In this document: in pieces, positions 1-64,000 of the stretch
Layout of the letters: each line of letters starts with the position of its first letter
Position numbering within the stretch: the first letter of the stretch is position 1
DNA from: a bacterium endosymbiont of Escarpia laminata
GTDB taxonomy: Bacteria; Pseudomonadota; Gammaproteobacteria; Chromatiales; Chromatiaceae
DNA: 64,000 nt
Direction: 5' to 3'
Assembly: GCA_003660235.1 (NCBI GenBank)
Contig: QGON01000068.1
Location: 124,001 to 188,000, forward strand
Made by a program: the position numbers and the translations under genes
Notes under the pieces: model-generated
Told to the model about the DNA's origin: nothing
What the model saw: the letters and a program-made list of their open reading frames with translations, nothing else
Database searches by the model: none

Positions 1-542
1 GACACTGCTCCGGTGGGGTTGGGATTGGCATGTGGCAGACCACCAAAGGCCGCGCAACTACCCACGGCAATGACTGCGGCGGCCCCCGCCACGGTCTCCT
101 TCAGCATATCGAGGTTGCTGATACCGGCAATCGTTGAAAAACCAGGGTCTTTTAGCGGAATCGACCCATCGACCACCACCAGGTATTTGCCAAAATTCTC
201 ATGTATTGCTGCTTCACGCGCAGCCTCTGCCCCCTCTCCGGAAGCCGCCTGCAGGGTATGGTGATAATCGAGTGAGATGTGGTCGAAGATGAGATTTTCT
301 ATGGTGGGGGCGTGGGCTCGGGTGAGAGATTCTGTACAGCCTGTACACTCCTGAAAGGAGAGCCAGATTACAGAGGGGCGCCTGGCCTTTTCCAACGCTT
401 CCGCAATAGCCGGCACCATGGCCGGAGGCAATGCCATCATCGAAGCGGTGGCGGTACAGAATTTCAGAAACCCCCGCCTTGACACACCCCGCTGCCGCAG
501 GCTTTCGCCGAGAGTTTTAATCTCTGTATTTGAATCAGCCAT
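1..542 (-). CDS. hupS: [NiFe]-hydrogenase small subunit, N-terminal part (cut by window edge)
   Basis: Small, Fe-S cluster-carrying subunit of a membrane-bound group 1 uptake hydrogenase, which passes electrons from H2 oxidation to the respiratory chain. About 180 residues are visible; the rest lies beyond base 1. The N-terminus carries a twin-arginine export signal (SRRGFLKF near residue 20) followed by a hydrophobic stretch ending in an AxA-type site. Next comes the proximal-cluster motif SFQECTGCTESL, then VVDGSIP and the second proximal-cluster Cys in AVGSCAAFGG, all diagnostic of HupS/HyaA/HoxK. The start is ATG at 542, preceded by GGGAG. The first 8 bases overlap the end of the HupH-like gene, so the two are probably co-translated. 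The large subunit presumably follows to the left. Confidence 0.93.
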   Translation of the reverse strand, partial: MADSNTEIKTLGESLRQRGVSRRGFLKFCTATASMMALPPAMVPAIAEALEKARRPSVIWLSFQECTGCTESLTRAHAPTIENLIFDHISLDYHHTLQAASGEGAEAAREAAIHENFGKYLVVVDGSIPLKDPGFSTIAGISNLDMLKETVAGAAAVIAVGSCAAFGGLPHANPNPTGAV

Positions 543-1002
543 CACGTCTTCTCCCGTTCATAGGATTGCTCAGCGACGCGACCCCATCTGGAGTACGCAA
601 ACGATTTTCGAGCCGTGAAATAGAGTCTGTGAGATCTGCAACCTGGGTAAAAAGGATCTCAGGCACCCGGGTAATCTCAATCTGAAGGGCGATGCGCTCG
701 CCTTCGGTATTTCTGTGATCAACGATCCAGACACCGGCGAATGCCGTTTCATAGATCTCGCTGACGCCCAGGGTTTCAAGTTTGACCGCCACCTCCCCAC
801 GGCCCAGTACGTCGAGCAATAGCTCTTCATCACCAGGACCAAAGGGGATCGATCTAAGATCGATGGTAGTGGATTCTTCCGTTTCGCCAAGACGGCGCAA
901 GGCATGAAGGATTTCATGCAGGACAGGGACGGCATTGCCATGCTGAACAAGCCGATCAACAGGCGCCTCTACACGTATATCGATGTCCTGCAGTTTTTGC
1001 AT
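535..1002 (-). CDS. HupH/HyaF-like hydrogenase expression protein
   Basis: About 155 residues, matching the C-terminal domain of HupH/HyaF/HoxQ hydrogenase expression proteins (VEAPVDRLVQHGNAVPVLHE, then IDLRSIPFGPGDEELL and a conserved W-V-x-x-x-N region). In known systems HupH-type proteins assist processing or Fe-S cluster insertion of the small subunit. It lies directly upstream of hupS with an 8-base overlap, which fits that job. ATG at 1002 gives a start matching the family (MQKLQDIDIRVE); a GTG three codons upstream is possible. No classical promoter is clear in the 130 bases between it and hupD. The family call rests on motif memory, so exact subfamily is uncertain. Confidence 0.8.
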   Translation of the reverse strand: MQKLQDIDIRVEAPVDRLVQHGNAVPVLHEILHALRRLGETEESTTIDLRSIPFGPGDEELLLDVLGRGEVAVKLETLGVSEIYETAFAGVWIVDHRNTEGERIALQIEITRVPEILFTQVADLTDSISRLENRLRTPDGVASLSNPMNGRRRDG

Positions 1003-1132
1003 ATGCAACACCGTTCATTTCATCTATTAGTAGATTATCTCCAACCGATAGAACCGGTACTGATCCAGATCACTTAGAGGTCGAAATTCGGTGATTTTTT
1101 AAAAAATATTGGTGCAGTATTCCTTGCTATAG

Positions 1133-1609
1133 CTAACGCCATCCACGAAGTATAGACAGAATTTCATCAATTGCCTTATCGATGGCAGGGAAAACCGTTT
1201 TACTGGGTGATTCCCCCCACTCCAGCGACTCCGGCTCAATGCCCACAAGCACTCTCTGTGCAGGCAACTGTTCCGTCAGACGTGAGATATCCAACAGATC
1301 CGTCAATCCAACCTCGTGCACACTCTGTCGGTTGCCACTGAGATAACGATCCATCTTTTCATTGCGGAAGACCCTGACTGTGCCTGGTGGACTCTCCATC
1401 CTGGCCGCATCCACCACTATCACCCCGTCCGCTCTGCTAATCGGTTCCGCCAGGGTGAAACTCAGGGTTCCGCCATCCAAATATTCAACACCCTTCAACC
1501 CGCCATGTAATGCCTGCATGCGTTTCACTACGTGGACACCGATACCTTCATCGGTCAGTAGCGTATTGCCTATACCCAGAATAAGGACAGATTCAATTGA
1601 CAAATTCAT
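1133..1609 (-). CDS. hupD: hydrogenase maturation protease
   Basis: Endopeptidase that trims the C-terminus of the hydrogenase large subunit after nickel insertion. The 158-residue protein begins LILGIGNTLLTDEGIG, the signature of the HupD/HyaD/HybD family. The nickel-binding residues of the family are all present: Glu in DEGIG, Asp in VVDA and His in SVHEVGLTDLL. ATG at 1609 fits the family start, but its AAGGAG lies only one base away; a TTG two codons later (1603) has a better spaced ribosome site and may be the real start. It is divergent from hypC, whose start is 65 bases away, so both directions of the cluster are probably driven from 1610-1674. Confidence 0.92.
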   Translation of the reverse strand: MNLSIESVLILGIGNTLLTDEGIGVHVVKRMQALHGGLKGVEYLDGGTLSFTLAEPISRADGVIVVDAARMESPPGTVRVFRNEKMDRYLSGNRQSVHEVGLTDLLDISRLTEQLPAQRVLVGIEPESLEWGESPSKTVFPAIDKAIDEILSILRGWR

Positions 1610-1674
1610 GCTCCTTGAGAGAATAGTCGATAGAAATTTTCCGTCCATGATAATCAAGAGGCAGCTCACTGGCC

Positions 1675-1920
1675 ATGTGTCTCGGCATTCCAATGCAGAT
1701 CAAGACGATCGTTGAATACACCGCCCGCTGTGAGGCGAAAGGTGTCGAACGTGACGTCAGCCTTTTCATGCTGCAGCATGAGACGCTGGAACCCGGCGAT
1801 TTCGTGGTGGTACATGTTGGCTATGCGATCCAGAAAGTCACGCCTCAGGAAGCCCGCTCCGCCTGGGAGATCTACGATGAGATGCTGAAGACACTGGATG
1901 AGCGGCCTGGGAGCCTCTGA
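1675..1920 (+). CDS. hypC: hydrogenase maturation chaperone HypC
   Basis: Small chaperone (81 residues) that works with HypD to carry the Fe(CN)2CO unit to the hydrogenase large subunit. The N-terminus MCLGIPMQI carries the essential Cys2 of the HypC/HybG/HupF family, and the GDFVVVHVGYAIQKV core is typical. It opens the rightward hyp cluster (C-A-B-D). Its last three sense codons and stop lie inside the terminal repeat of a MITE-like element at 1909, so the end of the protein (GSL) is encoded by inserted DNA; the functional core is unaffected. No strong Shine-Dalgarno is seen before the ATG. Confidence 0.95.
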   Translation: MCLGIPMQIKTIVEYTARCEAKGVERDVSLFMLQHETLEPGDFVVVHVGYAIQKVTPQEARSAWEIYDEMLKTLDERPGSL

Positions 1921-2069
1921 ATGAATCTGAGCAAGATGAATTGGCGATCAGAATACGCCAATTTGAGGCGCAAATCGCACGTAATAGCCAGCTATTGCGA
2001 AGGTTTGCAACGAAAAAGTGGCGGATTCTGGCGTCAAGGCACTTGATCATGATTCGTTCAGAGGCTCCC
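1909..2069. mobile_element. MITE-like element, family A copy 1, between hypC and hypA
   Basis: A 161-bp segment bounded by near-perfect inverted repeats: GGGAGCCTCTGAATGAATC (1909-1927) and its reverse complement at 2051-2069 with one mismatch. Inner hairpins (ATTGGCG/CGCCAAT around 1940-1962; AATAGC/GCTATT around 1983-1996) make it foldable. It has no coding capacity. The left repeat supplies the hypC stop codon; the right one ends three bases before the hypA ATG and contains AGAGG at ribosome-site distance. A related element with the same GGAGCCTCTGA end is at 44746. No clear target duplication is visible. Confidence 0.7.
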
Positions 2070-2072
2070 TAA

Positions 2073-2435
2073 ATGCATGAGCTTGCGGTCTGTCAGGCGA
2101 TGCTTGAACAGGTTGCCGATATCGCATGCAGAGAACAAGCATCGGAAGTAACCCGGATTATCGTTCGTATCGGCCCCCTCTCAGGTGTCGTGCCGGAACT
2201 GCTGGAACAGGCCTTTACCATTGCCCGGGCCGGTACCATCGCGCAACAGGCGGAACTGATTACGGAGTCCACCGGCATCCGGGTGCGATGCAGCCAGTGC
2301 GGCGCCGAAACGGAGGCCGGAATCAACCGGATGATCTGTGGCGAGTGTGGCGACTACCATACCCAACTGCTCAGTGGCGATGAGTTGTTGCTCGCCAGTG
2401 TGGAGTTGAACCGGGCGGAGCAGGCGGTGAAATAA
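2073..2435 (+). CDS. hypA: hydrogenase nickel incorporation protein HypA
   Basis: Nickel metallochaperone (120 residues) that cooperates with HypB in loading Ni into the hydrogenase large subunit. It starts MHELAVCQAML with the nickel-binding His2, and carries two CxxC pairs (CSQCG near residue 74, CGECG near 90) that form the structural zinc site. It follows hypC after a MITE-like insertion, which appears to provide its only Shine-Dalgarno-like sequence (AGAGG at 2060-2064). It is followed by a hairpin repeat (2474-2558) and hypB. Confidence 0.96.
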   Translation: MHELAVCQAMLEQVADIACREQASEVTRIIVRIGPLSGVVPELLEQAFTIARAGTIAQQAELITESTGIRVRCSQCGAETEAGINRMICGECGDYHTQLLSGDELLLASVELNRAEQAVK

Positions 2436-2473
2436 ACCGCTATCATTTGTGGATAGGAAGCAAACAACAGGAC

Positions 2474-2558
2474 GTAGGATGCTGGTGAGCTTGCGAACCG
2501 CATCAGTCGAGCGGGGAATCTCGCGAACGATGCGGTTCACAAGCTCACCGCATCCTAC
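2474..2558. repeat. long imperfect inverted repeat between hypA and hypB
   Basis: Left arm 2474-2504 begins GTAGGATGCTGGTGAGC and right arm 2529-2558 ends GCTCACCGCATCCTAC. The roughly 30-bp arms match except for one inserted base and one mismatch, with a 24-base loop. It resembles the REP-like GTAGGRTGC family seen in many gammaproteobacteria; shorter relatives occur at 7285-7334 and 9130-9152. It could fold in the hypA-hypB transcript and change relative expression, but lacks a U-tract, so it is not an obvious intrinsic terminator. Confidence 0.75.
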
Positions 2559-2604
2559 ATGCCCCTATTGATTCAAGTTTCAAAGTTCTCTGGAGAGCAG
2601 AAAG

Positions 2605-3423
2605 ATGTGTGACACCTGTGGCTGTAACATCACCCAGGGTAATCGCCACCTCATCGAGGCCGGCGGCAAACATGAGCATACCCACGATGGCAAGGTCGCC
2701 GTGGAGGTGCTGCAAAACCTGCTCAGCGAAAACGATCATCAGGCTGGCCACAATCGGCAACATTTCGACAATCATGACGTGCTTGCCATCAATCTGATGT
2801 CGTCCCCCGGCAGCGGCAAGACCAGTCTGCTGGAAGCAACCATCGATGCGCTCAAACAAGAGTTCCGTATCGCCGTCATCGTGGGCGACCTGGAGACAGA
2901 AAACGACGCTGAACGCATACGCAGCAAGGGCATTAGCGCCGTGCAGATCACCACCGGCACCGCCTGTCACCTGGATGCGCACATGGTGCACTCCGCGCTC
3001 CACCAGTTGAATCTGGACGATCTGGACATCATCTTCGTGGAAAATGTCGGCAATCTGGTCTGCCCTGCCAGCTTCGATCTTGGGCAACACCTCAATGTCA
3101 CCCTGCTGTCGGTCACCGAGGGGGATGACAAACCCGCCAAATACCCCGTCATCTTTCGGGCGGCCGACGCGGTACTCATCAGCAAATCCGACCTGCTGCC
3201 CTATCTGGATGATTTCAAGCCGGAACGGGCGGAACAGGCAATCCGTCATCTCGCCAGTGAAGCCCCGGTTTTGAACCTATCTGCCAGAAACAGCAGTACG
3301 CTGGACAACTGGCTGACCTGGCTGCGCAAGTCATTCGCCATTCAGGCCGCACGCAGGGCAGCTGGTGAGACCACTAAACCCAGCCTCCAGCCAGAGGGTA
3401 TCCAGCTGCACGCACGCGGTTAG
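2605..3423 (+). CDS. hypB: hydrogenase nickel incorporation GTPase HypB
   Basis: GTPase that drives nickel transfer to the hydrogenase apoprotein with HypA. It begins MCDTCGCN, the N-terminal CxxCGC high-affinity nickel site, then a short His-bearing stretch (HEHTH near residue 23). The G domain has the P-loop SSPGSGKTS near residue 67, the switch region DLETENDAERI and the metal-binding Cys/His pair TACHLDA. The 272-residue length is usual. GGAGAG precedes the ATG. The C-terminal tail (about 30 residues after RKSFAIQ) is longer than in E. coli HypB and low in motif content. hypD follows after 11 bases. Confidence 0.96.
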   Translation: MCDTCGCNITQGNRHLIEAGGKHEHTHDGKVAVEVLQNLLSENDHQAGHNRQHFDNHDVLAINLMSSPGSGKTSLLEATIDALKQEFRIAVIVGDLETENDAERIRSKGISAVQITTGTACHLDAHMVHSALHQLNLDDLDIIFVENVGNLVCPASFDLGQHLNVTLLSVTEGDDKPAKYPVIFRAADAVLISKSDLLPYLDDFKPERAEQAIRHLASEAPVLNLSARNSSTLDNWLTWLRKSFAIQAARRAAGETTKPSLQPEGIQLHARG

Positions 3424-3434
3424 CTGTAATACCC

Positions 3435-4523
3435 ATGTCACTCAGCGCCAAAGACTGGCTACAGCAGATCCGGACGCTACAGCTCCCGGAGCGGATCCGC
3501 ATCATGAATGTTTGCGGCGGCCATGAACGTTCCATCACCCAGGCGGGCCTTCGTGGCGCCCTGCCAAAGCAGATCGAACTGATACCCGGCCCCGGCTGCC
3601 CCGTCTGCGTCTGCCCGGAGGAGGATGTCTATCAGGCGATACAACTCGCGCTCAATGAACAGATCATCCTGGTGGCCTTTGGCGATATGCTGCGGGTTCC
3701 CGTCAATGTACCGAAGGGGGAACCCCGCTCCCTCGATCAGGCTCACGCCGCCGGTGCCGACATCCGTCCCATCGCTTCACCCATCGAGGCGTTGAAAATT
3801 GCGCGGGAGAATTCTGAGCGCGAGATAATCTTTTTTGCTGCGGGATTCGAGACCACTACCGCACCCGTTGCCGCCCTGCTCGTGGAGGGCATTCCCGACA
3901 ACCTCTCCATTCTGCTCTCCGGGCGGCTCACCTGGCCGGCGGTCTCCATGCTGCTCGATTCCGGCACACCCGGATTCAATGCCTTGGTGGCCCCCGGTCA
4001 CGTTGCCACCATCATGGGGCCGGAAGAGTGGCAGTTTGTGGTCGACAAGCACCAGATCCCCAGCGCGGTTGCCGGTTTTACGCCGGAGAGCCTGCTGGCC
4101 GCCACCTACTCCGTGCTGCGGCAGCAGATCGACCAGCGGCTGTTTCTCGACAACTGCTACCCGGAACTGGTCCGCCCCGGCGGCAATCCCAGCGCCCGCA
4201 AACATCTGCAGACCGCACTGGATGTGGTCGATGCTAACTGGCGCGGCATCGGTACGATTCCAAAGTCGGGTTATACACTGAAGAAGGCTTATGAAAGATG
4301 GGATGCCCGAAAACGCTTTCCTGATTACGATTCAGAGAGCCGCCGTCGCGCCGGACAGATGCCACCTGGGTGTGACTGCGCCGCAGTCGTACTTGGTAAA
4401 AAATATCCCAATGAGTGCAGGCTCTATGGCGGGGCCTGCACCCCCAGAAACCCCGTCGGTCCCTGCATGGTTTCTGATGAGGGAGCCTGCCGGATCTGGT
4501 GGAGCAGTGGGCTCAGAGCGTAG
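3435..4523 (+). CDS. hypD: hydrogenase maturation protein HypD
   Basis: Fe-S scaffold on which, with HypC, the Fe(CN)2CO cofactor of [NiFe]-hydrogenase is assembled. The 362 residues hold the family motifs in order: NVCGGHER (active-site Cys), GPGCPVCVCP, the FGDMLRVP segment, FAAGFETTTAP, and the C-terminal [4Fe-4S] Cys set in PPGCDCAAV, PNECRLYG, GACTPRNPVGPC. It closes the hyp run visible here; hypE and hypF are not in the window and must be elsewhere if the enzyme matures. It is convergent with the chemoreceptor gene to the right, with only 9 bases between stops. Confidence 0.96.
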   Translation: MSLSAKDWLQQIRTLQLPERIRIMNVCGGHERSITQAGLRGALPKQIELIPGPGCPVCVCPEEDVYQAIQLALNEQIILVAFGDMLRVPVNVPKGEPRSLDQAHAAGADIRPIASPIEALKIARENSEREIIFFAAGFETTTAPVAALLVEGIPDNLSILLSGRLTWPAVSMLLDSGTPGFNALVAPGHVATIMGPEEWQFVVDKHQIPSAVAGFTPESLLAATYSVLRQQIDQRLFLDNCYPELVRPGGNPSARKHLQTALDVVDANWRGIGTIPKSGYTLKKAYERWDARKRFPDYDSESRRRAGQMPPGCDCAAVVLGKKYPNECRLYGGACTPRNPVGPCMVSDEGACRIWWSSGLRA

Positions 4524-4532
4524 AAAAGCGTT

Positions 4533-7055
4533 CTAAACTTTGAACTGTCCCACAAGCGACTGAAGATCCGTTGCCAGCCGGGCAAGATCTCCGCTGGCGA
4601 CAGAGGTCTGCTGCGCACCTACTGCGCTCTGTTCCGTCATGTCATTGATTTGGACCACATTGCGGTTGATCTCTTCAGCAACCGCTGACTGCTCCTCTGA
4701 TGCGCTGGCAATCTGCGCGCTCATATCCGTGATCTGGCCGATCGCCTCGACTATCGATACCAGGGAGCTTCCGGTATTGGAAGCCTGTTCAGCAACTGCG
4801 TGGGCCTTTTCGCGGCTCTTGCCCATTGTCGCTACTGCCTGCCGTGTTCCACTCTGCAGCTTTTCGATCATCTGATTGATCTCTTCTGTTGACGCCTGTG
4901 TACGACTTGCAAGGGTACGTACCTCATCCGCCACCACAGCAAAACCTCTTCCCTGCTCACCCGCCCGTGCTGCCTCAATAGCTGCATTGAGTGCCAACAG
5001 GTTGGTCTGTTCCGCAATACTTTTTATGACATCAAGCACTGAATTGATCTCGTCACTGTTTTTCTCAAGTGTCTTGATGACGTTGGAGGTGCTCTCGACA
5101 TCCAAGGCCAACTGCCGAATCTGTACAATGGTCTGTTCCATCGCCTGCTGTCCGGCAGTCGCTTCACGATTGGCCATGGCTGCGGTCTCCGATGCATTCG
5201 AAGTACTGTTGGCAACCTCCTGCACTGTGGCGCTCATCTCATTCATTGCAGTTGCAACTTGAGTCGTCTCCATCAACTGATTCTGAACAATTTCATTGGT
5301 CTGCTCAGTGATCACAGAGGTCTCTTCGGAGGTAGTGGCAAGTTGCGCGCTTGCATCATTGACCTGCTGGATACTATTTTGGAATTTCTCCATCAGGCTG
5401 TTGAAAGCAGCAGCAGCCATCCCCAATTCATCACTGGATTGAATAGCGACGCGCCGTGTCAGGTCTGAATTTTGTTCGACATCCTCGATTGTTCGACTGA
5501 GCTGCAGAATAGGCTTGGAGATGCGGCTGGCAAACCAGACACCTGCTGCAATCGCCAGCACAATCAGTACCAATGCGATCCCCCCGGAAATCAATAGCAG
5601 TTGCTTACTGAGCGCATCGGAGGCAGCGAATGCCTCTGCCTCGTCGATCTCCGCAAGGATGGCTCCATTCAATCCATTGAATGAGAGAGGGGCGTATGCG
5701 GAAAGAACCGGGACATTCCGGTAGTCGGGAAAGATTTCAAAACCTGACTGACCGGCCAACGCGGCTTTTGCACCGATTGTTTCGATCGGATGTAGCCCAA
5801 TACTACTCCCCTTATCTCCAATCAAGCCTACAATCTCTTCTGAAAGCCCCCCATCACGGATAGCCTGCAGATATCCCTCCTTGTCTTCGATGAGAAATCG
5901 ACTGTTGCTGCGCATTCTGCCATCCGCGCCCACGAGATAGGTTTCTCCGGAGTCACCGAGACCCGCCTGTTTCCATTGATGATCGTTTGTCATCACAGCA
6001 TTGATGCCATCGATGGGCATCTGGAAGATCAAAACGCCTAGCTTCCCGCCTTCATTGTCGAAAACAGGCGAGGCCATGAAGGACGCCTGATCCTGGTATG
6101 AAGGCAGATAGGGTGAAAAATCGGACAGCGCCACGAAATCGGGGGAAGTTGCCTGATTGGCTTGACGAAAAACCTCTCCTATACCCGAGTTGGCGTAGGC
6201 GCCATTCTTCAAAGAAGTTGCAAAGTCGAGTTCCTTAAAAACTGAATAGACGATTCGACCGGACTCCGCACCCACCAGAAAAATATCGTAATAACCAAAC
6301 CGCTGTTGGAAATCGCGCAGAAACGGGTGAAATTGCCCATGCCACTCTCCGTACTGAGTCCCATCGATGGGATCGATCAGTTTGTCTTTTTCACCCAAAG
6401 GGTTGGGATTGGCTTTGATGTATTGGTATTGGAGCGCAACGGCATCGGCATCCAGCCCTTTAAGCAACATATCCGTATTTACGCTGTCCTCACGATTGCG
6501 GTTTTTATACTCTTTCCTGATTACCCCTAAAGCTCAGCCACTGAGGAGAGCTATGAGTGTAACTCTATGAAATATAGCCATTACTTTGTGTTGCTGACTA
6601 TTGAGCAGAAGAACATGCCAATTTCTTCATACTTTTGAATTTGAAAACCAACGTCAAATCAAACAGTTGCTGTTACTGTGCCACAATAGCTGAGTCTCAG
6701 GGGTAATCAGGTACTCTTTTGTAAATTCACCGCTGTAGTAGTGGGCAAGTTCGCTTCTGTATTTTTCGATGTCCAGCTGAAAAATCTCATTCCGGTAAGT
6801 GGATATCGAACTGCGGAAATTCTGCAGCGCATCGGTGACTTCATATGCCCTGGAGAGGTTCTGTATCTGATTCCGGATCGTCTCAAAGTAATCCGTAATC
6901 TGGGACTTCTTGATGTCTCTAATCGCGATCAAACGTTCTCTGGCAGCTTCCTCGAGTGCTTGATGACTCTTTTCCGTCGCAACGCCGATGATGGCCAGGC
7001 TGGCGGCCAGGAGCGGTATAGCTGCACCGATCATTATCTTCCGTTTCAACAACAT
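4533..7055 (-). pseudogene. methyl-accepting chemotaxis protein gene interrupted by a MITE
   Basis: Chemoreceptor of the two-transmembrane class with a large periplasmic sensor, broken by the 196-bp element at 6516-6711. The 5' part (from ATG 7055, with AAGGAG nine bases upstream) encodes TM1 (KIMIGAAIPLLAASLAIIGV) and the start of the sensor and runs into a stop inside the element. The 3' part encodes the rest of the sensor ([19 protein letters not shown]), TM2, HAMP and the signalling hairpin ([20 protein letters not shown]). Removing the element and one target copy rejoins the frame as [22 protein letters not shown], giving about 772 residues. As written, the C-terminal piece could only be made from an internal start and would lack TM1. 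Confidence 0.9.
6508..6719. mobile_element. MITE-like element with 8-bp target duplication inside a chemoreceptor gene
   Basis: Element 6516-6711 (196 bp) has terminal inverted repeats CCTGATTACCCC / GGGGTAATCAGG, perfect for 12-13 bp and continuing imperfectly to about 23 bp (CTCAGC). It is flanked by the direct repeat TACTCTTT at 6508-6515 and 6712-6719. It has no plausible coding sequence. Its ends differ from the GGAGCCTCTGA family at 1909 and 44746, so it is a second family. An 8-bp duplication is known for several insertion-sequence families (for example IS1595, ISAs1, IS66, ISL3), but the parent cannot be named from this window. Confidence 0.9.
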
Positions 7056-7172
7056 CCTGTTCCACTCCTTGCATTTTTCCAAACTGGGCAGATAAAAAAC
7101 GCCTCAGTCAATAGTTTTATTCTTACCTGTTTCCAAGTAAATGACTCCGGGTGATTGACTCGAACATAAAGC

Positions 7173-7199
7173 TTGGCGGCATTGCCTCTATATACTTGA
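7173..7199 (-). promoter_or_regulatory. sigma-28-like promoter for the interrupted chemoreceptor
   Basis: Read on the minus strand: TCAA, 15 bases, GCCGCCAA, against the flagellar sigma-28 consensus TAAA-N15-GCCGATAA. It sits about 115 bases upstream of the chemoreceptor ATG (7055). It is weaker than the promoters at 9096 and 11381, but the spacing is exact and the gene class is right. Confidence 0.45.
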
Positions 7200-7284
7200 G
7201 GAAATAGTTATTTCTGACTGGAGTGGCGCTGAGAAAGGCTGATCAAATGAGTAGCTGTCATGAAGCCGGAGGAGTGGCATTGGT

Positions 7285-7334
7285 GCGCATAGTGCACCCT
7301 ACGCTCTCTAAGTGGCAGTAGGGTGCGCTATATG
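7285..7334 (-). repeat. hairpin repeat directly after the second chemoreceptor stop codon
   Basis: Arms GCGCATAGTGCACCCTAC (7285-7302) and GTAGGGTGCGCTATATG (7318-7334) pair over about 13-15 bases. It begins one base beyond the chemoreceptor stop codon in the leftward transcript, so it may protect or end that mRNA, although no U-tract follows. It shares the GTAGGRTGC core with 2474-2558. Confidence 0.6.
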
Positions 7335-7335
7335 T

Positions 7336-9027
7336 TTAAACCTGGAACTTAACCACCAATCCCTGCAGCTCTGCTGCCATGTGCGCCAACTCTTTCCCGG
7401 CCTGGGAAGTCTGCTCGGCACCAGTGGCGTTTTGGGTCGCCATGTCACTGATCCGTACGACGTTGCGATTCATATCTTCCGCCACAATGCTCTGTTCTTC
7501 TGCGGCTGTTGCAATCTGGGCGCTCATTTGATCGATCTGTGATACGGATTCTGCAATGGCGGTCAATGAAGAACCTGCCAACATCGCCTGATCAACAACA
7601 GACTTGGCTTGCTCCCGGCTCTGAGTCATCACCTGCACCGCATTCCGGGAGCCGGTCTGGAGCCTGTCGATGATCTGATTGATCTCTGCGGTGGACTCCT
7701 GGGTCCGGCTCGCCAAGGTGCGCACCTCATCCGCCACCACGGCAAATCCGCGGCCCTGCTCACCGGCGCGGGCCGCCTCGATCGCCGCATTCAACGCCAA
7801 CAGATTGGTCTGTTCGGCAATGCTTTTGATCACGTCAAGCACGGTGCCGATATTATCGCTTTCCGTCTCTACCTGGGCGATGACATCCGCTGCGCCTTCA
7901 ATTTGTGCTGCCAGTTGCTGGATTCCCTGCACCCCTCCTGCGACTATCTTTCGTCCCTTCTCAGTTTCGCTGCTGGCCCCATTAGCCGCAGAGGCCGTGC
8001 TGCTGACATTCACCGCCACCTCCCGCACGGTGGCGCTCATTTCGTTCATCGCCGTTGCTATCTGTTGCGTCTCAGACTGTTGTTGCTGAATATTGGCGCT
8101 GGTCTGTGTCGTTATCACAGACACTTCTTCAGCCGCCGTGGAGAGTTGGGCTGTAGTGGCGTTGATCTGTGTGATTATCTCCAGCAAGTTATTGCGCATC
8201 GTCTGCATCGATTGTTGCAGATTGCCGATTTCATCCCGCCCATCCACTGCTACCTTGTGGGTAAGGTCACCCGAGGCAAGAACTTCGAGTCCACGGGCCG
8301 CCTCACCCATGCGGCTCACGACATTGCGGGAGACACTCCAGCTTACGAGGCCGCCGATGAGAATCGCCAGGAGGGTAAGACCACTCAGCAGGTAGATCGC
8401 GGTCTGTTCATGCTCCGCCGCACGGCGTACGGCCGCCTCGCTGAACTTCCCGATCTCGGTCAGCAGGGCTTCGAGTTCTACAGTCAGCTGTTCCTCCTCG
8501 TTCGCCACCTTTTCAGCAAGTGCTTCGGCTGCGTGTCTCTTTCCATTTACAAGCATGGTGAAGACCTGATGGGCATGGTGTTCGAAATCCGCATGCTCTT
8601 TTTCGATCTTCTTCAACGCTTGATCGATGTGCTCAAACTCTTTCGCATCTTCCTCGCTACGGGCCTTTGCCTTGGCCGCTTCAGCCAGGCGTTCACCTGC
8701 CTGGATCTCCCCGTCGACCTGCTTGCTAAACTTGTCGAACGCTGCAATCTCTGCCTTGAAACGAGCAGCTGCGTTGTCCTCTTGTTCCAGGAGCTCTCCA
8801 AAGCGCATGGCCCGTTCAAAATGGATGGCCTGCTCCAACTGATGCTCCGTGATCGCGGTGAGGTTCTCCGTCATCGGGATATCCTGTTCGGCAATGGCAT
8901 CGAGTTCATTGCCGATCTGGGTCATCGCGTATAACGCATAACCCGAACTGGCAAGGAGTAGGGCCAGCAGGATCAATGAGTTTCCGATGATTTTGGTTTT
9001 AATAGTGAGATTGTTGAGGTTATTCAC
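7336..9027 (-). CDS. methyl-accepting chemotaxis protein
   Basis: Transmembrane chemoreceptor (563 residues) that signals to CheA/CheW. TM1 is at about residues 13-33 ([20 protein letters not shown]), followed by a helical periplasmic domain of roughly 170 residues rich in Glu, Lys and Ala (four-helix-bundle type), TM2 near 210-230, a HAMP segment ([18 protein letters not shown]) and the signalling domain with the hairpin motif [20 protein letters not shown]. The domain ends VVKFQV; no NWETF-type CheR tether is present. A sigma-28-type promoter lies 70-95 bases upstream. Its signalling half is close to that of the broken neighbour, but the sensor is unrelated. The ligand cannot be inferred. 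Confidence 0.93.
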
Positions 9028-9095
9028 CAGGTACTCCTTTAAGTATGTTCATAAATCAGTCAACCTTTCTTGTTTATAAAAAAGCTGTTTACTTC

Positions 9096-9122
9096 CTTTC
9101 GGCCAAAGTCAGAATTTCTTTA
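9096..9122 (-). promoter_or_regulatory. sigma-28-type promoter for the chemoreceptor gene
   Basis: On the minus strand: TAAA (9122-9119), exactly 15 bases, then GCCGAAAG (9103-9096), matching TAAA-N15-GCCGATAA at 10 of 12 fixed positions. The chemoreceptor start (9027) lies about 65 bases downstream, with AAGGAG just before it. Confidence 0.7.
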
Positions 9123-9129
9123 GCTGAAT

Positions 9130-9152
9130 GTAGGGTGCACCGTGGGCACCAT
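9130..9152. repeat. short GTAGGGTGC repeat
   Basis: GTAGGGTGCACC, then GTGGGCACCAT, forms a small hairpin (GGTGC/GCACC). It is a partial copy of the GTAGGRTGC repeat seen at 2474 and 7318 and lies between the chemoreceptor promoter and the end of the GGDEF-EAL gene. Confidence 0.5.
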
Positions 9153-9190
9153 GATTACTGAGAACAGCCGCCAAGTGCTTCGTAGCGCCG

Positions 9191-11197
9191 TTAGAAGCAA
9201 GCCATACTACTGCTCAGGTTGAGTGATTCCCGTTCCAGCATTTGCGTGATATCGGCAGCAGGTAGTGGACGTCCATAACGAAATCCCTGACCCTGGTCGC
9301 AACCCTGCTCCTTTAAGAAGACTTCCTGGGCCATGTTCTCAATGCCCTCTGCCGTGATGGTGAGCTGAAGTGTCTTTCCCATGGCAATAATGGCCCGTGT
9401 TATGGCTGCATCATTGGGATCATTGACCAGATCACGGACAAAGGAGCGATCGATTTTCAGTTTGTCCACGGGCAACCGTTTAAGATAACTCAGGGAGGAG
9501 TATCCGGTGCCAAAGTCGTCAATAGCCATGTGTGTGCCGAGCTTTCTCAGGTTGTCCAGTGTCTCCATGGAGTGACCTGTCTCCTGCATAATGAAGCTCT
9601 CGGTTATCTCCAGCTCCAGCCACTCTGCCCTGCAATGGGTGGACTGAAGCATCTTTTCAACAGTATTAACCAGGTTGTTGTCACGGATCTGCCTGCCTGA
9701 GAGATTGACCGCCATGCGTTCAAGCCGGAATCCCGACTTTTTCCAAGCGCTCATCTGTTGGCAGGCAGTCTGCAAAACCCAGTTGCCCATAGGTATGACA
9801 AGGCCTGAGTCTTCAGCAACTTGCAGGAACCGCCCCGGTAGAAGCAGGCCCAGTTCAGGGTGTTCCCAGCGTATCAGAGCTTCTACGCCTGTAATCCGGC
9901 CATCTGCAAGTGAGATTTGTGGTTGGTAATAGAGCACCAGATCTTGTGCTTCCAGCGCATTTCGCAAACCACCCTCAAGCATAACCCGGTCATACGCGGT
10001 CTCTGTCAACTCATGGGTGTAAAACTGGTAATTACGCCGCCCCTGTTCCTTAGCCCGGTACATTGCGGCATCGGCATTAGCGACCAGTTTTTCAGCAGAA
10101 TCACCGTCTTGTGGAAAAAGGCTGATGCCGATACTTGTGCCGATAAAAAGCGCCTGATTCTGGATCTCGAATTTCTCTTCGAGAGTAGACATCAGTTTTT
10201 GTGCCAGATGTTCGATCACATTCTGATTTTCGACCTGTTCCATGACGATGACAAATTCATCGCCACCCAATCGAGAAACCGTATCATCCTTTCTTATACT
10301 GGTGCGGAGCCGTTCGCCGACCATGCGCAATAGTTCGTCCCCTGCGGCATGGCCCAAACTGTCGTTTATATTTTTAAAGTTGTCCAAGTCCAGAAACAAT
10401 ACGGCTACCTGGGTCTCGTTTCTACGTGCTCTTTCAATTGCGTGTTCAAGCCGGGCATCCAGCAGCAAACGATTGGGAAGATTGGTTAGTGCATCATGGT
10501 GGGCCAGGTGTTTGAGATTATCTTCTGCGCGCCTGCGCTCACTGATTTCGTTTTCCAACGACCTGTTGATCACGACCAGCTGATTGGTACGTACATCAAC
10601 CTGCTTCTCGAGTTGCTCACCGTGTTCTTTCAGCGCCTGCTGCGCGCTCTTTCGATCCGTAATCTCTCTATTAAGTTCTGAAATGAGTGCCTGATTCCTA
10701 TATTGATGTATCAGGGATTCCCGCAGGTGTCGATTGGTGTTTATCGCTGTCTGTGCAATTAACGCGGCATAGACAGGCACCGCAACGCCAATAGCAATAT
10801 TGAACGTTGAACCTTCCAATATGAATGCAGCCGCCAGTCCGGCAGTCATCGGGGTGATGTAGGTGTAAAATGCGGGCAGTATGCTGGAGAGAACAGGGAC
10901 GCTAGCCGCAATGGCACCAATAATCATCATAAAGACCAGGCTTCGCACAACCAGATCGTCAGAAAAATAGAGGAACAGGGATAGACTCGCCCAGAGCATG
11001 CCGACAAACAGAGTACTCTGTACATATCGCCGCACCCAGATTTCCGGGGAAACGGCATTTTCACTGTGATTGTAGCGCTTCCAAACAAGCAGACGGACGC
11101 CGCAAAAAAATATCATTGAACCCACCCACAGAACAAGCAGTGAGCGGTCAAGGCTATCTTTCATAATCATAGTGAACAGGAGCGCTGCTGCAATCAC
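9191..11197 (-). CDS. membrane GGDEF-EAL protein (c-di-GMP turnover)
   Basis: Bifunctional c-di-GMP protein. The N-terminal third has about five to six membrane segments (VFMMIIGAIAASVPVLSSIL, AFYTYITPMTAGLAAAFI), then a coiled coil (residues about 175-235), a GGDEF domain with an intact RLGGDEF signature, and an EAL domain with GVEALIRWEHP and DDFGTGYSSL. Both catalytic signatures look intact, so synthesis, hydrolysis or both are possible. The listed start is a GTG (11197), but the frame stays open for 27 plausible codons upstream (encoding QVHLLFENAVSANL) to an ATA at 11278 with GAGG ahead of it; no ATG, GTG or TTG occurs there. A sigma-28-type promoter at 11381 puts it with the chemoreceptors in a motility regulon. 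Confidence 0.9.
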   Translation of the reverse strand: MIAAALLFTMIMKDSLDRSLLVLWVGSMIFFCGVRLLVWKRYNHSENAVSPEIWVRRYVQSTLFVGMLWASLSLFLYFSDDLVVRSLVFMMIIGAIAASVPVLSSILPAFYTYITPMTAGLAAAFILEGSTFNIAIGVAVPVYAALIAQTAINTNRHLRESLIHQYRNQALISELNREITDRKSAQQALKEHGEQLEKQVDVRTNQLVVINRSLENEISERRRAEDNLKHLAHHDALTNLPNRLLLDARLEHAIERARRNETQVAVLFLDLDNFKNINDSLGHAAGDELLRMVGERLRTSIRKDDTVSRLGGDEFVIVMEQVENQNVIEHLAQKLMSTLEEKFEIQNQALFIGTSIGISLFPQDGDSAEKLVANADAAMYRAKEQGRRNYQFYTHELTETAYDRVMLEGGLRNALEAQDLVLYYQPQISLADGRITGVEALIRWEHPELGLLLPGRFLQVAEDSGLVIPMGNWVLQTACQQMSAWKKSGFRLERMAVNLSGRQIRDNNLVNTVEKMLQSTHCRAEWLELEITESFIMQETGHSMETLDNLRKLGTHMAIDDFGTGYSSLSYLKRLPVDKLKIDRSFVRDLVNDPNDAAITRAIIAMGKTLQLTITAEGIENMAQEVFLKEQGCDQGQGFRYGRPLPAADITQMLERESLNLSSSMACF

Positions 11198-11380
11198 AGT
11201 AAGGTTTGCGGAGACAGCATTTTCAAACAGCAGATGAACCTGTTCCTTGAGAACCCTCTCTGGGTGTTTGGTATTTATCTGTTTAAATCCTCAATTGTTA
11301 CCGTCAATGCTGCGCGGAAAAATGTTCACTATATGTAGGCAAGTGGTTAATGGCTAATACAATTTATCTCATCCAATAAC

Positions 11381-11407
11381 CTATCGGCTGTTCATCAATA
11401 AACATTA
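11381..11407 (-). promoter_or_regulatory. sigma-28-type promoter for the GGDEF-EAL gene
   Basis: On the minus strand: TAAT (11407-11404), 15 bases, GCCGATAG (11388-11381), matching 10 of 12 consensus positions. It lies about 100 bases upstream of the extended reading frame (11278). The remaining gap to 11566 is AT-rich and presumably holds the promoter of the rightward YiiX-like gene; nothing else is recognisable there. Confidence 0.7.
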
Positions 11408-11565
11408 ATTCATATAGATATTACTTCATTAGTTAACTGTAACATATTGTTTTTTATGCTTGTTATTTCTATACGCCTCTTTTATTTAAACAAACAGCGC
11501 AACCCTGAACCCAATATGACTGTCTATACTGGGAAGTACCACAGTAAAATGGATGGTTATTAATC

Positions 11566-12486
11566 ATGAGTGATGTTGTCCAGTGGTTATCGAAGACGCT
11601 GTCGGATTGGCTGGTCAAAGACGGCCCACCGCCAAACTCTCCATTGTGCGATTTCAAACGCCTCAATTTTGAGTTACGTCCCGGCGATGTTCTTTTGGTT
11701 GAGGGGCGTAGCAGGATCAGTGAGGTGATCAAAATCATCACACAAAGCTCCTGGACACACTCCGCCATCTACATCGGCCGGCTGTACGACATCAGAGATC
11801 CCGACCTGCAGGCTCTGGTTGCAACGCACTTTCAGGGCGATCCCAGTGAACAATTACTGATTGAGTCTCTTCTGCATGAAGGAACCATCGTTGCTCCGGT
11901 ATCCAAGTACCACATGGATCACCTGCGCATCTGCCGCCCAACAGGACTCGATCCGGATGACGCGCATGCAGTGATAGGTCATGCAATACGAGGCATCGGA
12001 AGCAGCTACGATATCCGCCATCTGCTTGATCTGGCCCGCTTCTTCTTCCCCTGGGCGATACTGCCGCGACGCTGGCGATCCAGTCTCTTTGAACATAATG
12101 CAGGCGATCCCACGCGGACGGTCTGCTCCTGCCTGTTGGCTGAGGCGTTCAATCAGGTGAATTTTCCCATCCTGCCTTTTATCGATCGCAGCGATGATGG
12201 CAGCATCCGTTTTTTCAAACGCAATCCAAGGCTCTTCACGCCCAAGGATTTCGACTACTCCCCCTATTTCAACATCATCAAATACCCGTTTCTCGGGCTG
12301 GACGACGTGGGCGTCTATCGGCGCCTGCCCTGGTGCGATGAAGCGATGATGTACAACGACAATGAGTCTGAATTCACGGAACAGGCGCAGAACTATTGTG
12401 AACCCTGTGCCACGGTGACACATCTGCATGAGGTGAAACCGAAAACCGGGGATGAGACGTATCAGCAGTTAGAGAATAAAACCTAA
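11566..12486 (+). CDS. YiiX/YebB-like NlpC/P60-family cysteine hydrolase
   Basis: 306 residues of the circularly permuted papain-like family (YiiX/YebB, PF05708-type), predicted to cleave amide or ester bonds in cell-wall or lipid substrates. The catalytic His is in SSWTHSAIYIG (about residue 64-74) after the RPGDVLLVEG strand, and the catalytic Cys in RTVCSCLLAEAF (about 186-197). No signal peptide is evident. The C-terminal ~60 residues (from VYRRLPWC) carry no known motif. It is 31 bases upstream of fadE and may be transcribed with the beta-oxidation genes, but a functional link is not obvious. The ATG follows ATTAATC with no strong Shine-Dalgarno. Confidence 0.75.
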   Translation: MSDVVQWLSKTLSDWLVKDGPPPNSPLCDFKRLNFELRPGDVLLVEGRSRISEVIKIITQSSWTHSAIYIGRLYDIRDPDLQALVATHFQGDPSEQLLIESLLHEGTIVAPVSKYHMDHLRICRPTGLDPDDAHAVIGHAIRGIGSSYDIRHLLDLARFFFPWAILPRRWRSSLFEHNAGDPTRTVCSCLLAEAFNQVNFPILPFIDRSDDGSIRFFKRNPRLFTPKDFDYSPYFNIIKYPFLGLDDVGVYRRLPWCDEAMMYNDNESEFTEQAQNYCEPCATVTHLHEVKPKTGDETYQQLENKT

Positions 12487-12517
12487 TGTAAAGCTGCGCA
12501 GCAGCGGGAGCGTGAAG

Positions 12518-14995
12518 ATGGCGGCAATAGGCACTCTTCTGATACTGATCGTCCTGTGGGCTCTGGCCTACAGTTCAGCCAAGGCTATCGTCTGGGCTTT
12601 ATTGCCCCCTGCCCTGCTCATCTCCCTGCAGTTGGGTGGCCTGATCGGCACGTTCGGGGCAACTGTTTGCTGGATCGGCTACGCCACCGGTATGTTTTTC
12701 TACCTGCTTCCGGGCCTGCGTCTTCGCTTGATCAGCGGACCGCTGTTGAGGCAATTCCGACGAGTCATGCCCGCCATGTCATCAACAGAGCGTGAGGCAT
12801 TGCACGCCGGAAATGTGTGGTGGGATGGTGAACTCTTCAGCGGCCAACCCAACTGGCAACGGTTACTGGAACAGCCCGAACCCCAGTTGACGGAACAAGA
12901 GCAGGCCTTCATCGACGGGCCAGCCGATAGACTCTGTAAAATGCTGGACGATTGGCAGATCACCCATCACGACAAGGATCTGCCAAAAACGGTCTGGTCA
13001 TTTATCAAGCAATCGGGATTTTTCGGCATGATTATCCCCCGCGCCTATGGCGGTCTTGAGTTCTCCGCCTTTGCCCACTCCACCATTGTGATGAAGATTG
13101 CCAGCCGCAGTATCACCGCAGCCGTCACCGTGATGGTTCCCAACTCTCTGGGACCGGCAAAGCTACTGCTGCACTATGGGACTCAGGCACAAAAAGAGCG
13201 TTATCTCAGAAGACTGGCCAAAGGTGAGGAGGTCCCCTGTTTTGCCCTTACCGGCCCCGATGCCGGCAGTGATGCAGGTGCGATCCCCGATCGCGGTGTG
13301 GTTACCGAGGGCGTGTTTAATGGCCAACGGCTGCTCGGCATCCGTCTCAACTGGGAGAAACGCTATATCACACTGGGTCCGGTGGCCACGCTCATAGGAC
13401 TGGCCTTCAAACTTTACGATCCCGATCACCTGCTGGGTAGTGATACCTCTCTGGGAATCACTGTTGCATTGATTCCCAGTAAAACCAAAGGCGTTGAAAT
13501 CGGGCAACGTCACATGCCACTGAACATCCCGTTCCAGAATGGCCCCATTCGGGGTAAAGATGTCTTTATTCCCCTCGACTGGGTGATTGGCGAGCAGTCC
13601 GGCATCGGACAGGGGTGGCGGATGTTGGTTGAAAGCCTCTCCGAAGGACGTGGTATCTCACTACCGGCACTGGCAACCGGGGCCGGCAAGGCCGCCAGCC
13701 GCTACACCGGCACCTATGCTGCGGTCCGCCGTCAGTTCGGACAACCCATCGGTAATTTTGAAGGTGTCGAGGAGGCACTCGCCAGAATCGCCGGTATCAC
13801 CTATCAGATGGATGCCGCCCGATTGCTGACAGTCAGTGCGCTCGACAGTGGTGAAAAACCGTCGGTGATCTCCGCCATTGTGAAATACCACCTCACCGAA
13901 CGCTATCGCCAGGTGGTCAACGATGCGATGGACATCCAGGGCGGCAGCGGTATCTGCCTGGGACCGCGTAACCTCATGGGCCGGGTCTATCAGGCCATTC
14001 CCATTGCTATCACTGTGGAAGGGGCGAATATCCTGACCCGCAGCATGATCATCTTTGGTCAGGGTGCAATTCGCTGCCACCCTTATATCCTGCAGGAGTT
14101 TTCCGCCGCCCAAGAGAAGGAGTGGAAGCATGCGCTGAGTACCTTCGACAAGGCGCTCTTCGGACACATTGGTTTCCTCGTCACCAATCTGGCGCGTACT
14201 TTTTGGCTCGGCATCACTCATGGACGCCTCTCCGAGCGTCCCGTAAAGGGTGTGGCTGGGCACTATTTTCAGCAGCTCAACTGGATGAGCGCCGCCTTCG
14301 CGCTATCGGCGGATCTCGCACTGATGACCCTGGGCGGCGCACTCAAACGCAAAGAGCGCCTCTCTGCGCGGTTGGGTGACCTTCTGAGCGAACTCTACAT
14401 TGCCAGTGCCGCCCTCAAGCACTTTATCGACGGGCATCAGCGTTACGCCGACATCCCTCTGCTGCAGTGGGCGATGGAGGACTCCCTTTATCGCATGCAG
14501 GAAGCCTTCACCGGCATCTTTCGCAATCTACCGTTTCGCCCGTTGGCCTGGATAGTGAGACTGCTCACCTTCCCCACAGGACTGCCTTACCACAAACCAT
14601 CAGACCACCTGGATCATGCCGTAGCAGGCGCCATCCTGAAGCCGGGTGAGGCCAGAACGCGTCTTACCGCCGGGATATTTCTCAGCAGCGATCTCCACGA
14701 ACCTGTGGCGCGTCTCGACCAGGCGTTAGCGGCCGCAGCGGCATCGGCCCCGGTCGAGAAGACACTGCGACAGGCACGGCGGGCCGGACAGATTCACCCC
14801 GGCACAAACGAAGCAATGGTCGCCGAAGCAGTGGAGATCGGCATCCTCACGGAGAGCGATGCCCAGCTCGTGCTGGAGACGCAGAGACTAAGAGATCAAG
14901 TCATACAGGTCGACGCCTTTGACGATTTGTCGCCAAGAAACAAGGAAAAATCCCAACAGAGTGGGACATCGATCAGACATCTTGGCGCTGCGTAG
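12518..14995 (+). CDS. fadE: acyl-CoA dehydrogenase FadE
   Basis: First enzyme of aerobic fatty-acid beta-oxidation: FAD-dependent oxidation of acyl-CoA to trans-2-enoyl-CoA. At 825 residues it matches the long FadE type (E. coli 814), with hydrophobic N-terminal segments (about residues 1-60) that anchor it to the membrane, the acyl-CoA dehydrogenase core (ALTGPDAGSDAG, GRGISLPALATG, FGQPIGNFEGVEEALARIAG, DIQGGSGI) and a long C-terminal extension. ATG at 12518 is preferred over the GTG at 12512 because GGGAG lies seven bases before it. The stop codon is the TAG inside the repeat at 14992. It heads an operon with thiolase, fadJ-type and acyl-CoA ligase genes. Confidence 0.95.
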   Translation: MAAIGTLLILIVLWALAYSSAKAIVWALLPPALLISLQLGGLIGTFGATVCWIGYATGMFFYLLPGLRLRLISGPLLRQFRRVMPAMSSTEREALHAGNVWWDGELFSGQPNWQRLLEQPEPQLTEQEQAFIDGPADRLCKMLDDWQITHHDKDLPKTVWSFIKQSGFFGMIIPRAYGGLEFSAFAHSTIVMKIASRSITAAVTVMVPNSLGPAKLLLHYGTQAQKERYLRRLAKGEEVPCFALTGPDAGSDAGAIPDRGVVTEGVFNGQRLLGIRLNWEKRYITLGPVATLIGLAFKLYDPDHLLGSDTSLGITVALIPSKTKGVEIGQRHMPLNIPFQNGPIRGKDVFIPLDWVIGEQSGIGQGWRMLVESLSEGRGISLPALATGAGKAASRYTGTYAAVRRQFGQPIGNFEGVEEALARIAGITYQMDAARLLTVSALDSGEKPSVISAIVKYHLTERYRQVVNDAMDIQGGSGICLGPRNLMGRVYQAIPIAITVEGANILTRSMIIFGQGAIRCHPYILQEFSAAQEKEWKHALSTFDKALFGHIGFLVTNLARTFWLGITHGRLSERPVKGVAGHYFQQLNWMSAAFALSADLALMTLGGALKRKERLSARLGDLLSELYIASAALKHFIDGHQRYADIPLLQWAMEDSLYRMQEAFTGIFRNLPFRPLAWIVRLLTFPTGLPYHKPSDHLDHAVAGAILKPGEARTRLTAGIFLSSDLHEPVARLDQALAAAAASAPVEKTLRQARRAGQIHPGTNEAMVAEAVEIGILTESDAQLVLETQRLRDQVIQVDAFDDLSPRNKEKSQQSGTSIRHLGAA

Positions 14996-15015
14996 GAGCG
15001 GCGCCCTCGCCGCGA
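14992..15015. repeat. GC-rich palindromic repeat at the fadE stop codon
   Basis: GTAGGAGCGGCGCCCTCGCCGCGA contains the palindrome GCGGCG-ccct-CGCCGC. Its TAG is the fadE stop codon. Similar pieces appear at 56069-56086 (CCTCGCCGCTCCTACG) and 58708-58735, indicating a dispersed repeat. Confidence 0.55.
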
Positions 15016-15075
15016 AAACTCCGTAGGTGGGGCAAACCATAAAGAGATTGAATGTATCAGAAACGGAGAGGAGTA

Positions 15076-16365
15076 ATGGAAGAGAAGAGACCCGTCTATA
15101 TCGTGGATGGCAGCCGTACACCCTTCATCAAGATGAAGGGCCGTCCCGGCCCCTTCCGGGCATCTGATCTTGCAGTTGCCGCAGGACGGCCACTGCTGGC
15201 CCGACACAATTTCAGTCCGTCCCAACTGGATGAAGTTATCCTCGGATGCGTCTCATCCGGTCCGGATGAGGTCAATATCGCACGGGTTGCCGCGCTGCGT
15301 ATCGGCTGCGGCGACAAGGTGCCTGCCTGGACTGTACAGCGTAACTGCGCCTCGGGATTACAGGCGCTGGACAGTGCCGCACAAAATATCGCCACTGGGC
15401 GAAGTGATCTGGTTCTGGCCGGTGGTACCGAGGCGATGAGTCACCACCCGGTACTGATCAACGACCGCATGCTCAACTGGTTGGCCCAGTGGAACCGGGC
15501 CAAAGGCTTTAGCACCCACGGCCGTCAGCTTGCAGCCCTGCGTCCCCACCATTTTCAGCTGATCATCGCCCTGCTGCGGGGTCTGACAGATCCTATCGTC
15601 GGTCTCTCCATGGGACAGACTGCGGAAAAACTCGCATGGCGCTTCAACATCAGTCGTAAGGCGATGGATGCCTTTGCCCTTTTGAGTCACCAGCATCTCG
15701 CACAGGCCGTCAACGAAAAACGTCTGGATGAGATCGAACCGATCTTCGACAGCAAGGGCAATCTCTACGAGACGGATGAGGGACTGCGGATCGACAGCGA
15801 TATGGAAAAGCTGGCCCGTCTGCGACCGGTTTTCGACCGCCCGGTCGGCAAGGTGACTGCCGGCAACAGCGCCCAGGTGACTGACGGCGCCGCTCTATTG
15901 TTGCTCGCATCCGAAGGTGCCGTCGAACAGCACCATCTGCCGGTGCTTGGCCGCATCATCGACACAGAATGGAGTGCACTCGATCCCAGCCAGATGGGGC
16001 TGGGCCCGGTGCATGCCATGGCCAGGTTGTTGCGGCGCAGAAACCTGGAGAGTGAAGCCATCGACTACTGGGAGATCAATGAAGCCTTTGCGGCCCAGGT
16101 ACTCGCCTGTCTCGCCGCCTGGAAGGATGCCGATTACATGCAGGATAGAGTGGGTATAGACACACCGCTCGCGCCTATCCCAAAGGATCGATTGAATGTG
16201 GATGGCGGCGCCATCAGCATCGGCCATCCTGTCGGTGCAAGCGGCGCCCGGCTGGTTCTGCATCTGCTAAAGACCCTGCATCAAAATAATGCGCAGACAG
16301 GTGTGGCGAGTCTCTGTATCGGTGGCGGCCAGGGCGGCGCAATGTTGGTGGAGGCGGTGAAATGA
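15076..16365 (+). CDS. fadI: acetyl-CoA C-acyltransferase (thiolase, FadI-type)
   Basis: Thiolytic cleavage of 3-ketoacyl-CoA, the last step of beta-oxidation. The protein is 429 residues from ATG 15076, which follows GGAGAGGAG; an in-frame ATG eight codons upstream lacks such a site. The three thiolase active-site motifs are intact: QRNCASGLQALDSAA (nucleophilic Cys near residue 90), GGAISIGHPVGASGAR (His) and LCIGGGQGGAM (second Cys). EINEAFAAQ is also typical. The longer loop between the first two motifs fits FadI rather than the shorter FadA. It overlaps the next gene by the ATGA at 16362, indicating translational coupling of thiolase and hydratase/dehydrogenase as in fadIJ. Confidence 0.92.
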   Translation: MEEKRPVYIVDGSRTPFIKMKGRPGPFRASDLAVAAGRPLLARHNFSPSQLDEVILGCVSSGPDEVNIARVAALRIGCGDKVPAWTVQRNCASGLQALDSAAQNIATGRSDLVLAGGTEAMSHHPVLINDRMLNWLAQWNRAKGFSTHGRQLAALRPHHFQLIIALLRGLTDPIVGLSMGQTAEKLAWRFNISRKAMDAFALLSHQHLAQAVNEKRLDEIEPIFDSKGNLYETDEGLRIDSDMEKLARLRPVFDRPVGKVTAGNSAQVTDGAALLLLASEGAVEQHHLPVLGRIIDTEWSALDPSQMGLGPVHAMARLLRRRNLESEAIDYWEINEAFAAQVLACLAAWKDADYMQDRVGIDTPLAPIPKDRLNVDGGAISIGHPVGASGARLVLHLLKTLHQNNAQTGVASLCIGGGQGGAMLVEAVK

Positions 16366-18389
16366 AGAAGCATTGGAAATTGGAACGAACCCCTGACGGC
16401 ATCGGCTGGCTCCATTTCGATCATGCCGACTCGCCGGTCAACATCCTCTCCACAGAAGCCTTTGAGCAGTTCGACGGCATACTGGCGGAGATCGAGGCCG
16501 ATCCCCCCAAGGGATTGATCATCCTCTCCGACAAAAAGTCTGGATTCATCGCCGGTGCAGATGTCAAAAACTTCCGCAAGGCCCAGCAGCCCGACCAGGT
16601 TGAAGCGCACATCCACCATGTTCACAGAATCTTCCAACGTCTGGAGGATCTGCCCTGTCCCACCCTGGCGCTGATTCATGGTTTCTGCCTCGGTGGCGGT
16701 CTAGAACTCGCCCTTGCCTGCGACTATCGCATTGCGCGGGATGACGAGGGGACCCGCCTCTCCTTCCCCGAAGTCCGGCTCGGCATCTTTCCCGGCTATG
16801 GGGGAAGTGTGCGTAGTGTCCGCTTACTGGGCCCAATTCCGGCAATGAAATTCATGTTGGGTGGACGCAGCATCAGTGGACGCAGCGCAAAACGGTTGGG
16901 ATTGGTGGATCAAACGGCACCGGAGCGCCAACTGAAACATGCCGCAGCGCAATTGATAACCTCGGCGCCGCCACCCCATCAACCGGCAGCCTGGACAAAA
17001 CTGCTGAACATCACTCCCGCGCGCCAATTGCTCGCGCCGATACTGCACAGAGCGACGGCCAAAAAAGTTCGCGAAGCGCACTATCCCGCCCCCTTCGCGT
17101 TGATCAATCACTGGCGTGATAGCGGGGGGAACGAGCAGCTCATGTTTGCCAGTGAGGCGACAAATCTGGGCCAGCTGATCACCGGTCCAACGGCGCAAAA
17201 TCTGATTCGGGTCTTCTTCCTGCAGGAGCGACTCAAATCGGTTGCCGCTGGTATCGACTTCAAATCCCGGCAAGTGCATGTCATCGGCGGCGGCATCATG
17301 GGGGGAGACATTGCTGCATGGTGCGCGCTGAAAGGTCAGCGCGTCACACTGCAGGATCGGGAGGCAAAATTCCTCACCCAGGCAGTAAACCGTGCCCACA
17401 AACTGTTTCAACGCAAACTGAAGTCCAAACGGTTGGTTCAGGCTGCCATGGACCGTCTAATGCCTGACCCCAGAGGCTATGGGGTAAAGCACGCAGATGT
17501 GGTCATCGAGGCGATATACGAGGATCTGGAGGCCAAGCAAACCCTGTTCCGCGACCTTGAATCAAAAGTGGGACCGGACACCCTGCTCGCCACCAATACC
17601 TCCAGCATTCCGCTGGAGAGTATCTGCGAAGCGCTCGAAAATCCTGAACGTCTGATCGGACTGCACTTCTTCAACCCGGTTGCGAAGATGCAACTGATCG
17701 AAGTGGTTTCCGGCAGAGAGACCAATCCCCTATTAATGCAAAAAGGCGCCGCCTTCTCCCGCAGCATCGACCGCCTTCCCCTGCCGGTCAGAAGCAGTCC
17801 AGGATTCCTGGTCAATCGCATCCTGATGCCCTATCTGTTGGAAGCCATAGAACTGCTGGGGGAAGGAGTCCCCGGTCCGCTGATCGACAATGCCGCCACC
17901 CACTTTGGCATGCCGATGGGACCCGTGGAACTGGCAGACAGGGTCGGACTCGATATCTGTCTTGCGGTGGCAAACAAGCTGGCGCCTGTGTTCAATCTTG
18001 AGGTGCCGGAACAGCTGCATGTGATGGTCGATCAGAAACGGTTGGGGGTAAAAACCGGAGCGGGTTTCTATCGTTACGAAAAGGGCAAGGCGATCAAGGA
18101 GGACCTGGATAGCCAGTTTCACGCGCCTAATGATCTGGCTGACAGAATGATCTTTCGACTGCTCAACGAAGCAGTGGCCTGTCTGCGAGAACAGGTGGTT
18201 GAAGATGAGGATCTGCTGGACGCCGGCATCATTTTCGGTACCGGCTTTGCCCCTTTCCGCGGCGGCCCGATGCACTACATCCACAGCGGTGGATTAACAC
18301 GTATGCGCCAACGCCTGAATGAGCTGGAACAGTTGCACGGCGACCAGTTTCATCCGGACTCCGGCTGGACTAACTTGAGTGGTGCCTGA
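16362..18389 (+). CDS. fadJ: FadJ-type enoyl-CoA hydratase / 3-hydroxyacyl-CoA dehydrogenase
   Basis: Two-step beta-oxidation enzyme, 675 residues. The crotonase half (about 1-190) has the oxyanion segment GFIAGADVKNF and both catalytic Glu residues, in GGGLELALACDYR and FPEVRLGIFPGYGG. The dehydrogenase half (about 305-600) begins with the NAD motif VIGGGIMGGDIA and has NTSSIPLESI and the catalytic His in GLHFFNPVAKMQLIEVV, then the C-terminal helical repeat (FLVNRILMPYL, GPVELADRVGLD). It is translationally coupled to the upstream thiolase and overlaps or abuts the acyl-CoA ligase gene, so all four beta-oxidation proteins come from one transcript. Confidence 0.94.
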   Translation: MKKHWKLERTPDGIGWLHFDHADSPVNILSTEAFEQFDGILAEIEADPPKGLIILSDKKSGFIAGADVKNFRKAQQPDQVEAHIHHVHRIFQRLEDLPCPTLALIHGFCLGGGLELALACDYRIARDDEGTRLSFPEVRLGIFPGYGGSVRSVRLLGPIPAMKFMLGGRSISGRSAKRLGLVDQTAPERQLKHAAAQLITSAPPPHQPAAWTKLLNITPARQLLAPILHRATAKKVREAHYPAPFALINHWRDSGGNEQLMFASEATNLGQLITGPTAQNLIRVFFLQERLKSVAAGIDFKSRQVHVIGGGIMGGDIAAWCALKGQRVTLQDREAKFLTQAVNRAHKLFQRKLKSKRLVQAAMDRLMPDPRGYGVKHADVVIEAIYEDLEAKQTLFRDLESKVGPDTLLATNTSSIPLESICEALENPERLIGLHFFNPVAKMQLIEVVSGRETNPLLMQKGAAFSRSIDRLPLPVRSSPGFLVNRILMPYLLEAIELLGEGVPGPLIDNAATHFGMPMGPVELADRVGLDICLAVANKLAPVFNLEVPEQLHVMVDQKRLGVKTGAGFYRYEKGKAIKEDLDSQFHAPNDLADRMIFRLLNEAVACLREQVVEDEDLLDAGIIFGTGFAPFRGGPMHYIHSGGLTRMRQRLNELEQLHGDQFHPDSGWTNLSGA

Positions 18390-18390
18390 C

Positions 18391-20259
18391 ATGCTATTCT
18401 TTGATACAACCCATGCGGAAACATCGGCTTCCAAACCGGTGCGAGATAACGGCAATCACAATCACGGAATGGATGAGATGAGGGAACAGAAGATCGACTA
18501 TATTCTGCTCAAGGAGGCAGATACCCTGGGCGTGCTTTTTCAGGAACGGGTTCGCCGTACACCTGATACTGTCGCTTATACTCAATTCGATCCGGCATCG
18601 GAGCGCTGGCGGGATATGACCTGGCATGAGATGGGACGTGAAGTCGCCCGTTGGCAGGCCGCCTTCCAACAGGAGGATCTGAAACCCGGCGAACGGGTCG
18701 CCCTGATGCTGCGCAACTGCCGCGAGTGGGCCATGTTCGACCTTGCCGCCCAGGGACTGGGGCTGGTCACCGTCCCCATCTACACCAACGACCGCCCGGA
18801 GAATATCGGTTACATTCTGCAGGATGCAGGCGTGCGTCTGTTACTGCTGGAAGGGGATGAGCAGTGGCAGAATCTGCAACAGATTCGTCACCAGTTGGCT
18901 GGACTCAATCGTATCCTGACCATTGAACCTGTCGATCCTATGGGACTGCAGCCACGCCTGGCCTCCCTGGCCGACTGGCTACCCGCAGAAGCGGGTGAAT
19001 ATGAGGCAGCGGATATCGCTTCCGATGCCCTTGCCTCTCTCGTTTATACCTCAGGCACAACCGGACGCTCGAAAGGGGTCATGCTCAGCCACCGCAACAT
19101 CCTCTGGAACATCGAGGCTGGGTTGAAGCTCATTACCATCTATCCCACCGACCGTTTTCTCTCCTTCCTGCCACTCTCCCACACCCTGGAACGCACCGTC
19201 GGCTACTACATGCCGATCGCGGTCGGCGCCAATGTCGCCTATGCAAGATCCATCCCGCAATTGGGCGAGGATCTGATGGAGATAAAACCGACGATTATGA
19301 TCTCCGTGCCGCGCATCTTTGAACGTGTCTACGCCAAGATACAGGCAAAGCTGGCGGACGATTCCGCCGTTGCCCGCAAGCTTTTCAATGCGGCGGTCGA
19401 GACAGGCTGGCTGCGCTTTGAACATGACCAGGGGCGGGCGCCATGGAGCGCAAAACTGGCACTCTGGCCACTCTATAAAAAACTGGTGGCCAGTAAGATT
19501 CAGGCCAAACTCGGTGGACGCTTGCGTATCGCCGTTTCCGGTGGCGCCGCTCTGACCCCGGAGATCGCCAAGCTCTTCATCGGGCTGGGCGTGCCGATCC
19601 TGCAGGGATATGGTCTGACAGAGACCAGCCCGATCATTACCGCCAATCTACTGGAGGACAATGTTCCCGCCAGTGTGGGCAGAGTGCTGCCGGGTATTGA
19701 GACCAAGATCGGTGAAAACGACGAACTGCTCTCCCGCAGTCCAAGCGTGATGTTGGGCTATTGGAATAATCCGCAGGCGACTTCAGACGTCATCGACAGT
19801 GAAGGCTGGCTGCATACCGGCGACAAGGTCAGAATCGAGAATGAGCACATTTTCATCACCGGACGTCTCAAAGAGATCATCGTCCTCTCCAATGGCGAAA
19901 AAGTCCCGCCTGCCGATATGGAGATGTGCATTGACCTCGATGCACTCTTCGAACAGGCGATGGTCATCGGTGAGGCAAAACCCTTTCTCACCGCGCTCAT
20001 CGTACTCAATAAGGAGGCCTGCGAAGCAGAGTCGATCGATCCGACCGATACCAGCGAACAGCAACTCGAACGGTTGACGGCGCGTGTCGCAAGCCACTTG
20101 GGCAGTTTTCCCGGCTACGCCAGAATTCGTCGTATCGCACTCGTCCAGGAGCCTTGGACCCCTGAGAACGGGCTGATCACACCAACACTGAAACTACGCC
20201 GCAACCGCATCCTGGAGCAACATTCGGCCGAGGTAGAGGCGCTCTATTCGGGGCATTGA
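18391..20259 (+). CDS. AMP-forming long-chain acyl-CoA synthetase
   Basis: Activates fatty acids to acyl-CoA with ATP, feeding the upstream beta-oxidation enzymes. The adenylation signatures are SLVYTSGTTGRSKGVMLSH (P-loop-like A3 motif), QGYGLTETSP, and the C-terminal hinge GRLKEIIVLSNGEKV. The architecture fits the FAA1/ACSL long-chain family, about 600 residues, rather than E. coli FadD. The start is uncertain: GTG 18379 overlaps fadJ, ATG 18391 follows the fadJ stop by one base, and ATG 18469 or 18478 gives an N-terminus like relatives (REQKIDYILLKEADTLG). None has a good Shine-Dalgarno, which suggests coupling to fadJ. Confidence 0.9.
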   Translation: MLFFDTTHAETSASKPVRDNGNHNHGMDEMREQKIDYILLKEADTLGVLFQERVRRTPDTVAYTQFDPASERWRDMTWHEMGREVARWQAAFQQEDLKPGERVALMLRNCREWAMFDLAAQGLGLVTVPIYTNDRPENIGYILQDAGVRLLLLEGDEQWQNLQQIRHQLAGLNRILTIEPVDPMGLQPRLASLADWLPAEAGEYEAADIASDALASLVYTSGTTGRSKGVMLSHRNILWNIEAGLKLITIYPTDRFLSFLPLSHTLERTVGYYMPIAVGANVAYARSIPQLGEDLMEIKPTIMISVPRIFERVYAKIQAKLADDSAVARKLFNAAVETGWLRFEHDQGRAPWSAKLALWPLYKKLVASKIQAKLGGRLRIAVSGGAALTPEIAKLFIGLGVPILQGYGLTETSPIITANLLEDNVPASVGRVLPGIETKIGENDELLSRSPSVMLGYWNNPQATSDVIDSEGWLHTGDKVRIENEHIFITGRLKEIIVLSNGEKVPPADMEMCIDLDALFEQAMVIGEAKPFLTALIVLNKEACEAESIDPTDTSEQQLERLTARVASHLGSFPGYARIRRIALVQEPWTPENGLITPTLKLRRNRILEQHSAEVEALYSGH

Positions 20260-20289
20260 GGAATCTACAGAGCGCCATTTTCCTGGGGT

Positions 20290-20336
20290 CTGTTAACGCT
20301 ATGCGGATACGCTGTGCATCCGCATAGCGTTAACAG
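20290..20336. repeat. perfect 19-bp inverted repeat between convergent genes
   Basis: CTGTTAACGCTATGCGGAT (20290-20308) and its exact reverse complement (20318-20336) flank a 9-base loop. It lies between the end of the acyl-CoA ligase gene and the leftward clp remnant, where it could end transcripts from both sides. The outer motif GGGYCTGTTAACRCTATGC recurs at 41959-41977, at the lpxC stop codon. Confidence 0.75.
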
Positions 20337-20340
20337 CCTG

Positions 20341-20448
20341 CTAGTCAGTTCCACCCTGACGCAGCGCACGTAATTTCTTGAACAGCTCCCTTTGCGCATC
20401 GGACGGCACGCCCAGAACCTGATAATAGTCGCGTTCTCGCTTACCCAT
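20341..20448 (-). pseudogene. short J-domain-like remnant
   Basis: A 35-codon frame from ATG 20448 (GGAG nine bases ahead) encodes MGKRERDYYQVLGVPSDAQ and then a short unrelated tail. The first part resembles helix I of a DnaJ-type J domain (DYYxVLGVxxDA), but the HPD loop and the rest are missing. It lies 34 bases downstream of the true end of the degraded clp gene on the same strand. It may be a remnant of a co-chaperone gene or a coincidental small protein; confidence is low. Confidence 0.35.
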
Positions 20449-20482
20449 AACCACAAGCTCCAGGCGCTGAATCCAAGGCCCT

Positions 20483-22898
20483 TCAGACTTTAAACACGAT
20501 GGCGCCATCCTCCAGGGTGACATCGACTCGACTACCTCCCGGACATTCGCCCATTATGATCTTCATGGCCAGTGGATTCTCCACCTGCCGCTCTACCTCG
20601 CGCCGTAGACTGGATCAGATCCCTCTTTTACCAGTTTGTCGGTGACTGCCTCGTTGACCCTCAAGGTAATATTTTTCTGCTGCATCCGCTCGACGAGTTC
20701 ATTAACGAACATGTCGGCGATCCGGCGTAAATGTTCCTGTTCCAGATAGTGAAAGACAATGACATCATCGAGCCGGTTGAGGAACTCCGGCTTGAAGAAT
20801 TTTTTCACCTCATGCAGAACAAGCTCCCGCGCCTCTTTGTAAGAGGGGGTGGCTGAGCGCATAAAACCAATCGGCCGTTTGTCCGGTGAGAGTGATTCGG
20901 TACCGAGGTTTGAAGTACCGATCAGAATAGTATTGCGGAAGGAAACCGTACGGCCCTGGGCATCGGTCAGGTGACCATCTTCAAGGATCTGCAATAGCAT
21001 ATTGAACACATCTGGATGCGCCTTCTCCACCTCATCCAATAATACCACCGTATAGGGGTTGCGGCGCACCTTCTCCGTCAGCTGCCCCCCCTCCCCATAG
21101 CCGATATAACCCGGTGGCGCCCCGATCATTTTTGAGACCTCGTGCCGCTCCATGTATTCGGACATATCGAGACGGATGATGCGTGACTCATCATCCAGTA
21201 GAAAGGCCGCAAGCGCGCGGGCCAGTTCGGTCTTGCCGACACCCGTGGGGCCGAGAAAGAGAAAGGAGCCGATGGGACGGCGTGTCGAGGTAATGCCTGC
21301 CCGGTTGCGGCGAATGGCATCGGCTACCGCGTTCACCGCATCATTCTGCCCGATGATCCGTTTGTGCAGATTCTCCTCCATGCGCGAGAGCTTTTCCGCC
21401 TCCGATTCCACCATGCGGGCGACAGGGATGCCGGTCCACCTGGCAACCACTTCGGCGATATCCTCGGCTGTCACTAACGCTTCCTCGTCGACGCGTTCAG
21501 CCTCCCAAGCGCCACGCGCCTCCTGTAGTCGCTGCTCTAACTGGAGGAGTTCCATCTGCAGACGGGCGGTCTCTTCAAAGGCCTGTGCGTTAAAGCTTTT
21601 CGTCTTCTCCTGCAGCAGCCGCTGACGTCCACGCTCCAGCTCTTTTACATTGCGCGGGATGGCAATCAGGTGCAGATGTTTTCTCGATCCGGCCTCATCG
21701 ATCAGATCCACGGCCTTGTCCGGCAGGCGGCGGTCGGTGAGATAGCGCTCTGAGAGATGGGCTGCCGCCTCGATCGCCTCCCGTTCGTAATGTATCTGGT
21801 GGTGTGTCTCATAGCGGGGGCTGATCCCCTGCAGGATACGGATCGTCTCCCCGATACTGGGTTCCCTGACGATGATCGGGTGGAAACGCCGCTCCAAGGC
21901 CTTGTCAGCCTCGACGAAGCGGTGATACTCATCCAGGGTGTCTGCGCCAATCACCTGTAGACTGCCTTGGGCAAGCGCGGTCTTCAGCAGGCTGGGGGCA
22001 TCGATTCCTCCCCCGCCGGCACCAGCGCCAACCACAGTATGCAACTCATCGATAAACAGAATGACCTGGTTTCGGGCTTCGATGACGGCATCACGCACAG
22101 ATTTCAGCCGCTCCTCGAACTCACCCCGCATTTTAGCCCGGCGATGATCTCACCCATGTCCAGTAAAAGGAGCCGCTTGTTGAGCAGGGTATCGGGTACA
22201 TCCGCATCCGCGATGCGCTGCGCCAGCCCTTCGACGATGACAGTCTTGCCGACACCCGCTTCACCGATCAGCGCGGGATTGTTTTTCTTTCGGCGTGAGA
22301 GGGTCTGGATTACCTGGCTGATCTCCTCTTCGCGGCCGATGACCGGGTCGAGTTCACCGTTGCGCGCCATCTCCGTAAGGTCCCTGGTATATTTCTTGAG
22401 GGGATCCTGCCGGGTCTCCGCATCCTGCGCCTTCAGTGCCCGGCCTCCCCGCAGATCCTTCAGTGCCTGAGTCGCCTGATCCTGGTTGATGCCCACATCC
22501 CGCAGCAGTTCGGCGCTCTTTCCAACCTTCTTGTCGAATAGCACAATGAACAACGTACCTGTGCCGATATACTCATCACCAAAAGCCTGGGCCTCCTTGT
22601 AGGCAATGCGAAACAGCTCCCCAACCTCCGGCGACGCCACCACCTGAGTCTCTCGTGTGGGTACTGCATGCTGATGGTGCGTAATGATATTGTCGATAAT
22701 CCTCTGGATTACGCTGACGTGATCCGGCAGTAAACCTTCGATGATCTTGACCGCTTCTGAATCCTTCTGTGACAGCAAAGCCATGAGGATAAAGTCCGGC
22801 GTCAGCAAATTTTCGTGCATTGCCGACATTTCGGCGACTGCCATATCAAGCGTCTGCAGAACCTTCTGGGTACTATTTTGCACATAATTCTGGAACAC
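20483..22898 (-). pseudogene. Clp/Hsp100 AAA+ ATPase (ClpB/ClpC-like), two frame breaks
   Basis: Two-AAA-domain protein-unfoldase of the ClpA/B/C class. A GTG at 22898 with AAGGAG ahead is the best start. In order: a Clp N domain (to about residue 150), NBD1 with GEAGVGKTVIVEGLAQR, a short ClpC-like middle domain, NBD2 with LFLGPTGVGKTELARALA, and the C-terminal DPVYGAR region. Two breaks disrupt it. Near 22138 a G run is one base short (LDMGEIIAG then, in another frame, [10 protein letters not shown]). At 20594 the frame hits a stop right after DPVYGAR, while the next frame continues as LRREVERQVENPLAMKII to a stop at 20483. Unless both are sequence errors, no full-length protein is made. 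Confidence 0.88.
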
Positions 22899-23158
22899 GC
22901 TTCCTGCTCCTTCAGTCAGAATATCCTTAAGTATATTCCATCTATTTTGGTTTGGATGACTGCCAACCAATCCTTTGTGTAAAAGACAAATTTGGAACAA
23001 AAGTATGCAACGAACTGCTCTTGCATTTGCGGCATCTCTTGGCCGCAATCATTCAAAACAGCGGACATCTCTATGACTGAATCCACCTGTCGGCATAGTA
23101 TATATAAGCAACTTCTGATATAGTGAGCCGTTTTGCCTAAGCGCCTCAGAGGTATCCA

Positions 23159-24715
23159 ATGTTTCAACTGACCTGTCCAGGCAGTAAGTGCGTCAAGAAT
23201 GACGTGCTCTCCGGCTTGACCGTCTCCCTGGCTTTGGTTCCGGAGGCCGTTGCTTTTGCCTTCGTTGCCGGCGTTGAACCTCTGGTCGGCCTCTATGCCG
23301 CCTTTATGATGGGCATCATTACCTCGGTTATCGGCGGCCGGCCAGGCATGATCTCCGGTGCTACCGGTGCAATGGCAGTAGTGATGGTCGCGCTGGTGGC
23401 CCAGCACGGTGTGGAGTACCTGTTTGCTGCCGTTGTCCTTGCCGGTGTAATTCAGATCGCCGCCGGGATATTGCACTTGGGCAAATTCATCCGCATGGTG
23501 CCGCACCCGGTCATGTTGGGTTTTGTGAATGGTCTGGCGATCGTGATCTTCCTGGCGCAGTTGCAGCAGTTCCAGATACCCGGCGATGAGGGTGGCATGG
23601 TATGGATGACCGGCACATCCCTCTGGACCATGCTCGGCCTCGTGGCGCTGACCATGGCGATCATCCATTTTTTGCCCAAACTGACCACCGCAGTTCCGGC
23701 CTCGCTGGCAGCGATCATCATCGTTACCCTGCTTGCCATTACGCTGGGACTCGACGCCCGTACCGTTCAGGGGGCACTGCAGGATATGACCGGTGATCCC
23801 GCTGCCAGCATTGCCGGTGGCCTGCCGGCATTCCATATTCCCACTATTCCTCTGACGTTCGAGAGCCTGCGCATCATCCTGCCCTACGCATTTATCCTGG
23901 CCGCTGTGGGTTTGATCGAATCCCTGCTCACCATGAGTCTGATCGATGAACTCACCGAGACACGCGGCCGCGGTAACAAGGAGTGCATCGGCCAGGGCGT
24001 GGCCAATTCGGTGAACGGTTTCTTTGGCGGCATGGGCGGATGCGCCATGATCGGTCAGAGCATGATCAACATCAATTCCGGTGGCCGGGGCCGCCTGTCG
24101 GGAATCTCCGCCGCCCTCTTCCTGCTCGGTTTTATCCTGTTTGCCTCCGGCCTGATCGAGATAATTCCGGTGGCGGTACTGGTTGGCGTCATGTTTATGG
24201 TTGTGATGGGCACATTCGAGTGGGCCAGCTTCCGGCTGCTTGGGCGTATTCCCCTCGCGGATACCTTCGTCGGCATCCTGGTGGCCGTGGTCACCGTTTT
24301 GACCGATCTGGCGATCGCGGTCATCGTGGGTGTGATCGTCTCCGCCCTGGTTTTTGCCTGGGAACATGCCAAGCAGATGCGCGCCGACACCCACACCGAC
24401 AAGTACGGCATCAAGTACTACAGTTTGCACGGCCCGCTCTTTTTCGGCTCGATCCAGGCCTTTGCCGACATCTTTGAGCCCAAGAACGACCCCCAGGAGG
24501 TCATCGTCGATTTTGCCAATACCCGGGTCTACGACCACTCCGGGCTGGAGGCGATCGACTCCCTCGCTGAGCGTTACATGCGGGCGGGCAAAACCCTGCA
24601 TATCCGGCATCTGAATCAGGAGTGCCAGAACCTGCTGGTAAAGGCCGGTGATCTGGTTGAGGTCAACATGATGGAGGATCCAACCTATCGTGTTGCTGAT
24701 GACCGCATCGGCTGA
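23159..24715 (+). CDS. SulP-family anion transporter with STAS domain
   Basis: Inner-membrane anion transporter (518 residues) of the SLC26/SulP family, which carries sulfate, bicarbonate or other anions. It starts with the conserved [20 protein letters not shown] segment, has about 12-14 membrane spans ([34 protein letters not shown]), and ends in a cytoplasmic STAS domain (about 425-510; [20 protein letters not shown]). It stands alone between the clp remnant and ubiG. The substrate is not set by sequence reading: both sulfate and bicarbonate are possible. The 110-base region upstream of the ATG presumably holds its promoter. Confidence 0.92.
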
Positions 24716-24773
24716 TACTCCATCAAGGTGATCCGGTATAATGGCGACATTATCGAATAACAGGTCTTGAAAA

Positions 24774-25484
24774 ATGAGACAGGAAAACCTCAACGTCGAC
24801 CACGCCGAGATCAGCAAGTTCGAAGCGCTTGCCTCCCGCTGGTGGGATCCTCACAGTGAGTTCAAACCACTGCACGAGATCAATCCACTGCGCCTCGGTT
24901 ACATTGACGACATCGCCTCACTGTCTGGAAAACGCGTGCTCGACGTCGGCTGCGGTGGAGGAATCCTCTCTGAAAGCATGGCGGCCAAAGGGGCTGACGT
25001 CACCGGTATCGATATGGGCGAAGCCCCGCTACAGGTTGCCCGATTGCATCTGCTGGAATCGGGACTGGAGGTCAACTACGAGCGTATCCCGGTAGAGCGC
25101 CTGGCAGCAGAACAGCCCGCATCCTTCGATGTGGTGACCTGTATGGAGATGCTGGAACATGTACCCGACCCTGCTTCCGTGGTCAACGCCTGCGCCACGC
25201 TGATTAAACCGGGCGGCCATGTCTTCTTCTCGACCCTGAATCGAAATCCTAAATCCTATCTGTTCGCCATCGTGGGGGCGGAGTACCTGCTGCGTCTGTT
25301 ACCGCGGGGTACCCACGACTTCAGCAAGTTCATCCGGCCGTCTGAACTGGATCGCTGGATTCGCGGTGCCAGGCTGGAGACAAAGGATATGACCGGACTG
25401 GTCTACAACCCTCTGAGCCGTAGTTACAAGCTCGGCCCGGACGTGGATGTCAACTACATGGTGCATACCCGGAAAGATGACTAG
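24774..25484 (+). CDS. ubiG: ubiquinone biosynthesis O-methyltransferase
   Basis: SAM-dependent enzyme making the two O-methylations of ubiquinone synthesis. The 236 residues match UbiG length; they begin with the family segment [14 protein letters not shown] and contain the SAM-binding motif [16 protein letters not shown] near residue 55, plus EMLEHVPDP and [16 protein letters not shown]. ubiG-mupP-yciK is a conserved neighbourhood (known from Pseudomonas), here with one extra gene. The last 8 bases overlap mupP, implying coupled translation. Confidence 0.96.
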
Positions 25485-26148
25485 GGGTCAGAGCCCCGGG
25501 ATCGAATGCGTCCTGTTCGATCTGGATGGGACATTCGCAGATACCGCACCCGATCTTCACTATGCCCTGGACCAGGTTCTGGTCAGCCGTGGCGAATTAC
25601 CCATGCCCTTCGAACAGGTAAGGCCTGCTGTCTCCCACGGCAGTCAGGCTATGATCAAAGTCGGATTTGACCTGCAGCCCGGTGACACCGATTACGAAAC
25701 TCTGCGCATAGAGTTTCTGCGCATCTATCGGGAAAATATTGCCAGAAAGACAAAACTCTTCGACGGCATGGAGAGACTGCTGGAGGAACTGGAACTGCGT
25801 AACATTCCCTGGGGCATCGTCACCAACAAACCTGCCTGGCTCACCGACCCCCTGATGGAGGCGCTCGGCTATCACAGGCGCGCCGCCTGTATTGTCAGCG
25901 GTGACACTGCGGACCACCCGAAACCTCATCCCGCCCCAATGTTATATGCCTGCCGCATGGCCGGCGTGGACCCGACGCACTGTCTCTACGTAGGTGACGC
26001 CAAACGTGATATCGAAGCCGGGCAAAACGCCGGTACTCAAACGCTGGTGGCCCTCTTTGGCTACCTGGCGGAAGAGGATAAACCCGACGACTGGCATGCT
26101 TCAGGCGCCGTTAAGCATCCGCTGGAAATTCTACAGTGGTTGGACTGA
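25477..26148 (+). CDS. mupP: HAD-family phosphatase, probably MurNAc-6-phosphate phosphatase MupP
   Basis: 223-residue HAD-superfamily (subfamily IA) phosphatase. Motif I is [13 protein letters not shown], motif II the TNKP segment ([12 protein letters not shown]) and motif [17 protein letters not shown]. Sequence alone cannot separate phosphoglycolate phosphatase (Gph) from MupP, the N-acetylmuramate-6-phosphate phosphatase of peptidoglycan recycling. Position directly after ubiG and in a run leading to yciK matches the mupP locus of pseudomonads and favours MupP. Start ATG 25477 overlaps the ubiG stop region. Phe in place of the usual Leu/Ile after DGT is a minor variation. Confidence 0.85.
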
Positions 26149-26981
26149 GCCGGGAGCACATTGAGAGAGCGGTCCCCCTCGGCTCCAGCAGCTACTATAT
26201 AATCCGCTTCTCCCCCGCACCTTGCCGCAGCGCTCTGACTCACCTCTTCGCCTGGCGGAACGAACTCATCAACATCCCCCTGGAGTGCAGTGACCCAGGC
26301 GTGGCCAAAACCCGGCTGCAGTGGTGGCAAGAGGAGATAAAAAGATCCGTCAATGGCAACGCCCAGCATCCTGTTGCAATCGCCTTGGGCGAAACCATCA
26401 AAACGCACAAGTTACCGGAGCTGCTGTTCCAGAAAATCGCGGACAATATCGAAAACGACATCGAAAAGGCATCTATGGCCGAGTGGGAAGATCTTCACCT
26501 CTATTGTCTCAGCCATGGCGGTAACTTCGCTGAATTGCTTTCTCATACAACCGGCAGCAACGAAACGTTTACAACAACAATCAGACAGATAGGCGCTTAT
26601 GTCACACTGGTCAACCTGCTGCGCAACCTGGGTGCAGACCTGCGCCGAGGATACTGTCTACTGCCCGATTCACTGTTACGACAACATCAGTTGAGACCGG
26701 AACAACTGTTGCAATCAAAGTCACGGGCGAGATCCCAGGAGATGCTGCAGACGCTATCCGATATCGCAACCCAGTGGCGAATCGAAGCGCTGGAATCCCT
26801 GCCGACACAACCTCCAACAGGTTTGCGCCCGGTACTCAACCAGCTTGCTCTGGCACAACGGCTCCATGCCGTGCTTGTGACAGATGGTTTCAACGTTGTT
26901 GACGGGCGCACCCACCTGACGCCTTTGCAGAAACTATGGACTGCATGGCGGGTGGGGAGAAAGGTTAAAGGTGACAGGTGA
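26136..26981 (+). CDS. squalene/phytoene synthase-like protein (NDUFAF6-like)
   Basis: 281 residues with the squalene/phytoene synthase fold but without its first Asp-rich motif: where DDxxD is expected the sequence reads FAWRNELINIPLE. The second region is altered too (NLLRNLGADLRRGYCLLP). The features VAKTRLQWWQEEIKRS and HPVAIALGETIKTHKLPELL are those of NDUFAF6 (C8orf38), the mitochondrial complex I assembly factor, and of its bacterial relatives. It is therefore unlikely to make terpenoids. The gene starts at a GTG overlapping mupP by 13 bases and ends in the heptanucleotide array at 26970, which encodes its last residues (GDR) and its stop. It lies between mupP and yciK. Confidence 0.8.
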   Translation: MVGLSREHIERAVPLGSSSYYIIRFSPAPCRSALTHLFAWRNELINIPLECSDPGVAKTRLQWWQEEIKRSVNGNAQHPVAIALGETIKTHKLPELLFQKIADNIENDIEKASMAEWEDLHLYCLSHGGNFAELLSHTTGSNETFTTTIRQIGAYVTLVNLLRNLGADLRRGYCLLPDSLLRQHQLRPEQLLQSKSRARSQEMLQTLSDIATQWRIEALESLPTQPPTGLRPVLNQLALAQRLHAVLVTDGFNVVDGRTHLTPLQKLWTAWRVGRKVKGDR

Positions 26982-27025
26982 CAGGTGACAGGTGACAGGT
27001 GACAGGTGACAGGTGACAGGTGACA
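26970..27025. repeat. tandem heptanucleotide array, 8 perfect copies of GGTGACA
   Basis: Eight uninterrupted copies of the 7-bp unit GGTGACA. The first two units include the last codons and the TGA stop of the NDUFAF6-like gene, so copy-number change would not alter that protein. A degenerate inverted array follows at 27154-27181. Confidence 0.95.
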
Positions 27026-27108
27026 GCAGGATTATTGCCTGGCCGCTTTCGGTGTCAAGAAAAATCTCTTTACTTTCTACCACTCACTCCAACCCTAAAC
27101 GAATGGTC

Positions 27109-27181
27109 CCCTCCCTATCGGGGAGGGAAAGGGAGAGAGTCAAACAATCTTGCAACCTGAAACCTGAAACCTGTTACCTGT
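27109..27181. repeat. GC hairpin and degenerate inverted heptamer array upstream of yciK
   Basis: CCCTCCC (27109-27115), loop TATCG, GGGAGGG (27121-27127) is a perfect 7-bp stem. At 27154-27181 four 7-bp units follow (AACCTGA twice, AACCTGT, TACCTGT), whose reverse complement carries the same ACAGGT core as the GGTGACA array. The 240-base gap between the NDUFAF6-like gene and yciK thus consists mostly of opposed repeats. Confidence 0.7.
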
Positions 27182-27223
27182 TGTATACTACCGAGAGGTT
27201 TCAATCTGCAGGATCAATAATCG

Positions 27224-27973
27224 ATGCACGACGACTACACCCCCTCTTCCGACCTGCTGAAAGAGCGCGTCATTCTTGTTACTGGTGCCGGCAGTGGCAT
27301 TGGGCAAGTGGCGGCCAAGACATTTGCTGCCCATGGCGCCACTGTCGTCCTGCTGGGCCGCACCCTGAGTAAACTGGAAGAGACCTACGACGCCATCGAA
27401 AAGGAAGGACATCCCCAACCTGCGATCATACCCCTCAACCTGGAGAGCGCTCCGCAACAGGACTATTTTTCTCTTGGCGAAACGCTCCACCGTGAGTTCG
27501 GCAAACTGGATGGACTGCTGCATAACGCGGCTCAACTTGCGCTCTTGAGTCGTATCGATGATTACGACCTGGAGAGCTGGAACAAGGTCATTCAGGTCAA
27601 CCTGACCGCCCCTTTCATGCTGACTCAGGCCTGCCTGCCTCTGCTGCGACTCTCCGGGGATGCCTCAATTCTTTTTACCTCTGATCGCATGGGACGTAAG
27701 GGAAAGGCCTACTGGGGTGCCTATGGCGTTTCAAAATTCGGCATCGAAGGGTTGATGCAGACCCTGGCGGATGAGACAGAAGAGAGCCAAATCAGGGTCA
27801 ACAGTATCTGCCCCGTTCCAACCCGTACCAGCCTGCGGGCTTGGGCGTATCCAGGAGAGGACCCGGCAACGCTCCCACTGCCGGAAGAGATCATGAGAAC
27901 CTATCTCTATCTGATGGGACCGGATAGCAAAGGGGTCACCGGGCAGGCATTCGACGCCACTCCCACAGAATAA
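27224..27973 (+). CDS. yciK: short-chain dehydrogenase/reductase YciK
   Basis: NAD(P)-dependent oxidoreductase of the SDR family, 249 residues; the YciK substrate is not established. The nucleotide-binding motif is VTGAGSGIGQVAAKTFA near residue 20, the NNAG-equivalent is LLHNAAQLA, and the catalytic triad is Ser in SILFTSDRMGR and YxxxK in AYWGAYGVSKFGIEG. The LxxTQACLPLL and CPVPTRTSLRAWAYPGED segments are typical of YciK. The linkage ubiG-mupP-...-yciK is conserved. The membrane acyltransferase gene starts ten bases after the stop. Confidence 0.9.
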   Translation: MHDDYTPSSDLLKERVILVTGAGSGIGQVAAKTFAAHGATVVLLGRTLSKLEETYDAIEKEGHPQPAIIPLNLESAPQQDYFSLGETLHREFGKLDGLLHNAAQLALLSRIDDYDLESWNKVIQVNLTAPFMLTQACLPLLRLSGDASILFTSDRMGRKGKAYWGAYGVSKFGIEGLMQTLADETEESQIRVNSICPVPTRTSLRAWAYPGEDPATLPLPEEIMRTYLYLMGPDSKGVTGQAFDATPTE

Positions 27974-27982
27974 ACAATCTGT

Positions 27983-29125
27983 ATGAGGAGAATCAGGGAA
28001 ATCGAAGGCTTGAGGGCCTTTCTGGCACTCTGGGTGTTGATCAGCCATGTATTGGGCGCGGCCGGTTACACCTCCGAGATAGTGGAAGGTCTACCACAGT
28101 TGCTGATTTTGGGTAACTACGCGGTGGATATCTTCATTATCATCAGCGGCTTCGTCATCTTTCTGCTTATCGATCAGGTTCGCGGAAATTATTCCACCTA
28201 CATCACGCAGAGATTTTTCCGCCTCTATCCCTTGCTGTTCGTACTTTTTCTGGTCGCAGTGATATTAGCCCCGTTGGAGATGGAAAACATAAGCCAGAGC
28301 GGCGCCTATCTCATAGAACAAAACATCGAAAAGCTTACCTATAAACTTGATATCCGCAACGACTGGCTTGGATTCAATATCCTCACTCATCTCACCATGC
28401 TGCACGGTATGGTTCCCGAAAAGTGGGTACCCTTTGTTCCCGGAGCCTTCCTTGGACCCGCCTGGAGCATCTCGCTCGAGTGGCAGTTCTATCTTGTTGC
28501 ACCGCTGCTATTCAGCCTGGCAGCAACTCGTGGGCGATTTGCCCGGTTGGGGGTGATTGTTGCCTGTCTGGCGACCTACATCATCGCCCGAAAACTACTG
28601 CCCCGTGTGGAATATGGCGCTTTTCTACCTTTTCATATCGAGTTTTTTTTCTTCGGCGCCTGTAGCTACTTCATCTACAGACACTTGCACAACAGTGTGA
28701 TTAAACCCGATTTTCTGTTTCCAACAGCGATGGCAACCGTTGTCATGATCTATTTTACCTCTGGACATGACTTCAGGCTTTTCCCCATCGCTGTGTGGCT
28801 GGTATTTTTTGCACTCATGCTGGAGCCGAAGGAGTCATTGAGCCACCGCATTATCGCCCCCATTTTTCTCAATCGAATCTCTCTTTGGTTGGGCAAGGTC
28901 TCCTACAGTATCTATCTGCTCCACACCCTCGTCATCACGCTGATCTCAAGCGTTCTCCTGAGCTACTTTGATCTGGCGCGGGGAGACTACTTTTTACTTT
29001 TGTTCGTCAGCACCCTGATTATGACGATGATATTTTCCTGGCTTACCTATCGATACATAGAGAAGCCCGGAATCATCCTGGGAAAAAAACTTTCATCCCG
29101 ATTCAACACAGAACACTCAAAATGA
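27983..29125 (+). CDS. acyltransferase family 3 membrane protein (OafA/WecH-like)
   Basis: Integral membrane O-acyltransferase, 380 residues with about ten hydrophobic helices. The family signature is at the N-terminus: EIEGLRAFLALWVLISHVLG, including the conserved Arg and the His proposed to be catalytic. SISLEWQFYLVAPLLF (the SxxWSLSxExxFY-type motif) and GKVSYSIYLLH near the end are also characteristic. Such enzymes acetylate or acylate surface polysaccharide, O-antigen or peptidoglycan. A glycosyltransferase is convergent 11 bases downstream, suggesting a small surface-glycan locus. It is very close to yciK, so it may be read through from it. Confidence 0.88.
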   Translation: MRRIREIEGLRAFLALWVLISHVLGAAGYTSEIVEGLPQLLILGNYAVDIFIIISGFVIFLLIDQVRGNYSTYITQRFFRLYPLLFVLFLVAVILAPLEMENISQSGAYLIEQNIEKLTYKLDIRNDWLGFNILTHLTMLHGMVPEKWVPFVPGAFLGPAWSISLEWQFYLVAPLLFSLAATRGRFARLGVIVACLATYIIARKLLPRVEYGAFLPFHIEFFFFGACSYFIYRHLHNSVIKPDFLFPTAMATVVMIYFTSGHDFRLFPIAVWLVFFALMLEPKESLSHRIIAPIFLNRISLWLGKVSYSIYLLHTLVITLISSVLLSYFDLARGDYFLLLFVSTLIMTMIFSWLTYRYIEKPGIILGKKLSSRFNTEHSK

Positions 29126-29135
29126 GTGCTTCAGA

Positions 29136-30362
29136 TCAGCCCTGAAGCTTGTTATCCAGATCCGCGAAAACCCGGTCCCACTTTTTGGCGACTTCTCCAA
29201 CTTCACACTGATCGGCCACAACCTTTGCTGCCGCCCCAAAAGTCGCCAGTTTATCCGGATCATCCAGCAAACCCGAAATTGCAGAAGCATATGCATCAAT
29301 ATCCTGGTTCTGTATCAGGAATCCATTTCGATCATTTTCAACCAACTCACTGAGATCCCCCACGTCCGAAACTACGGCAGGAAGCCCCGTCATCATCGCC
29401 TGTATCATCGATTGGGAGAGTCCTTCGGAGTCGGAAGTCAGAATAAATACACGCGCCTGCCGGTACCAGTCACCCACCTCTGTCTGCCAGCCAACAAAGT
29501 CAATATTCTCACTGATACCCAGGGAGGCAGCCATCTGCTCCATCTCTTCACGGTCCGGACCATCACCGACTATTAATGCCTTAATTGCAAGGTGCTCAGG
29601 TTTCAGTTTTGCAACGATTTGTAGCAAAATATCCACCCGTTTAATATTGGAGATTCTTCCGACAAAGATCAGATCAGCACGCTTCTCTTCGTCACCAGGG
29701 TAGTAACTGGCGCCATCAATCCCGCCGGACATGATATAGATATCATCACCCTTGACACCCCGCTCTTCGAAAAAGTGCTTGGCATCGGTTCCCCGCACCA
29801 CGACACTGCCGAAATGGGAGACAGCGTTAACCAGCGCTTTTTCCACCACTGCATCGTGCTTGCCAAGTTGTTTGAATATCTTGTTTTCGGTGAGATAACC
29901 GCCTCCGAGCACCTCCAAGGGACCGCCGCCACAAAGGTAGACCGAATGACAATCATATTTTTTCCCAAGCATCACAACCAGCAGTCCGTTGAGTAACAGA
30001 TGAAATCCGGCGATCACATCGGGACGTTTCTCTTTTGCAACCTTTGATATGGTGATCAGGCGGGCAATCGTGCCACCCACGATTTTTTGTAATCTGGCAT
30101 TCGGATAGATCGGTGTGACCTTGTCAATCTCCGGCAACTCCGTCGCGGCAACCATATAGATCCGGCCGACCCGGTTAGACTCCGACATCGGCCGTAGATG
30201 GGAGATGATCCACTGATCGGAATAGAAAGTTCCCGTAATCAGAATATCGTATCGATCTCTCTTCTCCCTTGAAGTGGTAGTGTTGCGCTCCGCAACCCTG
30301 TTCAGCTTGTTTGTGTAGACCCGCATGGCAAAACGCAGGATGTACCCAATAATCTTCTCCAT
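29136..30362 (-). CDS. GT-B glycosyltransferase, family 4-like
   Basis: 408 residues with two Rossmann-like halves. The C-terminal donor domain (about 225-400) has FVGRISNIKRVDILL, LIVGDGPDREEMEQMA, ENIDFVGW and the loop SDSEGLSQSMIQAMMTGLPAVVSDVGD, typical of GT4 enzymes using NDP-sugars. At the usual E-x7-E site the second Glu is Gln (EGLSQSMIQ). The N-terminal acceptor domain has a glycine-rich segment (YLCGGGPLEVLGGGYL). It is co-directional with the thioredoxin-like gene 29 bases upstream (AAGGAAG before the ATG), and convergent with the acyltransferase. Probably cytoplasmic surface-polysaccharide synthesis; sugar and acceptor unknown. Confidence 0.85.
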   Translation of the reverse strand: MEKIIGYILRFAMRVYTNKLNRVAERNTTTSREKRDRYDILITGTFYSDQWIISHLRPMSESNRVGRIYMVAATELPEIDKVTPIYPNARLQKIVGGTIARLITISKVAKEKRPDVIAGFHLLLNGLLVVMLGKKYDCHSVYLCGGGPLEVLGGGYLTENKIFKQLGKHDAVVEKALVNAVSHFGSVVVRGTDAKHFFEERGVKGDDIYIMSGGIDGASYYPGDEEKRADLIFVGRISNIKRVDILLQIVAKLKPEHLAIKALIVGDGPDREEMEQMAASLGISENIDFVGWQTEVGDWYRQARVFILTSDSEGLSQSMIQAMMTGLPAVVSDVGDLSELVENDRNGFLIQNQDIDAYASAISGLLDDPDKLATFGAAAKVVADQCEVGEVAKKWDRVFADLDNKLQG

Positions 30363-30391
30363 AGTCTTCCTTATATTTTATAGATTGGAAA

Positions 30392-31426
30392 CTATTCCAT
30401 TAGATCGACGGTGATGCCCTGTGCTTCCATCTCCGCCGCCCTGGATTGCACATATCGTTGGAAATTGGGTTGACTAAGATAGGCGCCAGTGGATACATAA
30501 TCCATCGCTGCATGGGTGTGGAAGGTTTTCAAAAACGCCTCCGCGCGAAATACCTCTTTTCCGGTCGGATCGAAAAAGAGCATGCTGGGCACATATTGAA
30601 TGCCGAGTTCCTTCGTCCACTCACTCACTGTCAGCTGTACGCCTCCAGGTGTCGTCAAAGTCTCTCCACTCCAGACATCGACGAGTGCAATATCGAATGC
30701 ATCCAGAGTCTTTCTGACTGCCGATGTTCGCATGATTTTACCGTGTAATTCATCGCAAGCGGAACAGGCTTTCTGCTCCATCAACACCAATAAGGGCTTA
30801 TTGCGCGTTCTGGCCTTGGCGCGCAAGTCCAGTGGCAGTGGCAGAAAGCCAATCTCCCGATGCAATTTCCCACTCACCGCCTGCGGCCGAACACTTGCCA
30901 GATAGTCACGATAGGGTTGCTTGCGCTCGAGATGTCCAGCCACATAGTCGAGCGCCGCCTCGAATTTATGCGGTGGGTAGTAGCCATTGATACGCAAAGC
31001 CTGTCTTCCCGCCTCATCCAGAAAGATCAAGGTTGGTGTGTACATCACCTTGAGGGATTCTGCAAAGCGCTTCTCGGTGGTTTCTGTCCCCCGCAAATCG
31101 GTCACTTCCTGGTCACCCCAAATATTGATTGCGATGACTTCAAAGTTTTCTTGGGTCTTTTCCACAAGCGGCCTGAGAGACCAGTTTTCATTCAGCAGCT
31201 TCGCACAGTAGGGGCAACCATCCTGATGAAAAAAAAGCAAAATCCGTTTACCGGAATCCGCAGCCTCTTCGACATCCTCCCGCAGATCGAGAAAAGAGTG
31301 GCGAAACCAATCAGGCTTTTCATGAAAACCAGGATTGATCAGCCCGGCAGTTAACGCCACATTCTCATTTTCTGCAGCAAATGTCTGGGTGCTTACCAGC
31401 AAAATACAACCCAGTAATTTAATCAT
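30392..31426 (-). CDS. periplasmic protein with two thioredoxin domains
   Basis: 344 residues, starting with a signal peptide (MIKLLGCILLVSTQTFAAEN). Domain 1 (about 45-170) has a CPYC redox motif (FFHQDGCPYCAKLL) and the cis-Pro strand YTPTLIFLDEAG. Domain 2 (about 195-320) has CSAC (MEQKACSACDELH) and VPSMLFFDPTGKEVFRAEA. Each half resembles SoxW/DsbC-like reductants, so it probably keeps periplasmic cysteines reduced. Two complete, different active sites in one chain is unusual. It is upstream of and in line with the glycosyltransferase gene, and divergent from the diguanylate cyclase. The partner is unknown. Confidence 0.82.
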   Translation of the reverse strand: MIKLLGCILLVSTQTFAAENENVALTAGLINPGFHEKPDWFRHSFLDLREDVEEAADSGKRILLFFHQDGCPYCAKLLNENWSLRPLVEKTQENFEVIAINIWGDQEVTDLRGTETTEKRFAESLKVMYTPTLIFLDEAGRQALRINGYYPPHKFEAALDYVAGHLERKQPYRDYLASVRPQAVSGKLHREIGFLPLPLDLRAKARTRNKPLLVLMEQKACSACDELHGKIMRTSAVRKTLDAFDIALVDVWSGETLTTPGGVQLTVSEWTKELGIQYVPSMLFFDPTGKEVFRAEAFLKTFHTHAAMDYVSTGAYLSQPNFQRYVQSRAAEMEAQGITVDLME

Positions 31427-31682
31427 CAGAGATGAGATTCACGATCTATACCTTATGGTCGTTGGCCAAGCTGCCTGCTTCGATATGTTATGCGCACAAG
31501 ATCAAAAAGCCGGATCCAATTGTAAACCGCATTCATGCCGGGGAAATGGGTTTGATAGAGTGTCACGGATCACCCATAAAAGTAATTATAGTCCCAATGC
31601 AGATGCCGTTTTCGCGACACTTTTTTGACATTAGCTAGGATAGACTGCCATATACCATTGTTTTTATTGGTAATTGATTTTC

Positions 31683-31699
31683 TGGCACGCTAATCGCTA
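31683..31699 (+). promoter_or_regulatory. sigma-54-type (-24/-12) promoter upstream of diguanylate cyclase
   Basis: TGGCACG, 4 bases, TCGCT, with the invariant GG at 31684-31685 and GC at 31696-31697 exactly ten bases apart. Only one position differs from the consensus TGGCACG-N4-TTGCW. The expected transcript start is near 31709, about 27 bases before the ATG at 31736. Activation would require an enhancer-binding protein not encoded in this window. Confidence 0.72.
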
Positions 31700-31735
31700 T
31701 AGACAATACAAATCACAAAAATGCAGGTCAGAAAA

Positions 31736-32650
31736 ATGACAGGTTACATCCAAAGCTTAGAAAGCAACTCTCCAGCAGGTGTTTCTCTTCTACCCGAGGG
31801 CATTGCACGGGGCAGCAAGGGTGGACAGCAGATTGCTCAGGTGGTGGAACTCACGACCAAGCTACAGACCACGCTTGAACTGGAGAACCTGATTGAGCTT
31901 TTCTTTGACGTCATCAAATCCCATTTCAAATATGACAGCGCAACTTTCCAACTGCCGAGTGATACATTAACCATCACCACGGGAGAACAACGTCGTCATA
32001 AAATCAATTATAGTCTTAAGGTGCTGGGTCAGCCACTCGGAGATATTGGTTTCAGCCGCAGTAGACGATTTAAAGACACGGAAGCCAAAGTGCTGGAGAA
32101 TCTTCTGGCTACCCTGCTCTATCCGCTGCGCAACGCCCTGCTCTATCGGGAAGCGATCCAATCCGCCTTTGTTGATTCACTGACTGGCGTAAAAAACCGG
32201 ACAGCCTTCGACAGCAATTTCCACCGGGAGGTAGAACTGGGTCATCGCAACGGATCTGAACTCTCCCTCATCGTTCTTGATATCGATTTTTTCAAAAAGG
32301 TCAACGACCAATATGGTCACTCCATTGGAGACTATGTGCTGAAATGCGTGGCCCAGGCAGTCGAAGCCACTATTCGCAGCAGCGACGCACTCTATCGCTA
32401 TGGCGGCGAGGAGTTCACGGTTGTATTGAGTGGAACTGACCAGGCGGGCGCGCTTCTTCTTGCCGAACGCATAAGACAGAATATCGAAGCATTGGTCTTT
32501 GCCAGTTCAAAGGGGCTGAGCATCACAATGAGTCTTGGTGTCGCCACACTCAATTCCAACGAAAAGAGTGAACATCTCTTTATCAGGGCCGACGAAGCGC
32601 TCTACCAAGCCAAGGATAAGGGTCGTAATCAGGTTGCAGTCGCAGCATGA
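31736..32650 (+). CDS. soluble GAF-like/GGDEF diguanylate cyclase
   Basis: 304 residues without membrane segments, predicted to make c-di-GMP from two GTP. The N-terminal region (about 30-145) is GAF-like (TLELENLIELFFDVIKSHFK; LGDIGFSRSRRFKDTEAKVL). The C-terminal GGDEF domain begins DSLTGVKNRTAFD and has an intact GGEEF signature in LYRYGGEEFTVVLSG; an RxxD inhibitory site is not obvious. ATG 31736 is preferred over ATG 31721 because AGG lies ahead of it and the conserved part starts later. The sigma-54-type promoter directly upstream implies regulation by a specific stress, nitrogen or motility signal. It is divergent from the thioredoxin gene. Confidence 0.9.
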   Translation: MTGYIQSLESNSPAGVSLLPEGIARGSKGGQQIAQVVELTTKLQTTLELENLIELFFDVIKSHFKYDSATFQLPSDTLTITTGEQRRHKINYSLKVLGQPLGDIGFSRSRRFKDTEAKVLENLLATLLYPLRNALLYREAIQSAFVDSLTGVKNRTAFDSNFHREVELGHRNGSELSLIVLDIDFFKKVNDQYGHSIGDYVLKCVAQAVEATIRSSDALYRYGGEEFTVVLSGTDQAGALLLAERIRQNIEALVFASSKGLSITMSLGVATLNSNEKSEHLFIRADEALYQAKDKGRNQVAVAA

Positions 32651-32746
32651 ACCCAATAGTTCGTAGGCATAATCAAGCACAGCGAATCAGGCAATAAATC
32701 TACAACCCTTGTTTGCCGGATCCGCAAGTTTGAAGCGGCCTGCAGT

Positions 32747-33418
32747 TTATCGAAGACCTTTCCCAATCGATTGATCTCCTTTCCACCCACAGGAGCGGCG
32801 TAAGCAACAGATCTCACATAACGGTTTGGTCCGGCAGACCTCTTTCGCATGCCGTACGATCAACGCATGGTATTCATTATACAGCTCGACATCCGGACCC
32901 AACGTCTGCTCGAACTCTGATCGCAGCATCTCATAACTTTCATTCCCCGATACCAGTCCAAATCGAAAAAAGAGTCTGCGGGTATAGGCATCAATCACAA
33001 AAAAAGGACGTTCAAAAGCATAGAGCAGGATATCGTCAGCGGTCTCTGGGCCGATGCCATTGATATCGAGCAACCACTTCCGCAACACCTCATCGGACAT
33101 CGAATCCAGTGCTTCCGCTGCGATCAATGCATTGCAGAGATTCTGCAACCGTTTTGCCTTGATATTGAAATATCCGGACGGGCGAATCAGCTGCGCCAGG
33201 AGAGGCGGATCGGCTTCCGCCATTTTTTGGCCGTCGAGCAATCCGGCCTCCTTGAGATTGCAGATTGCCCGCTCCACATTCGACCAAGCGGTGTTCTGGG
33301 TCAACACCGCCCCGACCATCACCTCAAAGGGTGTATCTCCAGGCCACCAGTGCTGCTGCCCGTATGCCGACAGCAGGGCATCGAAGATTCGGCTGAGTGA
33401 GTGTTTTGACAGTCTCAA
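32747..33418 (-). CDS. endonuclease III-like DNA glycosylase (COG2231/MagIII type)
   Basis: 223 residues of the helix-hairpin-helix base-excision glycosylase superfamily with a [4Fe-4S] cluster. The HhH segment is LDINGIGPETADDILLYAF, the catalytic Asp lies in FFVIDAYTRRLFFRFG, and the cluster Cys set is C-x6-C-x2-C-x5-C near the C-terminus (CRTKPLCEICCLRRSC). Glu replaces the Lys used by bifunctional endonuclease III, so it should be a monofunctional glycosylase like MagIII (3-methyladenine) rather than Nth. TPFEVMVGAVLTQNTAWSNV is the usual start of this subgroup. It is the last gene of the leftward housekeeping run, 2 bases from rluB. Confidence 0.85.
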   Translation of the reverse strand: MRLSKHSLSRIFDALLSAYGQQHWWPGDTPFEVMVGAVLTQNTAWSNVERAICNLKEAGLLDGQKMAEADPPLLAQLIRPSGYFNIKAKRLQNLCNALIAAEALDSMSDEVLRKWLLDINGIGPETADDILLYAFERPFFVIDAYTRRLFFRFGLVSGNESYEMLRSEFEQTLGPDVELYNEYHALIVRHAKEVCRTKPLCEICCLRRSCGWKGDQSIGKGLR

Positions 33419-33420
33419 GG

Positions 33421-34431
33421 CTAGCGTTTTTTACGTCCCCAGGGATCAGAGGTTCCCTCACGACGTTTGGTGGGTGCGGATTTCTTTCCAGGTTTACGTT
33501 GCCATGGGCTGTTTTCGCCATCGCTTCGCCGTGGTGACTTGGATTTTTCACTGTCACGACCTTTCCAGGGGCGCTTCGGACCATCCTCGCGACGCTGGCG
33601 CGCCCCGTCTTTGGATCTTCTTCCACTGTACCGATCGTCGCCACCCGAGCGCGGTGCGCGCTGACGCTTTTCCGGCTCCAGTCCCATTGCTTCCAGTAGC
33701 TCATTTAATTCCGGCGTGTTCAGATAGCGCCAACGTCCCACTTTCAATGCACTGTCGAGCATCACGCTACCGTAGCGTACGCGCTTCAGGCGATTGACCT
33801 GTGCCCCAACGGCTTCCCACATACGCCGCACTTCCCGCTGGCGCCCCTCCATGATAACGACGTGATACCAGCGGTTGATGCCGTCTCCCCCCGATTCCAC
33901 GATCTCTTCGAATCGCGCAGGACCGTCTTCAAGCTCGACACCATGAGTCAACTGTTTGAGTTGATCCTCGGTGACCGGCCCCATGACGCGCACGGCATAC
34001 TCCCGTTCCACCTGGCGGCTCGGGTGCATCAGCCGGTTGGCCAGTTCGCCATCGGTAGTCAGCAACAATAGACCGGATGAGTTGAGATCAAGGCGTCCCA
34101 CCGGAATCCAACGACCATGTTTGAGTCGCGGCAGATGTTCGAAAACCGTACGGCGTCCCTCCGGATCCTTACGGGTAACCAGCTCCCCTTCCGGTTTATT
34201 GTAGACCATCACTTCACGTTCAGGAGCAGCCAACCGTTTGCTGGAGATAGGACGTCCATCCACTTCGATACGGTCGCTGGGTTGCACCCGCTGCCCAAGC
34301 TGGGCTGTCTCCCCATTGACCTCGATCCGGCCTGCACTGATCCAGCCTTCTATCTCACGCCTGGATCCCATGCCGGCATTGGCCAGCACTTTTTGCAGGC
34401 GCTCACCTGAATTTATCTTTTTATCACTCAT
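33421..34431 (-). CDS. rluB: 23S rRNA pseudouridine synthase RluB
   Basis: Makes pseudouridine 2605 in 23S rRNA. It has an N-terminal S4 RNA-binding domain (RLQKVLANAGMGSRREIEGW), then the RsuA/RluB catalytic core with the active-site Asp in VGRLDLNSSGLLLLTTDGEL, and MEGRQREVRRMWEAVG. The last ~90 residues are a very basic, low-complexity Arg/Lys/Ser/Gly tail (RSGGDDRYSGRRSKDG and similar), a common but variable RluB feature. The start overlaps the end of scpB by 8 bases. Confidence 0.94.
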   Translation of the reverse strand: MSDKKINSGERLQKVLANAGMGSRREIEGWISAGRIEVNGETAQLGQRVQPSDRIEVDGRPISSKRLAAPEREVMVYNKPEGELVTRKDPEGRRTVFEHLPRLKHGRWIPVGRLDLNSSGLLLLTTDGELANRLMHPSRQVEREYAVRVMGPVTEDQLKQLTHGVELEDGPARFEEIVESGGDGINRWYHVVIMEGRQREVRRMWEAVGAQVNRLKRVRYGSVMLDSALKVGRWRYLNTPELNELLEAMGLEPEKRQRAPRSGGDDRYSGRRSKDGARQRREDGPKRPWKGRDSEKSKSPRRSDGENSPWQRKPGKKSAPTKRREGTSDPWGRKKR

Positions 34432-35251
34432 CTACACGACCGGTCTCAGCCTGATCAATCTGATCAGTCTCCAATTCATCTTCTTCTACATCGACACGGG
34501 TATCTTGTCTCTCCAATGCCGTCGAATGCTCACTCTTTTGGACAGACTCATCCTGGAGATCGGTACCGTCGGCAGCTTCTGCCTGGGTTTCATTCTCGTC
34601 CAGTTGATCTGTTTCCACCATCTGTTGAGCCTCCATGACTTCGTCTGGCGTCTGCTCAGACTCGGCGGGTTCTTCGTCCAGTTTATCGGGGTCCTTCAAT
34701 TCCAGTTCGCGATTGATGGAATCGAGGTCTCGAATCTCCGCCAGCGTCGGCAACTCACTCAGACCCTTCAGATTGAAGTAATCGAGAAACTCTTTGGTGG
34801 TGGCGTATAGCGCCGGTTTACCCGGCACATCACGATGTCCCACCACTCGCACCCACTCCCGTTCAGTGAGAGTCTTGACGATATTAGTGCTGACACTGAC
34901 GCCACGGATATCCTCAATCTCACCACGGGTGATCGGTTGACGGTAGGCGATCAGCGCCAGGGTCTCCAGCAGTGCACGGGAGTATTTTGGCGGACGCTCA
35001 TCCCAGAGTTTGGAGACCCAGGGAGAGAATTCGCTGCGCACCTGGATACGGAAGCCATTGCCGACCTCTCTGATTTCGATTCCACGCCCTTGATACTCGT
35101 TCGTCAGTTCGGCAAGTAGATCCCGCAGGATCTTTTTTTCCGGCACAGCCTCCTTTTCGAACAGGGCCTGTATCTGGTCCAGGTTCAGTGGTCTGCCCGC
35201 CGCCAGCAGCGCTGCCTCGATAATCTGTTTCAATCTCTCTTCAGATGACAT
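34424..35251 (-). CDS. scpB: segregation and condensation protein B
   Basis: Kleisin-associated winged-helix protein that binds ScpA and SMC in chromosome condensation. The core (about 1-185) has IIEAALLAAGRPLNLDQI, YSRALLETLALIAYRQPITR, EIEDIRGVSVSTNIVKTL and GRPALYAT-like GKPALYATTKEFLDYF. A strongly acidic tail of about 85 residues (rich in Glu, Asp and Gln) follows and is longer than in model ScpB proteins. It sits between scpA and rluB in the conserved order; SMC itself is encoded at the right end of the window. Confidence 0.94.
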   Translation of the reverse strand: MSSEERLKQIIEAALLAAGRPLNLDQIQALFEKEAVPEKKILRDLLAELTNEYQGRGIEIREVGNGFRIQVRSEFSPWVSKLWDERPPKYSRALLETLALIAYRQPITRGEIEDIRGVSVSTNIVKTLTEREWVRVVGHRDVPGKPALYATTKEFLDYFNLKGLSELPTLAEIRDLDSINRELELKDPDKLDEEPAESEQTPDEVMEAQQMVETDQLDENETQAEAADGTDLQDESVQKSEHSTALERQDTRVDVEEDELETDQIDQAETGRVDE

Positions 35252-35265
35252 GATGGCTCATTTCC

Positions 35266-36084
35266 TCAGGATGTCACCGCTTTTATGTGGATGGGGGAGA
35301 AGGGCTCGGCCTGCACCAGTTCAACCAGTGAACACTTGATCAGTTCCAGGACGGCCAGAAAGGTGACCACGACACCCAGCCGGCCCTCAGTGAAATCAAA
35401 CAGATCGGTAAATTCGGTAAAACTTTCGCCGTTGATCTTTTCCAGCACCAGAGACATCTTCTCCCTGACTGAGAGCGCCTCTTTTTCGATTCGATGGCTG
35501 GTAAACATGTCCGCCCGGTGGAGCACGTCACGAAAGGCCAACAGGACCTCTTTGAGATCCACATCAGGATCCCTCGTCTCAACATGGCGGTCGACCAGTT
35601 CGGCATGCCCCTGAAAGTTATCGCGGGTCATGTGCTCCAAGCCATCGAGATCCTCTGCGGCCTGCTTGTAGCGTTCGTACTCCTGTAGGCGGCGCACCAG
35701 TTCCGCCCGCGGGTCTTCACCTTCGTCGTCCTCACTGACCGGACGCGGCAGCAACATACGGGATTTGATCTCTGCCAGCATCGCCGCCATCACCAGATAA
35801 TCCGCCGCCAGTTCAAGTCGCAGATCCTCCATCATCTCGATGTACTGGACATACTGCAGGGTAATCTCCGCGACGGGGATGTCGAGAATATCCAGGTTCT
35901 GCCGTTTGATCAGATAGAGCAGCAGATCCAATGGTCCTTCGAAGGCATCGAGAAACACCTCCAGCGCATCCGGCGGGATATAGAGATCCGTCGGCGGCGT
36001 TGCCAAAGGTTCACCCTGAACCACGGCGAAGGGCATCTCCTCCTGCTCAGGATGGTGATGAGGATGCGTTTCTGTGGGTTCCAT
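35266..36084 (-). CDS. scpA: segregation and condensation protein A
   Basis: Kleisin subunit that bridges SMC heads and binds ScpB. The hallmark N-terminal motif FEGPLDLLLYLIKRQNLDILDIP is present near residue 48, followed by ADYLVMAAMLAEIKSRMLLP, and the C-terminal winged helix (VVTFLAVLELIKCSLVELVQ). The first 35 residues are a His/Glu/Pro-rich leader without known role. 14 bases separate it from scpB downstream and 14 from trpS upstream, so it belongs to the trpS-scpA-scpB-rluB operon. Confidence 0.95.
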   Translation of the reverse strand: MEPTETHPHHHPEQEEMPFAVVQGEPLATPPTDLYIPPDALEVFLDAFEGPLDLLLYLIKRQNLDILDIPVAEITLQYVQYIEMMEDLRLELAADYLVMAAMLAEIKSRMLLPRPVSEDDEGEDPRAELVRRLQEYERYKQAAEDLDGLEHMTRDNFQGHAELVDRHVETRDPDVDLKEVLLAFRDVLHRADMFTSHRIEKEALSVREKMSLVLEKINGESFTEFTDLFDFTEGRLGVVVTFLAVLELIKCSLVELVQAEPFSPIHIKAVTS

Positions 36085-36098
36085 TTTCGAATGCCGCT

Positions 36099-37322
36099 TC
36101 AGAAATGATCCAGAGACATTACCTGACGTACCTCTGCCATGGTCTCTTGCGCCACTTCCCGTGCCCTATCACAGCCTGCAGCGATAATGTCGTCCACCAA
36201 TTCCGGCTGAGCCTCGAACGCCTCCGCCCTCGCCTGCATCGGTCTGAGTTCCGCCAGCACCGATTCGATCACCGGCGCCTTGCAGTCGAGACAGCCGATT
36301 CCAGCGGAGCGGCACCCCTCCTGCACCCAGGCCTTTGTCTCATCATTGGAGTAGACCTCATGAAACTGCCAGACCGGACATTTGGCCGGATCGCCAGGAT
36401 CAGTGCGCCGCACCCGGTTGGTGTCGGTGGGCATGCGCTTGAGCATGGTTTCCAGCTTTTCCGGACTCTCCCGCAGAGAGATGGTATTGCCGTAGGACTT
36501 GGACATCTTCTGGCCGTCGAGACCAGGCATTTTGGAGGCCTTGGTCAGTAATGGTTGAGGCTCCACCAGGATGATCCTGCCGCCCCCTTCAAGGAAACCG
36601 AACAGCCGTTCCCGATCGCTGTCGGTGATGTTCTGTTGGGATTCGAGCAGGTTGCGGGCCGAGGTCAGCGCTTCCAGATCACCCTGCTCCTGATAGGCGC
36701 GGCGGTATCGATCGAACGCCTTGGCGTTCTTTTTGCCCATCTTCTTCTTCGCCTGTTCCGCCTTCTGCTCGAAATCTACCTCGCGCCCATAGATATGGTT
36801 GAAGCGGCGCGCCACTTCACGGGTCAGTTCCACATGCGCCACCTGATCCTCGCCCACCGGAACATATCCCGCCTTGTAGATCAGGATATCCGCTGACTGC
36901 AGCAGTGGGTAACCGAGAAAACCGTAGGTAGCCAGATCCTTCTCTTTCAGCTTCTCCTGCTGATCCTTATAACTGGGTACCCGCTCCAGCCAGCCCAGCG
37001 GGGTAATCATGGAGAGCAGCAGATGCAACTCCGCATGTTCCGGCACATGGGACTGCACGAACAAGGTCGCCTTCTCGGTATCGACACCGGCTGCCAGCCA
37101 GTCGATCACCATGTCGCGTACGCTCGCCGGAACCACTGAGGGGTCATCGTAGTGAGTGGTCAATGCATGCCAGTCGGCAACGAAGAAGAAACACTCGTGC
37201 TCGTGCTGGAGTTCCACCCAGTTTTTCAGCACGCCGTGATAGTGGCCCAGATGAAGACGTCCGGTAGGGCGCATGCCAGAGAGCACGCGCGAGTGCTGTG
37301 CGGAAACAGAATTCAAGATCAA
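36099..37322 (-). CDS. trpS: tryptophanyl-tRNA synthetase
   Basis: Class I aminoacyl-tRNA synthetase charging tRNA-Trp. The HIGH-type motif is RPTGRLHLGHYHG near residue 19, and the KMSKS loop is GLDGQKMSKSYGN. At 407 residues it is longer than the E. coli enzyme (about 334), because of an insert of about 60 residues with a basic stretch (KKKMGKKNAKAFDRY) before KMSKS. This is the longer TrpS form found beside scpA in many gammaproteobacteria. The start overlaps the M50 protease gene by 4 bases (ATGA). Confidence 0.95.
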   Translation of the reverse strand: MILNSVSAQHSRVLSGMRPTGRLHLGHYHGVLKNWVELQHEHECFFFVADWHALTTHYDDPSVVPASVRDMVIDWLAAGVDTEKATLFVQSHVPEHAELHLLLSMITPLGWLERVPSYKDQQEKLKEKDLATYGFLGYPLLQSADILIYKAGYVPVGEDQVAHVELTREVARRFNHIYGREVDFEQKAEQAKKKMGKKNAKAFDRYRRAYQEQGDLEALTSARNLLESQQNITDSDRERLFGFLEGGGRIILVEPQPLLTKASKMPGLDGQKMSKSYGNTISLRESPEKLETMLKRMPTDTNRVRRTDPGDPAKCPVWQFHEVYSNDETKAWVQEGCRSAGIGCLDCKAPVIESVLAELRPMQARAEAFEAQPELVDDIIAAGCDRAREVAQETMAEVRQVMSLDHF

Positions 37323-38005
37323 CTCCTTGCGGGACTGAGGATGACGGGGATCAGCTGAGTCACGATATCCGTTGCCGGCAGGATCGAGATGGTCAAGCCG
37401 ATCAGGGGCCAGAGAATCATCCCCAGCAGGCCAGTGGCCAACAGCAGGACAACAATAAACAGGCCATAGGGTTCAAGACGGGAGTAGACCTGCGCCATCT
37501 TCGGCGGCAACAGTGAATAGACAACGCGACCCCCATCCAGAGGCGGCACCGGCAGCAGGTTCAGCGCCATCAGAATGGCGTTGATAAGGACACCGGCCAC
37601 ACCCATGTAGATCAATGGGCGCGCAACCCATTCAAGTGAATTAAACATCCACAATCCCAGATAGATCAGCAGCGCCCAGATCAGGGCCATCAGGAAATTT
37701 GCACCCGGCCCGGCCAGGGACACCAGTGCCACATCCCGCCGGGTATTGTGCAGATTGTTCCAGTTGACCGGCACCGGTTTGGCCCAGCCAAATATAAATC
37801 CGCTAAGCAGATAAACTGCAATCGGCACCACCACTGTACCGACAGGATCGATGTGCCGGAGAGGATTCAGCGTCACCCGCCCGAGCATACGCGCGGTGCT
37901 GTCTCCCAGCTTCTCCGCCATCCAGCCGTGGGCGGCTTCATGCACGGTGACGGCAAACAGCAGGGGCAGTGCAAAAATGGAAAGCTTGTATAAGATTTCG
38001 TCCAT
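37319..38005 (-). CDS. site-2 protease family (M50) membrane metalloprotease
   Basis: Integral membrane zinc protease-like protein, 228 residues with about five or six helices. The zinc motif is VTVHEAAHGWMAEKLGD (HExxH) near residue 20 and the third ligand lies in NLLPVPPLDGGRVVYSL. DPVGTVVVPIAV is typical of the small YwhC/Rip3-like group without PDZ or CBS domains. The start is ATG 38005, because the longer reading frame upstream overlaps the next gene. Always found between yciO and trpS in this gene block; the natural substrate is not known. Confidence 0.9.
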   Translation of the reverse strand: MDEILYKLSIFALPLLFAVTVHEAAHGWMAEKLGDSTARMLGRVTLNPLRHIDPVGTVVVPIAVYLLSGFIFGWAKPVPVNWNNLHNTRRDVALVSLAGPGANFLMALIWALLIYLGLWMFNSLEWVARPLIYMGVAGVLINAILMALNLLPVPPLDGGRVVYSLLPPKMAQVYSRLEPYGLFIVVLLLATGLLGMILWPLIGLTISILPATDIVTQLIPVILSPARS

Positions 38006-38012
38006 CGGCGGA

Positions 38013-38636
38013 TTATACCTCGAACAGGGAGACATCGCCCTTGCCGGCCCTGGCGATCTCCGGCGTCTCTTCCGTCATCACCACCACAGAGGTGGGTTCG
38101 AAACCGCAATAACCGCCATCGATGATCAGGTCCACCTCATGATCCAGAATCTGGCGCATCTCATAGGGATCGGTGAGCGGCATTTCGTCACCCGGCAGGA
38201 TCAGAGTGGTGCTCATGATCGGCTCTCCCAGCTCTTCGAGCATATCCCTGACAATCTGGTTGTCCGGCACGCGGATGCCGATGGTTTTTCTCTTGGCATG
38301 CTGCAACCGGCGGGGTACCTGCTTCGTGGCCTGGTGGATAAAAGTGTAGGGGCCGGGTGTCAGCGTCTTCAGCAGCCTGAACTCCTGATTACCCACCTTG
38401 GCATAGTTGGAGATCTCAGTGAGATCCCGGCACACAAGCGTAAAGTTGTGGCTCTCATCCAACTTGCGAATACGCCGGATCTTCTCCATCGCCCCCTTAT
38501 CGCCAATCTGGCAGCCCAAGGCATAACTGGAGTCAGTCGGATAGATTATCAGGCCGCCCTGACGGATGATATTTACCGCCTGGCGGATCAAACGCGGCTG
38601 GGGGTTATCGGGGTGTATCTGAAAAAACTGCGCCAT
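38013..38636 (-). CDS. yciO: YciO family protein (Sua5/TsaC-like)
   Basis: 207 residues of the Sua5/YciO/YrdC family, which bind ATP and RNA; TsaC/Sua5 members make threonylcarbamoyl-AMP for t6A, while YciO's own role is less clear. The family segments are QGGLIIYPTDSSYALGC, IRRIRKLDESHNFTLVCRDL, TPGPYTFIHQATKQVP and KTIGIRVPDN. The SSYALGCQIG and FTLVCRDL forms are those of YciO rather than TsaC. It lies 12 bases after the PHP phosphatase gene and 7 bases before the protease gene. Confidence 0.92.
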   Translation of the reverse strand: MAQFFQIHPDNPQPRLIRQAVNIIRQGGLIIYPTDSSYALGCQIGDKGAMEKIRRIRKLDESHNFTLVCRDLTEISNYAKVGNQEFRLLKTLTPGPYTFIHQATKQVPRRLQHAKRKTIGIRVPDNQIVRDMLEELGEPIMSTTLILPGDEMPLTDPYEMRQILDHEVDLIIDGGYCGFEPTSVVVMTEETPEIARAGKGDVSLFEV

Positions 38637-38648
38637 ATCTCTCGTCCG

Positions 38649-39518
38649 TCAAACTGACAATGCTCGTATTGGGCTCTCCAGCGCGAGGTCCCAATCCCGC
38701 CAAACAGGGACACAGCCATCGGGAAGCAGCGGTAAGCGTCCCAACGCAATCCAGGGATTTTCCGGTGTGTGAAAATCTGAGCCGGTCGATGCCAGCAGAG
38801 CAAAATCTTCAGCGTGTCGGGCCATGGTAAGGGCCTCATCCTTGCTGTGGCTGCCGGAGACAACCTCCAGTCCCACGCCCCCAACCTCGACAAAATCCGC
38901 CAGCAGACGCCGCAATTTGGTGCGCGTCATTCTGTATCGAGCCGGATGCGCCACTACCGCCTGCCCACCAGCCTCCCTGATCCAGCCAACCGCCTCACCC
39001 AGGGAGGCCCACTGGCCCGCAACATGCCCGGGCTTGCCATTGACCAGAAAATGTTTGAAAACAGCCCGCTCGTCGGAAGCTGCGCCAATCTTTGCCAGAT
39101 AACGTGCAAAGTGAGTACGGCTGATCAGTCTGCCGTTGGAAAAACTGCGCGCCCCTTCGAGTGCATCGGGAATTCCGCTCTTCTCCAGCCGCCGCGATAT
39201 CTCCTCTGCACGTCGATCCCGCAACTGGCGCAGGCCTTTCAGACCCTCTTGCAGTACGCCGCAATCGGTGTCGAGATTCAGCGCCACGATATGGATCGTC
39301 TGCCGCTGCCAGGTCACGGAGATTTCAGCCCCCGCAATCAGATGGATATCCAGCCGTGCGGCCGCCTCCAACGCCTCGGGAACACCTTCGGTACTGTCAT
39401 GATCGGTCAGTGCCAATACGCGCACACCAGCATCTGCCGCCATTTGCACCAGGTTGGCAGGCGTCAGAGTGCCGTCTGAGGCTGTGGAGTGGTTGTGAAG
39501 ATCGTATTCGCAAAACAT
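38649..39518 (-). CDS. rnm: PHP-domain 3',5'-nucleoside bisphosphate phosphatase / 5'-3' exoribonuclease (RNase AM, YciV)
   Basis: 289-residue PHP-domain phosphoesterase. Motifs: YDLHNHSTASDGTL (metal His pair), LALTDHDSTEG, HLIAGAEISV, VVAHPARY and TGSDFHTPENP. This set and the position upstream of yciO match E. coli YciV/TrpH (RNase AM), which removes 5' nucleotides and matures 5S and other rRNA ends. The gene begins at ATG 39518 (MFCEYDLHNH); the reading frame stays open for another 366 codons upstream, but that stretch is antisense to the AraC-type gene and not coding. It opens the leftward seven-gene block, 18 bases from the divergent AraC-type gene. Confidence 0.93.
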   Translation of the reverse strand: MFCEYDLHNHSTASDGTLTPANLVQMAADAGVRVLALTDHDSTEGVPEALEAAARLDIHLIAGAEISVTWQRQTIHIVALNLDTDCGVLQEGLKGLRQLRDRRAEEISRRLEKSGIPDALEGARSFSNGRLISRTHFARYLAKIGAASDERAVFKHFLVNGKPGHVAGQWASLGEAVGWIREAGGQAVVAHPARYRMTRTKLRRLLADFVEVGGVGLEVVSGSHSKDEALTMARHAEDFALLASTGSDFHTPENPWIALGRLPLLPDGCVPVWRDWDLALESPIRALSV

Positions 39519-39536
39519 GGGGGCGAATTGTACCCT

Positions 39537-40631
39537 ATGGACAACAAAATAATATCTGGAATATCCAAGTCGTCCATGAAGGCATCGGAAGAACAGAGCA
39601 TCAACACGACCCTGGTCAGTGCCGCCACTCTGCTGGCCCAGGCCGTCATTGCCAAGGGTATCGACCTCGATGCATTTCTCGCACAGCTGGGTATCAGACC
39701 CGATGAATACAACGATCCGAATGGGCGAATCCCGGTCCCTTTGATGCAGCGTGCATGGCGGCTGGCAGTGGAATGGTCCGGGGACGAGTGTTTCGGATTG
39801 GGACTGGCAGATGTGGTGCAACCTGCGGCACTGCATGGAATTGGGCTCTCCATGATCTCTAGCAACAGCCTGCGCGAGGCGATCGAACGGGTCGTCTGTT
39901 ATCAGCGTTTCCTCTCCACTGCATTCAAGATCAGCCTGAATCCAGAGGGTGATCGCTATAGAATCGACTTCTCCACAGAACGTTTCCGGGCCACGCCGGA
40001 TCCCGCTTCCATCGACGGCACCCTGGCTGTGTTTGTGGAGATGTCCCGCATCACGGCCGGTTCCACAGTGCGTCCTGTTCACGTCAATCTGCAAAGAAAA
40101 TCCCCAGCCACATGCGCCACCCGCTACCGGCACTACTTTGGCTGCCCCGTCACGTTTTCCAGTCCCAACAACCAGATCCTGTTTGATCGGGAAACATTCG
40201 ACCGTCCACTGCCCACCGCCAACCCTGATTTGGCAAGAATAAACGATCAGGTCGTCATCGAATATCTGCAACGCTTTGACCCCCAGACGCTTTCCGCACG
40301 GCTCAGGACGCTGATCATCGACGCCCTGCCCGGTGGGACCATCAGTGAAGAATCGATCGTACAGCGACTCAATATGAGCCTGCGGAGCCTCCAGCGGCAG
40401 CTGAAAAATGAACGGACAAGTTACAAAGAGATACTGGCAGGGACACGTCGGCAACTGGCACAGGAGTATCTGACAAACAGCGAGCGCCAGATCATCGAAA
40501 TCGGCTATATGCTGGGCTTCAGTGAACCGAGCAATTTCTCCCGCGCCTTTAAACGCTGGACCGGACAGAGCCCGCAGCAGTTCAGGGAAACGTCCAGAGA
40601 ACAGACCCAAATACATCCCTCACAAATATGA
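39537..40631 (+). CDS. AraC-family transcriptional regulator (OruR/ArgR-like N-domain)
   Basis: 364 residues. The N-terminal ~200 residues match the AraC-type 'arabinose-binding' effector domain found in OruR-like regulators (TTLVSAATLLAQAVIAKGID, LPMQRAW-like VPLMQRAWRLAVEW, LGLADVVQPAALHG). The C-terminal AraC DNA-binding domain has two helix-turn-helix units: SEESIVQRLNMSLRSLQRQL and IIEIGYMLGFSEPSNFSRAF, ending FKRWTGQSPQQFRE. ATG 39537 is the first start clear of the divergent rnm gene; ATG 39576 is an alternative. It lies 94 bases upstream of the lpxC copy, so it may once have controlled it; AGTGT-tgagcatg-ACACT in that gap is a candidate operator. Confidence 0.88.
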   Translation: MDNKIISGISKSSMKASEEQSINTTLVSAATLLAQAVIAKGIDLDAFLAQLGIRPDEYNDPNGRIPVPLMQRAWRLAVEWSGDECFGLGLADVVQPAALHGIGLSMISSNSLREAIERVVCYQRFLSTAFKISLNPEGDRYRIDFSTERFRATPDPASIDGTLAVFVEMSRITAGSTVRPVHVNLQRKSPATCATRYRHYFGCPVTFSSPNNQILFDRETFDRPLPTANPDLARINDQVVIEYLQRFDPQTLSARLRTLIIDALPGGTISEESIVQRLNMSLRSLQRQLKNERTSYKEILAGTRRQLAQEYLTNSERQIIEIGYMLGFSEPSNFSRAFKRWTGQSPQQFRETSREQTQIHPSQI

Positions 40632-40696
40632 TCGAGTGGCGCCTTCAGACATGTGATTGGCGGTAAGGGACCAGCTCAGTTTAACCCTCTCCTTTA

Positions 40697-40714
40697 GTGT
40701 TGAGCATGACACTA
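40697..40714. promoter_or_regulatory. candidate operator upstream of the lpxC copy
   Basis: AGTGTtgagcatgACACT is an inverted repeat (5-bp arms) between the AraC-type regulator gene and the lpxC copy, about 12 bases before the lpxC ribosome-binding site AGGAG. The arms are short, so this is tentative. Confidence 0.3.
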
Positions 40715-40725
40715 GGAGATGTGCC

Positions 40726-41969
40726 ATGAACAATCATATCCAATATCAGAAAACCCTTCGGGAACCTATCAGTTTCGTAGGTATCGGCTTGCATAGCGGA
40801 GAGAGAGCCAAGATCACACTTAAACCGAGCATGAACAGCAGTGGGATCTACTTTTTGCGCAAAGATGTTAAGCCAGGCACCGGTTTGATCCCTGCACGCT
40901 GGTACAACGTGCAGGCCACGACCATGTCAACGACCAAGTGAGTCTTCGACCTCGTGATAGATTTTGGGACATCCCAGTCCCCAAAATCGACTCGGCCTTC
41001 GACAACCTGTTTGTGCCCCGGCCGTCCCGGTCACTGGCACTACGCGACAACCTCGCAAGCTCGTTGCCGCTCCGTTGCCAGCTCCCGATGACTGGACGCC
41101 GCGCTCGGATGCCTACTTTGCTTCCCCTCTGGCGCAAGGCACGCCGGGTAAGCAGTGCGGCCTCGCGGCTACCGGGGACTACCAGCCTTCGCTTCGCTCT
41201 CCATGGCTGGCAGCGGCTGATGAATAAACAGGGAACAACCGTCGATACGGTAGAACATCTGATGGCCGCCCTTTTCGGCTGCGGCGTGGATAACGCTTTG
41301 GTTGAAGTGGACGGCCCGGAAATCCCAATCATGGACGGCAGTGCGGCACCTTTCGCTACCACCATCGAGGGTATCGGCACCCGGAAACAGAGTGTGCCCC
41401 GGCATGCGATATGGGTACAGCGGCCGATTGAGGTGCGCGAGGGTGACAAGTTCGCCATCCTGATGCCGCATCCCACGCCCAGGATTACGATTGCCATCGA
41501 TTTCCCAGGTACTGCGGTCGGTGCTCAAACATTCTCCGTGGAGTTGGTGAATGAGGCGTTCAGAAACGATATCGCAAGAGCAAGGACTTTTGGTTTCACC
41601 CAGCAACTGAATGAACTGCGGAGTCGTGGCCTTGCCCTTGGAGGATCGTTGAATAATGCTGTACTGGTGGATGGGGAACGCATCGTCAATGAAGGTGGAC
41701 TGCGTTACGACAACGAGTTTGTTCGCCACAAGGTGCTCGACGCTTTTGGTGATCTTGCGCTTGCGGGCGTACCGATATTCGGCCACTACTACGCCTATAA
41801 GCCAGGCCATTCGCTCAATCATGCCTTGATGAGACAATTATTCAGTGACCGCTCTGCCTGGTCCTATATTGCAGTTGATGAATTTCAGCAGCTTTTTGGA
41901 GAGCCCATTCAGGCAGAACAGGAAAGCGAGGAGGTGTTTTTGAAACAGGAGGATATTAGGGCCTGTTAA
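40726..41969 (+). pseudogene. lpxC: lpxC-like gene (UDP-3-O-acyl-GlcNAc deacetylase), split by a 281-bp insert
   Basis: Homologue of the zinc deacetylase committing to lipid A synthesis. The 5' part, from ATG 40726 with AGGAG seven bases ahead, encodes YQKTLREPISFVGIGLHSGE and stops 3 bases into an insert after TTMSTT. The 3' part resumes as LMNKQGTTVDTVEHLMAALF and runs through to the end, keeping the zinc and catalytic residues (VEHLMAA; HKVLDAFGD; GHSLNHALMRQ). The two parts are in different frames. It is not in the division cluster where lpxC normally lies, so it is probably a second copy; an intact one should exist elsewhere. The last codons and TAA come from a dispersed repeat (GGGCCTGTTAACACTATGC). 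Confidence 0.85.
40936..41216. other. 281-bp unidentified insert within lpxC
   Basis: DNA lying exactly between the codons for STT and LMN of an otherwise continuous LpxC. It contains a strong hairpin (GATTTTGGG 40960-40968 with CCCAAAATC 40980-40988), is GC-rich after that, has no target duplication and no terminal inverted repeat. It stays open in one rightward frame and one leftward frame, but neither translation resembles a protein family I know. A decayed mobile-element fragment, a retained RNA-like module, or an insertion with deletion are all possible. Confidence 0.7.
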
Positions 41970-41990
41970 CACTATGCATCAGAAAGCACT

Positions 41991-42090
41991 GTTTTTACCG
42001 CGAAGCGCACGAAGGACATAAAGAAAATATATTTTTATATCAATCTCTTACCTTCATGCGCTTCGTATTCTTTATGGTTAGATATGGGTT
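41991..42090 (-). repeat. 100-bp dispersed repeat, copy B
   Basis: Read on the minus strand it begins AACCCATATCTAACC and ends CTTCGTGCGCTTCGCGGTAA plus A-run, with an AT-rich centre and GAA/TTC-rich arms that pair with each other. The same 100-bp layout occurs in direct orientation at 56110-56209. Here it lies between the lpxC copy and a DUF1304 remnant. Confidence 0.75.
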
Positions 42091-42273
42091 ACTGGATGGG
42101 CACGGGTTAATGATTGCCAGGCCATCCCCTGATAGGCAGCCTGGCAAATTTGATGCGCCAGCAGATTCTTTAGTATGACCAAATGGTTTATCCCAAAGGA
42201 ACATTTCAAGAACAAGGAAACAAACGTGAAGAAAGGCGACAAACCCTACCAGTATATTTGCTATGATTATCAA
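42091..42273 (-). pseudogene. DUF1304 membrane protein remnant
   Basis: From a TTG at 42273 the minus strand encodes IIIANILVGFVAFLHVCFLV then LEMFLWDKPFG, the N-terminal helix and signature of the small DUF1304 membrane protein family. After about 33 residues the similarity ends; the frame continues without family features into dispersed repeat copy B. The normal protein is about 120 residues with four helices, so this is a truncated relic. Confidence 0.6.
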
Positions 42274-42431
42274 TCTATTTCAACTCTGCTGGTTATCAAC
42301 TAAATCACTATTTTCGACAATGTACAAAACATCCATTAAACAACGCAACAAATCTATATTCGTCAATTTACTCAAACACCAGCTGCGGGGCGAGTAGTAT
42401 TTGATTACCGTACCAATATGATGGGATATGC

Positions 42432-43493
42432 ATGATCACCGAGTCGGAAATCAAAGCTGGGCAGATTCTGGTAGTTGATGACGAACCACTGAATCTCCTG
42501 GTGGTGGAGGAGATATTTGATAACGCCGGCTACCCAAACGTCCAATCCACTACAGACCCAAAAGAGGCCGTAGCGCTTTTCAAGCAGCAACGATTCGATC
42601 TGATACTGTTGGATCTCAACATGCCGGGTATGGACGGATTCGAGGTAATGTCGCATTTCTGCAAGCAGAAGTACGAGCCCCAACCTCCGGTGCTGGTGCT
42701 CACTGCGATAGGTGATCGGGAGACGCGCTTGAGAGCCTTACGGGGAGGCGCCAAGGATTTCCTGGTCAAACCGTTCGACAGCGAAGAGGTATTGAGCCGC
42801 GCCTACAATCTGCTTGAAGTATCTCTCGCCCACAAACTGATCACTCACTACAGTTCGACCCTGGAGCGTGCGGTCAGAGCAAAAACCAGAGAGCTATTGG
42901 AAACCCAGGCGGAGATCGTCAAACGCCTGGGATATGCCGCTGAGTTCAGAGATACCGAAACGGGAGAACACACGGTTCGTGTTGGACACTACTCCAGGCT
43001 TCTTGCCATGCAGATCGGGTTAAGTGTGGATGAGGCGGAACGGATACTCTATGCAGCGCCAATGCATGATATCGGCAAGATTGGTATTCCAGATAAGATT
43101 CTGCTGAAGCCGGGAAAGCTGGATGCTGTTGAGTGGGAGATAATGAAGACACATACCAGCATCGGCGCCAAAATTCTCCGGGGTGGTTCCAACCTGCTCA
43201 TCGAATGTGCCCGTACTATCGCCCTGACACACCATGAAAAATGGGATGGCAGCGGGTATCCGAAAGGACTGAAAGGTCATCAGATTTCGATCAAAGGCCG
43301 TATTGTTGCTGTTGCCGACGTTTTCGATGCCCTGACCATGTCTCGGCCCTACAAGTCCGCCTGGCCGATTGAGGACGCGATGAAACTGATCAATGAGCAG
43401 TCCGGCATCCACTTTGATCCGACCTTGGTCACCGCATTCAACACTATTCTGGATCAGCTGGTCGAGGTTCGTGAGCAGCATGCCGATCCATAA
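42432..43493 (+). CDS. response regulator with HD-GYP c-di-GMP phosphodiesterase domain
   Basis: 353 residues, RpfG-like. The receiver domain (about 10-130) has the acidic pair VVDDE, phospho-acceptor Asp in LILLDLNMPGMDG, and Lys in FLVKPFDSEE. The HD-GYP domain (about 165-345) has the HD pair in APMHDIGKIGIPDKILLKPG, THHEKWDGSGYPKGLKG (the GYP motif) and ADVFDALTMSRPYK. Intact motifs predict phosphorylation-controlled c-di-GMP hydrolysis. It is the only rightward gene of the signalling island and is convergent with the receiver protein at 43567. No kinase is fused, so the island's kinases are the natural candidates for its input. The start ATG follows GGGA. Confidence 0.93.
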   Translation: MITESEIKAGQILVVDDEPLNLLVVEEIFDNAGYPNVQSTTDPKEAVALFKQQRFDLILLDLNMPGMDGFEVMSHFCKQKYEPQPPVLVLTAIGDRETRLRALRGGAKDFLVKPFDSEEVLSRAYNLLEVSLAHKLITHYSSTLERAVRAKTRELLETQAEIVKRLGYAAEFRDTETGEHTVRVGHYSRLLAMQIGLSVDEAERILYAAPMHDIGKIGIPDKILLKPGKLDAVEWEIMKTHTSIGAKILRGGSNLLIECARTIALTHHEKWDGSGYPKGLKGHQISIKGRIVAVADVFDALTMSRPYKSAWPIEDAMKLINEQSGIHFDPTLVTAFNTILDQLVEVREQHADP

Positions 43494-43566
43494 GCGCAGG
43501 TGGTAATTGTGCCTGTTTCGCCGTCAGCAATACAACCCGATACCGGCTAAACCTCAGCGTGGCATT

Positions 43567-44724
43567 TTATCTGCCAGTTTCAGTAGTTTCCTTCAGGGAA
43601 GCGTTGAGACGGCGCATGATATTTCCGAACTGCACATCCAGCTCCAGCCCGGACTCGTACAAGGCATCAGTCTTGGCTTCTGTTTCAGTGACCATTTCCA
43701 TGAGCACCTTCTCCTGCTCTTCTGAGAGACCCAGATGCATGAAGGATCTCTCTATGTCTACCCCCATATCAGAGAGTATCTGAGCATTCTCTATGCGCTG
43801 CTGCTTATGTTTGCTGTCGATCCCGGCAAGGCTCTGTTTGGCCATTTCAATGACCTCGGAGAGATCTTGTTGACGCCTGTAGAGTTTCTGCTCGGTCTCT
43901 ATGCCCTTGATTCTTGCATCCACACCCTCAATCAATACCGCCAGAGTGTCCTTCAGACGCCCCACTTTTTCTCCATCATCATAAGGCATGCTGCGGATCA
44001 GCAGTGATACCCTCTCACCATTGAAGACGGCTCGGCTGCCAAACTCGAAGATGCGTTGGCCTCCGACCAGGCTTTCCAGCACTGATTGCTCCAAAGGGCG
44101 ATCCAGCCCGTCTTTCGTGATGAAAAGTGTCTCCTGCTGCTGTTTCATTATCAGGCTTCCTGATAATCCATATTCATCCAGAACAGAAAAGACTTGCTGC
44201 CCAAGTTCGGTGAAATCCTTACTGGAAAAACTGTTCTGGAAAAACCTTAATATCACCCCGAACTCTGCGGCACTGGTCATGGCCGTCATCGCCATCTGCA
44301 TGGCATCCTGAGAAGAGTTGCGCAGACTTTTCTTCTGATCGTAGTTTTTTAGTGCGATGCAGATTTTGGCTTTAAGTTCATCTTCATTAAATGGCTTGGT
44401 AATGTAGTCATCAGCGCCTGCTTCATACCCTGCCAGGCGTTCTTCGGGTGATGCCAGAGCCGATACAATAATGATCGGGAGTTCACCGAAGTCAGGGTCT
44501 TTACGGAGTCGCCGGCAGGTTTCCAACCCGTTCAGTACCGGCATGTTGACATCCATGATGATCAGGTCGGGCTTGCGGGTTGCCACGGTTTCTATGCAAG
44601 CCTGGCCATTTTCAGCGGATATCAGTTCAAATTCGTTGGCCAGAAGCTCTTCGAGGATGATCTGGTTAAGCGGTTCATCGTCAACACCAAGAATCAGGGG
44701 TTGAGTCTTTATCTGCTCTTCCAT
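43567..44724 (-). CDS. response regulator with unrecognised C-terminal domain
   Basis: 385 residues. The receiver (about 10-125) is complete: GVDDEPLN, phospho-acceptor Asp in LIIMDVNMPVLNG, and Lys in DYITKPFNEDELK. The remaining 260 residues match no output domain I recognise. They include a helical start (AMQMAMTAMTSAAEF), a GAF-like alternating alpha/beta part (LFITKDGLDRPLEQ; SLLIRSMPYDDGEKVG) and a C-terminal coiled coil (LYRRQQDLSEVIEMAKQSLA). No DNA-binding or enzymatic motif is seen, so it may be an adaptor or protein-binding output. A perfect sigma-28 promoter lies at 44942-44968, separated from the gene by a MITE-like element, which places it in the flagellar/chemotaxis regulon. 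Confidence 0.85.
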   Translation of the reverse strand: MEEQIKTQPLILGVDDEPLNQIILEELLANEFELISAENGQACIETVATRKPDLIIMDVNMPVLNGLETCRRLRKDPDFGELPIIIVSALASPEERLAGYEAGADDYITKPFNEDELKAKICIALKNYDQKKSLRNSSQDAMQMAMTAMTSAAEFGVILRFFQNSFSSKDFTELGQQVFSVLDEYGLSGSLIMKQQQETLFITKDGLDRPLEQSVLESLVGGQRIFEFGSRAVFNGERVSLLIRSMPYDDGEKVGRLKDTLAVLIEGVDARIKGIETEQKLYRRQQDLSEVIEMAKQSLAGIDSKHKQQRIENAQILSDMGVDIERSFMHLGLSEEQEKVLMEMVTETEAKTDALYESGLELDVQFGNIMRRLNASLKETTETGR

Positions 44725-44745
44725 TCTTATATTCCCATAATTTTT

Positions 44746-44916
44746 GGAGCCTCTGATTAATGGTCATCTCCGTCCTTTGGTCCGTAAACGCTACATCCAT
44801 TTAGTACTACTTGAGCATGGCGAGAAATCTTAATCCTCGTAACCTATTGATAAAAAATTTGTTTTAGATCTCTCCCCACGGTCGAGATGACAGTGACTTA
44901 ATTAATCAGGGGTTCC
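44746..44916. mobile_element. MITE-like element, family A copy 2, in the leader of the response-regulator gene
   Basis: Ends GGAGCCTCTGATTAAT (44746-44761) and ATTAATCAGGGGTTCC (44901-44916) are inverted repeats with 14 of 16 matches; GTCATCTC (44763-44770) and GAGATGAC (44885-44892) extend the pairing. There is no coding capacity. The GGAGCCTCTGA terminus is shared with the element at 1909, defining one family. It separates a sigma-28 promoter from its gene and lengthens the untranslated leader by about 170 bases. Confidence 0.6.
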
Positions 44917-44941
44917 TTTATTTTATTTCTGAATGCAAGAA

Positions 44942-44968
44942 TTATCGGCATCTCACGGTTTTTCTTTA
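44942..44968 (-). promoter_or_regulatory. perfect sigma-28 promoter
   Basis: On the minus strand TAAA (44968-44965), exactly 15 bases, GCCGATAA (44949-44942): a full match to the flagellar sigma-28 consensus. It starts one base after the stop codon of the kinase gene and points to the response regulator at 44724. The transcript would start near 44935. Confidence 0.82.
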
Positions 44969-44969
44969 A

Positions 44970-46487
44970 TCAGTGCCCCGATTTTTCCCGATTGTCGGAC
45001 ACTGGTATCAGAAACTGGAAAATGGCCCCTTTATCGGGAGCCTGCTCTGCCCATATATGGCCTCTGTGGGCCTCTATGATCTCTTTACAAATGGCAAGCC
45101 CCAGACCTGTACCTACGGTTCCTGCCTCAATCTTGCTGCTCTGGATGAATTTTTTGAAGACCTTCTTCAATTCGACCTTTGGAATACCGATGCCCTGATC
45201 CTGAATCTTGAAATGTAGAGCGGGGATTATCTGCTTGCCATGCGTCATATTGCCCGTCTGGACAGTCAGGTGAATATGGCCCCCGGACGGGGAGAACTTG
45301 ATGGCGTTGGAGAGTAAATTACGAATGACCTGGCCTATCCGCAAGGCGTCAAAGTCGCCGTACACGCTTTTTTCCGGGGATGTTAGTTCACAGTGAAGAC
45401 CTTGATCCTGGATGTAACACCTCAGTTCAGTAACCACCTCTTCTGCGGCCACCATGATATCGTTGTGCTTAAGTATCAACTCCATACGGCCTGATTCAAG
45501 TTTCGCCAGGTCGAGAATACCATTGAGCAGTATCAACAGACGCTCACCACTTGCATGAACATGTGAGAAGTAGTCGATTAGCTTTTTTCGTTCTGCGGTT
45601 TCTCCCTTTTTCAGGCCAAAGGATGAAAAGCTCAAAATAGCGTGCATTGGCGTACGCAGTTCGTGAGACATATTGGCAAGGAACCGGGACTTTGCCTGAT
45701 TGGCCTCTTCGGCCTGCTCCTTGGCCAATATCAAATCTTTTGTCTGTTCATCTATCAGGTATTGCAGATTGTTCTGGTGCTCCATCAATTCCTGTTGTGC
45801 AGAAGTCAGATGTTCATTGGCAGTGACCAGTTGCCCTGTTTTATGTTCAAGTTCGACCACCATACACTGGCTGCGCCAATACTCTTTTGCCAACCGATTG
45901 CCCAATAGATAGATGAATAGGGAATAGACAGCGATGAGGGTGCCGAACAGGAGCACAGAACCGTTTCCCTGTATACCCAGATATAAGCAGGCCAACACGG
46001 TTGGGGACCAGAACAGTAAGAGAAAAAAGGCCCAAGGCAGTTGATAGAGATTCATTGTAGCCAGGGCACCGGCACATATTCCCAGGCCGATCACAATCGC
46101 AGTCATACCTTGCAGCGAGAGTTCGGTAACGATCACAATTATGCAGAGCATCACACCAATCAGCAGTGTCGTTCCCAGGGTCCAGAAAACGTATCGTAAC
46201 CTTAGTCCATCGATACTTTCATCAGTGGCCTGAGCGAGTTGGCGACCATAGAAAAACCTGACAAAACTAACCACGAACAGGCTGATAATCACCAGGCTTA
46301 ATAGATCCATTTTGGTGTACAGTTCACGGTTGCTCAGTACAAAAATGCCAAGAAGTACTGGATAGGCCAGTGCGATGACACCTGAGCGCCGCCCGAGGTC
46401 AACACTGCCCGCAGAATCCGCCTGTCGCTGCTGTTCCATGCTCAGGGAGGTCAGTTCAGAGTGAGGTTGGAATAGTCGCATGCTCAC
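44970..46487 (-). CDS. membrane histidine kinase with multi-helix N-terminus
   Basis: 505 residues. The N-terminal ~200 residues form six to seven hydrophobic helices (VIALAYPVLLGIFVL, TLLIGVMLCIIVIVTELSL, WAFFLLLFWSPTVLACLYLG) with little periplasmic sequence, so it may sense membrane state or a small hydrophobic ligand. A coiled coil follows (HLTSAQQELMEHQNNLQYL), then HisKA with phospho-acceptor His in FLANMSHELRTPMHAIL and a HATPase domain (NLLSNAIKFSPSGG, DQGIGIP, GTGLGLAI). There is no fused receiver. Its HisKA-ATPase half is closely similar to those of the two upstream kinases, indicating local duplication. It overlaps the CHASE-type kinase gene by 4 bases. Confidence 0.9.
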   Translation of the reverse strand: MSMRLFQPHSELTSLSMEQQRQADSAGSVDLGRRSGVIALAYPVLLGIFVLSNRELYTKMDLLSLVIISLFVVSFVRFFYGRQLAQATDESIDGLRLRYVFWTLGTTLLIGVMLCIIVIVTELSLQGMTAIVIGLGICAGALATMNLYQLPWAFFLLLFWSPTVLACLYLGIQGNGSVLLFGTLIAVYSLFIYLLGNRLAKEYWRSQCMVVELEHKTGQLVTANEHLTSAQQELMEHQNNLQYLIDEQTKDLILAKEQAEEANQAKSRFLANMSHELRTPMHAILSFSSFGLKKGETAERKKLIDYFSHVHASGERLLILLNGILDLAKLESGRMELILKHNDIMVAAEEVVTELRCYIQDQGLHCELTSPEKSVYGDFDALRIGQVIRNLLSNAIKFSPSGGHIHLTVQTGNMTHGKQIIPALHFKIQDQGIGIPKVELKKVFKKFIQSSKIEAGTVGTGLGLAICKEIIEAHRGHIWAEQAPDKGAIFQFLIPVSDNREKSGH

Positions 46488-48367
46488 TGTGCTCTGTTTT
46501 CCGCTGCTGGCTGGATGGGGGGAGTGAGCGGGATCAAAAAGTGGAACTGCGCCCCCTGTTCCAAGTTGTTTTCAGCCCAGATCCGCCCAGCGTGCGCCTC
46601 GATGATCTCTTTGCTGATTGCCAGCCCCAAGCCGGTGCCTCCAGCCCCGGTGCGGGTCTTGCTGCTCTGGATGAATTTATCGAAGATAGTATCCAGTTCT
46701 GCTTCCGGGATCCCAACGCCCTGATCAAGAACGCTCAGCTGCAACCCAGGTATCTCATGGCCGTCAATCTCCAGTCTCTCCTGACTGACAGATATCTGGA
46801 TATGTCCCCCGGTAGCTGTGAACTTTATGGCATTGGAGAGCAGGTTGGTTATCACCTGACTGATACGCATGGCATCGAACTCGCCCTGGGTATCCGTTTT
46901 TGCAGGCAGGAGTTCACACTGCACTCCGCGGTTTGTTATGTATCCTTCCAGCTCATGCACACAATTTTCTGCCACGATCCTCAAGTCATTTTTCCGGTAC
47001 TCCAATATCATGCGCCCCGCCTCAAGTTTCGAGAGATCCAGCAGATCATTTAGCAAGATCAACAGACGCTCGCCACTCGCATGAATATGGGAGAAATAAC
47101 CAGACAGTTTTTTTCGCGCTGCTGTTTCCCACTTCTTCTGACCGAAGGCCGAGAAGCTGAGAATCGCATGCATAGGGGTACGCAGTTCGTGAGACATATT
47201 TGCCAGAAACTCGGATTTGGCGCTGTTGGCCTCCTCTGCCCTGCGCATTGTATGTTCAAGGGCCTCCTGATGTTCAATGGCATTCCGGTACAGTATTTCG
47301 AGTTTCCTGTTTGCGCTCTCCAGCGCCCGGGTCTTATGATCGACCTCCTGCTGGATCTCTTGCCGATGCAATTCGGAGATTCGCAGACGTTCATGATGGG
47401 CAACGAAAAAACGGTGTATAAACAGGGTAAACAGCAGACCGGTGGCCGCACTCAGGAAGAGCAGCATGTACTGCATCCCGGACCACTCAATGGTTTTGGT
47501 TATGCGGAGCCGCAGCTGATCATTGAAAACACCGGACAGAGGCTGTACGTTGCTAAAAACCTTGAAGAGCGCTGATTGAGGAGGAGTATCGTCAGAATTC
47601 CATTCTGCCAGGGGGGTCGCTGCAAAATCCGCCTCCAGCTTTACCTGCAGGTGTTTCCCGGATTCCAGTAGCAGCAGCTGTCTGCTGTCGAGATCCAGTT
47701 TTACGAAACCCTTGATTCTTTGCTGGCGTTCAGAGACCTGATTCGGTGGTTGCCGTCCGTGATAGACAGGTTTGAGGGCCACCAGGGTTTTGATACAACT
47801 CTCTTGGTCGCCGAAAGCAATAGTGGTGGCTGCCGTGTCGATCGCCCGCTGCAGAGTCGTTTCAAGATCCTTGCAGGTGGAGAGATCACGTCCCAGCATA
47901 CCCAGGCTAATAACGGTTCTGGGCTCAAATAGCAGTACGGGGAAGTGGAGATCCTGTTTCCCCCTTATCAGCGGCTGCCCCCGTTGATAATCGCGAATTC
48001 TGAATCCAATGTAACCATGCCACTCTGCCTGCAGTTGCTCGAACGCTTCCCGTTCATCTGCTGAGACTGCAGGAAGATATGCTGCTGTTGAGATAAAGGG
48101 TGCGTCGATATGAGGCTGGGAGAGAAGCCGAAAATCATCAGGATAAATCTTAGGCGCGATCTGCAGAAAGCTGGCCAGCCCCAGGACTCCACGTTCCACA
48201 CTGAAGAGATTGCCGGAAAGCCGCTGCACCAACGTTGCACTCTCCTGGTAAAAGCGCTCCTCTTCCAGATCCAGCAGGTAGCTACGGGCCTGGAATAGAA
48301 GCAAGGCTGTGGATATGGCGCCAATGAGCCAGATCGTTACAACCGGCAGTTGGGAAGTATGGGTCAT
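46484..48367 (-). CDS. histidine kinase with CHASE-type periplasmic sensor
   Basis: 627 residues. One membrane helix at the N-terminus (VVTIWLIGAISTALLLFQA), a periplasmic domain of about 270 residues resembling CHASE (ERGVLGLASFLQIAPKIYPDDFRLL; AYLPAVSADEREAFE; IGFRIRDY; the FEPR-like LFEPRTVISLGMLGRDLS), a second helix near residue 305, a coiled coil, then HisKA (FLANMSHELRTPMHAIL) and HATPase (NLLSNAIKFTATGG, DQGVGIPEAELD, GTGLGLAISKEIIEAH). CHASE domains bind small extracellular ligands. It lacks a receiver and probably phosphorylates the separate receiver proteins. It is 23 bases downstream of the substrate-binding protein gene and overlaps the next kinase. Confidence 0.88.
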   Translation of the reverse strand: MTHTSQLPVVTIWLIGAISTALLLFQARSYLLDLEEERFYQESATLVQRLSGNLFSVERGVLGLASFLQIAPKIYPDDFRLLSQPHIDAPFISTAAYLPAVSADEREAFEQLQAEWHGYIGFRIRDYQRGQPLIRGKQDLHFPVLLFEPRTVISLGMLGRDLSTCKDLETTLQRAIDTAATTIAFGDQESCIKTLVALKPVYHGRQPPNQVSERQQRIKGFVKLDLDSRQLLLLESGKHLQVKLEADFAATPLAEWNSDDTPPQSALFKVFSNVQPLSGVFNDQLRLRITKTIEWSGMQYMLLFLSAATGLLFTLFIHRFFVAHHERLRISELHRQEIQQEVDHKTRALESANRKLEILYRNAIEHQEALEHTMRRAEEANSAKSEFLANMSHELRTPMHAILSFSAFGQKKWETAARKKLSGYFSHIHASGERLLILLNDLLDLSKLEAGRMILEYRKNDLRIVAENCVHELEGYITNRGVQCELLPAKTDTQGEFDAMRISQVITNLLSNAIKFTATGGHIQISVSQERLEIDGHEIPGLQLSVLDQGVGIPEAELDTIFDKFIQSSKTRTGAGGTGLGLAISKEIIEAHAGRIWAENNLEQGAQFHFLIPLTPPIQPAAENRAQ

Positions 48368-48390
48368 ATGGGTTCCGCAATAGCGTCCGT

Positions 48391-49374
48391 TCAGGGTTTC
48401 TCCCTGATGGCCCGTTCCTGCAACTCCCTGGGCAGCCGGATGCCGGATCTTTTCAGCAGTCCGGTATTGATGTATTCATTCCAGCGCTGATTCGAGGTCA
48501 TTGGAATCTGTGACGGGTCACTCCCCTCCAGAATCGCCAAGGCCATGTTGCCCGCCCACTCTCCCTGCTCTTCGGGAATTTTGGTAAACACCACCATGCT
48601 GTAAGGCAGCATCCATCGATTGAAGCTTATACTCAACTGCTTGCCGTGCGTGATTACATGGTTCCTGGCTGCGGCATCATTCCAACCTTCAATGCCTGAG
48701 TTATTGAGCAGCACCATAAAATCATAACTCTGGCCCTCCAGAAAACCCTGTTTCCACTCATCAAAGGTATTGGCAAAGAGGGCGTCGAGCTGAAAATCAC
48801 TATGACTGAAATGTCGTTTTAGATGTGTGAAGTTCTTATGCGCAGTACGCGTATCCGGCACAAGCAACAGGCCGTGTCCGGCGCCGATCGACAGTATCTC
48901 CTTCACACTGCGCACTAATGGATTAACCGGGAATATCTCAACCACACCCGTGACATTGGAGTAGGGGTAGCCATATTCTTTGACTGACCAGTTGATGCCA
49001 CAGACGACAAAGGGTATCTCCAGGTTCTTGAAATGAGGGGCTACCAGGAACTTGGAAGCATTATCATCGGAAGCGATAACGACATCAGGTTTGAGCTGCG
49101 ATATCAGGGTTTTCGCCTTGAGCGCCTGCTTACGGGCAAAGTCGTGGCTTTTATTACGCTTGGTATCCATATGGAACTCGCTGATTTCGCAGCGGCCATC
49201 CAGTACAGAGTGGATGCCCTTTCCTATGCCATCGTTCCATTCATACCCTGGCGCATAAGAGGAGACCCACAGGCAGGTGGCTGCCGTGGCTCGGAAAGGC
49301 GACAGAAGCATCAGGCATGCAAGCAGAAGAAACAACAGGACTGAGTTGTTGATGGTCAGCACTCTGGCATGCAT
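48391..49374 (-). CDS. periplasmic ABC-type substrate-binding protein of a kinase cluster
   Basis: 327 residues from ATG 49374 (GAGGTG ahead), with a signal peptide (LLFLLLACLMLLSPFRATA). The mature part resembles the ABC_sub_bind (PF04392)/sugar-binding type I fold: LWVSSYAPGYEWNDGIGKGI, LKPDVVIASDDNASKF, IPFVVCGINWSVKEYGYPYS, NVTGVVEI, LLLVPDTRTAHKN. No permease or ATPase gene is adjacent; instead it sits between two histidine kinase genes. It is therefore more likely to present a ligand to the CHASE-type kinase than to feed a transporter. The ligand is unknown. Confidence 0.82.
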   Translation of the reverse strand: MHARVLTINNSVLLFLLLACLMLLSPFRATAATCLWVSSYAPGYEWNDGIGKGIHSVLDGRCEISEFHMDTKRNKSHDFARKQALKAKTLISQLKPDVVIASDDNASKFLVAPHFKNLEIPFVVCGINWSVKEYGYPYSNVTGVVEIFPVNPLVRSVKEILSIGAGHGLLLVPDTRTAHKNFTHLKRHFSHSDFQLDALFANTFDEWKQGFLEGQSYDFMVLLNNSGIEGWNDAAARNHVITHGKQLSISFNRWMLPYSMVVFTKIPEEQGEWAGNMALAILEGSDPSQIPMTSNQRWNEYINTGLLKRSGIRLPRELQERAIREKP

Positions 49375-49378
49375 ATTT

Positions 49379-51928
49379 TCACCTCTCATTTACATTGCAA
49401 TCATCACTTTGGGAGGCGAATTCGGCAGCTTCCGTTTCCTCTTTTTTGAGCGGTAACTCGAAAATGAACTCCGCACCGCCCAGCGGATGATTTTGCGCCC
49501 ATATTCTGCCGTTATGGTTCTCTATGATCTCTTTACTAATCGCCAATCCCAAGCCTGTCCCCCCGCCTCCACTGCGAGTCTTGCTGCTCTGAATAAACTT
49601 GTCGAATACCGTCTCCAACTCATCCTCTGGAATACCTATGCCTTCGTCACGCAAACTCAGCCGCAGTGAAAGGCACTGGTTTTGATCCTCTTTACGGCGG
49701 CCACAGAGGAGCGTGCCGTTACTGAAGGTGATGGTGATACGCCGGCGGGCCGGCGTGAATTTAATCGCATTGTCCAACAGATTGCCGATGACCTGGCCAA
49801 TGCGTTGCGAATCGAACCAACCTCTGGTTTCACAGGTTGGCGGGATGATCTCCAGCGTCAGTTCCTGTTCCTCCAGTCGGGTCATCTGCTCGGTTGCACA
49901 CTGGTTGACGATTCTTTGAAGATCAGAGGCTGTGTAGGTCATCGATATCCGGTCAGACTCCAACTTTGCCAGATCCAGCAAGTCGTTGAGCAGGAACAAC
50001 AGCCGGCCACCACTCTCATTGATATAAGTGAAGTAGGCCCCCAGTTTTTCCAGAGTCGCCTGGTTCAGACGCTGCATACCCATGCTGGAAAAGCTGAGAA
50101 TGGCGTGCATCGGTGTACGCAGCTCATGGGACATATTGGCCAGAAAGCGGGACTTCGCCAAGTTGGCTTCCTCGGCCTTTGCAGCGGCCTTGGCCAGTTC
50201 TCTCGTACGTTCATTCACTGTCTGTTCCAGAAGCAGGCTGTGTTGTCGCAGTTTCTTCTCGATACGCAAGCGGTTGAGTGCACCGGCGAGGATATCCGCC
50301 GCTGCGTTGAGATAGTCAACATCCATCGGATCATATTCAGTCCCGGCATCGAGATAGAGGTTGATCACGCCCTGCGTGCGTCCGTCACTGACCACAGGAA
50401 TGACATAGTGTCCGTGGGACCCCATCCCAGGGAATTGGATCACATGTCTGGGTTCGTCACTGCAGAGGGAGTGAATGGGTTTTCCCTGCAACGCCGCACG
50501 GCCGCACAGACAGTGGCCGAAGGATACGCTGGCACAGTGGCTGATAAAATATTTCTCCAGATTATGCTCTACTGCGAGGACCAGTTGATCACCTGCTTCG
50601 TTGGCTAAAAAGATGGCCCCCTGATCGCGGTTCTTCATCAGTGGCTGGTCCAGCATTTCTACAAGAAATCGCTGCAATAATTCCTGCTGCTGATGACTCT
50701 CCAGGGATATCTCCAGTAACCTGGAGAGACTGGTTCGGCGCTGCATCTCTTGCCTGAGCACCTTGTGCGATCTTTTCTGCTCAGTGATATCGCGCCAGAC
50801 CGATTGATTGAACTGCCTGCCATCGATCTCGATCAGCTGACAGATTACCTCCACATGTCGTATCCGGCCATCCTTTGTGCGGTGTTGGCTTTCGAAAACG
50901 TCATGACCCTCTTGTTTGATCTTCTGTAGATGTTGCTGCACCTCTTCGGGGGATTCGATGATATCGATATCCGTGATCTTTAATCTTTCGAACTCCTGCC
51001 GTGTATAACCGAGATTTTCATGGGCAAAACGATTGAACTGGACAAATACACCATCCTCCAAATCAATCGTTGCTATGGCGTTTGGCGCCAGCTCGAAAAG
51101 GGTACGATAGCGAATCTCGGACTCCTGAAGACGGTGCTCTTGAGCCTTGCGTTCCGAGATGTCATGTGCCGATCCGATCAGACCGATGGGGACTCCTTCA
51201 TCGTCCCGTAATTGGGTGACGGTCATCCAGGTGGGGAAAACCTCGCCATTTTGCCGGACATGCCCCACTTCCCCGCTGTGCCCCCCTTGGGCAACGACCT
51301 CCTGATTGAAGGGTTTCACATCCCGTTCCATCTGCTCGGGTGTGTGAAAGAGGCTAAGGTGTCTGCCGGGAAGCTCGTCTGCCGAATATCCGTGCATCCC
51401 TGCCCAGGCTTCGTTGGTAGTGCGGATGATCCCGTCCACTCCAGCTATGGCAATACCATCGGGCGACTGCTTGAAGGCGGCCTCCAGGAGTTGATGTTGC
51501 TGTTGGGCAGCTTTCTCTTCGGTTAGATCACGCCAGGTGACATGGAGGAGAGTTTCGTCACCAACCTGGAGTGTGGTGAGTGTTACTTCACAGGGAAATT
51601 CCTCACCATCGATGCGCCGATGCCACCATTCGAATCGGTGGAAGTGCGCTTCCAAGGCCGTGATGATCATTTCTGTCGCTTTTTCGCTGGAGAGACGGCA
51701 GTCAGGTTGTCGTTCCGGCGAGAGGTCAGCCGGGTGTGAGTTCAACACTTCCGATTTGTCTACCGCGTGCAGCATCCTGACTGCCGCTGGATTACAGTCG
51801 ATAAATGTCTCACCTTGCAGCAGCAGGATTGCATCTTCCGAGCGATTGAATGCCTCCTGGTGGATATGCTTGCTATCAAGTCGCAGTCTGCTGTCAGGGG
51901 TTGTCATCACTGAGTCACCAGCATTCAT
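49379..51928 (-). CDS. cytoplasmic PAS-PAS-PAS-GAF histidine kinase
   Basis: 849 residues, no membrane helix. Three PAS units in order: about 25-140 (NRSEDAILLLQGETFIDCNPA), 148-265 (FKQSPDGIAIAGVDGIIRTT, ending DISERK) and 275-390 (FELAPNAIATIDLEDGVFV, ending DITEQK). A GAF-type domain follows (about 410-570; CASVSFGHCLCGRAALQGKP), whose Cys-bearing motif is that of redox- or ligand-responsive GAFs. Then HisKA (FLANMSHELRTPMHAIL) and HATPase (NLLDNAIKFTPARR, DEGIGIPEDELE, GTGLGLAISKEIIENH). No receiver is fused. It overlaps the receiver-ATPase gene upstream by 4 bases (ATGA), so the two are co-translated and probably work together. Confidence 0.9.
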   Translation of the reverse strand: MNAGDSVMTTPDSRLRLDSKHIHQEAFNRSEDAILLLQGETFIDCNPAAVRMLHAVDKSEVLNSHPADLSPERQPDCRLSSEKATEMIITALEAHFHRFEWWHRRIDGEEFPCEVTLTTLQVGDETLLHVTWRDLTEEKAAQQQHQLLEAAFKQSPDGIAIAGVDGIIRTTNEAWAGMHGYSADELPGRHLSLFHTPEQMERDVKPFNQEVVAQGGHSGEVGHVRQNGEVFPTWMTVTQLRDDEGVPIGLIGSAHDISERKAQEHRLQESEIRYRTLFELAPNAIATIDLEDGVFVQFNRFAHENLGYTRQEFERLKITDIDIIESPEEVQQHLQKIKQEGHDVFESQHRTKDGRIRHVEVICQLIEIDGRQFNQSVWRDITEQKRSHKVLRQEMQRRTSLSRLLEISLESHQQQELLQRFLVEMLDQPLMKNRDQGAIFLANEAGDQLVLAVEHNLEKYFISHCASVSFGHCLCGRAALQGKPIHSLCSDEPRHVIQFPGMGSHGHYVIPVVSDGRTQGVINLYLDAGTEYDPMDVDYLNAAADILAGALNRLRIEKKLRQHSLLLEQTVNERTRELAKAAAKAEEANLAKSRFLANMSHELRTPMHAILSFSSMGMQRLNQATLEKLGAYFTYINESGGRLLFLLNDLLDLAKLESDRISMTYTASDLQRIVNQCATEQMTRLEEQELTLEIIPPTCETRGWFDSQRIGQVIGNLLDNAIKFTPARRRITITFSNGTLLCGRRKEDQNQCLSLRLSLRDEGIGIPEDELETVFDKFIQSSKTRSGGGGTGLGLAISKEIIENHNGRIWAQNHPLGGAEFIFELPLKKEETEAAEFASQSDDCNVNER

Positions 51929-52851
51929 TCTTCGCTCTGGGCGGATGCTGAACCGCTGATGACAGCGAGTACCCGGTTGCCTTTGCCCAGGTACTCCAGC
52001 CGACTGAAGCTAATAAGCCGCGCCAGAGCGATCCCCCGGCCATGGTTATCGCTCCCCCTCTCCACTGATATCTCCAGATAGGGGGTGCAATCAAAACCCT
52101 CACCCTGGTCTGTGATGTGAACATGGATTTCTCCATCGCGGCGCTCGAACGTCACCTCCACCTGTTTGTTTCGCATCTCTGGCAGCCCGAGGCGTCTGTT
52201 GACCTCCCTCTCCCAGTTACCCGTTTCGTTGAGCCGGCCCTTCTCTTCATAGCCGATCCTGAGATTTCCATGTTCCACCGCATTGATCATCAATTCATTG
52301 AGCCCGGTGATAACGGTTTCAGGGTCTGGGCAGGCCTGCGCCAATAAGGTAGAGAGGTCACGCGCTTCGTTCAGCGAGCGGAATTGAAAGCGGCACGATT
52401 GCAACAGACCGAGAGTAAATCTGTTGCTGTCCAATGCTCTCCTGATGTTCAGGTAGCGCAGCTGGTCGTTAACCGCCGTGTGTACAATTGAGACCAGCGC
52501 CTCTTCCCTGAACGGTTTGGTGAGGTAATAGTATGCGCCGGCCCTGATGCCCTCCTCGATATCCTCTTTGGAAGCGCGGGCAGTTTGCATAATAACCGGA
52601 ACCTCTTTCAGGACCGGATGGCTGTTGATGCGTGAGAGAACATCCATGCCATCCATGCGAGGCATCATGCGGTCGAGCAGGATTGCGGCATATCGATGCG
52701 GCGCCTGCTCCAGCATCACCCAAGCGGCTGCGCCATCCTCCGCCGTCTCCCACTGGTAGTCAGCATCGGCGGATTCCAGATAGTCACAGATGATCGTCAG
52801 ATTGAGGGGCTCATCATCGACCACGAGGATAATTTTCTGATCTTGGTTCAT
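51925..52851 (-). CDS. receiver domain fused to a GHKL (anti-sigma/RsbW-like) ATPase domain
   Basis: 308 residues from ATG 52851 (AAGGAAAAA ahead). Receiver (about 8-130): VVDDEPLN, phospho-acceptor Asp in AILLDRMMPRMDGMD, and Lys in YYLTKPFREEAL. The C-terminal half (about 165-300) is an HATPase_c_2-like domain with the N-box TGLNELMINAVEHGN and G1 box HITDQGEGFDCTPY, G2-like NHGRGIALARL. There is no HisKA, so it is not a normal kinase; the fold fits serine kinases/anti-sigma factors of the RsbW type or a phosphotransfer regulator. It is the first gene of the leftward run and is translationally coupled to the PAS kinase. No promoter could be assigned in 52852-53100. Confidence 0.85.
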   Translation of the reverse strand: MNQDQKIILVVDDEPLNLTIICDYLESADADYQWETAEDGAAAWVMLEQAPHRYAAILLDRMMPRMDGMDVLSRINSHPVLKEVPVIMQTARASKEDIEEGIRAGAYYYLTKPFREEALVSIVHTAVNDQLRYLNIRRALDSNRFTLGLLQSCRFQFRSLNEARDLSTLLAQACPDPETVITGLNELMINAVEHGNLRIGYEEKGRLNETGNWEREVNRRLGLPEMRNKQVEVTFERRDGEIHVHITDQGEGFDCTPYLEISVERGSDNHGRGIALARLISFSRLEYLGKGNRVLAVISGSASAQSEE

Positions 52852-53100
52852 TTTTTCCTTCTCTAGGCGGCACATCGCCAATGCCAATGCGCCGGTTTCT
52901 TGACGGCTTGTCTATCTTCGGTTACCGCCGCTACCCACGCCGATGAGAAGGCCCTGACTGAGCGCTGTCTCAGTGCATGGGCAGCCAACAAAATGTAGTA
53001 CCTCTCCTGTTTGCGGCAACTCGATGAAAAACTTTAGCCTGAACCCCGGGTTTCCGCTATGAAGGTTTGGGAAGAACAGCGAGTCGCTTCACACCCCCCG

Positions 53101-53151
53101 CCTGTTGGTATAGGGTCATCTTTGTTCGAGGATATTTATCTCACCAACAGG
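53101..53151 (+). promoter_or_regulatory. 9-bp perfect inverted repeat in the leader of the NYN gene
   Basis: CCTGTTGGT (53101-53109) and ACCAACAGG (53143-53151) are exact inverted repeats separated by 33 bases. The right arm ends eight bases before the GTG start and contains the only Shine-Dalgarno-like AGG, so folding would hide the ribosome site. The rest of 52852-53100 shows no feature. Confidence 0.5.
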
Positions 53152-53159
53152 TCACTGCC

Positions 53160-53633
53160 GTGAAAAAAATCGCTATTTTCGTCGATGTGCAAAACATCTA
53201 CTACACCACGCGACAGGCCTACGGCCGCCAATTTAATTATCGAAATCTTTGGCAACGAATAAACGCTGGAGGAGAGATTGTTTCCGCAGTCGCTTATGCC
53301 ATTCATCGAGGTGACGACAAACAACTGAAATTTCAAAATGCGCTCAGGCAAATTGGCTTCACAGTAAAGCTCAAACCCTATATTCAGCGGAGTGACGGCT
53401 CTGCCAAAGGTGATTGGGACGTTGGTATTACCATTGATGTGATGGAGTCAGCAAGAGACGTTGACACCGTGGTACTGCTGTCTGGTGATGGAGACTTTGA
53501 TCTACTGCTGAAAAAGATCAATGAGGATTATGGCGTCACGACTGAAGTCTATGGCGTACCGGCGCTCACAGCCAACTCGCTCATTGATGCCACGAGTATC
53601 TATCACCGCATTGATGAAGGCTTATTACTCTAA
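53160..53633 (+). CDS. NYN (LabA/DUF88) domain protein
   Basis: 157 residues of the PIN-like NYN superfamily, likely an RNase or RNA-binding protein. It begins with the conserved KKIAIFVDVQNIYYTTRQ, has KGDWDVGITIDVMESA and VVLLSGDGDFDLLLKKI; the acidic residues Asp9, the DVG Asp and the SGDGDF Asp pair make up the expected metal site. The start is a GTG, chosen because the frame upstream shows no family sequence. Convergent with the GlcG-like gene, and divergent in direction from the signalling run. An inverted repeat in its leader may control translation. Confidence 0.88.
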   Translation: MKKIAIFVDVQNIYYTTRQAYGRQFNYRNLWQRINAGGEIVSAVAYAIHRGDDKQLKFQNALRQIGFTVKLKPYIQRSDGSAKGDWDVGITIDVMESARDVDTVVLLSGDGDFDLLLKKINEDYGVTTEVYGVPALTANSLIDATSIYHRIDEGLLL

Positions 53634-53652
53634 CCATCCTACCGTTGTTTCA

Positions 53653-54165
53653 TCACTCGGCAAATTCAAGCCGTTCTTCAACCGACTCAAGCCCCTTGAT
53701 GGCGCAGGCCTCATCTTTTTCCCCGCCTGGCGCTCCGCTGACACCCACTGCGCCAAGTCTGCTTCCCGCCGCGTTGATAGGGACGCCTCCCACCATCATC
53801 AATATTCCACGAACATGGTTCATTTCCTGCCGGATATCCTGCCGTTTCTCCCGGAATTCCCCGGATTTAAGCCCGGACATCACCACAGCATTCGCCTTCT
53901 CCTCGGCAATCTGCAGGGTAAACCTGGAAGCGAGGTCATCCCGTAAGGCAGCACGGATATCCCCGTTGCGATCGACCACAACCGCGCTCACCTGATATCC
54001 CTTGGCACGGCAGGCCAAAACTGCTGCATCTGCAATATCACGTGCCAACTCCATGCCGATGATCTTGATGCTGATAGTGTCGTCCGCCACCCCCTGGGTT
54101 GGGAGACAGAGTAAAATGAGTAGAAAACAACCAATAAATGAGAGGTTTTTGTACTGTTTCAACAT
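53653..54165 (-). CDS. secreted GlcG/HbpS-family protein
   Basis: 170 residues from ATG 54165: a signal peptide (FIGCFLLILLCLPTQGVA) followed by the DUF336/GlcG fold (ARDIADAAVLACRAKGYQVS, VVDRNGDIRAALRDDLAS, GGVPINAAGSRLGAVGVSGA). HbpS relatives bind haem or corrin-type cofactors in the extracytoplasmic space; the role here is not known. It is convergent with the NYN gene and divergent from the unknown gene at 54270. A longer reading frame upstream is not supported because it would overlap the neighbour's promoter and lacks family similarity. Confidence 0.85.
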   Translation of the reverse strand: MLKQYKNLSFIGCFLLILLCLPTQGVADDTISIKIIGMELARDIADAAVLACRAKGYQVSAVVVDRNGDIRAALRDDLASRFTLQIAEEKANAVVMSGLKSGEFREKRQDIRQEMNHVRGILMMVGGVPINAAGSRLGAVGVSGAPGGEKDEACAIKGLESVEERLEFAE

Positions 54166-54269
54166 ATCTGTGTCCCTGTTTGGCCTCGATTTTGAGACCA
54201 TCCTACAGGTCTCACCAGGATCCCAGAAGGGCAGAAGACGAAGCCACCACTGCCTGCTACAATCCGGGC

Positions 54270-55046
54270 ATGCAACTCCCACTTGTGGATATCAACTCAA
54301 TTGCCGACAGTTTCCATGACCTCGCCAGTGACGTGGCCGAGGCTTACGAAGATGTCGGCCTGCCATCCTCTGGAGAGATCCAGCCTCCGGATCTCATCAT
54401 GCAGGCTATGTACAAGCTTTTTGACCTGCTCAGAACACTCGACAACTGCCGTATCGATTGTGCCCCAATCCCCGAGCAAAGCCGGGAAGATCAGTCGATG
54501 ATGGCAAATCATGACATACATGAACTTGGGGACTACGGCATCAATCTGCTGATTGATATCTCCATCTGCGCCAAAAACCTGAAAATGGAGAGACACAGCC
54601 ATGAGCTGGAAAATCTCACCTTCCCCCTCGCCATTTGGATAGCCCGCCAATGCGGTGAGTTGAGCACCCTGGAACCCGTGGTAAATGCACTGGCAATTCT
54701 GGCCAACACGATCGGGGAACCTTTACACCTTGAACAACTCTATCTTCTCACCGGGGAGATTCAGGATGCGGTGTCACCGCTATTGCAGAGCGACCGGGAC
54801 AGGAGCAACCCCAACCGCCCCTGGCGCGTGCTCCTGCTCAACCGTGCGATTATCGCCACTCGCAGCCACCGCAGCGAACTGATGGAAGAGGCATACGGAA
54901 ATCTCGTGGAAAAACTGCCAGAGGATGCGGCTGGTTTTTTCAGGCAGGGAATGGAGCAGATGGAGGCGTTAAACTACCCGGATCACGTGCGTGATATTGT
55001 ATTGCGTTACTTTCATAAATGGAGCGCCCAGCGCACGTTACACTAG
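54270..55046 (+). CDS. conserved-looking protein of unknown function
   Basis: 258 residues from ATG 54270 (MQLPLVDINSIAD). I do not recognise a family. It is acidic and almost wholly alpha-helical in appearance, without signal peptide or membrane segment. Leucine-rich amphipathic stretches (IMQAMYKLFDLLRTLDNC, VVNALAILANTIGEPLHLEQLYLL, AYGNLVEKLPEDAAGFFRQG) resemble helical-repeat (TPR-like) proteins, and it contains NRPWRVLLLNRAIIATRS as a distinctive basic segment. The start is placed where the frame leaves the divergent neighbour's leader. yciB follows after 43 bases, so it may belong to that transcript. Confidence 0.7.
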   Translation: MQLPLVDINSIADSFHDLASDVAEAYEDVGLPSSGEIQPPDLIMQAMYKLFDLLRTLDNCRIDCAPIPEQSREDQSMMANHDIHELGDYGINLLIDISICAKNLKMERHSHELENLTFPLAIWIARQCGELSTLEPVVNALAILANTIGEPLHLEQLYLLTGEIQDAVSPLLQSDRDRSNPNRPWRVLLLNRAIIATRSHRSELMEEAYGNLVEKLPEDAAGFFRQGMEQMEALNYPDHVRDIVLRYFHKWSAQRTLH

Positions 55047-55089
55047 TGTAATAATCACGTTGATAGAGCACTAAGGACTCAATATTGGA

Positions 55090-55755
55090 ATGAAGTTTCT
55101 CGCCGATTTTTTCCCGGTCATACTTTTCTTTGTCGCATACAAACTGTATGGGATCTACGCAGCCACCGCTGTGGCTATTGCGGCGTCTTTCGTTCAGGTG
55201 GGATATGGCTGGCTGCGCCACCGCCATGTTGAGAAGATGCATCTCATCACATTGGGGATCCTGGTTGTCTTCGGCGGCCTGACCCTCATTCTGCAGGATC
55301 GCACCTTCATAATGTGGAAACCCTCGGTCATCAACTGGCTTTTCGGTGGAGTATTTCTCGGCAGTCTGTTTGTTGGGGAAAAACCCCTGCTGGAACGAAT
55401 GATGGGGGGCAGCATTAATGTCCCGTCACTCATCTGGCGAAAGCTGAATACCACCTGGGGGCTCTTCTTCATCCTGCTTGGTTTTCTCAACCTCTACGTG
55501 GCCAACGACTTTTTTATTGCCGAACAGGCCCTGATCCATCAAACAGGCATTACAGAGATCGACTTCGACCAGTGCAGCACCCTGTTTCAGTCAAATGAGT
55601 TGGAAATGTGCCTTAATGCAAAGTCTCTTGAAGAGAGTTGGGTAAATTTCAAACTTTTCGGCATGATGGGCCTGACAATGGTCTTCATTATTCTGCAGGC
55701 GTTCTACCTGGCACGTCATATGCGGGATACTGAGGAAGCGCCTGAGGAGAATTGA
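55090..55755 (+). CDS. yciB: septation protein A / inner membrane-spanning protein YciB
   Basis: Intracellular septation protein A family (IspZ/YciB), an inner-membrane protein linked to cell envelope synthesis and division. It begins MKFLADFFPVILFFVAYKLY, has about five helices (ATAVAIAASFVQVGYGWLRHR, LITLGILVVFGGLTLILQD) and the signatures FIMWKPSVINWLFGGVFLG, KPLLERMMG and WRKLNTTWGLFF. At 221 residues it is longer than E. coli YciB (about 179) because of an insert of about 40 residues after LYVANDFF, before the final helix. yciI follows after 3 bases. Confidence 0.93.
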   Translation: MKFLADFFPVILFFVAYKLYGIYAATAVAIAASFVQVGYGWLRHRHVEKMHLITLGILVVFGGLTLILQDRTFIMWKPSVINWLFGGVFLGSLFVGEKPLLERMMGGSINVPSLIWRKLNTTWGLFFILLGFLNLYVANDFFIAEQALIHQTGITEIDFDQCSTLFQSNELEMCLNAKSLEESWVNFKLFGMMGLTMVFIILQAFYLARHMRDTEEAPEEN

Positions 55756-55758
55756 AAC

Positions 55759-56061
55759 ATGTTTTACGCCATCATCGCAGAAGATCATGAAGAGAGCCTT
55801 GAGCAACGTTTGAAGGCTCGCCCGGATCATCTGCGTCGACTGGAAAAACTGCAACAGGAGGGGCGGCTGTTGCTGGCAGGCCCACACCCGGCCATCGATT
55901 CGGAAGATCCGGGACCGGCAGGTTTCAGTGGCAGCCTTGTGGTGGCGGAATTCCCCTGCTTGGAAGACGCCCGCGAGTGGGCCAATAGCGACCCCTATGT
56001 AGCGGCCGGCGTCTACAATCGAGTGACGGTGAAACCTTTCAAGAAGGTTCTGCCGGGTTAA
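55759..56061 (+). CDS. yciI: YciI family protein
   Basis: 100-residue ferredoxin-like fold protein. It starts [20 protein letters not shown] and contains the conserved [22 protein letters not shown] (His near residue 22) and [22 protein letters not shown] (Asp). The yciB-yciI order, 3 bases apart, is conserved in gammaproteobacteria. The biochemical role of YciI is not settled. A repeat-rich segment follows. Confidence 0.92.
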
Positions 56062-56094
56062 ATGAAGATCCTCGCCGCTCCTACGAACGCTAAC

Positions 56095-56230
56095 TAGTGT
56101 TCGTCCGGAAACCCATATCTAACCGCAAAGAACGCGAAGAGCGCTAAGGTAAAACATTGATTAACAATAAATTACCTTCGTGTACTTCGTGCGCTTCGTG
56201 GTAAAAAACGGCGTTTCCGGACAGGCACTA
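56095..56230. repeat. MITE-like dispersed repeat, copy A
   Basis: Terminal repeats TAGTGttcGTCCGGAAAC (56095-56112) and GTTTCCGGACaggCACTA (56213-56230) match at 15 of 18 positions. The inner 100 bp (56110-56209) is homologous to 41991-42090 on the opposite strand: AACCCATATCTAACC start, AT-rich centre, CTTCGTGCGCTTCG and GGTAAAAAAC end. No coding capacity. It lies between yciI and the lipoprotein parvulin gene. Confidence 0.7.
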
Positions 56231-56271
56231 ACTAAAATTCAAACCAAATTTTATCTATCAAAGGCCCGACA

Positions 56272-57198
56272 ATGAAGAAACAACTTCTCGTAACTACTCT
56301 CTGCAGCGCTGCACTCCTTATTGGTTGCAGCCAAAAAGCCGGCAGCAGCGACAATCAGAAAACTGCCGCGCCGGCCAGTGAAGAGAAACGCTCTGCGATC
56401 CTACCGCCGACCCATCCCCGTAATGACACGGTACTGACTCCGGATGTGTTGCTCACCGTGAACGGACAGCCGGTCACCAAACCCATGTACGGCATCTACT
56501 TCCAGGACCGTGCCGGCCGCATTCCCGGTGCCGACAAATCCCAGGAGATGCAGATGACGGTGCTCAACGAACTGGCCAATGTGCTGATCGTGGCCCAGGA
56601 TGCGGAAGCGAAAAATATTGATAAACGCCCTGAAGTCGCCGCCACACTGGCGCTGCTGCGCGCCAAGCTGCTGACCCAGACCGCGATTCAGGAGTACGTC
56701 AAAGCCAACCTGCCCAGTGATGCGGATCTGCAGCAGCTTTACGATGAAAAATACGCGGGGAAATCCTCGGTCGAGTACAAAGCACGACACATCCTGGTCA
56801 AAGAGGAGGAGCAGGCCAAGTCAATCATTACCGAACTGGAACAGGATGCTGATTTTGCTGAACTGGCCAAAACCCACTCTACCGGACCTACGGGTAAAAA
56901 CGGCGGAGACCTGGGTTGGTTTGATGGAGATCAGATGGTCAAACCCTTCTCCGATACCGTCAAGACGATGGAAGCCGGCAGCTATACCAAAGCACCGGTG
57001 AAGACCCAGTTCGGATGGCATGTCATTCTGCTGGAAGAGACAAGGGAACAGCCCGCCCTCGCTCTTGAGGCGGTCCGCAAGGAGTTGATGACCGAACTGC
57101 AGCAAAAGGTACTCAGCGAGTACATTCAGGGCCTGCGGGCAAAAAGCAAACTCGAATTCAATGAGCAGGCCGGCCTGAAAAAGAGAGAGGAAGGCTGA
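56272..57198 (+). CDS. lipoprotein parvulin-type peptidyl-prolyl isomerase
   Basis: 308 residues. The signal peptide ends in a lipobox (LCSAALLIGC, Cys19), so it should be anchored to a membrane facing the periplasm. A SurA/PrsA-like N-terminal helical domain (VNGQPVTKPMYGIYF; VLNELANVLIVAQDAEAKNI) is followed by one parvulin domain (about 165-260): YKARHILVKEEEQA, STGPTGKNGGDLGWF, KTQFGWHVILLEE. It probably folds outer-membrane or secreted proteins. A parvulin gene after yciB/yciI is a common gammaproteobacterial arrangement. A perfect hairpin follows the stop. Confidence 0.9.
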   Translation: MKKQLLVTTLCSAALLIGCSQKAGSSDNQKTAAPASEEKRSAILPPTHPRNDTVLTPDVLLTVNGQPVTKPMYGIYFQDRAGRIPGADKSQEMQMTVLNELANVLIVAQDAEAKNIDKRPEVAATLALLRAKLLTQTAIQEYVKANLPSDADLQQLYDEKYAGKSSVEYKARHILVKEEEQAKSIITELEQDADFAELAKTHSTGPTGKNGGDLGWFDGDQMVKPFSDTVKTMEAGSYTKAPVKTQFGWHVILLEETREQPALALEAVRKELMTELQQKVLSEYIQGLRAKSKLEFNEQAGLKKREEG

Positions 57199-57216
57199 TC
57201 CGCAAAGCTGAATTCT

Positions 57217-57242
57217 GGCAGGCGTCGGAGCAGACGCCTGCC
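57217..57242 (+). repeat. 10-bp perfect hairpin after the parvulin gene
   Basis: GGCAGGCGTC, loop GGAGCA, GACGCCTGCC. It lies 18 bases after the stop codon. No U-tract follows, so it may stabilise the 3' end rather than act as an intrinsic terminator. Confidence 0.5.
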
Positions 57243-57257
57243 CTCTCTGGAGAAAAC

Positions 57258-57286
57258 TTGACAATTTTATTGAAATAATCGAAAAT
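57258..57286 (+). promoter_or_regulatory. candidate sigma-70 promoter for the PEP-CTERM-like gene
   Basis: TTGACA (57258-57263), 17 bases, GAAAAT (57281-57286). The -35 is perfect and the -10 matches four of six. It lies about 185 bases before the ATG at 57472, in strongly AT-rich DNA (57243-57460), so a long leader or a second promoter is likely. Confidence 0.4.
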
Positions 57287-57471
57287 TAGGAACTTATTTC
57301 TTCTTTTTAACGCCCTCCTAGTCTATCTATTTTCCCTTATTTTACAAAGCATTACCAATTGTTAATTCTTTGCAAAAATATGTTAATTCCTATTCTTTCC
57401 CATGTCAGACTGAATTAAAATCCCCCTGCGGCCTAAAACTATTAATTAATAATATTCACGGGGAAGTAAAC

Positions 57472-58128
57472 ATGAATAATATCCGTAAATTGCTTGGCGC
57501 AGGAATTCTCGGCGCTGGTATGGTGGTTTCTTCCGGCGCATTTGCCGACACCATGATGATCGATACTTTTGATGTCAAGAACGACGCAGGCTGGCCTGCT
57601 GTTCAGTTCGCAGCACCTGGTAGTATCTCCCTGACTGACACCGGAGCAGCACTCGGTGGTGACAGAAACACCACTATCAACATGACTGCAACTGGCGGCA
57701 GCCCGGACATGCTCTACGCCGATGTCATCATCGCTGACAGCAAATTCTCCTACAACGCCTTCGACGGTGATGTGGGAAACGCCATCTTCACCTATGATCT
57801 GAGCAGTGTTACCGGCATCATTGATGCGCTGAACATCGATGTACTCTCCACCGACCACGGCCTTGGTATCTCCTATGATATCGATGGTTCTGGTGGCAGC
57901 TTGGCGGCAAACGCCGCTGGCTCATTCAGCTTCGCCATGGTGGGTTTTGATCTGGCAACCGCCAGCCTGTTGACTGTGACCTTCGATGCCCCTTCTGCAC
58001 TCGACTTCTCTATCGACAACATCTCTTTCACCACCCCTGCTGTTGCTGCACCCGCTCCTGCTCCGCTGGCGCTGATGAGCCTCGGTCTGGTGGCATTGGC
58101 TACCGTTAAACGTCGCAAAAGCGCTTAA
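57472..58128 (+). CDS. secreted protein with PEP-CTERM-like C-terminal sorting tail
   Basis: 218 residues. An N-terminal signal peptide (LLGAGILGAGMVVSSGAFA) precedes a beta-rich, Asp/Gly/Ser/Thr-rich domain of about 165 residues with few charged Lys/Arg. The C-terminus reads PAPAPLALMSLGLVALATVKRRK: a Pro-Ala motif, one hydrophobic helix and a basic end, the layout of PEP-CTERM sorting signals in a PAP variant. Such proteins are exported and processed by an exosortase, often with exopolysaccharide. ATG 57472 follows GGGGAAG; a longer frame upstream is not supported. It is monocistronic, with a strong terminator. The domain itself is not one I can name. Confidence 0.75.
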   Translation: MNNIRKLLGAGILGAGMVVSSGAFADTMMIDTFDVKNDAGWPAVQFAAPGSISLTDTGAALGGDRNTTINMTATGGSPDMLYADVIIADSKFSYNAFDGDVGNAIFTYDLSSVTGIIDALNIDVLSTDHGLGISYDIDGSGGSLAANAAGSFSFAMVGFDLATASLLTVTFDAPSALDFSIDNISFTTPAVAAPAPAPLALMSLGLVALATVKRRKSA

Positions 58129-58140
58129 TTCAGCCAAACA

Positions 58141-58208
58141 GGCAGATCCCTATCCTTGATCTGCCGGTATAAAAAAAACCCGGACGGTCTATGACCTCCG
58201 GGTTTTTT
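58141..58208 (+). terminator. Rho-independent terminator after the PEP-CTERM-like gene
   Basis: CCCGGAcGGTC-tat-GACCtCCGGG followed by TTTTTT (58179-58208) is a strong intrinsic terminator, preceded by an A-run that makes it usable in both directions. A second 8-bp hairpin (GGCAGATC/GATCTGCC, 58141-58165) precedes it. Confidence 0.9.
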
Positions 58209-58283
58209 ACTTTCAATATAGGCAGGTTCAAGTGCAGCGAAACCGGCGACAAGACCCAGCCCGCTCCGCATGCTTGATCAGGC

Positions 58284-58577
58284 CTACGACTCGTCTTTAC
58301 TATTCATCCTGCCGATACCCGTCATGGGCACTACAGTGGACTGCTGCGGTTCATCCGCATAATAGGGACGTTCCTGAACGGTGCGCCCGGCCGCATCTGC
58401 CAGCTCCTTTTCCCTCGCTGTAATCAATACCAGACAGTGACGGATGTCCTGAATGGTGTTCTCCGTCAGGGGATGCTGCAGGCTCCGGTGTTCCGGAGTG
58501 GTATCTCGGATGATGGAGGTCAGTACTTTACGCATGACCATCATGACATCCCGCTCTTTGGATGACTCTTCGCTCAT
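58284..58577 (-). CDS. small protein of unknown function downstream of ligA
   Basis: 97 residues from ATG 58577 (MSEESSKERDVMMVMRKV). The central part, RKVLTSIIRDTTPEHRSLQHP then LTENTIQDIRHCLVLITARE, looks like a conserved helical domain I associate with short gammaproteobacterial proteins sometimes labelled 'segregation and condensation protein A', but I cannot confirm this. No membrane helix or signal. It is in the same direction as smc-zipA-ligA, after a 170-base gap with repeat-like GC-rich sequence (58700-58735). Function unknown. Confidence 0.6.
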   Translation of the reverse strand: MSEESSKERDVMMVMRKVLTSIIRDTTPEHRSLQHPLTENTIQDIRHCLVLITAREKELADAAGRTVQERPYYADEPQQSTVVPMTGIGRMNSKDES

Positions 58578-58752
58578 AATCCTTACCCTGTAAATCTCAG
58601 CTCTCATCCGGAAAACGGTTCCGAATGCTCAATAATGTTGCCAAGCTTACCGGAATTGAAACCCCGATTACCACCGGTGAATCGGGAAAGCGGCTCTTAT
58701 CGTTGTAAGGATCGCGTCCTCGCGTCGAGGCGCCGCTACGTAAGCTATCTCT

Positions 58753-61571
<2,819 letters not shown>

Positions 61572-61575
61572 CGTC

Positions 61576-64000
61576 CTAAATGGCAGCCAGTTGAGCCGCC
61601 TCCTCCACATCGACGGTGACCAGTCGGGAGACACCCGGTTCGTGCATGGTGACGCCGGAGAGCTGATTGGCGATCTCCATGGTGATCTTGTTGTGAGTGA
61701 TAAAGATAAACTGTACACGGTCAGCCATCGACTTCACCAGTTCGCAGAAGCGGCCGACATTGGCGTCATCCAGGGGGGCATCCACCTCGTCGAGCATACA
61801 GAAGGGGGCCGGATTGAGCTGGAAGATGGCAAAGACCAACGCCACCGCAGTCAGGGCCTTTTCGCCACCGGAGAGGAGATGGATAGTGGAGTTTCGTTTG
61901 CCCGGTGGACGCGCCATTACGGTGACGCCGGTATCCAGCAGATCCTCGCCGGTGAGCTCAAGATAGGCGTGACCTCCGCCAAAGAGACGCGGAAACAGCT
62001 CCTTGATGCCGGAGTTGACCTGGTCGAAGGTCTCCTTGAAACGGGTCCGGGTCTCCCGGTCGATCTTGCGGATGGCGTTCTCCAGCGTCTCCAGGGACTG
62101 GGTGATATCCGCATGCTGCTCATCCAGATATTTGATGCGTTCCGACTGCTCCTGAAACTCATCGATAGCCGCCAGATTGATCGGTCCCAAACGCTGGATT
62201 CTCGTGCCCAGTCTTTCGACCCGCTGCTGCCAGACCTGCTCAGTGGCCTCCTCCGGCATCTCGCGGAAGAGCGCCTCCGCCTCCATGCCGATCTCCCGCA
62301 GCTGCTCTTCCAGCGTCTTGCACCGCACCAGCACTTCCTGGCGTTGCAGACGACTCTGGTCGAGATGGCCGCGCCGTTCCAACACCTGCTGTTCGGCCTT
62401 GTGGCGCTCCATCTCAAGGGTGCGAAGTTGCGCATCCACCCCTTCAAGTCCACTACGTACATCGGCGAGCGTCTTCTCCACGATAACACGCTGCGCCAGC
62501 TTCTCTTCCAGTTCGGCAATCTGTAACTGCAACGGCTCATGACCGGCAGCAAGCAGCCCCTTGAGTTCATCCCTGCGTTCGACCAGATGGCTCAGCTGGC
62601 TGCGCATGCGGTCCAGATTCTGCACCAGGGAGCGCTGTGCGGTGCGCATCGATTCAATCTGCAGTGCCGCCTGATGAGTCAGGCTGCGCTGCTGATTGAC
62701 ACGCTCTCTAACCTGAGTGAGCTGATCCCGCAGGGTATCCCTTCGCTGCACCAACGTCTCACGCCGTTTTCCCAGGGTCTCCATCGCCTCCAGTGCAGCG
62801 TGCAGATGTTGCCGCGTCTGCTCCATTAGTTCACGATCCGACCCAATCTGTTCGCGGATCTCAAGCTGCTCCTGCTGAAGTTGATCCCGGCGCTGACGCA
62901 GGTGATCGGCACGGGTGCGTTTACCGCTGAGATTGGCCCTGATCCCGGAGAGTTTGCGATTGACATCGTTATAGGCTGACTGGGCCTGTTCCCTCGCCTG
63001 TTCAATCTGCTGCAGCGCGGTCCTGCCGTTTTCCACCGACTCCACCAGACTCTCAGCCATCGCCTCCTGTTCCGCCAGTTCTACCAGCAGTCTTCGCAGA
63101 TCTTCTTCCCTGGCCAGCACACCGGCGCTTTCATCACGCTCCCGGGTAACGCGCAGCCAGTTGGAACCGATCCAGTGGCCTTCCGGTGTGATGATTGAGG
63201 CACCGGCAGGAAGGCTGCGGCGCATCATCAACGCAGTGTCCAGATCCTCAGCAATGCGCACACTGCCCAGCAGACTCTCCATTGGGTATGGCGATTCGAC
63301 CTGTGCCAGCAGACTCTCGTTGCCAACACTCCCGGAAGAGGATGTGGCCGACCTTTCGACCAGAGTCAAGGCGCCTCTCTGCAACCCTTCCAGATGATCT
63401 TTCAAATCATCCAGCGTATCGACACAAACCGCCTGCAGATGAAAACCCAGTACGATCTCGACTGCACGCTGCCAGCGAGGCGCTACCTTGAGTCTCTGGG
63501 CCAGTCTTGCCGCCTGCTGCAAATCGCTCTGCTTCAGCCACTGCGCCACCTCGTCGCCCTGCTTACCAAGCGCCGCCTGCTGCAAGGCTTCCAGAGAGGC
63601 CCGCCGCCCTTTTCCCGATTGTAGTTCGGCCCTTGCCTGATCGAGCCGGCGGGCCGACTGGCTGTTGGCCTCACGCTGGGCATTGATCTCCCCGACTTTG
63701 CCGGCAAGCTGCTCCTGCAGGGTTTCGACCCACGCCTCCTGCTCCTGCTCCAGTGCCTCGAGCTCGTCAATCTCCGCCAGCAGCCGGGTATCGTCGAGAC
63801 GCCCCAGCTCTTCATCCAGACGCTGCAGACGGCGCTGCAGATTATCGTCCTGCTGCTCCAGGTGGTTGATGCGGGTTCGCTCGACCTGCGCGGTCTGCGC
63901 CGGTTCCGCAGCCTGTTGATTGAACTGATCCCACTCTGCCTGCCAGGTCTGCATCGCCTGCTCAGCCTGGAGCAACGCCTCAGTCGTCTCGCTCTCCAGC
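61576..64000 (-). CDS. smc: chromosome segregation protein SMC, C-terminal ~800 residues (cut by window edge)
   Basis: ATPase that organises the chromosome together with ScpA and ScpB (both in this window). The visible part covers the end of the first coiled coil, the hinge domain (WQRAVEIVLGFHLQAVCVDT; LRVTRERDESAGVLAREEDL), the long returning coiled coil rich in Glu, Gln and Arg, and the C-terminal head with the signature LLSGGEKALTAVALVFAIFQ, Walker B FCMLDEVDAPLDDANV and D-loop, and FIFITHNKITMEIA. The reading frame is open to base 64000, so the N-terminal head with Walker A lies outside. Confidence 0.96.
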   Translation of the reverse strand, partial: LESETTEALLQAEQAMQTWQAEWDQFNQQAAEPAQTAQVERTRINHLEQQDDNLQRRLQRLDEELGRLDDTRLLAEIDELEALEQEQEAWVETLQEQLAGKVGEINAQREANSQSARRLDQARAELQSGKGRRASLEALQQAALGKQGDEVAQWLKQSDLQQAARLAQRLKVAPRWQRAVEIVLGFHLQAVCVDTLDDLKDHLEGLQRGALTLVERSATSSSGSVGNESLLAQVESPYPMESLLGSVRIAEDLDTALMMRRSLPAGASIITPEGHWIGSNWLRVTRERDESAGVLAREEDLRRLLVELAEQEAMAESLVESVENGRTALQQIEQAREQAQSAYNDVNRKLSGIRANLSGKRTRADHLRQRRDQLQQEQLEIREQIGSDRELMEQTRQHLHAALEAMETLGKRRETLVQRRDTLRDQLTQVRERVNQQRSLTHQAALQIESMRTAQRSLVQNLDRMRSQLSHLVERRDELKGLLAAGHEPLQLQIAELEEKLAQRVIVEKTLADVRSGLEGVDAQLRTLEMERHKAEQQVLERRGHLDQSRLQRQEVLVRCKTLEEQLREIGMEAEALFREMPEEATEQVWQQRVERLGTRIQRLGPINLAAIDEFQEQSERIKYLDEQHADITQSLETLENAIRKIDRETRTRFKETFDQVNSGIKELFPRLFGGGHAYLELTGEDLLDTGVTVMARPPGKRNSTIHLLSGGEKALTAVALVFAIFQLNPAPFCMLDEVDAPLDDANVGRFCELVKSMADRVQFIFITHNKITMEIANQLSGVTMHEPGVSRLVTVDVEEAAQLAAI

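Follow-up and report, generated by a model that had tools for sequence, protein, structure and literature searches.

The response regulator (receiver) gene on the minus strand of the window is probably, though by no means surely, a member of the flagellar regulon whose 5' leader is for the most part an old MITE that has added a candidate IHF site and a stem-loop to it. The window is the whole 64,000-nt stretch of contig QGON01000068.1 that was analysed, and the features in question lie between a histidine kinase gene and the receiver gene, in the order promoter, 25 bp, MITE, 21 bp and receiver ATG (Table 1). With the predicted start, the leader of the receiver gene would be roughly 185-215 nt long, most of it MITE. 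The locus was compared in the window genome (G000) and in five others (G001-G005), all of the vestimentiferan tubeworm symbiont genus; the close relatives of the receiver come from endosymbionts of Lamellibrachia and Escarpia.

Table 1. Features of the kinase-receiver locus, in window coordinates.
Feature	Position	Strand	Remarks
Histidine kinase (HisKA and HATPase_c)	44970..46487	-	ORF call and Pfam; gene directly upstream of the promoter
Kinase stop codon, TGA	44972-44970	-	a single nt separates it from the -35 box
Putative sigma-28 (FliA) promoter	44942..44968	-	0 mismatches
-35 box, TAAA(G)	44968-44965	-
-10 box, GCCGATAA	44949-44942	-
Predicted transcript start	44934..44936	-	placed from the -10 box
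171-bp MITE, IS5 type by sequence	44746..44916	-	most of the 5' leader; recognised by arms, dispersed copies, YTAR elsewhere and an IS end
Left terminal inverted repeat, GGAACCCCTGATTAAT	44901..44916	-	15 of 16 columns invariant in six orthologues
Right terminal inverted repeat	44746..44761	-	14 of 16 columns invariant in six orthologues
Candidate IHF site, TATCAATAGGTTA (consensus WATCAANNNNTTR)	44840..44852	-	roughly +84 to +96 on the predicted transcript
Weak Shine-Dalgarno-like GGGA	44733..44736	-	8 nt before the ATG; read from the sequence
Response regulator (receiver, GAF-like domain, long coiled coil; the latter two from models)	43567..44724	-	ATG at 44724

A sigma-28 promoter behind the kinase gene

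The sequence-only reading had proposed a perfect sigma-28 site immediately after the kinase stop codon and directed toward the receiver gene, and in this it was right, both in the match and in its placement and coordinates. TAAA-N15-GCCGATAA is matched at all 12 core positions with 0 mismatches, and this is the sole perfect match in the window, where the pattern with up to two mismatches was found eight times against 2.8 expected from shuffled sequence. Compared with the FliA promoter consensus, TAAAGTTT-N11-GCCGATAA (PMC2859248), the site shares all 12 core positions and the G after TAAA, and differs in having TAAAGAAA instead of TAAAGTTT as the -35 region and in its unusually long leader, which is owed to the element. 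There was no convincing sigma-70 promoter or terminator within the leader.

Genome-wide, five perfect sites were found in the window genome, and 57 sites with no more than one mismatch compared to 20 for a reversed control pattern; the other five genomes together contained 22 perfect sites versus one or two control matches. As two of the five in the window genome sit within ORFs on the opposite strand, a perfect match is in itself no proof of a promoter, and the argument rests on conservation. The receiver-gene site is the only locus at which each of the six genus genomes has a perfect match. When the six genomes were aligned, none of the 12 positions of the promoter boxes varied, and 10 of the 15 spacer positions and 93 of the 171 positions of the element were invariant; as a yardstick, 33 of 46 four-fold degenerate positions in the receiver gene were invariant in the same genomes. 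A homologue of the receiver from another genus of the family (33% identical) likewise has a perfect sigma-28 site about 65 nt before the gene. A FliA gene scoring above the family cut-off is present (G000:C14:55901), and sites with at most one mismatch lie upstream of motY, cheV, ycgR/PilZ and two methyl-accepting chemotaxis protein (MCP) genes in the window genome, which suggests that the sigma-28 motif is in use; a full complement of flagellar genes has been reported for tubeworm symbionts of this kind (PMC9796809). Thus the presence of FliA, the motif at other flagellar genes and the conservation in six genomes bear out the earlier assignment, and the sequence evidence for a sigma-28 promoter at the receiver gene is strong. 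In a genome of another genus (G015, L228 8043-8069), the perfect sigma-28 promoter of a homologous regulator has a short leader and no element.

An IS5-type MITE in the leader

The 171-bp inverted-repeat element that had been noted between the promoter and the ATG is real, with arms of 16 nt that are 88% complementary. Its identification as a MITE also stands up: it is short, has inverted ends and no transposase, and occurs in several dispersed copies. About a dozen matches related to it were present in the window genome, and a search of 38 genomes showed related copies dispersed in each of the six of the genus and next to none in the others. Where complete copies lie at other loci, they have 4-bp duplications (TTAA, CTAG, TTAG or CTAA) on their flanks that conform to YTAR, the target of IS5 (PMC10359306), and a DUF772-type IS with a TTAG duplication in G005 (L210) matches GGAACCCCTGATTAA at one end without a difference over 15 nt, the other end being less similar to the MITE. 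The YTAR duplications of other copies and the likeness of the ends to this DUF772 IS, both shared with the IS5 family, identify the element on sequence criteria as an IS5-type MITE; the receiver copy differs from the family in having no clear duplication.

Of the 18 DUF772 loci examined as possible parents only L210 had a convincing matching end; its match is confined to the outer ~15 nt, and no parent IS with a matching MITE interior was found. The idea that the MITE brought the promoter with it was rejected, as the promoter lies outside the element. Nor is it a Correia element, the core ends of which (CCGGTACGG / TCAGGACAA; PMC2649163) are absent from it. A search of the literature library found no report on MITEs in vestimentiferan symbionts.

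The inner core of the MITE, GTCATCTCGACCGTNGGGAGAGATCT (window 44863-44909), also stands alone as short dispersed repeats at many loci in G000-G005. A second complete copy in the window genome (L093, G000:C18, 6796-7001) lies 13 bp upstream of a perfect sigma-28 site that precedes a methyl-accepting chemotaxis gene, apparently split by a frameshift. There the promoter is on the opposite side of the element from the receiver case, and since four relatives without the element read GCCGAAAA at this locus, the adjacency of MITE and promoter looks like coincidence.

The promoter had also been described as cut off from its gene by the MITE. The element is, however, found at the same place beside the receiver gene in every one of the six genomes, with promoter boxes that show no decay, so that 'cut off' is misleading for what appears, from this long coexistence, to be an old, genus-wide leader and not a recent disruption. 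Among the 36 distinct MITE loci listed, the receiver locus was the only one occupied in six genomes; one was occupied in three genomes, three in two and the rest in one genome each. A YTAR pair was absent from the receiver copy in all six orthologues (the flanks in the window genome are TAAA and AAAA), as would fit an old, decayed insertion, and the copy has fixed mismatches between its arms and falls among those copies that are older and have diverged further. The shared position, the missing duplication and the arm mismatches together indicate that, as far as sequence can date it, the insertion predates the genus and that the promoter has been retained alongside the element since. An orthologous locus lacking the element, the comparison that had been proposed, was looked for and not found, all six genus genomes carrying it; the nearest receiver homologues outside the genus are 40% identical and their locus is not orthologous.

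A candidate IHF site and the possible role of the leader

Within the element we found a motif, missed by the sequence-only reading, with 0 mismatches to the IHF consensus as given in PMC5963220 and with all 13 columns invariant in the six orthologues. No invariant runs in the element are longer than the 14 columns of the left arm and the 13 columns of this motif, and when the interior columns were shuffled an invariant run of at least 13 arose in 1.7% of trials (P=0.017). TATCAA-N4-TTA is retained, with a varying N4 (TAGG, TGGG, TGAG, AAGC or AAGG), by several further members of the subfamily to which the receiver copy belongs; many MITE copies, including an abundant second subfamily, are without the motif, and in the window genome the receiver copy is the only one to have it among the copies examined. 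The pattern is short (four matches in the window against 1.6 expected), and we give the motif moderate weight because it was noticed after the alignment had been seen. An IHF-alpha gene is present above the cut-off (G000:C33:186518), the presence of IHF being judged on this subunit. The conserved IHF motif is the best candidate for a function of the element.

The following sequence of events would account for the locus. An IS5-type MITE would have inserted between the promoter and the start codon before the genus diversified, and would then have been kept. FliA-RNA polymerase would start near 44935 and transcribe through the MITE, and IHF, if bound about 85-95 bp downstream of the start, would bend the template just past the promoter, most likely so as to restrain or condition transcription. 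In the mRNA, the element would form a long imperfect stem-loop, which is a possible RNase III substrate and may mildly mask the ribosome-binding site.

A comparable arrangement is known from Neisseria meningitidis, where a Correia element (Correia repeat enclosed element) is located between the promoter and the mtrCDE genes; its IHF site reduces transcription, and RNase III cleaves the element (PMC2649163). The two cases are alike in that a MITE with inverted ends and an internal IHF site separates a native promoter from its gene and thereby becomes part of the mRNA leader (PMC2649163, PMC10969869), and differ in that the tubeworm symbiont element has IS5-type ends and a YTAR target, follows a sigma-28 promoter, belongs to another organism and is conserved throughout a genus. 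We therefore put forward, as a tentative suggestion with a somewhat less than even chance of being right, that the MITE leader has been domesticated genus-wide as an IHF-dependent brake or gate, in parallel with, and independently of, the Correia element at mtrCDE. To our knowledge, there are few documented cases of a bacterial MITE that plausibly has a regulatory role and has remained in one position while a genus diverged. As promoter, element and IHF motif can be traced in six genomes, such a domestication would be testable with simple reporters.

The strongest competing explanation is that the FliA promoter is real and the MITE inert, an old neutral insertion that is simply read through and persists because precise excision is rare. 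This is a doubtful reading, to be taken seriously nevertheless, as the element varies in its interior (of the 113 columns outside the deletion 64 are invariant, close to the neutral level), G002, G004 and G005 share a deletion of ~26 bp inside it, which implies that not all of the element is needed, and its predicted effect on the accessibility of the ribosome site is small. Against it stand the retention of this locus alone, among the 36 listed, in all six genomes, the coincidence of the longest invariant runs with the left arm and the IHF motif, and the conservation of the arms (29 of 32 columns invariant).

Less likely again, and in our view improbable, is that the leader acts mainly as RNA, the stem of the element pairing the two leader ends, in part hiding the ribosome site or start codon, or being cut by RNase III, with the IHF match a coincidence. 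The leader is predicted to fold more stably than shuffled sequences (z -2.6), the predicted accessibility of the ribosome site is lower with the element than without it in all six genomes (0.34-0.67 versus 0.53-0.72), and a CAUUC at the 5' end could pair with GAAUG around the start codon in four of the six. However, direct comparison of the two arms in the six genomes revealed no compensatory changes, G003 has lost the pairing, and a stem is to be expected of any MITE. The masking by the element is small, and almost nil in G003; both G003 and G002 have changes that weaken its stem, and Rfam contained no RNA family matching within 40000-50000. Of the earlier proposal that the element may alter the stability or translation of the mRNA, an effect on translation is thus weakly suggested by folding, and the case for an RNA role of the leader is weaker than that for the IHF site.

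The kinase and the receiver protein

In the favoured reading, that of a flagellar-regulon gene behind an old MITE leader, a promoter of its own directly behind the kinase stop codon would make the receiver expressible with the motility regulon and independently of the kinase operon. This fits the state of the locus in G001, where the HisKA/HATPase part of the kinase has been deleted, apparently in frame, from about residue 156 through the last of the catalytic part (L088 6114-6626), and where promoter and receiver are intact. Transcripts reading through from the kinase operon may also reach the gene. That they are its only source, the sigma-28 motif being a chance match or a relic, seems very improbable: the receiver does lie in order and on the same strand as the kinases, with no intrinsic terminator found between the kinase and receiver genes, and two other perfect matches in the window genome fall inside opposite-strand ORFs, but the site is perfect and its 12 positions invariant in six genomes, a perfect site precedes the other-genus homologue, and receiver and promoter were retained in the genome whose kinase has no catalytic domains left.

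In the receiver domain the phosphorylation residues D15, D16, D58 and K110 are conserved. The C-terminal part matched no Pfam family in any of 15 homologues, and Foldseek gave no match below E 0.001. When its structural model was compared using VIA-align, the top matches were GAF domains (3cit_A, Z 13.2, rmsd 2.8, 136 aligned), and the models give a GAF-like domain and a long coiled coil beyond the receiver domain. Neither Pfam nor the models revealed a recognisable DNA-binding or enzymatic output domain, which makes a scaffold function in signalling a guess. Tubeworm symbionts are released from their hosts and have retained flagellar genes; the promoter would link a protein made up of receiver, GAF-like and coiled-coil parts with the motility programme that such host-released symbionts have.

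Residues 131-385 of the receiver (window 43570-44334) belong to an unnamed family with several paralogues per genome, and one paralogue (L225) adjoins a kinase that is 44% identical to the window kinase. In G005 an insertion sequence, which has a transposase-like frame of 467 aa, interrupts the receiver gene itself (L087 2562-5247).
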